In this document: piece by piece, positions 1 to 26,591 of the stretch
Position numbering within the stretch: position 1 is the stretch's first letter
Layout of the letters: every line of letters starts with the position of its first letter
DNA from: a virus
Direction: 5' to 3' (one strand)
Virus record (IMG/VR): IMGVR_UViG_3300049856_000161
Location: 1 to 26,591 of that record
Length of the DNA: 26,591 nucleotides
The notes under the pieces: generated by a model
The model's database searches: none
What the model was told of the DNA's origin: nothing
The model's input: the letters and a program-made list of their open reading frames with translations, nothing else
Translations under genes and position numbers: made by a program

Positions 1-2677
1 GAAGATCCCGGATGGCCTGCGTCAACGCGACGAAGACTTCGTTTTCCGGGCGTGTAGGTGGGTTTTCTTCGGCATTGCGAAGCTGATCAAGCGGATGCTC
101 GCCAGTGCGATGGCTGACCGGACGTTCATCGACTGGACCCCTGAACGCTGGTTCAGGAGTGGCCGATTCTTCGGCGTCCGCTGACTGGGATTCCTCGGCG
201 CGCACACGATCAAGCTGGCTGGTGCCGGCCTCTGGCTTGGTCAGCTTCGGCGACGGTACGTCCTTCGCGCTGATCGGTCCAATGCCCGGTATCCGCTCAG
301 GAACCGGCGTGCCACCCTCTGGCTCGCCGCGACTGACCTTCAGGCCCAGCGACCCCAGCACATCGGCGTGACCGGGAGCATCGTGTGGATTCCCGGTCGG
401 TCCTTCAACGATGGCGTCAAGCCCGTGCTTTAGCAGATATTCCTGCCCGAACGTGTGACCAGTGATCTTCTTACCGTCCATTGCGCGCTTCACGGCAGCC
501 ATCAGTGACGGCAACTGACTGCGACCATGAGCGGCGATGAAGCGTTCAATGAAAGGCGAGCGGCCCATCATGGCAGTGTGATGATTAGGGCCAACCGCCT
601 GATCACTGAAAATCAGATCATTCACTCCACCAGTCTGCGCCGTGGGATTCTTGTAAGTCACTACGTCAGACTTGCCGAAATGGTCGAGAATTCCTTTCAG
701 GTGGATCTTGAGCGCCGGACCGGCCTTGCCCCTGGTCAAAGCGTCGAAAAACGCAGCATGCGCGTCCTCGTGCAAGGGAGCTGCCAAGGGAGTCGGATCG
801 ACGCCTTCCGCCTGGGCATCAACTTCGGCTTTGGTGCGCGCCTGATGCTCGGCATCCGCCTGGGCGGCAATCTCGTCAGCGGCACTCGGTTCCTCGGCGG
901 CTCGCTGGGCATCACGCGCAGCCTGATCGTGCTCCACGGCGGCCAGATCCGCCTGCGTGCGGCTGTTTTCTTGCATGGCCAGCCGTTGCTGCTCAAGCGA
1001 TGGCTCGGCGCCCGGCTGCCACAGGTGCTGACTGGCGGCATCCTGGTCCCGGCCACGGTTCACCCGTGCCGCTGGCGACTCAGACTGCTGCGCCAGGGAA
1101 ACATCGACTGCTTCCCCATTGTTTCCCTGGGATTCCTCATCGCGCAGGGCGGCCATCCGGTCGAAATGCGGTTGGGCCATCGCCTGGGATGCCCGCGATG
1201 CGTCATCCTGGCGGTTTTTTGCCGTTCCAGCAGTGACATCCATCGTCGCGCCGGCATCGAAGTTCTTGCGCCCCAGATCACCGACCCACTTGGCAATCTC
1301 AGGCTCGCCCCAAGGGACTTCCAGGGGGTTGTCCATCGGCACGGGCGGATCGCGCATCTGCTGGTCGATGGGGTTTGGCCCCTGCTCGCCGTGCTCAGGA
1401 AGCACAAAATCGTAGCCAGGACGCGGAGACTGACCCTGCGGTGCTTCTGGCTCGACATCAGGGTGATCGATGCGACCGAATTGCTCAGCGGCAGTCGATG
1501 GAAGGCGCAGGTTCGCCTGATCGGCCTCGGAAAGACTGCCATACCCTGGCAGGGTCTGATCAGGAGCTATATTTTCCGTTCCCTGCCAGAGCGCATCCAT
1601 CCGATTCAGCTCAGACTTCGGCAACTGGCTTCGCAGATATTTAGGATTCTCGTTTTCGTAGTTCCCCGGTGCATGTTCGGGGATCACTGCGCGGCCAGCC
1701 GCCCAGCCGGCAACCTTCGGGATAGCTCCAAGACCAACGATAGTCGCAGTACCTGCCGGCACAGCATCAAGACCAGCGCGAGACTGTTCCTGAAGGCGCG
1801 CATCCTGACCGGCGACCAATCCCGTCACGGTTGGCTGCGGGATAGTGTAGGCGCCAGCCTCCGCGCCAGAGCGCACGACACCACTCAGCAGGGGTGCGGC
1901 GTTGCGAGAGAGGCTACGCGCAAATAGTTTCCCCGCCTGCGGCGCAGCGCCTGCACCAAGTCCAGATGCCAAACCAACGATGTCGGCCTTCATCCGATCG
2001 CCATCGGTCAATATTCCGTCACCTGTTGCTTCCAGCACCGAACGGCGACCACCGCCACCGGCTATGATCGGTGCAGCAGGAGTCAGGTACCCCACGCTTC
2101 CAGTCGCCATTTCAGCAAGATCAGACATGCCGCCGACATTCGCCGCACGCTTGGCGTCAGTCGCAATATCGTGCATTTTCTGCGCGTTATCGTCACTAAC
2201 AACACCAGCGAAGTTCAACGCAGAGTTTATGTCGGCCACGGTCCCATACGCGCCAGCCTTGGCGCCGAGTTCACCCTTGTGCGCTTCGTCAACGCCACGC
2301 TGCCACAGACCGCGCTGGTCAGCACCAATGGACTGCCCGTGATCAACAGACGGCACCGAGTTGAGCAAGCGATACTGCGCTTCACCATTTTGGCGGGCTT
2401 CCTCGCCGCTCGCGCCACCAGCAGATTCATTATCGGCGTTAGCCTGAAGCTGTGACAGGAACTTCTGATCGGCACCATACTTTCGCGTTGCTGGATCCGA
2501 CAGGTATTTGTTCAGTCGATCGCGATGATAGGTATCACCGGGAGCGCCGGGGACAACGCTGGCGCTCAGTAGATGATCAAACAAACCACCACTGGCAACC
2601 GGCGCTGGCGGTGCTGGCGAAGGATCCGGTTCGGTGGCGGTTCCGCCGCCCGGCAACAAGTGATCGAACAAGCCCAT
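1..2677 (-). CDS. Very large internal virion / ejection-type protein, N-terminal part (runs off window)
   Basis: The minus-strand frame stays open from an ATG at 2677 to base 1, giving at least 892 residues; the C-terminus lies outside the window. The start overlaps the stop of the upstream gene (TAATG), which suggests coupled translation. The peptide GLFDHLL occurs twice, at residues 2-8 and 31-37, separated by a Pro/Ala-rich linker. Residues about 190-300 are rich in Gly, Ala and hydrophobics. Residues about 555-625 are Ala/Gln/Glu-rich and probably helical. A more globular stretch follows from about 635. I recognise no catalytic motif in the visible part. Short-tailed phages commonly encode very large proteins last in the structural operon; these are packaged in the head and ejected with the DNA, and some carry lytic transglycosylase or polyvalent enzymatic domains. 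Position, size and composition fit that class, but the function is inferred. Plus-strand ORFs inside this span are shadows. Confidence 0.85.
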   Translation of the reverse strand, partial: MGLFDHLLPGGGTATEPDPSPAPPAPVASGGLFDHLLSASVVPGAPGDTYHRDRLNKYLSDPATRKYGADQKFLSQLQANADNESAGGASGEEARQNGEAQYRLLNSVPSVDHGQSIGADQRGLWQRGVDEAHKGELGAKAGAYGTVADINSALNFAGVVSDDNAQKMHDIATDAKRAANVGGMSDLAEMATGSVGYLTPAAPIIAGGGGRRSVLEATGDGILTDGDRMKADIVGLASGLGAGAAPQAGKLFARSLSRNAAPLLSGVVRSGAEAGAYTIPQPTVTGLVAGQDARLQEQSRAGLDAVPAGTATIVGLGAIPKVAGWAAGRAVIPEHAPGNYENENPKYLRSQLPKSELNRMDALWQGTENIAPDQTLPGYGSLSEADQANLRLPSTAAEQFGRIDHPDVEPEAPQGQSPRPGYDFVLPEHGEQGPNPIDQQMRDPPVPMDNPLEVPWGEPEIAKWVGDLGRKNFDAGATMDVTAGTAKNRQDDASRASQAMAQPHFDRMAALRDEESQGNNGEAVDVSLAQQSESPAARVNRGRDQDAASQHLWQPGAEPSLEQQRLAMQENSRTQADLAAVEHDQAARDAQRAAEEPSAADEIAAQADAEHQARTKAEVDAQAEGVDPTPLAAPLHEDAHAAFFDALTRGKAGPALKIHLKGILDHFGKSDVVTYKNPTAQTGGVNDLIFSDQAVGPNHHTAMMGRSPFIERFIAAHGRSQLPSLMAAVKRAMDGKKITGHTFGQEYLLKHGLDAIVEGPTGNPHDAPGHADVLGSLGLKVSRGEPEGGTPVPERIPGIGPISAKDVPSPKLTKPEAGTSQLDRVRAEESQSADAEESATPEPAFRGPVDERPVSHRTGEHPLDQLRNAEENPPTRPENEVFVALTQAIRDL

Positions 2678-3660
2678 TATGGGATTGCCTGAAGGATTTT
2701 CAGCGCCTCGGCCTTAGCTTTTTCATCGGTGCCGTTCATCACGGACGTGAATACCGCCCGGTCGTGCTCGGAGAGCTTCTGTAGCTTGAGGTTCGGATCC
2801 TGTGAAGGAACCAAGCCAAGTTTTCCGCCAGTAGGATCAGCGGGCATCCCGGTGTTCCAGCGCCCGTCAGCAGTGTCATTGCCTGGATGTCCGGGCGTGC
2901 CGTAACCAGGAACATTCTGCTTCATCGAAGGAACATAAGGCGGCGCATCCTGAGACTTATTCCAATCAGACGCACTCGGCACATTAGCCATGTACGGATC
3001 GTCAGTCATCCGATTGAATGGCTCCCAGGTCTTTGGGTTGTACCAACTGCGCTCGCTTGGTTCGTGAAATCCGGTACTGGCCTCGCCGGGCGCCAGTTTC
3101 TTGGGCGCTGGACCAGGAACACCCGGACCGCTCATTGGAACAGCCTTGCCGGTGCCCTGATCAAGTTTTTCCAGGTCGCCGTTATCGTTGGTCCGAAACC
3201 ACTCGTCACCCTTCTGGTGCCACCCAGTGCCGCCATGATGCGCAGAGCTCTCCGCGTGCGGCTTCGGCCACATGCGATCAGCGATCCATGAACTGGCGCC
3301 GCGCACGGTCTTCCATCCCTCGGCGGCATTACGCTGGTCAAGCTCGTCCTTGTGCCACTTCGCACGGTCATCAGCTTCGCGACCACGCTCGGCCATCAGC
3401 TCGCCAGCATGCTTCTGCTGCCAGCCAAGCGCATCGCGCTGTGCCTGTTCGGCCGCCATGTCATGGCGATCCCGACGATCGGCCTCGGCGTTGATATGGT
3501 CGCGTTGCCACATCTGTTGTTCACGCTGATCGCGGATCGCAGCGGCTTGAACTGGAGCCTGCCACAGCGCAGCGCCGAGATTCGCCATGCCATTGTCGGT
3601 CGGACTGGCGTCATCGAACGACATGGTAGGCGCGGCAGTGCTGATGCGAACGCGAGGCAT
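2677..3660 (-). CDS. Putative internal virion protein, 327 aa
   Basis: The leftward ORF starts two bases after the stop of the preceding gene (TAACCATG) and its own stop overlaps the start of the very large downstream protein. Residues about 35-110 form a highly charged, Gln/Asp/Arg/Ala-rich stretch likely to be a long helix or coiled coil. The second half is Pro/Gly/Asn/Trp-rich and low in hydrophobics (motifs such as WNPKTWEP-like and PGYGTPGHPG), so it is probably extended or disordered. No signal peptide or membrane segment is seen. I do not recognise a family. Its place in an uninterrupted run of virion genes between the tail fibre and the giant ORF suggests a head-internal or tail-associated protein that could be ejected with DNA. 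That role rests on context only. Confidence 0.8.
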   Translation of the reverse strand: MPRVRISTAAPTMSFDDASPTDNGMANLGAALWQAPVQAAAIRDQREQQMWQRDHINAEADRRDRHDMAAEQAQRDALGWQQKHAGELMAERGREADDRAKWHKDELDQRNAAEGWKTVRGASSWIADRMWPKPHAESSAHHGGTGWHQKGDEWFRTNDNGDLEKLDQGTGKAVPMSGPGVPGPAPKKLAPGEASTGFHEPSERSWYNPKTWEPFNRMTDDPYMANVPSASDWNKSQDAPPYVPSMKQNVPGYGTPGHPGNDTADGRWNTGMPADPTGGKLGLVPSQDPNLKLQKLSEHDRAVFTSVMNGTDEKAKAEALKILQAIP

Positions 3661-3662
3661 GG

Positions 3663-4331
3663 TTAGGTCGCCGTGCGAAGGTCAGTGGATCCTGCATCGG
3701 CAGGAAGACGGCGCCCCGTGTCGCGTGAATACCAATCGTCGTAGGTCTGCGCAGCGGGCTGCCACATCTGATTCTGTGCCCAGCCAGCACCAGCCATGTT
3801 CGCCAACGATCCCAACTGACGCATGCTCTTGCCCTTCTGGCCAGCGCGGCGCATGCGCTCACCCTGGTGTGACTGATCGACACGCGACTGATCGTTCAGC
3901 ATCTGATACTCATTGGAGAGCTGGTCCATCGTCAAGGCGTCATCGCCGCGATTCTGACCAGCCGCCCACAGGCGTCCATTGCTAAGCGAGCGCACCCGGT
4001 TCCGGTCGCCACCGTTCTGCACGCCATTGGCGATCGCCGTGGCAAACACCGGAGAACGGCCAACATTTGCCTTGATGAAGGCGTCACTGGTCGATCCGAT
4101 GTCTTTCGTCCCCTCAACGATCGGACGCATGTTGCGATCGATTCCAGCTTGCATGCCAGCCGCGCCGAACTGCGGAAGGCGCTGGGCCATCAGATCGCGC
4201 ATGGTCTGCTGACGACCAAGCTCACGCATGCGCAGTGCCCCAGCCTCATGCGCCATCGCATCAGCACCAGCTTGCTCGCCCATCCCGTTCAGGACTTGAC
4301 CGCCAGCCATCATCACCAGGGGGAGGACCAT
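3663..4331 (-). CDS. Putative internal virion protein, 222 aa
   Basis: The start codon overlaps the upstream stop (TAATG), with a GGGGAG Shine-Dalgarno-like stretch about ten bases ahead. The N-terminus (MVLPLVMMAGGQVLNGMGEQ) is hydrophobic and Met/Gly-rich, short for a membrane span and more like an amphipathic segment. The remainder is rich in Gln, Arg, Met and Ala, with many small polar residues (for example the region around MRELGRQQTMRDLMAQRLPQ, residues about 35-54), and is probably helical. A hydrophobic Ala/Gly N-terminus on a helical soluble protein is common in podoviral ejection proteins that enter the cell envelope. I do not recognise the family, so the role is inferred from position between two similar unknown virion-type genes. 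Confidence 0.8.
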   Translation of the reverse strand: MVLPLVMMAGGQVLNGMGEQAGADAMAHEAGALRMRELGRQQTMRDLMAQRLPQFGAAGMQAGIDRNMRPIVEGTKDIGSTSDAFIKANVGRSPVFATAIANGVQNGGDRNRVRSLSNGRLWAAGQNRGDDALTMDQLSNEYQMLNDQSRVDQSHQGERMRRAGQKGKSMRQLGSLANMAGAGWAQNQMWQPAAQTYDDWYSRDTGRRLPADAGSTDLRTAT

Positions 4332-5332
4332 TAGGTAATGCTCCCCGGACGGCGACTCCCGCCGCTGCTGCTGACGGTCGGATTGAACGCCTGCAATCCC
4401 TGGTTTCCGTAGGCGCCAGCCTGCGTTCCCGAACGATAAACGTTCGCGGCATCGGTGAACAGGTTGCCGAACGTCTGCGATGGAATGTTATTGGCCGCAG
4501 ACTGAAGACTATCGTTCGACTGGCGAAGGCCGGATTCGATGTCCGCTGCGTTCGCACCGCCGCCGCTGATCAGCGAACGCAGCGACAGGCGCTGACGCTC
4601 TGCCTGATCGCCAAAATCCTTCTTTATCCCAGCGGCTTTACTGAACAGACCTTGGCGAGCGCCCTGATAAGTGCCAAAGATGCCAGACTGGTTGTCTGCA
4701 TCCGGTCCACTGCCAGACAGGCCGGTGTCGGCCATGTTGTAGCGATTGGTTCTCAAGGCTTTCGAGAAATTATCTTGAAGATCGTTTTGCTCGTTGCCAA
4801 GCCACGCATTCGTGGTGTCGCCGAACAACTTATCCATCGTCATCTTGTTGCCTGCGCCGTTGACGCCGACGCCAAAGTTTGAGTCTACCTGCCCAAGCTG
4901 ATCCTGCGTCTGCTGCTCGGCGGCTTTCTCTTGCTGGTCAAGAACAGCCCGATTCTCACGGTTCTTCTGATCGGAGCGCACATCTCCGTACATCGATCCC
5001 ATCCAACCAGCGTTCTGTAGAGCCTCATTCTTCGTCATTCCGCCGCGACGGCTGCGCTCATATATGCCGAATATCGGATTTGCAGTCATGACACTTGAAC
5101 CAAGCAACGCAAAATCTCTTGGGCTACGACTACCCATGATTCCGCCAGCCGGCTTCTTGAAGGTGCCTCCGGCACGTTCAATCTGACCAGTGACGTTGCC
5201 GGCCAAGCGACCGGGGCCTGGGGTCCAAGAATGTTTTTTGATAGACGCAAACCCATCTTTGGCGCCACGGACGCCGCCAACACGGACGCCGCCAACTTTG
5301 GGGGCACTGATTTTATGGCCGCCGACCTTCAT
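4331..5332 (-). CDS. Putative internal virion protein, 333 aa, with basic Gly-rich N-terminus
   Basis: This leftward ORF begins four bases after the preceding stop and ends in a TAATG overlap with the next gene. The first 30 residues are basic and Gly-rich and contain a repeated VGGVR unit encoded by an exact 15-bp tandem duplication. The middle (about 110-175) is Gln/Asp/Asn/Glu-rich and looks helical. The C-terminal third is Ser/Gly/Asn-rich and probably flexible. There is no signal peptide or obvious membrane helix. The basic N-terminus could contact DNA, which would fit a protein packaged in the capsid, but that is inference. I do not recognise a named family. Confidence 0.8.
   Translation of the reverse strand: MKVGGHKISAPKVGGVRVGGVRGAKDGFASIKKHSWTPGPGRLAGNVTGQIERAGGTFKKPAGGIMGSRSPRDFALLGSSVMTANPIFGIYERSRRGGMTKNEALQNAGWMGSMYGDVRSDQKNRENRAVLDQQEKAAEQQTQDQLGQVDSNFGVGVNGAGNKMTMDKLFGDTTNAWLGNEQNDLQDNFSKALRTNRYNMADTGLSGSGPDADNQSGIFGTYQGARQGLFSKAAGIKKDFGDQAERQRLSLRSLISGGGANAADIESGLRQSNDSLQSAANNIPSQTFGNLFTDAANVYRSGTQAGAYGNQGLQAFNPTVSSSGGSRRPGSIT
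5266..5295. repeat. Exact 15-bp tandem duplication
   Basis: CACGGACGCCGCCAA occurs twice head to tail (5266-5280 and 5281-5295). It keeps the frame of the 333-residue minus-strand gene and encodes a doubled VGGVR-type pentapeptide near its N-terminus. It looks like a slippage-type duplication. Confidence 0.9.
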
Positions 5333-5335
5333 GAC

Positions 5336-5644
5336 TTACTGCACCACTGCGCCAGACATCACGCCTGACACTGCCTGATTCATCACGCGAAGGACTGTGA
5401 TGACTGATGGCGGCAGAAACAAGGTAACGGGAGTATTCGCGGCCACCGGAAACTTGGTGGCCAGAGCGCCGGTTGGGCCAGCCGAGTAGGCCCACGCATT
5501 GGTGTTGCTCAGCACGATGGATCGCGGAACGACACCAACGGTGAACGTGATGGTGTCTTCCGCCGTGGTTGTGGCGAAGTTCTGCACCGGCACGGTGTTG
5601 ATCGGGCTGGGATTCAGCGCAGAGAGGTCGACAGCAAGTGGCAT
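5336..5644 (-). CDS. Small beta-rich structural protein, 102 aa
   Basis: The leftward ORF has a GAGAGA purine stretch just before its ATG at 5644 and sits ten bases after the 144-residue gene. The sequence is rich in Thr, Val, Ala, Pro and Ser with alternating hydrophobics (TEDTITFTVGVVPRS-like region in the middle), which suggests an all-beta fold. It has no Cys, no signal peptide and no membrane span. Its position directly downstream of the fibre and two small fibre-linked genes suggests a tail-fibre accessory, capsid decoration or minor tail protein. I recognise no family and assign no function beyond a probable virion component. Confidence 0.75.
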   Translation of the reverse strand: MPLAVDLSALNPSPINTVPVQNFATTTAEDTITFTVGVVPRSIVLSNTNAWAYSAGPTGALATKFPVAANTPVTLFLPPSVITVLRVMNQAVSGVMSGAVVQ

Positions 5645-5654
5645 GGGTTTTCTC

Positions 5655-6089
5655 TCAGGTCAGATCGGTGTAGTTGAGAACGGCACTAATGGTCGCAGGG
5701 GCACCCTGGGCGGTGACGTTACGCAAGAAAAGCGTTGCGGCAGATTGTTGTGAAGTAATCGCCAGGGTGGCGTCCAAGAAAAGATTAGCGGCAGTCAACG
5801 CCGCCAGTGCTTGGGCAGCCACGATCGCATTGCCAGCACCTGCCGCAGCGTCGCGCAGATCAACGGTAGCGAGTGTGAGGCTAGTCGAAGCGTCGAAGAT
5901 CGTCAGCTTATTGATGCGGTACTTCGTCGGAAGACCAACGAAGGAACCAACGTCAGTAGCAGCGCTGTTTGCGCTGATGAGCTTAATCGTCTGCTCTTTG
6001 GTGCGGTTCTGAACGTCAGACGCGGCACCACCTGAGCCGACTGGTGTCGGTCCTGGACCAAATGGAATAATCGGGAGATAGGCGCGCAT
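5655..6089 (-). CDS. Small Ala/Thr-rich structural protein, 144 aa
   Basis: I chose the ATG at 6089 because it overlaps the stop of the upstream 92-residue gene (TAATG). Longer readings of this frame run through that gene and are unlikely. The N-terminus is Pro/Gly-rich (residues about 6-24, IIPFGPGPTPVGSGG-like). It is followed by regular beta-type segments and an Ala-rich helix near residues 90-105, then TLFLRNVTAQ-like strands. No catalytic motif or membrane segment is visible. The gene lies between fibre-linked small genes and the 102-residue beta-rich protein. A minor tail or head-fibre component is the best guess from context. Confidence 0.75.
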   Translation of the reverse strand: MRAYLPIIPFGPGPTPVGSGGAASDVQNRTKEQTIKLISANSAATDVGSFVGLPTKYRINKLTIFDASTSLTLATVDLRDAAAGAGNAIVAAQALAALTAANLFLDATLAITSQQSAATLFLRNVTAQGAPATISAVLNYTDLT

Positions 6090-6367
6090 TACGTCCCTTT
6101 GGGTTTGATGAAGTTCGCCATCGCCGCCGTGCGATCCTTCGCCGGCAAGGCGCGACACAGATCCGCGATCACCTCGTCTTGCAGCGATGATGCCGCAGCG
6201 GCTGGGGAGGCTTCGACGATGGCGACCGGCGCTGGCATCACGAGCGCCGCCTCGCCCTTCGCAATTTCTGCGAGAACAGTGCTGTAGTCCCGATTGCCGG
6301 GATCCTTGGGGATCCAGCGGCCCTCGTCGTCCTGCACGCTGCCGCCGTGGTCTTGATAGGTCTTCAT
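6089..6367 (-). CDS. Small protein downstream of tail fibre, probable tail-assembly/chaperone type, 92 aa
   Basis: I place the start at the ATG at 6367, which overlaps the tail-fibre stop (TGATG); a GTG one codon upstream is possible. The N-terminal half contains GRWIPKDPGNRDYSTVLAEI at residues about 17-36. The IP-x-D-x-GNRDY pattern recurs in short proteins that follow tail-fibre genes in many phages and prophages, where they are usually annotated as tail-assembly or fibre-assembly proteins. The C-terminal half is Ala-rich and helical, with LCRALPAKDRTAAMANF near the end. Pairing with the fibre gene and translational coupling support a fibre-folding or attachment role. This is a family impression, not a confirmed assignment. 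Confidence 0.75.
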   Translation of the reverse strand: MKTYQDHGGSVQDDEGRWIPKDPGNRDYSTVLAEIAKGEAALVMPAPVAIVEASPAAAASSLQDEVIADLCRALPAKDRTAAMANFIKPKGT

Positions 6368-8733
6368 CACAGCTCCGAGTCGAATGTGGCGTGGACGGCC
6401 ATCTGATTGGAGAGAAGATCACCAGCCGCTTGGGGATTCTTGCAAATCGTCCCGTTAACGCCCGTAAAAGCGAAGCTGGGGGTACCAGAATCAGCGCCAA
6501 GACTATTATTGCGATACTTCGCGTTTGCGGCGGACGGATTGTATGAGGTGACGGTCGGGACCACGCGCATGGGCACGTCAAACGCCACTGGAACCGCGTA
6601 GTCTGACACGCCAGCAGTAGTCGCGTAATAACCTATCGCGCCCTCCGTGACTCCGGTGTTTGTCGCTGGTGCGGTCGCATACGGAAAAGTCTTCCTATAG
6701 TACCTCTTGCACAGCATTTCCTCATACGCGTCCGTCCGCCGCTCAAACGGCGTGGCGACTGATGCGGCTTCGACTTGCACGCCGGTAATCAGGAAGGTGT
6801 TGGACGTGCTGTCCATGCCGTTGACTTGGGTGGTTTCAGCGAAGACGGATCCAGAATTGACCCAGACACCATCGTTGCCGGTAGCGGTTTGGTACGTGCT
6901 GCCGGCCATGAGGGTGATGTAAAAACGGCACCCGTCGGTGTTATCGAAGGTGAATCCAGATGTGCCGGTATTGGCCGGCATGTAGACGGTTTTCTTCTCC
7001 CACGTGTTAGACGAATTGACCACAAACGTTCTAGTGCAGGTGTACGTTCCGGCGTTATTGCGGAGAACCGTAGCGTATGTGCCTGTTTTGAAAAACTTCA
7101 CCCAGAACTGAATCGCTACCGGCTGCCCTTCACACTGGCGCCAACGGAAGCCCTCAATGGGTTGTGCGACCAACACAAAGTCGCCCGCACCTACAGCGGC
7201 ATCGGCAGTCGTGACTGCGAGGGAGTAGGATGCCTGGAACTTTACCCCAGACTGCGCGACGGTCGGCACGTCCGTGGATCGGGATACGGTGAAGACTGCT
7301 GCGGATGTGTTTTGCGAATACCAGCGGTCTGCGCCGTATGCACCGGAAACCGCAGCCGCAAAGCTCGTCCCCCGCTGCCAGCGGTCGAACGCCCCGTTGA
7401 TGAGAACGTTGCGCTCTGGGAGGGGGATTGGCGGGCCTGGGCACTTGAAGATTGGCATGTTGTTTATGCCAACCACAATCGCGTTTGTGCTGTTGGGATT
7501 GCCGATCTGCCAAGAGGACATGAACGTGGTTGCGAATGCAAAACCAGCATCAGCAGCAGCGCCAACAACGTTGATGATTGAGCGCTGTGCAATAGTGGAA
7601 CCGTTGGCGAAATCCGCTGGCCGCGTCAATGGCTGGCCGACGCCGTTCCAAATCCAGATTCCGTTCTCTACCGTACCCGTCTGGAACGCCAGGAGGACGC
7701 GCATGCCCGTAGTCAGCCCACTTTGAGAGCCCTGCGTGTCGAACCCAGCGCCGGTCGGAGCCGTGACGCTCATGTTGGCGTAACTGACGGCCAAACACGG
7801 AAGACGTGAAATGGTGGACGCCGGATAGGGGTTCAGGAACGTAAGTGACGTGGTGTCGATTGTGCCAGATGTGTTCAGGATCCAGATTCCAGCATTAGCA
7901 CCACCGCCAGTGACCGGGATCAGTAGCCCAGCACGTGCCACGGATGCCGAGCCAGACGGGAAGTCAGTCGGGCGAGTCATCGCGGAGCCGCTGCCCTGGA
8001 AGATCCAGATGCCATTTTGCGATGGCACCGTCTGCCCAACCAACAACACGCGATCACCAACGGCAACTATGACCGAGCCGTCGATTGTTCCACCAGGGGA
8101 CGCGATGTTGAGATTGGCAGTCGAGCAAAACGCCACCGCCGCAAACGTGGTGGCCTGGGAATAAGAATTGAAGATCGAAGACCACGTCAGCGACGTAGTT
8201 CCAAGCGTGATGGCAGATGCCGCCACCGAGCACAACCACGTCGTGCCACCGTTGGTGTTCAGGACCACGCTGGGGCGAGTGACCGACACCAAGCAATAGC
8301 CCAGCTCCGTGGCGCTGTCCGCGTCCGTGGCGCGCGTCCAGGCGCCGGCTGCCGACACGTAAATGCCGTTGTCCTTGGCCAGGGTCTGGTTTTTCACCAG
8401 CACGCGGCTCGCCGAGGTCAGAACGCCGTCGATCGTCTGTTCGCCGGTCAGCGCGATGTTCGCGGTTGTTGCCGTCGCAACGTCGCCGCCTGACGCCGGA
8501 ACCCACAGGCCAAGCGATGCGTACACTTCGGGATGCAGGTTGCGCAAGCGAACGATCTGATCAATGAGCGTGTCGTCATCGCGAATCACCCGGTCAAGCA
8601 CCGAATTGACCAGACCAAGCTGGTTGACCACGTTTTGCAACTGTGTGTCGAGCTGCGACTGATCGACCTTGCCGGTTGCAGCGGCATCGCCCTGAAAGTT
8701 CCAAGTCTTTGAAAGATCGGGTAGACTGCTCAT
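6367..8733 (-). CDS. Tail fibre protein with three repeated modules and a carbohydrate-binding-like domain, 788 aa
   Basis: The N-terminus (residues 1-70) is polar and helical with hydrophobic heptad-like residues, and is a likely virion-attachment region. Three related modules follow, at about 83-187, 195-300 and 312-425. Each carries the signature RVL(V/L)xxQTxxxxNGI(Y/W), followed by a (W/L/M)TR(A/P)xDF-like element; this repeat is widespread in phage tail fibres. Residues about 441-690 begin NVLINGAFDRWQRGTSF and include ADRWY, a jelly-roll/carbohydrate-binding pattern often found in receptor-binding tail proteins. The last 100 residues are probably a trimerisation or tip region. The ATG at 8733 has only a weak ribosome site. 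The third copy of the 19-bp motif sits 41 bp upstream, so the gene may have its own late transcript. Confidence 0.9.
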   Translation of the reverse strand: MSSLPDLSKTWNFQGDAAATGKVDQSQLDTQLQNVVNQLGLVNSVLDRVIRDDDTLIDQIVRLRNLHPEVYASLGLWVPASGGDVATATTANIALTGEQTIDGVLTSASRVLVKNQTLAKDNGIYVSAAGAWTRATDADSATELGYCLVSVTRPSVVLNTNGGTTWLCSVAASAITLGTTSLTWSSIFNSYSQATTFAAVAFCSTANLNIASPGGTIDGSVIVAVGDRVLLVGQTVPSQNGIWIFQGSGSAMTRPTDFPSGSASVARAGLLIPVTGGGANAGIWILNTSGTIDTTSLTFLNPYPASTISRLPCLAVSYANMSVTAPTGAGFDTQGSQSGLTTGMRVLLAFQTGTVENGIWIWNGVGQPLTRPADFANGSTIAQRSIINVVGAAADAGFAFATTFMSSWQIGNPNSTNAIVVGINNMPIFKCPGPPIPLPERNVLINGAFDRWQRGTSFAAAVSGAYGADRWYSQNTSAAVFTVSRSTDVPTVAQSGVKFQASYSLAVTTADAAVGAGDFVLVAQPIEGFRWRQCEGQPVAIQFWVKFFKTGTYATVLRNNAGTYTCTRTFVVNSSNTWEKKTVYMPANTGTSGFTFDNTDGCRFYITLMAGSTYQTATGNDGVWVNSGSVFAETTQVNGMDSTSNTFLITGVQVEAASVATPFERRTDAYEEMLCKRYYRKTFPYATAPATNTGVTEGAIGYYATTAGVSDYAVPVAFDVPMRVVPTVTSYNPSAANAKYRNNSLGADSGTPSFAFTGVNGTICKNPQAAGDLLSNQMAVHATFDSEL

Positions 8734-8774
8734 GGTTCGCCGGCACTCACGGTAAGGATTCGCCGAATATGCGG

Positions 8775-8793
8775 CAAATCAGCACAGGGTTAC
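8775..8793 (-). promoter_or_regulatory. 19-bp late-gene motif, copy C (upstream of tail fibre)
   Basis: On the minus strand this reads GTAACCCTGTGCTGATTTG. It matches copies at 15652-15670 and 20895-20913 at 16 or more of 19 positions. It lies in the 63-bp gap between the nozzle gene stop (8797) and the fibre start (8733). The orientation is inferred from the downstream leftward gene. It could be a promoter for a phage RNA polymerase or another cis signal. Confidence 0.65.
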
Positions 8794-8796
8794 AGA

Positions 8797-11301
8797 TCAC
8801 CGAGACAGGTATCGGTAATCGATCGCAATCTGATCTAGCTCAAACCCGGTGTCGTCCACGCTGGTAAACTGGGCAGCGATGGCATGGCTCATCTGACCCA
8901 AGGGGATACGCCCATCGCCATAGGTCGTGCGCTCAACCGGGAAGCTGTCGCTGACTACCGTCAGATCGTTAGGAGAAAACAAGAAGGACCATGTTGCCAG
9001 CCCGCTCTGAATGCAATCAAAGTTCAGGAATTGCTTGTAGGTTCCGGGCTTCTTCAAGTCGTTGAAGTGCCACGTCGCTTTCGACTGGTACGCCGTGGCT
9101 CCGTCGTTGGTGTCGCGGAAACTGGTCACTGCCTTGGCGGCATCGAAATAGTAGAGCGACGTTCCGCTCAGCACGTACAGGCGATCCTGGCGATCGAACA
9201 AGCCGTCAACGGTCGCAATGCTGGTCGGGAGCCAACGCGACCACGCCGCGATCTTGGACTCCTTGCTGTAGTTGTAGACGTAGAGTTGTGACGCACCTGC
9301 CAGAGCACCAGCGGTGACGTAGCAGCCAAGGAAAGGCCAGTAGGCAGCCGCCGACTGCGTAGGAAGCACAACATCGATCAGCGGTTCACCCAGATTATTG
9401 TCTTGAAGGCTGTCGGTGTTGTTGCCAGGAACCATCGACAGGCCACGGACGCCAGTTGCTGTCGGAATGATCGCGTACTGTGGGTTGAACAAGATCGGCT
9501 TCGGCGTCAATTCCGTTGATCCGCAACCGAACAAGAGATTCGACTGGAAACGACAGTCGGCAGGATTTGGGAACACGGACCAAAGCTCCGAGTCATCCTG
9601 ATAGATGAAGACCATGCGGTTATTGATGCCGATGATCGCCTTGATCGTTCCGCCTTGAGCGGCGTAGTTGCTGGTCGCTAAGTAAGTTGCTTCACCTGCA
9701 CCGGCTTGGTTCACCGTGTAGTCAAACAGTTTGTCGACATAAAATTGAGTCTGCGATCCAACCGTATTCCCATAGATCCAAAGACCTGATGCGGTAAACT
9801 CATTTGGCGCAATAGCGTTCGTGATTCCATAAGAAACCACCTTGTAGATGTATCGCTCATAACCGTTGACCGGGTTAACCGTAGCGTTCGTTCTCTCGGC
9901 AATGAAATTTACAAATCCATTACCGGATTGGAATTGTGCCAGACATCCGATGAAGACAGATGCAGGGAATGGGATTGTTGAATCGAAAACCTGCGCACTT
10001 ACAGCGTTTCTGGTGAACGCCGAGTTTACCGCTCCCTCATAAGTGTACGTTGCTCCAGGCGGAACGATCCACTGCGCCGATTGAATGACCGCGATGCGCG
10101 CCGCCGCGCCCGGAGCGACGGCAAACGTGATAAGAGCAAGGCCGCCGACATACGTGACCGTGTAGGCTGCCGGGTATGCTTGGAGAACGCCGGCCACGTA
10201 CACGCGAAGCGCGTCAGTGCCAAACTGCGGACCGTCAACAAGAGATGTCTGAAACGCCACCTGTGCGCCCGTGCCAGTGAAGACGTTTGTGCGATACGGA
10301 TAATAAGTGATGCCGGTCGTCGTGTACGGAGCATCGCCAGCGATCATTCTGAATCGGAGAATGCGATCAGCAGGCGCAGCCATATAGGCGCGCACTTTGA
10401 TTTCATTCGGTCCACCAGCGAATCGACTGGCGACTGTCTCCGGGTAGTAGTGACCATCCACCGCAGGAACACCGTAGTCCTCAACAAACTTTTGCCATGT
10501 GCCAGTCGAGTCGAGATATTCCAAAACGTAAGCAGTCCACTTACCGAATCCGGTCGTGTCGGCAAACGATTCACTGACCACAAAATTGTAGATGCCCGCA
10601 GCGCCGGCAGGAGCAACGAAATACCACCATTCACCGTAGTTCATCAGTGACGTGTAGTCGCGGTTATTCCAGAACCTGGGATTGTTGATCTTGGAGCAAT
10701 GAACGTTTCCGTCTGGACGACTGATCCACAACTTGCTGCCGCCAACGCCCATGACTGGCGTAAAAGACGAGTCGAATGCACCGGCAACGCCAGTGCGATA
10801 AACATGAAGCGGAAAGCTCGGATTCCAATTCGTCGGGCAATAAGGATCTTCGACGTAGGTCGGCTTGTTCGTCTTGCTGTCGAAGACGTGCAACAAAATG
10901 CGCGACGTGACCGTCGTTCCTGGAAATGTGTGCTTGATCAGCGCGACGACAACGTTGTTGAATACCAACGACTGAACGACCGTCCAGGTGGTGCAGTAGT
11001 CGGGGTTGTCGAAGTAGAGCGTGTTGATCGTAACGCCAGCGATGGTGTGCGCGATCGTGTCGCCCTTCTTGGCAAAGACGTAGAACTGCCCCTTGAGCTG
11101 AACCAAGCCCTTGGTCTGCGCATCGATGCTCCCAGATAACTTGATGCACGGCGGGCGGCGCTTCAGCGACTTGCCCACGGTGACATAGAGGTTGTCGAGC
11201 GTGGCGAAACGGTTGGCGTTCTCATCGTAGACGCCATTGCGAACGTCGATTCCACCATCGAACTCCGCGAGACTAAACGTCTTCTTGTCGGTGATCGGCA
11301 T
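8797..11301 (-). CDS. Tail nozzle / tubular tail protein (T7 gp12- or P22 gp10-like role), 834 aa
   Basis: I place the start at the ATG at 11301, which overlaps the adaptor stop (TAATG) and begins MPITDKKTFSLAEFDGGIDV; an upstream in-frame start would add 16 residues inside the adaptor gene. The protein is long, beta-rich and aromatic. The C-terminal third has repeated blade-like strands (LYVYNYSKESKIAAWSRWLP near residue 705, then RLYVLSGTSLYYFD), as in the beta-propeller nozzle proteins that close short phage tails. The family's usual length is about 470-800 residues. The gene follows the adaptor directly, the usual order in podoviruses. No peptidase or lyase motif is seen. Nozzle is the preferred call; a tail hub or tailspike is less likely. 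Confidence 0.8.
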   Translation of the reverse strand: MPITDKKTFSLAEFDGGIDVRNGVYDENANRFATLDNLYVTVGKSLKRRPPCIKLSGSIDAQTKGLVQLKGQFYVFAKKGDTIAHTIAGVTINTLYFDNPDYCTTWTVVQSLVFNNVVVALIKHTFPGTTVTSRILLHVFDSKTNKPTYVEDPYCPTNWNPSFPLHVYRTGVAGAFDSSFTPVMGVGGSKLWISRPDGNVHCSKINNPRFWNNRDYTSLMNYGEWWYFVAPAGAAGIYNFVVSESFADTTGFGKWTAYVLEYLDSTGTWQKFVEDYGVPAVDGHYYPETVASRFAGGPNEIKVRAYMAAPADRILRFRMIAGDAPYTTTGITYYPYRTNVFTGTGAQVAFQTSLVDGPQFGTDALRVYVAGVLQAYPAAYTVTYVGGLALITFAVAPGAAARIAVIQSAQWIVPPGATYTYEGAVNSAFTRNAVSAQVFDSTIPFPASVFIGCLAQFQSGNGFVNFIAERTNATVNPVNGYERYIYKVVSYGITNAIAPNEFTASGLWIYGNTVGSQTQFYVDKLFDYTVNQAGAGEATYLATSNYAAQGGTIKAIIGINNRMVFIYQDDSELWSVFPNPADCRFQSNLLFGCGSTELTPKPILFNPQYAIIPTATGVRGLSMVPGNNTDSLQDNNLGEPLIDVVLPTQSAAAYWPFLGCYVTAGALAGASQLYVYNYSKESKIAAWSRWLPTSIATVDGLFDRQDRLYVLSGTSLYYFDAAKAVTSFRDTNDGATAYQSKATWHFNDLKKPGTYKQFLNFDCIQSGLATWSFLFSPNDLTVVSDSFPVERTTYGDGRIPLGQMSHAIAAQFTSVDDTGFELDQIAIDYRYLSR

Positions 11302-12047
11302 TAGCGCACCGTTGGCGCTTGGCTCCAGCGCGGCATGCCGGTGTACCATGCTTCTTCGTTGTCATCGAAGCTGCCATCAGTCGATATTTCAATGACTTGA
11401 CCCGTTGCCTGCCAGCTACGCAGATCGGTGTTCCGCTTACGGTACATCTGCATGTAGGTGTCAGCCATCGGCTTGTCACCGCGTGACGTGCAGACCAGCC
11501 ACAGCGTCCAATAAATGATCATCATGCCATCGACAATCGACACCGCAGCATCGTTGGCGAACGTCGACTGAGCAACGTACAGCATCCGCACCGAGTATGC
11601 CTGATCGCTGTAAGGCCAGAGATTGATTTGGCCGGCTTCTTCCCACCAGTATTCGGGAGGACCACATACCGCCTGGAAGGTGTCGCCGCCTGTAATCTGC
11701 TGTTGATCCTGGCTGGCCTCAACCGGCGCCTGTCGCTTCTCCAATTTGACGTAGCCGGCGTTGGCGCTTCCTGCAAGCGCGGCGGGATCGTAGAGCGCAA
11801 GCGCCAAAACACCGCCTGCGCCACACTGAGTCGGGTAATTGAGAACGTTTTGCTGAATCCCAAGCGCGACCGTCACGCGACGCTGTGCCGTCACCCAGCG
11901 GCAATCAGCATGGGCCTGAATTGCCGCTGAATCGATGATCGCATTGCGCTGATTCTGAACCTGTGACGCCTGCGCGGTGGAAGTGGTTTCTCCCAGGAAC
12001 GCCGCTACTTGGCGGCGGATTTCTGTCCTGGAAAGGTAAAGTTCCAC
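11301..12047 (-). CDS. Head-tail adaptor / tail tubular A-type protein, 248 aa
   Basis: The start is GTG at 12047, supported by an AAGGA Shine-Dalgarno site nine bases upstream; the upstream gene ends 12 bases before. The N-terminus is helical (LSRTEIRRQVAAFLGE). A C-terminal helical region (IVDGMMIIYWTLWLV, then MADTYMQMYRKRNTDLR) resembles the helix packing of dodecameric neck adaptors such as T7 gp11 and P22 gp4, which bind the portal ring from below. The gene order (capsid, unknown, adaptor, nozzle) supports this. Hydrophobic residues in the WTLWLV segment could suggest a membrane span, but the surrounding helix with polar faces fits an oligomer interface better. Assignment is by pattern and context. 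Confidence 0.75.
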   Translation of the reverse strand: MELYLSRTEIRRQVAAFLGETTSTAQASQVQNQRNAIIDSAAIQAHADCRWVTAQRRVTVALGIQQNVLNYPTQCGAGGVLALALYDPAALAGSANAGYVKLEKRQAPVEASQDQQQITGGDTFQAVCGPPEYWWEEAGQINLWPYSDQAYSVRMLYVAQSTFANDAAVSIVDGMMIIYWTLWLVCTSRGDKPMADTYMQMYRKRNTDLRSWQATGQVIEISTDGSFDDNEEAWYTGMPRWSQAPTVR

Positions 12048-12059
12048 CGCGCACCGTCC

Positions 12060-13082
12060 TTAGCGTTTGGCGCCAGCCGGCGCACGGAAGCCCTTGATAG
12101 CCTCCTTCACCAGATTCAGTTGCTTCTTGCTGGTGCCGATGCCTTCCAGGTTGGTCAGCGCGGCATCAGGAATGTTCATCCCGTGCGTGTCGTAGAGAAC
12201 CGACACATCTAGGCCAATCTCGTTACTGAAACCACATCGCTTCAAGTGATCGACCATTTCGCTTGAGTCAGTCAGATCATCAAGTGAATCGGGGCTGGTC
12301 GACACGAATCCATCAACCTGAACGCCTGCGGCAGTGGCCGCATCGTCATCGACGCCGCTGGCCGGCATTGGTTCGGCTGACGGCGGCTGCAAGCCTTCGA
12401 AGTCGATGCCATCGAACATGCCGTTCTGCGGCTCAGCGAGCGAGATGATCGCTTCGAAGTCCTTGGCGGTAACAGTATCGTTGAAAGCGATGTCGAACTC
12501 CCAATCACGCACCGTGGCGGTCTTGCGCGGACGGGGGAAGAAACGGTCTTCACGGCGCTTGAACTCAGCCAACGCCTGGGCGTTGAGCGCCGGCATCAAC
12601 TCGCGCTTGTAGCGAGCAATCAACGCCTCGTAGGCGGTGAACATATCAGCCATGCGCTTGAACAACTTCAGCTCTTGGCCAGTGCCATAGACGCGCTCAA
12701 CGATGCTGACGGTCTGATTTTCTTTGCGGATGACGTAGGCGTCACCCAACTCCTGAAGGTGCTGAAGTGCCTGTTCCTTGGTGAAAGCCTTCACGCGGGT
12801 GAGTGAGCGCGCCCAATCAGGGCGGATCACGATGTCGCCAACTCCGTAGAGCTTGCGCATCAGCGGGATTTCATGCAGAAAACGGGTACTGGAAAACTTG
12901 CGGTCTTCGCTGTTGATGTCGAGATTCACAGCGATGGCACAGATCACAATCTGTGAGCTGTTCGTGACGCTCATCCGATCTTCGCCCATGAAGAACGTCG
13001 GAGCCTTGTCGGTATCCATCAGCGACATATCTGTCGCTTGGCCGAGTTTAGGATCATTCGGGACGATTACGTTGTCAGCCAT
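12060..13082 (-). CDS. Unknown virion-associated protein between capsid and adaptor, 340 aa
   Basis: The ATG at 13082 has an AAGGAA ribosome site about nine bases upstream. It is the first gene after the strong terminator that follows the capsid gene, so it depends on read-through or an unseen promoter. Residues 1-170 are mixed alpha/beta with many charged residues. Residues about 225-285 are acidic, Pro/Ala/Ser-rich and probably flexible. The last 50 residues (NIPDAALTNLEGIGTSKKQL onward) loosely resemble a helix-turn or helix-hairpin end ('LEGIG'), which is only suggestive. I see no signal peptide or membrane helix and do not recognise the family. Possible roles include a capsid accessory, head completion or a non-structural late protein. 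Confidence 0.8.
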   Translation of the reverse strand: MADNVIVPNDPKLGQATDMSLMDTDKAPTFFMGEDRMSVTNSSQIVICAIAVNLDINSEDRKFSSTRFLHEIPLMRKLYGVGDIVIRPDWARSLTRVKAFTKEQALQHLQELGDAYVIRKENQTVSIVERVYGTGQELKLFKRMADMFTAYEALIARYKRELMPALNAQALAEFKRREDRFFPRPRKTATVRDWEFDIAFNDTVTAKDFEAIISLAEPQNGMFDGIDFEGLQPPSAEPMPASGVDDDAATAAGVQVDGFVSTSPDSLDDLTDSSEMVDHLKRCGFSNEIGLDVSVLYDTHGMNIPDAALTNLEGIGTSKKQLNLVKEAIKGFRAPAGAKR

Positions 13083-13139
13083 AGGTGGTCATTCCTTGGA
13101 AATGCCGCAGTGCGGCGGTTGGTTGGAAAGAAAAAGAAA

Positions 13140-13170
13140 ACCGCCAACGGATGGTCAGTCCGTTGGCGGT
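13140..13170 (-). terminator. Strong rho-independent terminator after major capsid gene
   Basis: CCGCCAACGGA (13141-13151) pairs perfectly with TCCGTTGGCGG (13159-13169) around a 7-base loop, and a flanking A-T pair makes 12 bp. In the leftward transcript the hairpin is followed by a long U-rich run (complement of 13125-13140). It begins 11 bases after the capsid stop codon and separates capsid from the neck and tail genes. Confidence 0.92.
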
Positions 13171-13180
13171 CAGGCCCCAA

Positions 13181-14281
13181 TTAGGGCATCGCCATCACGC
13201 CGCAGCTATTCGGCAAGTCGCACCATTCGGTGAGTTCGCCGTGGTAGCTGGTGCGCTGCAAACGCTGGTTGTAAGGCATGCCATGCGGCACGACCACATC
13301 TTCCATCACCGGCATGACGCCGAAGTGGTCGGTGTTGAGGAAGTAGCAACGCTTGCCGAACGGCGTGGCGAAGCTGTTTTCCGCATCGATTTCTTCGAAT
13401 ACCGGCTCGTTGACGATCATGATGTCGCCGTACATGAAGCAGTCCTGTGGCAGGCTGATTCCGTACTTCTCGCCATTCTTCTGCGCCCATTCGCGAGCCG
13501 CGCGGTAGTCGAACTTGCCCGCCACGGTGCTGGTGCCCAGGAACAGACTAACCAACAGATCGTAGAAGGTATCGCCGCAAGCAATCCAATCGACCTGACT
13601 GCCGTTCGCACGGCGGTTGGCGCGACGGATCATGCTGAAGAAGCTGTTCGCTACGGTGTCAACAGTCACGCCCGTGATGAGCTGGTGACGGAAGATGCTC
13701 GCCGAGCGCGAACGACCACCGATCACACCCGTGCTGTTGCTGGTGACGGGGAACAAACCATCGACACCAGTGAAGCACTTGGGCAGGTTCGCGTTGTCCA
13801 GCCAGACGTTTTTGCGCAGTTCCTGGATCCAGTTGTAGCGGATGTCTTCGCTGTTCTCCTTGATGATGTTCACGACCTTTTCGATCACATCAGCATCATG
13901 GGCGCCTTCGCGGATGCCCTTGTTGTAATCAACGCGAATGCCATTGCGTTCGATCAGATCATAGAGCAGTTCGTCGCCGAGGTGGCCCTTGCCGACAAAG
14001 TAGTCCATCTTGCTGACGGTCTGCTTGGTCTGGAAAGGCAGGATGTCAGCGCCGTCCCACCACGTGATCTTCTGGCCGCGAGTGCCTTTGACCATGAAGC
14101 GGAAGCCGCCAAGAACCGGGTTTCCGGCCTTTTTCGCCTTCTTGAGCAGATAGGCATAGCTGGGTGAGGTGATGCGGTCTAGTGCGGTCACATCGTCGCG
14201 ATTGGCAACGTGCGGAGCGAGGGCGGCGACGGCGAGGAAGTCAATTTCCTCCTGCGTCAGCGCGGTCTGGGTGATGGGCAT
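13181..14281 (-). CDS. Major capsid (coat) protein, 366 aa
   Basis: The ATG at 14281 is preceded by a good AAAGGAA ribosome site. The protein follows the scaffold gene directly, is 366 residues long (a usual coat-protein size) and is rich in mixed alpha/beta elements. An N-terminal helical arm (TQEEIDFLAVAALAP) and an internal long helix (residues about 128-150, HDADVIEKVVNIIKENSEDI) fit an HK97-type fold with N-arm and spine helix. The C-terminal half contains aromatic strand-like segments (YGDIMIVNEPVF; RCYFLNTDHFGVMP). A strong terminator directly after the gene and a putative promoter before the scaffold-capsid pair are consistent with very high expression. The call rests on position, size and general pattern, not on a diagnostic motif. 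Confidence 0.85.
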   Translation of the reverse strand: MPITQTALTQEEIDFLAVAALAPHVANRDDVTALDRITSPSYAYLLKKAKKAGNPVLGGFRFMVKGTRGQKITWWDGADILPFQTKQTVSKMDYFVGKGHLGDELLYDLIERNGIRVDYNKGIREGAHDADVIEKVVNIIKENSEDIRYNWIQELRKNVWLDNANLPKCFTGVDGLFPVTSNSTGVIGGRSRSASIFRHQLITGVTVDTVANSFFSMIRRANRRANGSQVDWIACGDTFYDLLVSLFLGTSTVAGKFDYRAAREWAQKNGEKYGISLPQDCFMYGDIMIVNEPVFEEIDAENSFATPFGKRCYFLNTDHFGVMPVMEDVVVPHGMPYNQRLQRTSYHGELTEWCDLPNSCGVMAMP

Positions 14282-14299
14282 GGGATGATTCCTTTAGGA

Positions 14300-15646
14300 T
14301 CAGCGAGGTTTGGAGAGGTGTTGGACAGCGAACGCCAACGCCGAATCGGGTTCGGCTGCCGTCACCGGGGCGTAGGAACCAGTTGCACGCAGGGGCTGTC
14401 CCTGCTTTGCGACCGGCCTTACGACTGGTTTCGGCTGTCTCTCTGCGAACTCCGCTTGAGCACGGCGGGCAAGCCCGACGCGCTTCATGGGCGGGATCGA
14501 TCGTGGATCGACACCGGGCCATTTCTCCTGAACCAATCGAGTGATGATCGGAACCAAGTGCTTTTGGAAGTGCTCGGAAATAGCCGCTGGCGCAATTCCG
14601 GCCTCGGAAAGATCCGAGACGATTTCTGACCACGCATCGTTATCCGCTGAAGCGGTTGACGATGGTTGGCGTTCACGCTGCTGAACAGGCTGTTCGCGCA
14701 GTGCTGGAGCCTGACGCAGCTCAGGCCGCGCCGTGGTTTCGGGCTTCTTCGCTGCTACCTTCACCCCAGATGCAATCTCGGCTGCATGCAGCAGTCGAGC
14801 GCGTTCCTCGGTGATGGCCTCGGAATCCACCAAGTCCTGAAGATCAGCCGGCAGTCTGCCAGTGAACTCAGAAACTTGTCCCAGCGGACTTCCCATCGCG
14901 GTATAGATTTGGTCGAGAGAATCCCGAACCCCATCCAACACAGCAAGGTCGTCCTTGTGCGGCATGTACCCTTTGCCAATGGCATCGGCTGCGCGCACGG
15001 CTGAAGCAGAAGCCCGGATGGCTCCTGCGAACTCGTCGGTCGACACATGACCAAGCTCGTCATCGCTGATGCCGTAGTGCTCGAAAAGCTTCGTGTAATT
15101 GCGCCCCGTCTTTGCAAACGGTTCGTTTTCCGCGTAGTTTTTCTCACGCTCGGCGAGCTTCGTTTCCGCAGTGCTTGCACGCTTGTGCAGCGACACGATA
15201 CGGTCACGGGTTTTGATCTTGATGTCGTCGCGGCTCAGACCCTCAAATGGGTCGTCCTTCTTCTCGTCACTGGCTGGCTTCGGCTGCGTGGCCTGCTTCG
15301 CGTCAAGCTTCTTCTCGGGCGCTTTCGACGCCTCCGGTTTCTGCTCGGGCTCGGCCTGCTTACGCTGCTCCGGCTTGATCAACGACTGAATGGCGTCGTC
15401 GTGCGGGGTGGCAGAGGCTGGATCCTCGGCGTCGGGATTGGCGTCTCCCTCGGCGTCTTCGGTTCCGTCCGATTGCGAATCGGGTTGGCGCTCCTGTTCC
15501 TCTGGCTCCGCAGCCAGTGGGGCTTCATCGTCATCGACGGGAAGCCGGAATTGTTCGTCCTGTTCCTGGGAGGTCGAAGCTGGCGAAGCCTCGTCAATCA
15601 CGCCCGCAGCAGTGGTCATGGCGGGACCGTAGGACAACAACGCCAT
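14300..15646 (-). CDS. Scaffolding protein, 448 aa
   Basis: The N-terminal quarter (residues about 20-125) is strongly acidic, then Lys/Glu/Pro-rich and low in hydrophobics, typical of the flexible part of a scaffold. Residues about 140-180 form a charged coiled coil (HKRASTAETKLAEREKNYAE). The rest is helical, and the C-terminus carries basic patches (RRAQAEFAERQPKPVVRPVA) suitable for coat binding. It lies 18 bp upstream of the coat gene, the standard scaffold position, and is longer than many scaffolds. Two starts are possible: ATG at 15646, only 5 bp from the 19-bp motif and without a visible ribosome site, and an in-frame ATG at 15619 (MTTAAG), also without a good site. No protease motif is seen, so it appears to be a pure scaffold. 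Confidence 0.85.
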   Translation of the reverse strand: MALLSYGPAMTTAAGVIDEASPASTSQEQDEQFRLPVDDDEAPLAAEPEEQERQPDSQSDGTEDAEGDANPDAEDPASATPHDDAIQSLIKPEQRKQAEPEQKPEASKAPEKKLDAKQATQPKPASDEKKDDPFEGLSRDDIKIKTRDRIVSLHKRASTAETKLAEREKNYAENEPFAKTGRNYTKLFEHYGISDDELGHVSTDEFAGAIRASASAVRAADAIGKGYMPHKDDLAVLDGVRDSLDQIYTAMGSPLGQVSEFTGRLPADLQDLVDSEAITEERARLLHAAEIASGVKVAAKKPETTARPELRQAPALREQPVQQRERQPSSTASADNDAWSEIVSDLSEAGIAPAAISEHFQKHLVPIITRLVQEKWPGVDPRSIPPMKRVGLARRAQAEFAERQPKPVVRPVAKQGQPLRATGSYAPVTAAEPDSALAFAVQHLSKPR

Positions 15647-15651
15647 TACGA

Positions 15652-15670
15652 CAAATCAGCACTAGGTTAC
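15652..15670 (-). promoter_or_regulatory. 19-bp late-gene motif, copy B (upstream of scaffold/capsid)
   Basis: On the minus strand this reads GTAACCTAGTGCTGATTTG, one mismatch from copy A and two from copy C. It ends 5 bp before the first possible scaffold start codon. If transcription starts at the end of the motif, the mRNA would be leaderless or would use the internal ATG at 15619. Confidence 0.7.
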
Positions 15671-15687
15671 GGTATCGTTATGACGCT

Positions 15688-15721
15688 GTACCACAAAGCG
15701 TCACGTGAATCCTTGTGGTAC
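15688..15721. promoter_or_regulatory. 34-bp nested dyad between divergent scaffold and HNH genes
   Basis: GTACCACAA (15688-15696) and TTGTGGTAC (15713-15721) are perfect inverted arms. The palindrome TCACGTGA (15701-15708) sits exactly at the centre, with four bases on each side. The exact concentric symmetry suggests a site for a dimeric or tetrameric DNA-binding protein. Its ligand is unknown. Confidence 0.75.
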
Positions 15722-15740
15722 ACCAGAAAAGGTGTACCAC
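15715..15740 (+). promoter_or_regulatory. 10-bp perfect inverted repeat just upstream of HNH start
   Basis: GTGGTACACC (15715-15724) and GGTGTACCAC (15731-15740) flank AGAAAA. In a rightward transcript this forms a stable hairpin ending six bases before the HNH ATG and would hinder ribosome loading. It shares its left arm with the 34-bp dyad, so the two structures may be alternatives. Confidence 0.75.
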
Positions 15741-15746
15741 TAAGGC

Positions 15747-16061
15747 ATGACCGACAAACACTGCTCCAAGTGCTCACTCCCCCGCCGTGCGTCAGGCAGG
15801 TACTGCCTCGTCCACCATGCCGCCTACATCCGAAAATGGCGAGAAACCCACCCGCTGACCGGCGAAGCCAAGATGAAGCACAATGCCCGCTGCTACGCGA
15901 ATTGTTACGTGCGCCGTGGGAAGATCGCGCGCAAACCCTGTCGTACCTGCGGCAACAAGCGCTCACAGATGCGCCACAACGACTATTCGAAGCCGCTGGA
16001 AGTCGTCTGGCTCTGCCGACCATGCCACCTCAAGCACCACGCGACCACCGACGCCAAGTAA
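15747..16061 (+). CDS. HNH endonuclease-like zinc protein, 104 aa
   Basis: This is the only clear rightward gene inside the late module. The N-terminus has a CxxC pair (Cys6, Cys9) with Cys20 and His23/24, a likely zinc site. The C-terminus has Cys65-x-x-Cys68-Gly, then HNDYSKPLEVVWLC with His77 and Asp79, and Cys90-x-x-Cys93-His94 with His97. This is the usual order of a phage HNH (beta-beta-alpha metal) nuclease stabilised by a CxxC zinc knuckle. HNH proteins in phages act as homing endonucleases or aid packaging; its opposite strand, flanking dyads and own terminator fit an inserted selfish gene, but that is inference. The ribosome site is poor: AAGG lies only one base before the ATG, and a hairpin immediately precedes it. 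Confidence 0.85.
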   Translation: MTDKHCSKCSLPRRASGRYCLVHHAAYIRKWRETHPLTGEAKMKHNARCYANCYVRRGKIARKPCRTCGNKRSQMRHNDYSKPLEVVWLCRPCHLKHHATTDAK

Positions 16062-16068
16062 CGCAAAA

Positions 16069-16091
16069 AACGCCGGGTTCGGGCCGGCGTT
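16069..16091. terminator. Bidirectional rho-independent terminator
   Basis: AACGCCGG (16069-16076) pairs perfectly with CCGGCGTT (16084-16091) around seven bases. Leftward transcripts meet a run of six U (complement of 16065-16070) and rightward transcripts meet TTTTT at 16100-16104. It ends the HNH gene on the plus strand and the portal-to-90-residue gene operon on the minus strand. Confidence 0.9.
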
Positions 16092-16181
16092 CTTGCGCGT
16101 TTTTAGAGCGGTCGGGCTGCAAACCCTGGCGTCTGCCGCTTGCAGGCTGCAATATGAGCCATTACGGCCCAAAATCAAGCC

Positions 16182-16454
16182 TCAGTGGATCACGGTGCCC
16201 TGACCCAGCGACTGGGAGCGGTTCAGGAGTGCCGCGCGCAAGGATTCGACATCCTTCATCGATCCGGTAAGCAACTGTCGGGTGTGCGCCAACTCGGTTT
16301 CAAGATCGGCGATGCGGTCAGAGCGCGCAGCCATCGTCACGACTTCTGGCGATGGAACGTAAGCCGGGAGCGCTGCATCGCTGGGAACGGGAGTCTTCTG
16401 GTCGTCCAGCGCATCGCTGTGCGCTTCGGTGTCGGTTTCGGCGGGATCGCGCAT
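16182..16454 (-). CDS. Small coiled-coil protein, 90 aa
   Basis: The ATG at 16454 lies one base after the stop of the lipoprotein gene (TGACATG), as expected for the last gene of a coupled operon. Residues 1-40 are acidic and Pro-rich. Residues about 42-80 form a heptad-like helix (SDRIADLETELAHTRQLLTG, then KDVESLRAALLNR), a probable coiled coil. There is no signal peptide or membrane helix. I do not recognise the family. Position after a membrane protein and a lipoprotein could suggest a lysis- or envelope-linked accessory, but it may equally be a minor virion protein. The bidirectional terminator follows about 90 bp downstream. Confidence 0.7.
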   Translation of the reverse strand: MRDPAETDTEAHSDALDDQKTPVPSDAALPAYVPSPEVVTMAARSDRIADLETELAHTRQLLTGSMKDVESLRAALLNRSQSLGQGTVIH

Positions 16455-16455
16455 G

Positions 16456-17142
16456 TCAAACTCCGTGGGTCGGTTTGGGGGTGGTGGTCGAATTCATCAA
16501 GGCGGCAAGAGCATCTGCAATAAACGGATTTTTCAAGGCCGCATCAATATGCGATGGCAAACTGCCAGCCGGTAGGTTCTGAATGGCGTCCAGCACCGGC
16601 ACCACGGCATTAGCTGCCTCACTGACGGTGTGCTTGGCATTGTCCGCCAACTTCTGGTCGTTGGTGGCAGTCACGTGCCATGCAACATTCGCCACGGCCT
16701 CAATAAGTGCTCTCGCGGGGCCTCCAACGCCAGGGACCAGCGGCAACAGGATCTTAGCTGCCCACAAAGCAACGCCACCAGCCGCCGCCAACCCACCAAG
16801 CAGAGCATAACCCCAGGTTTTTGGCTCAGGTGGCGCCAAAAAGGCATAGCCAGGAGGATCTGCAATGATCTGTGCCGGGGTCATCTTCGGAATCGGCCAC
16901 TCGACATGCGGAACGCCAGCGGCAGGGGCAAGATACTTCGCGGTGCCAGCGACGATCGCCAGCGCCTTGGCGGCTTCGGCACGCACGTTCACACCCAGCA
17001 ATGGATCGTTGGTGATCGGCGCCAATACCTGGGCAGCGGCCTGAAGGCCCGCGTCGGCATTGGCGGCCGCCTGAGCGCGATCGTCGCGATCCTGACAGCC
17101 GGCAAGCACCAAGATGGCGAGAATGGCGAGTATGAAGCGCAT
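16456..17142 (-). CDS. Phage lipoprotein with a second, internal membrane segment, 228 aa
   Basis: The N-terminus MRFILAILAILVLAGCQDRD is a clear type II signal peptide: charged start, hydrophobic core, and lipobox LAGC with the lipidated cysteine at residue 16. Gln at +2 fits outer-membrane sorting in Gram-negative hosts. Residues 17-70 are Ala-rich and helical. A Pro-rich linker (75-108) precedes a second hydrophobic segment at about 110-130 (WGYALLGGLAAAGGVALWAA), then an Ala-rich, mostly helical tail. The start overlaps the stop of the membrane protein upstream (TGATG). An outer-membrane lipid anchor plus an inner-membrane span recalls unimolecular spanins such as T1 gp11, although the tail here is much longer. 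A superinfection-exclusion lipoprotein is an alternative. Confidence 0.8.
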   Translation of the reverse strand: MRFILAILAILVLAGCQDRDDRAQAAANADAGLQAAAQVLAPITNDPLLGVNVRAEAAKALAIVAGTAKYLAPAAGVPHVEWPIPKMTPAQIIADPPGYAFLAPPEPKTWGYALLGGLAAAGGVALWAAKILLPLVPGVGGPARALIEAVANVAWHVTATNDQKLADNAKHTVSEAANAVVPVLDAIQNLPAGSLPSHIDAALKNPFIADALAALMNSTTTPKPTHGV

Positions 17143-17465
17143 CAGTTCCTCAAGGCGGGAAGTGGAGTACGACGGTCGGTCGGCGTCTCATCGATCAAAC
17201 ATTTACGGGAGCGCAGGTTGGCGAGGATTTCAATGTTCGTATCCGCCGCACGCCGAGACTGATGACTGACTTCCTCCATCACGCTAACGGTCTTGTCGGT
17301 ATAAGCATCTTGAACAGCATTCAGACGCGCACCAAGACTATTGATCTGTCCGAATAGAAAGCGGAACATGAAGTAGGCGCCAGCTACGATAATGGCAAGC
17401 ATCACCAGAGCTAATCCGCCAGCCTCGTAGAGACTCAGGCCAGCTTTCAAGGCGGGTTCCATCAT
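17142..17465 (-). CDS. Small single-span membrane protein with coiled coil, holin-like, 107 aa
   Basis: The start overlaps the portal stop (ATGA) and its own stop overlaps the lipoprotein start (TGATG), so all three are probably translated together. One strong membrane helix lies at about residues 15-38 (AGGLALVMLAIIVAGAYFMF). It is followed by a polar helix at about 40-85 (INSLGARLNAVQDAYTDKTV) and a basic C-terminus. Size, a single N-terminal span and a charged tail are compatible with some holins and with membrane-anchored phage accessory proteins. No endolysin gene is visible in the window, so the lysis role is uncertain. Confidence 0.75.
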   Translation of the reverse strand: MMEPALKAGLSLYEAGGLALVMLAIIVAGAYFMFRFLFGQINSLGARLNAVQDAYTDKTVSVMEEVSHQSRRAADTNIEILANLRSRKCLIDETPTDRRTPLPALRN

Positions 17466-19879
17466 GATGCTCCTGCTGCCATCCCTGGCTGCTGTTGCGC
17501 GGACTGAACCGCTGGCTGACCGGATTGCGCAGGCGCGTCGCCGCCTTGAAGTGCTGAAGCGATCGTCTGCGCCATCATCACAATAGCCTGTGCCGCCTGT
17601 GGATTCAGTGCCCCCGGTGACTTTTGAATCGCTGATTGAAGTTGGACAACCATCGCATTGGGATCAGTGCTAAACATTTCGTCCAGCTCGTCAGCATCGG
17701 CGTCCATCCAGCCGGCGACCTGATGCAAAAACGGCTTGGGATTGAAACGTATTCCAGCGGCCATGCACACCTGTGCTGCCTCGCCCATTGCACTGAAGAC
17801 CTTCAGGAGTGCCGCAGCACGCTGCTGCTTCTCCTGCGGGCTGTTCAGTGACACCTTCACCTCACAGCGCAGACGACGGAACAACGCTTCGTGCGTCATC
17901 GGCTCGGGGAAGCCACATGCCTTGGTCGACAGCTCAGCGAACTTTTGCTTCACCGCTTCGTCATTGGCGAGCTGCGCCGCTTGAATTGCAGCCGAATCAC
18001 CACTGGACGCCGCTGCTGCCACCTGGGGCGCCATCTGCTGACCAACGGCAATCTGCGCGTCCTTGGTCAACTGATCCGTCATCCGCTTGGCTTCGGCGTC
18101 ATCGTACATCGTCGGCCACACTGCTTTGCTGCCACAGGTATCCATTACCTGATCGCGGCCTTCCTCTTGAGCGAGGATTTCAGCAACCACCGTATAGAAC
18201 CGCACCAGCGATCTGCGAATGCGCTTCTGACGGAAATTTGACGACACCTGCAAGCCCTGCATCGCGCTGTCGTTCTCGGCAGCGAACTTCGATTCGCCAA
18301 CCGCACCATTGAACGACGGAGGCTGCGATGCCATGCGCTGAAACGCCTGTTCATCACTGTGTGTCTCGCACCACTGCTCAGAATAGGGCGCAGCAAACCA
18401 CTCGACCACTTCTTTGACGGTCTTCGCGCCGCCCAGGTTGATGCCCTTCAACTGAAGCGGCTTGATGTCCTCAAGTTTTATGGCCTCCTGCTGATCGAAT
18501 GCGTTGTTGTAGATGCCACGTGGCATCGCACCAAAACGCAGATTCTCGTCATCAGTCCACTTCCGGTTCATCCGGTCCTGGATGTCCTTCACCAGCTCGA
18601 CATCACTGATGCCGTAGACCGAACCGAACACCCGGTTGAGTACATTCAGAATAAACGGGTAGAATTGCTGCGGCGTGCGCTTCGGCACCCACTCAAGAGC
18701 GGGATAATCAATGCCATCAACCAGGATCGATACGCGACGATCGCGTTTCGACCACACTTCGCGCACCAACAACATATCTTCGTTGCCGGTCTTGCCCTTT
18801 GACGACTGATAATTCTCGTCGCCGGCATTGACCTTCTGCGGTTTGCCCTGGCGGCGCAGATCACTGCCCTTCACCGCACCATTCACGTCGTAACAGGTCG
18901 CCTGATCAAGGTCATCAGGGTGAATTCCCGTCCAAGTCGCTTCACCGACGGCATCCGGTGACGGGCGGTAGGGAAACTGTTCGCGCACTTCCTCACGGGT
19001 TTTCATCACATCGTGTGACATCCACCGAGCAGAATAAACCGTCTCAAGGCTGCGGATATTCCCATCGAAACGGAACGAATCGATGGCGATGTTTTCCACC
19101 GACAAGCCGAACCAATAGTCCAGCTCAGTCGATTCGCCAAGCTCTTGCGTCAGGTTCTGAAGATCCTGGAACTCGGCGTCTTTCTGATTGAATTCGCCAC
19201 GGGCGAAACGATCGCGCAGCGCATCATAACGAGCATAATCATCCTGCTTGTCGTTCTCGCGACCGCTGGCGATTGAGTCAGTGAAGAACTCGCGCTGGTA
19301 GGTGACTTTGAGAATCGCCAGGGGCGCAGACGTGGCATCCTGGATCCAGGCTTCGCAGGTGTCTTGCCAGCCGATTTCCTCAAGCCGTGCTCCAGCGAGG
19401 ATTTCATGCGTGCGAGCATACCGGCGAAGCGTCGGATCAGGACCAATCGATTGATTGGGCGAATCGTCTTCTACCTGAGCCTTGGGCTTCCAGCGACACG
19501 ACTGCTCATCAGGCGACGACATCGCCACCGATTGCAGACCAGCCTTGTAGGCCAGCGCCACGTTGACCCTGCGGTCATCCTTGCGGCGCTTCAGCTCCTT
19601 GGGGGTCTTGCCGCGCCACGGATCACGGGGATCAGAACGGGCAGGAAACAGCGCCTTCTGCGCCTCAGATGCGGCCTTGACCGCTGCGTCGAAGTCAGGG
19701 ACGCGATTGGTATCGGTCCACCACTTCTTGGTGCGCTTCTTGACGCTCTCAGGTACCTTCGGGCGCGGTGGCTTCGGCGTCTTGCCATCACCGGAACCCG
19801 TCAGCATGGACTTCGCCTCATCGACGTTTGCCGCCGTTGGGACGCTCTTGATCGACTTCGAACTAGGAGGCTTGGTCAT
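17462..19879 (-). CDS. Portal protein, 805 aa
   Basis: Length, position between terminase and scaffold, and composition match a large podovirus portal. The first 110 residues are basic and Lys/Arg/Pro-rich (VPESVKKRTKKWWTDTNRVP). They are followed by mixed alpha/beta segments (WQDTCEAWIQDATSAPLAILK at about 170-190; FGLSVENIAIDSFRFDGNIR). A central part contains VYGISDVELVKDIQDRMNRK near residue 420, a pattern often seen in portals that precedes the long helices of the stem. The C-terminus is Gln/Ala-rich with helices (AQAIVMMAQTIASALQGG). The portal forms the dodecameric DNA channel, is the docking site of the terminase motor, and binds the neck adaptor. The ribosome site is weak. There is no copy of the 19-bp motif directly upstream, so it probably shares the transcript of the 285-residue gene. 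Confidence 0.88.
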   Translation of the reverse strand: MTKPPSSKSIKSVPTAANVDEAKSMLTGSGDGKTPKPPRPKVPESVKKRTKKWWTDTNRVPDFDAAVKAASEAQKALFPARSDPRDPWRGKTPKELKRRKDDRRVNVALAYKAGLQSVAMSSPDEQSCRWKPKAQVEDDSPNQSIGPDPTLRRYARTHEILAGARLEEIGWQDTCEAWIQDATSAPLAILKVTYQREFFTDSIASGRENDKQDDYARYDALRDRFARGEFNQKDAEFQDLQNLTQELGESTELDYWFGLSVENIAIDSFRFDGNIRSLETVYSARWMSHDVMKTREEVREQFPYRPSPDAVGEATWTGIHPDDLDQATCYDVNGAVKGSDLRRQGKPQKVNAGDENYQSSKGKTGNEDMLLVREVWSKRDRRVSILVDGIDYPALEWVPKRTPQQFYPFILNVLNRVFGSVYGISDVELVKDIQDRMNRKWTDDENLRFGAMPRGIYNNAFDQQEAIKLEDIKPLQLKGINLGGAKTVKEVVEWFAAPYSEQWCETHSDEQAFQRMASQPPSFNGAVGESKFAAENDSAMQGLQVSSNFRQKRIRRSLVRFYTVVAEILAQEEGRDQVMDTCGSKAVWPTMYDDAEAKRMTDQLTKDAQIAVGQQMAPQVAAAASSGDSAAIQAAQLANDEAVKQKFAELSTKACGFPEPMTHEALFRRLRCEVKVSLNSPQEKQQRAAALLKVFSAMGEAAQVCMAAGIRFNPKPFLHQVAGWMDADADELDEMFSTDPNAMVVQLQSAIQKSPGALNPQAAQAIVMMAQTIASALQGGDAPAQSGQPAVQSAQQQPGMAAGAS

Positions 19880-19959
19880 GTGTCAAAGTCCGGCCCGCCA
19901 TCATCACCGCCAAGGAATGACCAACCCCATTTCGGCGATGATGACGGACTCAGACAGGC

Positions 19960-20817
19960 TTAGGTCAGCGGCTCAAGCAACGCGTCCGTCGCGCTGGTAG
20001 AACCACCAGCACTGAGAATCCACATGATCGTACGAGCACGAATCTGCGTCGACTCGAACGGATGCGCAGCGTCAGCCAGGATCTGCACCGGCTTGACGAA
20101 GTGCAGTTCCATGCGAGAGCCAGCAGGAGCGCGCGAAGCCGCAACCAGGGTCACGCGAGCCAGACCAGCGTTGGTCACGACCGTGTAATCCGTGGTGTAG
20201 GCCGGCACCGGGTACACCGAACCAGTGATGGCCGCGCCAGCGTTGGCGCCAGTCCACGCCTGTTCAGTCGACAAACGAGTCGAGCTGGTGACTTCGCGCA
20301 CGGTCTGCGCTTCACCGTTGATGATGATGATCGCGCCTTCGTAAAACTCAGTGTCAAACGCGGTACCAGCGCCGGTCACGTCCGCAGAGCCAACGGTGGT
20401 AGTCGCAGTGCCGGTCTTGGTCGGGCGGTCCTGACGGAAGATCAGCAGGATCCAATTGTAATTCGACACCGCCACGAACGGCAGGATCGAATCATAATTG
20501 ACTGACGCGCCGTCACCAGTGAAACGCTGAGCCAACGGAGTGAAACCAGGAGTCGAGGACGGGTAGCCAGCGCCACCAGAAAGGCCGACGCTCATGTCGG
20601 GGTTGCCCAGGTCAGTGCCCCAGACGCTGATGGTGCCGTTCAAAGCGCCAGAGGCACCGTCACGGTCACGAAGGACGTTGAGCATGCACGGACGACCGGC
20701 TGACAGTCGTTCGTTGCCGAGCTGGGCGCCGCCCATATTGGCAAGTCCGGTCAGTACCGGACGCGAGGGAAGGGCAACGCCGGCATATTTGCGAGCGATC
20801 TTGACGACGGATGGCAT
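19960..20817 (-). CDS. Beta-rich structural protein, possible capsid decoration or head fibre, 285 aa
   Basis: The ATG at 20817 has a GGAG ribosome site eight bases upstream. Residues about 133-190 carry GTATTTVGSADVTGAGTAF, then EGAIIIINGEAQTVREVTS and an ending like STEQAWTGANAGA. This is a beta-sandwich pattern (GTxTVxxGSxxVTGxGTxF) that recurs in phage tail and head surface proteins. The rest is rich in Gly, Ser, Thr and Val, with no membrane span. It lies between TerL and portal rather than next to the coat gene. Copy A of the 19-bp motif, 77 bp upstream, suggests a separate, perhaps strong, late transcript, as expected for an abundant decoration protein. Decoration or head fibre is inference. 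Confidence 0.8.
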   Translation of the reverse strand: MPSVVKIARKYAGVALPSRPVLTGLANMGGAQLGNERLSAGRPCMLNVLRDRDGASGALNGTISVWGTDLGNPDMSVGLSGGAGYPSSTPGFTPLAQRFTGDGASVNYDSILPFVAVSNYNWILLIFRQDRPTKTGTATTTVGSADVTGAGTAFDTEFYEGAIIIINGEAQTVREVTSSTRLSTEQAWTGANAGAAITGSVYPVPAYTTDYTVVTNAGLARVTLVAASRAPAGSRMELHFVKPVQILADAAHPFESTQIRARTIMWILSAGGSTSATDALLEPLT

Positions 20818-20894
20818 GGGAAATCTCCAGTCTGTGTGATGCCCGAGTAATCCGGGCGAGGTGCCCTGACTTTCGTAGCAGGAAAAGCCATCAG

Positions 20895-20913
20895 CAAATC
20901 AGCACTAGGGTAC
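20895..20913 (-). promoter_or_regulatory. 19-bp late-gene motif, copy A (upstream of 285-aa protein)
   Basis: On the minus strand this reads GTACCCTAGTGCTGATTTG. It differs from copy B at one position. The TAG stop codon of the 47-residue zinc-ribbon gene lies inside the motif. A small hairpin (GCCCG/CGGGC, 20841-20857) follows in the leader of the 285-residue gene. Confidence 0.7.
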
Positions 20914-21048
20914 ACTGCGGGGATCAACCCCTTCAGGGGTCAAATCGACGTTCGGCGACCCACAGCACGAACACCGTGGCGCCGCCATCGTCTGAACCAA
21001 CCAGTCTGCGGTCAGCCCCTGGCAGTGACGACAGCGCCACCACCTCAC
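20905..21048 (-). CDS. Tiny zinc-ribbon protein, 47 aa
   Basis: A GTG start overlaps the TerL stop (GTGA), continuing the overlap chain of TerS, the 93-residue gene and TerL. The product has Cys6-x-x-Cys9 and Cys26-x-x-Cys29-Gly, spaced as in a zinc ribbon, with Trp and basic residues at the N-terminus (MRWWRCRHCQGL). Short zinc-finger proteins of this size occur in phages; the Mu translational activator Com is an example of the scale and zinc layout, but I see no specific similarity. It could bind RNA or DNA near packaging or late-gene control. Coupling and the intact Cys pairs make a real gene likely. A non-coding gap is the alternative. Confidence 0.65.
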   Translation of the reverse strand: MRWWRCRHCQGLTADWLVQTMAAPRCSCCGSPNVDLTPEGVDPRSVP

Positions 21049-22490
21049 CGGGCGAACCTCAAGTCTTGCTCATCAATGTCGCCACGCTGCACCGCACGGA
21101 ATGCCTCGACCCTCTGCTTGTAGTGCGCCTGCTCGGCAACCTGATCATAGGTCTTCAACTGCTCGGGATCAGTCGGCACCTGTGGCCCAGGCTTACCAGT
21201 AGCGATCGACTGCAAATCCATCGCACCAAGAGCCGGCGCATCAATGCGATCTTTGTAGCGTCCCTCTGGGAATGACGCCCAATCTGAACACATATCATCC
21301 AGCCACGGAGCGAATTCAGGCACGCAGAGCACGCCCATATTCAGCAACGCTTCAAGCGCACCAGCGCGGAAAACCTTGTCGCCCGTGCCTTGAATGCTGA
21401 TGTCGCCCATCCAAAACAATGGCTCACCAAGGAGCTGACAAGTCTGCTGCATCACCGTGCGGAACGTGTAATGAAGCCCGATCTTCTCACCTTTGCACTG
21501 CTGCGAATTGAACAACTTCCGCACCGTCAGCAACTGACGCGCAACCTTGTCCTGTGAAATCTGCGCAGCCCATTGGTAAAGGATATGAACGCGGTGCAAA
21601 GAATCCTTCGCCATCACCGTGATGCACGACAAGTCAGGATCATCCTGCGCGCGCTCTTTCTCTTTCTGTGCAAGATCGATATAGATGTTCGGTCGTAGCC
21701 CATACTTTGCGACGATTTCCGGCGCAGTCAGCGGGATTCTCACCAGCTTATCGGGCTGGAGCATTCCGCCCTTCTGCTGGCCGGTCCAGTCGCCATCAAT
21801 CCACGCCTTCACCAGCCACGACGGACCAGAACCCTTCAAACGGTTGAGGTATCCCGGATCCGAGTCCATCAGGATCTTGTTGTCTTGGATGCGTGACGGA
21901 ATGAAGACGATCCATTCACCCGTGCGCGGATCCTTGTGCGCGCGTCCTGGTTCAGCCGGCGACACATAGCGTTTCTTCAGCCAGTCATGGCCTGGGCCGC
22001 CTGGATTCCCTGTAAGGCGGATCCTGCACGGCACACCGTGAGCAGAACGCAGACAGCCACGCAACTTGTCGATTGGTGCTGGTGACGCCCAATTGCCGGC
22101 CTCATCGAAGCCCATCCAGGTGTAAGCGTGGCCCTGGTAAGAATCAGCGTCAGCGTCTCGTTCCAAGTAACGCATGCGCAGCGTCGCACCATTGGGAAAG
22201 ATCCACTCCTTTGCCTGCTCTTTGAAGACCGCACCGAGCGGTGCGAAGATCTCCCGCGACCGTTTTATCAGGTCATCCAGCTCGGGCATCGTGCGCCGGA
22301 AGATAATTCCGCGAGCATGTGCGGAGTGTGCAGCAGCATGGCCAAGCCAATCGCCCAGCATGAAGTCAGACTTCCCGCCACCACGAGCGCCACCAAAGAA
22401 CAGCTCCGGCACTGGGCAAGTGATCGCTCGCGTCTGCGGTCCTGACTGTGGTTGCCAGACCGTTTGTCGATTGTCGGCACTGGGGATCAC
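21045..22490 (-). CDS. terL: Terminase large subunit (packaging ATPase-nuclease), 481 aa
   Basis: The start is GTG at 22490, overlapping the upstream stop (GTGA). The ATPase domain has Walker A GGARGGGKS at residues 33-41. It is followed by FRRTMPELDDLIKRS with the arginine-containing loop, and a Walker B segment YTWMGFDEA at 123-131 with Asp129 and Glu130. A coupling-type segment (LTGNPGGPGHDWLKKRY, around 160-175) follows. The C-terminal nuclease half begins near IYIDLAQ (about 270), with a first acidic residue, and ends with KDRIDAPALGAMDL, where the closing aspartates are expected. The length is usual for TerL. It cuts concatemeric DNA and pumps it through the portal. Neighbours on both sides overlap it, so packaging proteins are probably made together. 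Confidence 0.95.
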   Translation of the reverse strand: MIPSADNRQTVWQPQSGPQTRAITCPVPELFFGGARGGGKSDFMLGDWLGHAAAHSAHARGIIFRRTMPELDDLIKRSREIFAPLGAVFKEQAKEWIFPNGATLRMRYLERDADADSYQGHAYTWMGFDEAGNWASPAPIDKLRGCLRSAHGVPCRIRLTGNPGGPGHDWLKKRYVSPAEPGRAHKDPRTGEWIVFIPSRIQDNKILMDSDPGYLNRLKGSGPSWLVKAWIDGDWTGQQKGGMLQPDKLVRIPLTAPEIVAKYGLRPNIYIDLAQKEKERAQDDPDLSCITVMAKDSLHRVHILYQWAAQISQDKVARQLLTVRKLFNSQQCKGEKIGLHYTFRTVMQQTCQLLGEPLFWMGDISIQGTGDKVFRAGALEALLNMGVLCVPEFAPWLDDMCSDWASFPEGRYKDRIDAPALGAMDLQSIATGKPGPQVPTDPEQLKTYDQVAEQAHYKQRVEAFRAVQRGDIDEQDLRFAR

Positions 22491-22768
22491 TTGGGCCAGT
22501 CGGGAAACACCAGACGATCGGAGCCTTCGAACTTCTCCCCGACGACCGCACCAAGATCCTGCAACGCTTCCGCCGAACGCTGCAACAGCACCATGCGACA
22601 GTGTGCGTTGCCAGCGTCATGCGGAGTCGGGAAACGCACGCCGATATGCAGGCCGCTGTGCAGGTAAATACTGGCGCAATCGTCCAGGTGAAGAGCAGCC
22701 ATCGGCACGTGGCCGAATGTCAGCGGAACAGCAGCACTACCAGGGAAAGAAGAAGCAGATCTAGTCAT
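22487..22768 (-). CDS. Unknown small protein encoded between TerS and TerL, 93 aa
   Basis: The ATG at 22768 overlaps the TerS stop (ATGA) and its stop overlaps the TerL GTG, so the gene is tightly held in the packaging operon. The sequence is mixed, with several His and Cys residues (LDDCASIYLHSGLHIGVRFP; DAGNAHCRMVLLQRSAEALQ) and a helical end before SDRLVFPDWPK. No membrane span, signal peptide or known motif is seen. The exact overlap on both sides argues that it is a real gene rather than a gap. A terminase accessory or packaging regulator is a guess from position. Confidence 0.75.
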   Translation of the reverse strand: MTRSASSFPGSAAVPLTFGHVPMAALHLDDCASIYLHSGLHIGVRFPTPHDAGNAHCRMVLLQRSAEALQDLGAVVGEKFEGSDRLVFPDWPK

Positions 22769-23370
22769 TTATTCCCCTTTGGTTTTGGCGCTGATGAAGC
22801 ATCGCCCTGTGCTTCCCATTCCTCGACTGTCTTGCACGGCTCAGGCAGACGCGCGACGAACAGGTGGGCATGGACATGCTTTTCGGCTTCCTTCGGCACT
22901 AGAAGCTCAGCCTGTAGCTTGATGAAAGCTACCACCGCAGAACGGTCCCGGCGCCTCAAATCGTTGCCGTCACGATCACGCATGACGATCGATCCGCCGC
23001 CTTCGCCTTTTCCGATCATTGGCGCCGTACCGATCACTAGATCATCGCAGGCCGCAGCTTCTGCCCGTAGCTCACTGACCAGACGATGACGCGCTTGCTC
23101 GGCAGTCTCGGCAGACGCCTCCTGTAGGTGCGCCTGTGCAGTCGCAACAACACCCTTCAGGTATCCAGGCGTCCAGCCCTTGGCCATTGCGTAACTTTTG
23201 AGCGCATCTTCTGCTAACTCCCGTGCAGGGGCTTGGCCTATCCACGTCAGAAGGTCTAGCGCATCTCGTTGCACTAACAGACGATACGTCATCGCTCCAT
23301 GAAATGAGCCACGCTCGGCCAGTGTATGGCGATTCTTCCTTGGATGCTTCGGATCGATCGGATCAGTCAC
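22765..23370 (-). CDS. Terminase small subunit candidate, 201 aa
   Basis: The start is GTG at 23370, supported by AGGAG seven bases upstream. The N-terminus is basic and polar (DPKHPRKNRHTLAERG), with a helical region at about 30-110 (ALDLLTWIGQAPARELAEDA; TAEQARHRLVSELRAEAAAC). The middle has a Gly-rich turn (APMIGKGEGGGSIVMRDRDG), and the C-terminus is Pro/Ala/Lys-rich. Position as first gene of the packaging operon, size and a helical core fit a small terminase subunit, which binds the packaging start site and regulates TerL. I see no certain helix-turn-helix signature, so the call is mainly contextual. The intergenic control region lies directly upstream. Confidence 0.7.
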   Translation of the reverse strand: MTDPIDPKHPRKNRHTLAERGSFHGAMTYRLLVQRDALDLLTWIGQAPARELAEDALKSYAMAKGWTPGYLKGVVATAQAHLQEASAETAEQARHRLVSELRAEAAACDDLVIGTAPMIGKGEGGGSIVMRDRDGNDLRRRDRSAVVAFIKLQAELLVPKEAEKHVHAHLFVARLPEPCKTVEEWEAQGDASSAPKPKGNK

Positions 23371-23787
23371 GCGTCAGCTCCTGGTCTTGGACGATGCGTG
23401 AGGGTTCTATATCTCTCCCGTGGGGCCTGAAAATCGAAAAGGGCGTGCGCGCCGGAGTCTTACCGCCGTACACGGGGAAGACCGGCGAATCTCGCGACCA
23501 GCTCACGCACACCAGTGGCCGCGCGTCGACTCTGCGATCCCCGGCCACCAGACTCCGACCGTCCGCTCCGGGAGTCGCCGGCCTGTCTCGCGGACGGCGG
23601 CGGGACACCTGCGCGCACGCGCTTTCAATCTCTCCTCTGATCCGCAGGGATTTTATCGATCTTTCATCATTTCCGATCGATGATCAGCGATGCCTAGCAA
23701 TCGCACTCCGATTCAGTGGTCTTCCCCTTCGTTCACCGCCTACTGGTCAGCGTTTACACCGTGAAAACGGCAAAGCACTTTCAAGTC

Positions 23788-23816
23788 ATCAACGTATCGC
23801 GATGGATCGATATAGT
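23788..23816 (+). promoter_or_regulatory. Weak candidate rightward promoter
   Basis: A good -10-like TATAGT (23811-23816) has a poor -35 (ATCAAC, 23788-23793) at 17-bp spacing. The perfect palindrome at 23831-23844 would fall just after the start site, where a repressor could act. The weak -35 makes this tentative. Confidence 0.35.
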
Positions 23817-23830
23817 CACTTTTCCCTCAC

Positions 23831-23844
23831 GTTACACGTGTAAC
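23831..23844. promoter_or_regulatory. Perfect 14-bp palindrome, operator-like
   Basis: GTTACACGTGTAAC is its own reverse complement. It lies in the control region just downstream of a candidate -10 (TATAGT) and is a plausible operator half of the switch between early and late transcription. Confidence 0.6.
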
Positions 23845-23852
23845 TGAACCTT

Positions 23853-23884
23853 CCACAAGCCCAGGTCTACCTGCCTCCTTGTGG
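23853..23884. promoter_or_regulatory. Nested inverted repeat CCACAAG/CTTGTGG
   Basis: CCACAAG (23853-23859) and CTTGTGG (23878-23884) enclose CAGGT/ACCTG (23862-23873). The outer arms share CCACAA/TTGTGG with the dyad at 15688-15721, but the spacing differs, so a common ligand is only a possibility. Confidence 0.5.
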
Positions 23885-23937
23885 CCACACTCCTACATGT
23901 GGTACGGATCAGACTGCGCCCAGGTAGCGGCATCGTT

Positions 23938-23957
23938 CCATCACGATGGAGTGATGG
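23938..23957. promoter_or_regulatory. 7-bp perfect inverted repeat CCATCAC/GTGATGG
   Basis: The arms lie at 23938-23944 and 23951-23957 around six bases. The repeat overlaps the next dyad (23954-23978) by four bases, so the two could be alternative structures or adjacent protein sites. Confidence 0.5.
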
Positions 23958-23978
23958 ATAGTGTGATACACTGTCCAT
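23954..23978. promoter_or_regulatory. 25-bp imperfect palindrome overlapping candidate early promoter
   Basis: ATGGATAGTGT (23954-23964) and ACACTGTCCAT (23968-23978) form 11-base inverted arms with one mismatch around GAT. The right end touches the -35 of the candidate early promoter, so bound protein could repress or activate it. Confidence 0.65.
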
Positions 23979-24006
23979 TGTCCGGGACTCTACCCGATGG
24001 TATGTT
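23978..24006 (+). promoter_or_regulatory. Candidate sigma70-type early promoter
   Basis: TTGTCC (23978-23983, 4 of 6 to consensus) and TATGTT (24001-24006, 4 of 6) are separated by 17 bp. Start of transcription near 24013 would give a leader of about 45 bases before the first rightward gene. An operator-like dyad abuts the -35. Confidence 0.5.
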
Positions 24007-24057
24007 GTCCGCGATCTAGGACGCTATGCCCATCACCCCAGCCAAGGAAGACAGTCC

Positions 24058-24273
24058 ATGACCCTATGTCACCTCTGCTACCTACTGACCGCCGATCGAC
24101 AAGGATCGATGCTCATGGGCTCTGGCACTACGGAAGATGCGGCCATCGCTGACGCACAGTCTGAGGCAGAGCGTGCCGGGCTGGCCGTAGAGGAGGGATC
24201 GGAGTGGGAGACTGAGAAGGTGGCGCTCAGGGATGGCGAGACGCCAGCCGATTGCCTGCAGCGGCACATCTGA
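24058..24273 (+). CDS. Small acidic early protein, 71 aa
   Basis: The ATG at 24058 has a clear AAGGA ribosome site about eight bases upstream and lies about 50 bp after a candidate sigma70-type promoter. The N-terminus has Cys-x-x-Cys (Cys4, Cys7) in LCHLCYLL, then a helix rich in Ala and Glu (TTEDAAIADAQSEAERAGLA) and an acidic end. A single CxxC without a partner pair is weak evidence for metal binding. I recognise no family. As the first rightward gene after the control region it is a candidate early regulator or host-takeover protein, but that is position only. Confidence 0.7.
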   Translation: MTLCHLCYLLTADRQGSMLMGSGTTEDAAIADAQSEAERAGLAVEEGSEWETEKVALRDGETPADCLQRHI

Positions 24274-24279
24274 AGCCCA

Positions 24280-24303
24280 GCGGGGGAGGCGCAAATCCCC
24301 CGC
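24280..24303 (+). other. Stem-loop after first early gene
   Basis: GCGGGGGA (24280-24287) pairs perfectly with TCCCCCGC (24296-24303) around eight bases. There is no U-run, so it is not a standard terminator. A shorter look-alike follows the second early gene. Confidence 0.7.
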
Positions 24304-24341
24304 AACCAAGTGACTCCAACCCCCTAACCTAAGGCCATAAC

Positions 24342-24590
24342 ATGAACCCCCTACCTCTTTGCGCTCGCTCAATCGTCGCAATTCGCGGCATCATCCCCCA
24401 CAGGCTGGGAGCGTATGTTGTCACGCGGTCAAGTGTGCTTGATGTCCGCCCGCGCTGTCGCTCCCCCCGCGTTGTCAGTAGCTGGAACACTACGGTAGTA
24501 GACGCTGAAGCATTCGCGGTCGCAATGATTGCGCACCTCGCGGCTGGAAAACAAGCCTGGGAACTATCACCGCACAAGCATTTACGCTAG
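24342..24590 (+). CDS. Small early protein of unknown function, 82 aa
   Basis: The ATG at 24342 has AAGG about eight bases upstream, and the gene keeps the direction and spacing of its neighbours. The N-terminal half has hydrophobic and basic residues (ARSIVAIRGIIPHRLGAYVV), and the C-terminal half a helix (DAEAFAVAMIAHLAAGKQAW). No motif is recognised. A minus-strand ORF of similar length overlaps it, but that one would run against its neighbours and lacks supporting context. I prefer the plus strand with moderate confidence. Confidence 0.55.
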   Translation: MNPLPLCARSIVAIRGIIPHRLGAYVVTRSSVLDVRPRCRSPRVVSSWNTTVVDAEAFAVAMIAHLAAGKQAWELSPHKHLR

Positions 24591-24604
24591 CCTAACCCCT
24601 CACA

Positions 24605-24625
24605 GCGGGAGTCGATAAATCCCGC
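24605..24625 (+). other. Stem-loop after second early gene
   Basis: GCGGGA (24605-24610) pairs with TCCCGC (24620-24625) around nine bases ending AAA. With the hairpin at 24280 it shares the frame CAGCGGG...AAATCCC...GCA; the stem differs in length but stays paired. Confidence 0.65.
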
Positions 24626-24676
24626 ACTCACACGCCTGCCCAGCCATCACCAACCAGCCCCGAAAGGCACCAGAGT

Positions 24677-25495
24677 ATGACCACGACCACTACGACCACC
24701 AAGCCCGCCCAGATCGCCGCTGCACTCCGCAACGCCGCGTCCCTCCTGTCATCCGCCAAGGGCAAAACCATCATGGTCGAGCCCGGCAGCGCTACCATCA
24801 AATGCACCGGCGAACGCGAGGCCCTGCTGCCCAAGGTTGCCGGCATAAACGCTGATGACGCATGCGTGATCCTGGCCCTGTGTGGCCTATCCCTGCCCCT
24901 GATGGCAGCCAATGCCAACAGCGACGACCACATGGCCACCGCTCAGGAGCTGACGGCCACCATCGGCCACCTGACGCAATGCCGTCATGCGCTGACCACC
25001 ATGTCGGCCCAGTACGACAGCGCCGTGGCTGATCGCGACCGCCTGCGCCTCGCCCTGGCTGAAAGCGAGAACGATCGCCGCGCACTGGAAGTCACCAGCG
25101 CACGCGCGCAGACGCAGACGCCGGCACCGATTTCCGACAATCGCGCCCAGACCTTTGCGCGCCTGGACGCCGCCAAAGGCAGCCACGCCAGCCTTCTAGA
25201 TGCGATCGTCGCCGCCACTGCCGCCCAGCCGGTTGCCGTTGTGGTCGCCGAACAGGTCGCCGAGCCCATCGCCCCCAAAGATGCCGGCGCCGTTGTGATC
25301 CGCTTCGCTCCCGGCAAGCAATCGCCCACGCTCCGCAAGTCCGGCAAATCATTAGATGACCTCTACAGCGCCGGTTTCCGCTTCAAATTCGACAAGAACC
25401 CCACCGCCGAAGGCTCAAAGGCCGGCGCATGGTTTGCCCCGCGCACGCCTGCCGCCGAATCCCTCAGCAACGCGATCCAGCCATTCCTGGCCTAA
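24677..25495 (+). CDS. Early coiled-coil protein, 272 aa, upstream of DUF932 gene
   Basis: The ATG at 24677 follows a GAAAGG ribosome-like site. The N-terminus is Thr-rich (MTTTTTTTKPAQ), followed by a helical domain (residues about 10-95) and a charged helix at about 95-145 (SAVADRDRLRLALAESENDR) likely to be a coiled coil. A Pro/Ala/Val-rich linker (about 175-215) leads to a basic C-terminal domain at about 218-272 containing FAPGKQSPTLRKSGKSLDDL and FRFKFDKNP. I do not recognise the family. The layout of helical N-part, linker and basic C-domain could suit a DNA-replication or recombination accessory. That is inference from the neighbouring DUF932 gene. Confidence 0.85.
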   Translation: MTTTTTTTKPAQIAAALRNAASLLSSAKGKTIMVEPGSATIKCTGEREALLPKVAGINADDACVILALCGLSLPLMAANANSDDHMATAQELTATIGHLTQCRHALTTMSAQYDSAVADRDRLRLALAESENDRRALEVTSARAQTQTPAPISDNRAQTFARLDAAKGSHASLLDAIVAATAAQPVAVVVAEQVAEPIAPKDAGAVVIRFAPGKQSPTLRKSGKSLDDLYSAGFRFKFDKNPTAEGSKAGAWFAPRTPAAESLSNAIQPFLA

Positions 25496-25509
25496 TTCCC
25501 TCACCGTCA

Positions 25510-25525
25510 CCAACCAACCAACCAA
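25510..25525 (+). repeat. (CCAA)4 tandem repeat in DUF932 leader
   Basis: Four exact CCAA units lie between the 272-residue gene and the DUF932 gene, within a G-poor, CA-rich leader just before the AAGGAA ribosome site. Similar CAACC-rich leaders precede the other early genes. Confidence 0.85.
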
Positions 25526-25549
25526 CCCCAAGAACCCAAGGAACATCAG

Positions 25550-26551
25550 ATGGCCCACATGCTCGACACCACCACCGGAACCGCCGCCTGCTACTCCCTC
25601 CGCAACAACCCCTGGCACAGACTCGGCGTTGTCGTCAATGCCCCCGTTGCGGATCCCCAGGTACTGACCCTCGCGGGACTTGACTGGACCGTCAGCGTTC
25701 GCGATGCCTTCACTCTCGACAACGACGGAAACGCACTGGCCATTCCGCACTGTCGCGCCGTGGTTCGCAGTGACAGCAACGTTGCCCTCGGCGCGGTCGG
25801 CGACCGTTATCAGCCCTTCCAAAATGCTCAGATGCTGAATTTTTTCCGTCAAGTCTGCGATGCTGACGCTGTAATTGAAACCGCCGGAGCACTCGACCAG
25901 GGTCAACGTGTCTGGGCCCAGGCGATGATTCCCGAACTGTCGCGAGTCATCGGCAAAGACGTGTCACACGGTGGCCTGCTGATCACCAACAGCCACGACG
26001 GCACCGGAGCGTTGCGCATCCTGCCGACTGAGACGCGCGTCGTCTGCAATAACACGCTCACCGGAGCACTTTCGCGCGCAGTGTGCCCCAAGGGTCGCCA
26101 GAACACGGAAGGCGACATCGTGGGCGGATTCCGTGTCACCCATACCAAATCGATGAACGCTGGCGTGCAGCAGGTTGCCGACCAGTACGCCGCTGCAATT
26201 GCTGGCTGGCACGCACAGAGCGAAGCCCTCGCCCAGCTCGCCAGCGTGCCAAGCGATCAAAGCAGCCTTGCCCACATCATGAACGCAGCCTTCCGCATCA
26301 CTCCCGATGCGCTGAAGGATGAGGGCGCACGCGCCGCCAAGATTCGTAGCGATCGCACCGACAGCATTGTGAGGATCCGCCATAGCCCGACCTGCAACGT
26401 TGAAGGCACTGCCGGCACCGTGTACGCCGACCTGATGGCCGTCACCGAATGGCTGGATCACGAATGGAAGCGCGGTCCTGCCGCCGCACTGATGGACGCT
26501 GGACAGATCATCAAAGCCGACGCGATGGAAGCGGCGCTTTCCCTGGTCTGA
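25550..26551 (+). CDS. DUF932 / phage-plasmid-like protein (TIGR03299-type), 333 aa
   Basis: The ATG at 25550 has AAGGAA seven bases upstream. The N-terminus MAHMLDTTTGTAACYSLRNN, followed by PWHRLG, is the usual start of DUF932 phage/plasmid-like proteins. Family-type segments follow: HCRAVVRSDSNVALGAVGDRY at about residue 64, QPFQNAQMLNFF next to it, then GGLLITNSHDGTGALRILPT and RVVCNNTLTGAL at about 143-174. The length is normal for the family and the stop lies 40 bases before the window end. The family is common in phages and plasmids, often near replication or recombination genes, but its biochemical role is not established. No membrane or catalytic motif is evident. Confidence 0.93.
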   Translation: MAHMLDTTTGTAACYSLRNNPWHRLGVVVNAPVADPQVLTLAGLDWTVSVRDAFTLDNDGNALAIPHCRAVVRSDSNVALGAVGDRYQPFQNAQMLNFFRQVCDADAVIETAGALDQGQRVWAQAMIPELSRVIGKDVSHGGLLITNSHDGTGALRILPTETRVVCNNTLTGALSRAVCPKGRQNTEGDIVGGFRVTHTKSMNAGVQQVADQYAAAIAGWHAQSEALAQLASVPSDQSSLAHIMNAAFRITPDALKDEGARAAKIRSDRTDSIVRIRHSPTCNVEGTAGTVYADLMAVTEWLDHEWKRGPAAALMDAGQIIKADAMEAALSLV

Positions 26552-26562
26552 CGTCGACCCGC

Positions 26563-26585
26563 CGCCCCTGGACCACTCAGGGGCG
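26563..26585 (+). other. Stem-loop after DUF932 gene
   Basis: CGCCCCT (26563-26569) pairs with AGGGGCG (26579-26585) around nine bases. The window ends six bases later, so a following U-run cannot be judged. It could be a terminator or another post-stop early hairpin. Confidence 0.55.
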
Positions 26586-26591
26586 CACGGC

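Follow-up and report, generated by a model that had tools for sequence, protein, structure and literature searches.

The leader of a solitary HNH gene

The window analyzed here, meaning the whole stretch of DNA, is a 26.6-kb virus record in which TerL (PHROG 979, E 2e-47) lies on the minus strand together with the surrounding structural genes. Among these stands a solitary plus-strand gene, antisense to its neighbors, that encodes an HNH endonuclease. The matches that identify capsid and portal are weak (PHROG E 0.002 and 0.1, respectively), and family-profile searches gave no match for the putative scaffold gene, which is assigned by its position. Between the putative scaffold gene and the HNH gene lies an array of symmetric elements, one of which is identical in sequence to the core of parS, the chromosomal attachment site of the bacterial chromosome-partitioning protein ParB. 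The features are as follows.

14300..15646, minus strand: putative scaffold gene, beside the weak capsid match and divergent from the HNH gene
15681..15703, plus strand: hairpin III, TGACGCT-9-AGCGTCA, which as RNA excludes the large dyad
15687..15694, plus strand: copy A of TGTACCAC; the 10-mer TGTACCACAA runs to 15696
15687..15722, no strand: large dyad TGTACCACAA-4-TCACGTGA-4-TTGTGGTACA, copies A and B facing inward, 16 bp between 10-bp arms
15701..15708, no strand: central palindrome TCACGTGA, same letters as the parS core (parS sequence: PMC7022226)
15711..15745, plus strand: hairpin II (RNA), copies B and C facing outward; pairs the AAGG preceding the HNH start codon
15715..15722, minus strand: copy B, plus-strand letters GTGGTACA; the 10-mer TTGTGGTACA starts at 15713
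15733..15740, plus strand: copy C of TGTACCAC
15747..16061, plus strand: HNH endonuclease gene, 104 aa, zinc-knuckle-like N-terminal part plus HNH domain (PHROG 2340, E 5.5e-14)
16069..16091, minus strand: terminator-like hairpin AACGCCGG-7-CCGGCGTT followed by a T run, between the HNH stop codon and the next gene

A terminator scan of the window did not flag the hairpin at 16069-16091, and a promoter scan found no sigma70-like promoter in the window leader. Elsewhere in the window, positions 25550-26551 encode a DUF932 protein (Pfam E 4e-37, PHROG 1221 E 2e-54), and a long stretch without a convincing gene, 23371-24057, separates minus- from plus-strand genes. This possible control region holds a TCCATCAC hairpin (23937-23958) and two word copies with one mismatch each (23899, 23963).

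The PHROG 2340 profile is matched by the window HNH protein and by 40/40 aligned relatives. The predicted model of the protein (pLDDT 94.8) finds its best structural match, over residues 37-104, in the Gme HNH nicking endonuclease 4h9d, at a modest Z of 5.5; the score against GVE2 HNH is also modest (Z 4.0), and Foldseek alone, with the model as query, returned no significant match. In the HNH motif (15972-15977; RHNDY), R76-H77 stands in place of the HH of nearly all relatives. The first position of this pair is probably a metal ligand. With an arginine there, the window protein may be a weak or dead nuclease, and the window copy may be a diverged, possibly noncutting member of the family that keeps its operator.

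The large dyad and hairpin II are both built on one 8-mer, TGTACCAC, at 15687 (+), 15715 (-), and 15733 (+). The original prediction had described a concentric dyad and a second hairpin here, and both are present. The arms of the dyad proved one base pair longer than described, giving 36 bp (15687-15722) with symmetry at 15/18 positions per half, and the 16-mer around TCACGTGA equals parS at about 11/16 positions by hand count. The second hairpin has a perfect 10-bp core (15715-15740) and is larger in its RNA form, where 14 bp with one bulge form between 15711 and 15745; in the predicted fold, CCUU pairs with the AAGG directly 5' of the AUG at 15747. The predicted outer helix of the leader RNA pairs the start codon as well (fold z of -5.3 and -4.8). 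Overlooked in the prediction was a third hairpin, at 15681-15703, which together with hairpin II excludes the large dyad.

Window-wide, the array is only marginally unusual. Some 8-mer occurred three times within 54 bp in 13/300 Markov shuffles of the whole window, and an equally good 36-bp dyad arose in 3/60 whole-window shuffles and in 1/5000 shuffles of the 100-bp leader. Exact TGTACCAC is found in the window in these three copies only, and matches with up to one mismatch are at chance number. Because the word does not recur, we rejected a phage-wide regulator or a phage-polymerase promoter as explanations for the window fragment. We nonetheless take the array as real because of its position in the leader and because its unit is conserved in relatives.

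A conserved word in one HNH family

Searches of the phage collection, by DNA and by protein, returned no close relatives of the window; the exceptions were a weak portal match (Rhizobium phage RHph_N65, 21.5%) and remote matches for HNH and TerL. Single-protein scans of IMG/VR with HNH, capsid, and portal gave no near relatives, the exact large dyad is absent from IMG/VR, and no empty site for the window HNH gene was found in the collections searched. About 400 Bacillota and 400 Bacteroidota genomes, examined for copies with a known host, gave no match. Bacterial genomes gave two matches to the outer arms (L007, L008); their surroundings are unrelated, and we took them as chance. An alignment-based scan of IMG/VR yielded 80 loci, about 33 of them full-length orthologs of the HNH gene, and a second scan yielded 80 more, overlapping with the first. 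We kept 100 distinct loci; 53, counting the window, belong to the close family (HMM score of at least 110), and the other 47 are HNH genes at a greater distance.

In the relatives searched, we found neither of the two perfect dyads. The unit of the array that is conserved across relatives is not the dyad but the word GTGG(A/T)ACA. Within 150 bp upstream, the 8-mer (counted as GTGRWACA) is present at 28/53 close family members versus 0/47 distant HNH genes, 7 of which have leaders of at least 40 bp (p=2.9e-10). For the 7-mer, the counts are 35/53 and 1/47 (p 1.7e-12), and about one-third of the close family is without even this shorter form. An unbiased count of all 8-mers in the upstream 150 bp of 28 orthologs ranks GTGGAACA/TGTTCCAC first, at 9 loci versus 0.05 expected (p 8e-19), and a hand tally finds the word in 11/23 members first met in the second scan. 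Elsewhere in the family contigs, the word is at background level except at the 3' end of the HNH gene, where it occurs in 7/53 members (Poisson p 1e-6).

The 3' ends also contain degenerate parS sequences, such as tCCACGTGGAACA, inside the last codons of the HNH genes of L038, L042, L098, and L101 (about +310). Changes between GTGGAAC and GTGAAAC at these 3' ends alter the amino acid (LHVE to LHVK) and keep the half-site, which hints at selection on the DNA.

In two different contigs, L017 and L020, homology begins exactly at the first word, at -34, and continues into the gene, indicating that the word travels with the gene and belongs to the cassette. These two loci and the window form a clade (support 97/84) with a common word variant, GTGGTACA. 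We set aside as evidence an apparent covariation between RYCxxHH proteins and a T at word position 5. The two occur together in the window, L017, and L020, and independently again in L027, but L031 and L127 combine the T with a protein lacking the H, and a better -10 element may be all that the T provides.

The word is placed close to the start of the gene. Ten of 18 forward copies cluster at -16/-17 from the start codon, and nearly half of the copies are in reverse orientation. At five loci (L102, L103, L024, L040, L042), the word lies over the -10 element of a predicted TTGxxx-17-TGnAACAAT promoter, with the start codon 6 to 7 nt downstream; a protein bound at the word would thus block RNA polymerase. 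The GTG bases outside the -10 element are as fixed as those inside it. Copies are paired inward in L017, L020, L023, L046, L128, and window A/B, paired outward in window B/C, and in tandem in L042, L110, L129, L052, and L056. The window has both opposed arrangements, and single-copy leaders are common among relatives.

parS and the HNH gene in one terminase group

In most motif-bearing relatives, the word is exactly a half-parS, GTTCCAC or GTTTCAC, which is bound by ParB of P. aeruginosa and several others (PMC7022226; PMC10419367). The window copies read GTACCAC, one base off. HNH cassettes contain half-sites, and full parS (at least 15/16) is absent from them. In 27 of the phage records, no ParB gene scored above the cutoff.

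To search for empty sites, we used TerL, the downstream neighbor of the HNH gene in one set of loci, and fetched 80 relatives, nearly all of which lack the HNH gene. Many of these carry full parS, several at 54 to 161 bp upstream of TerL, and none appeared in shuffles. Over whole contigs, parS with up to one mismatch is present in 15/41 HNH-less versus 0/46 HNH-bearing records; the HNH-bearing set includes unrelated phages, which makes the TerL group the proper frame for the comparison. In the TerL tree (n=26), 10/19 HNH-less phages have intact parS versus 0/7 HNH carriers. HNH and parS are scattered over this tree and never coincide, with at least 4 HNH and at least 6 parS changes forced. The exclusion has a p of 0.013-0.043 by contig, from few independent events, and some HNH-less phages have neither HNH nor parS.

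At individual sites, the HNH gene of L103 lies directly 3' of the resident parS, immediately after the right half that L178 still has, and that of L127/L134 lies directly 5' of a site that is parS in L185/L181. In L038, L042, L101, and L032, the resident site at the homologous place departs from parS in its left half. The overall pattern resembles a homing-endonuclease footprint with parS as the target, although the independent cases are few. The original prediction had offered the array as a possible place where the HNH element inserts or cuts. For one terminase group, this idea now has indirect support: twice, independently, the gene is found precisely at the position of a resident parS, and in no case does it have an intact parS next to it. 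The support does not extend to the window itself, which is without a near relative in the collections searched.

Canonical parS (15-16 of 16) lies in HNH-less phages at L175 2397, L177 2394, L178 150, L191 324, L193 643, L195 2340, L185 1721 and 1972, and L228 4238. At L179 480-795, the place homologous to that in L178 lacks the entire parS block (about 20 bp), which suggests that parS itself is gained and lost.

Candidate readers of the word

Based on these observations, we propose, with a probability of roughly 0.47, that the array is a cassette-borne operator most likely read by the HNH protein itself, with parS as a related target. The operator unit would be an asymmetric protein-binding word of 8-10 bp, (C)GTGG(A/T)ACA, of which the window has three copies; opposed copies of such a word would automatically give dyads and hairpins. 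The word accompanies the small zinc-knuckle HNH gene through unrelated phages, over its promoter/start region, and protein bound there would shut off transcription of the gene; in the window copy, an RNA hairpin may additionally hide the start codon. We infer that the HNH protein is the likeliest reader, acting by autorepression as in I-TevI, and parS, as two such words back to back, would be the site at which this nuclease family attacks or inserts. Self-binding fits a word confined to one family, cassettes without full parS, the mutual exclusion of HNH and intact parS, and the precedent of I-TevI. The operator suggested by the original prediction is supported in altered form, since the conserved object is the half-site in the HNH family, often over a promoter, and not the dyad.

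The same word is a known ParB site, and host ParB could therefore account for it without any binding by HNH. The phage would borrow the host protein, which would bind the half-parS words in the HNH promoter and silence or time the gene. Binding of half-parS by several ParB proteins (PMC7022226; PMC10419367) speaks for this, as does the full parS upstream of TerL in HNH-less relatives: no ParB gene was found in their records, and parS thus serves these phages in some way that is independent of HNH. SGI1, which hijacks the IncC parABS system (PMC10954446), offers a precedent. However, the word keeps to one HNH family, with 0/47 among the distant HNH genes, cassettes never have full parS although it is the better ParB site, and GTGGTACA, the variant in the window, departs from the canonical half-parS. 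We regard host ParB as a live contender with clearly less than even odds. Two further accounts were considered. The word could be nothing but the extended -10 element, GTGGAACAAT, of a leaderless gene, in line with the TGnAACAAT promoters, their -35 at 17 bp, the start codons 6 to 7 nt downstream in several relatives, and the peak of forward copies at -16/-17. The reversal of nearly half of the copies, the equal fixation of GTG outside the -10, and the lack of a TTGxxx-17-TGnAACAAT promoter in the window make this very improbable.

The other account, which the original prediction had also raised, is a translational switch: by burying the ribosome site and start codon, hairpin II would keep read-through transcripts untranslated, and the dyad would have no role as DNA. 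The window fold is strong (z -4.8 to -5.3), and start-codon hairpins with the word are predicted in L103 (-3.4), L032 (-3.2), and L038 (-2.2); T4 segB, I-TevI, and Aeh1 mobE are precedents (PMC2988022). Such a switch is possible, but the hairpin is weak or absent in L017, L020, and L124, a switch does not need both word orientations or copies at the 3' end, and single-copy leaders are common. We consider it improbable as an explanation of the array.

Our preferred reading, the self-read operator, has its closest parallel in I-TevI, the intron homing endonuclease of phage T4, an autorepressor whose operator lies over its own promoter and resembles its target site (PMC2988022). As proposed, the phage endonuclease gene studied here would share with I-TevI a zinc-binding module in its protein, an operator over its own promoter that resembles the target site, and an RNA hairpin over the start (PMC2988022), and the word overlaps the promoter in L102, L103, L024, L040, and L042 with the geometry of the I-TevI operator. 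I-TevI, however, is an intron-encoded GIY-YIG enzyme with one 20-bp site, whereas here we find a free-standing HNH gene with a short, repeated, parS-related 8-mer as its putative operator. Free-standing HNH/GIY-YIG homing genes of T-even phages are likewise solitary genes between phage genes: in mobE (Aeh1) and segB, a hairpin hides the ribosome site, and segD is antisense beside a capsid gene (PMC2988022). The cassette here differs in carrying a conserved DNA word. With the half-parS and parS of chromosomal ParB, the relatives share the exact word, and HNH-less relatives the full site; the differences are the GTACCAC of the window, the restriction to one gene family, and phage records in which no ParB was found. 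SGI1 is similar in being a mobile element that exploits ParB-type sites belonging to the partition system of a different replicon, but that system belongs to a plasmid, its sites are not chromosomal parS, and no HNH gene is involved (PMC10954446).

Endonuclease genes with operators over the promoter and hairpins over the start are already known. What appears to be new is a word related to parS and conserved across the family, and no paper joining HNH genes and parS was found among the open papers searched. A bolder scheme, which we think rather unlikely, is that HNH cassettes are widespread and that the nuclease recognizes parS, a centromere sequence nearly universal in bacteria, and inserts at or cuts the full parS of rival phages or hosts, while its own half-sites spare it and serve as the operator.

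If the operator reading is true, a DNA word can be named for a large, uncharacterized phage HNH family so far found almost only in metagenomes, and this word would link the family to the bacterial centromere site parS. The canonical chromosomal parS upstream of the terminase gene in some phages in which no ParB gene was found raises the question of its use. A simple test would also arise, setting the phage nuclease against host ParB as the reader of the word.
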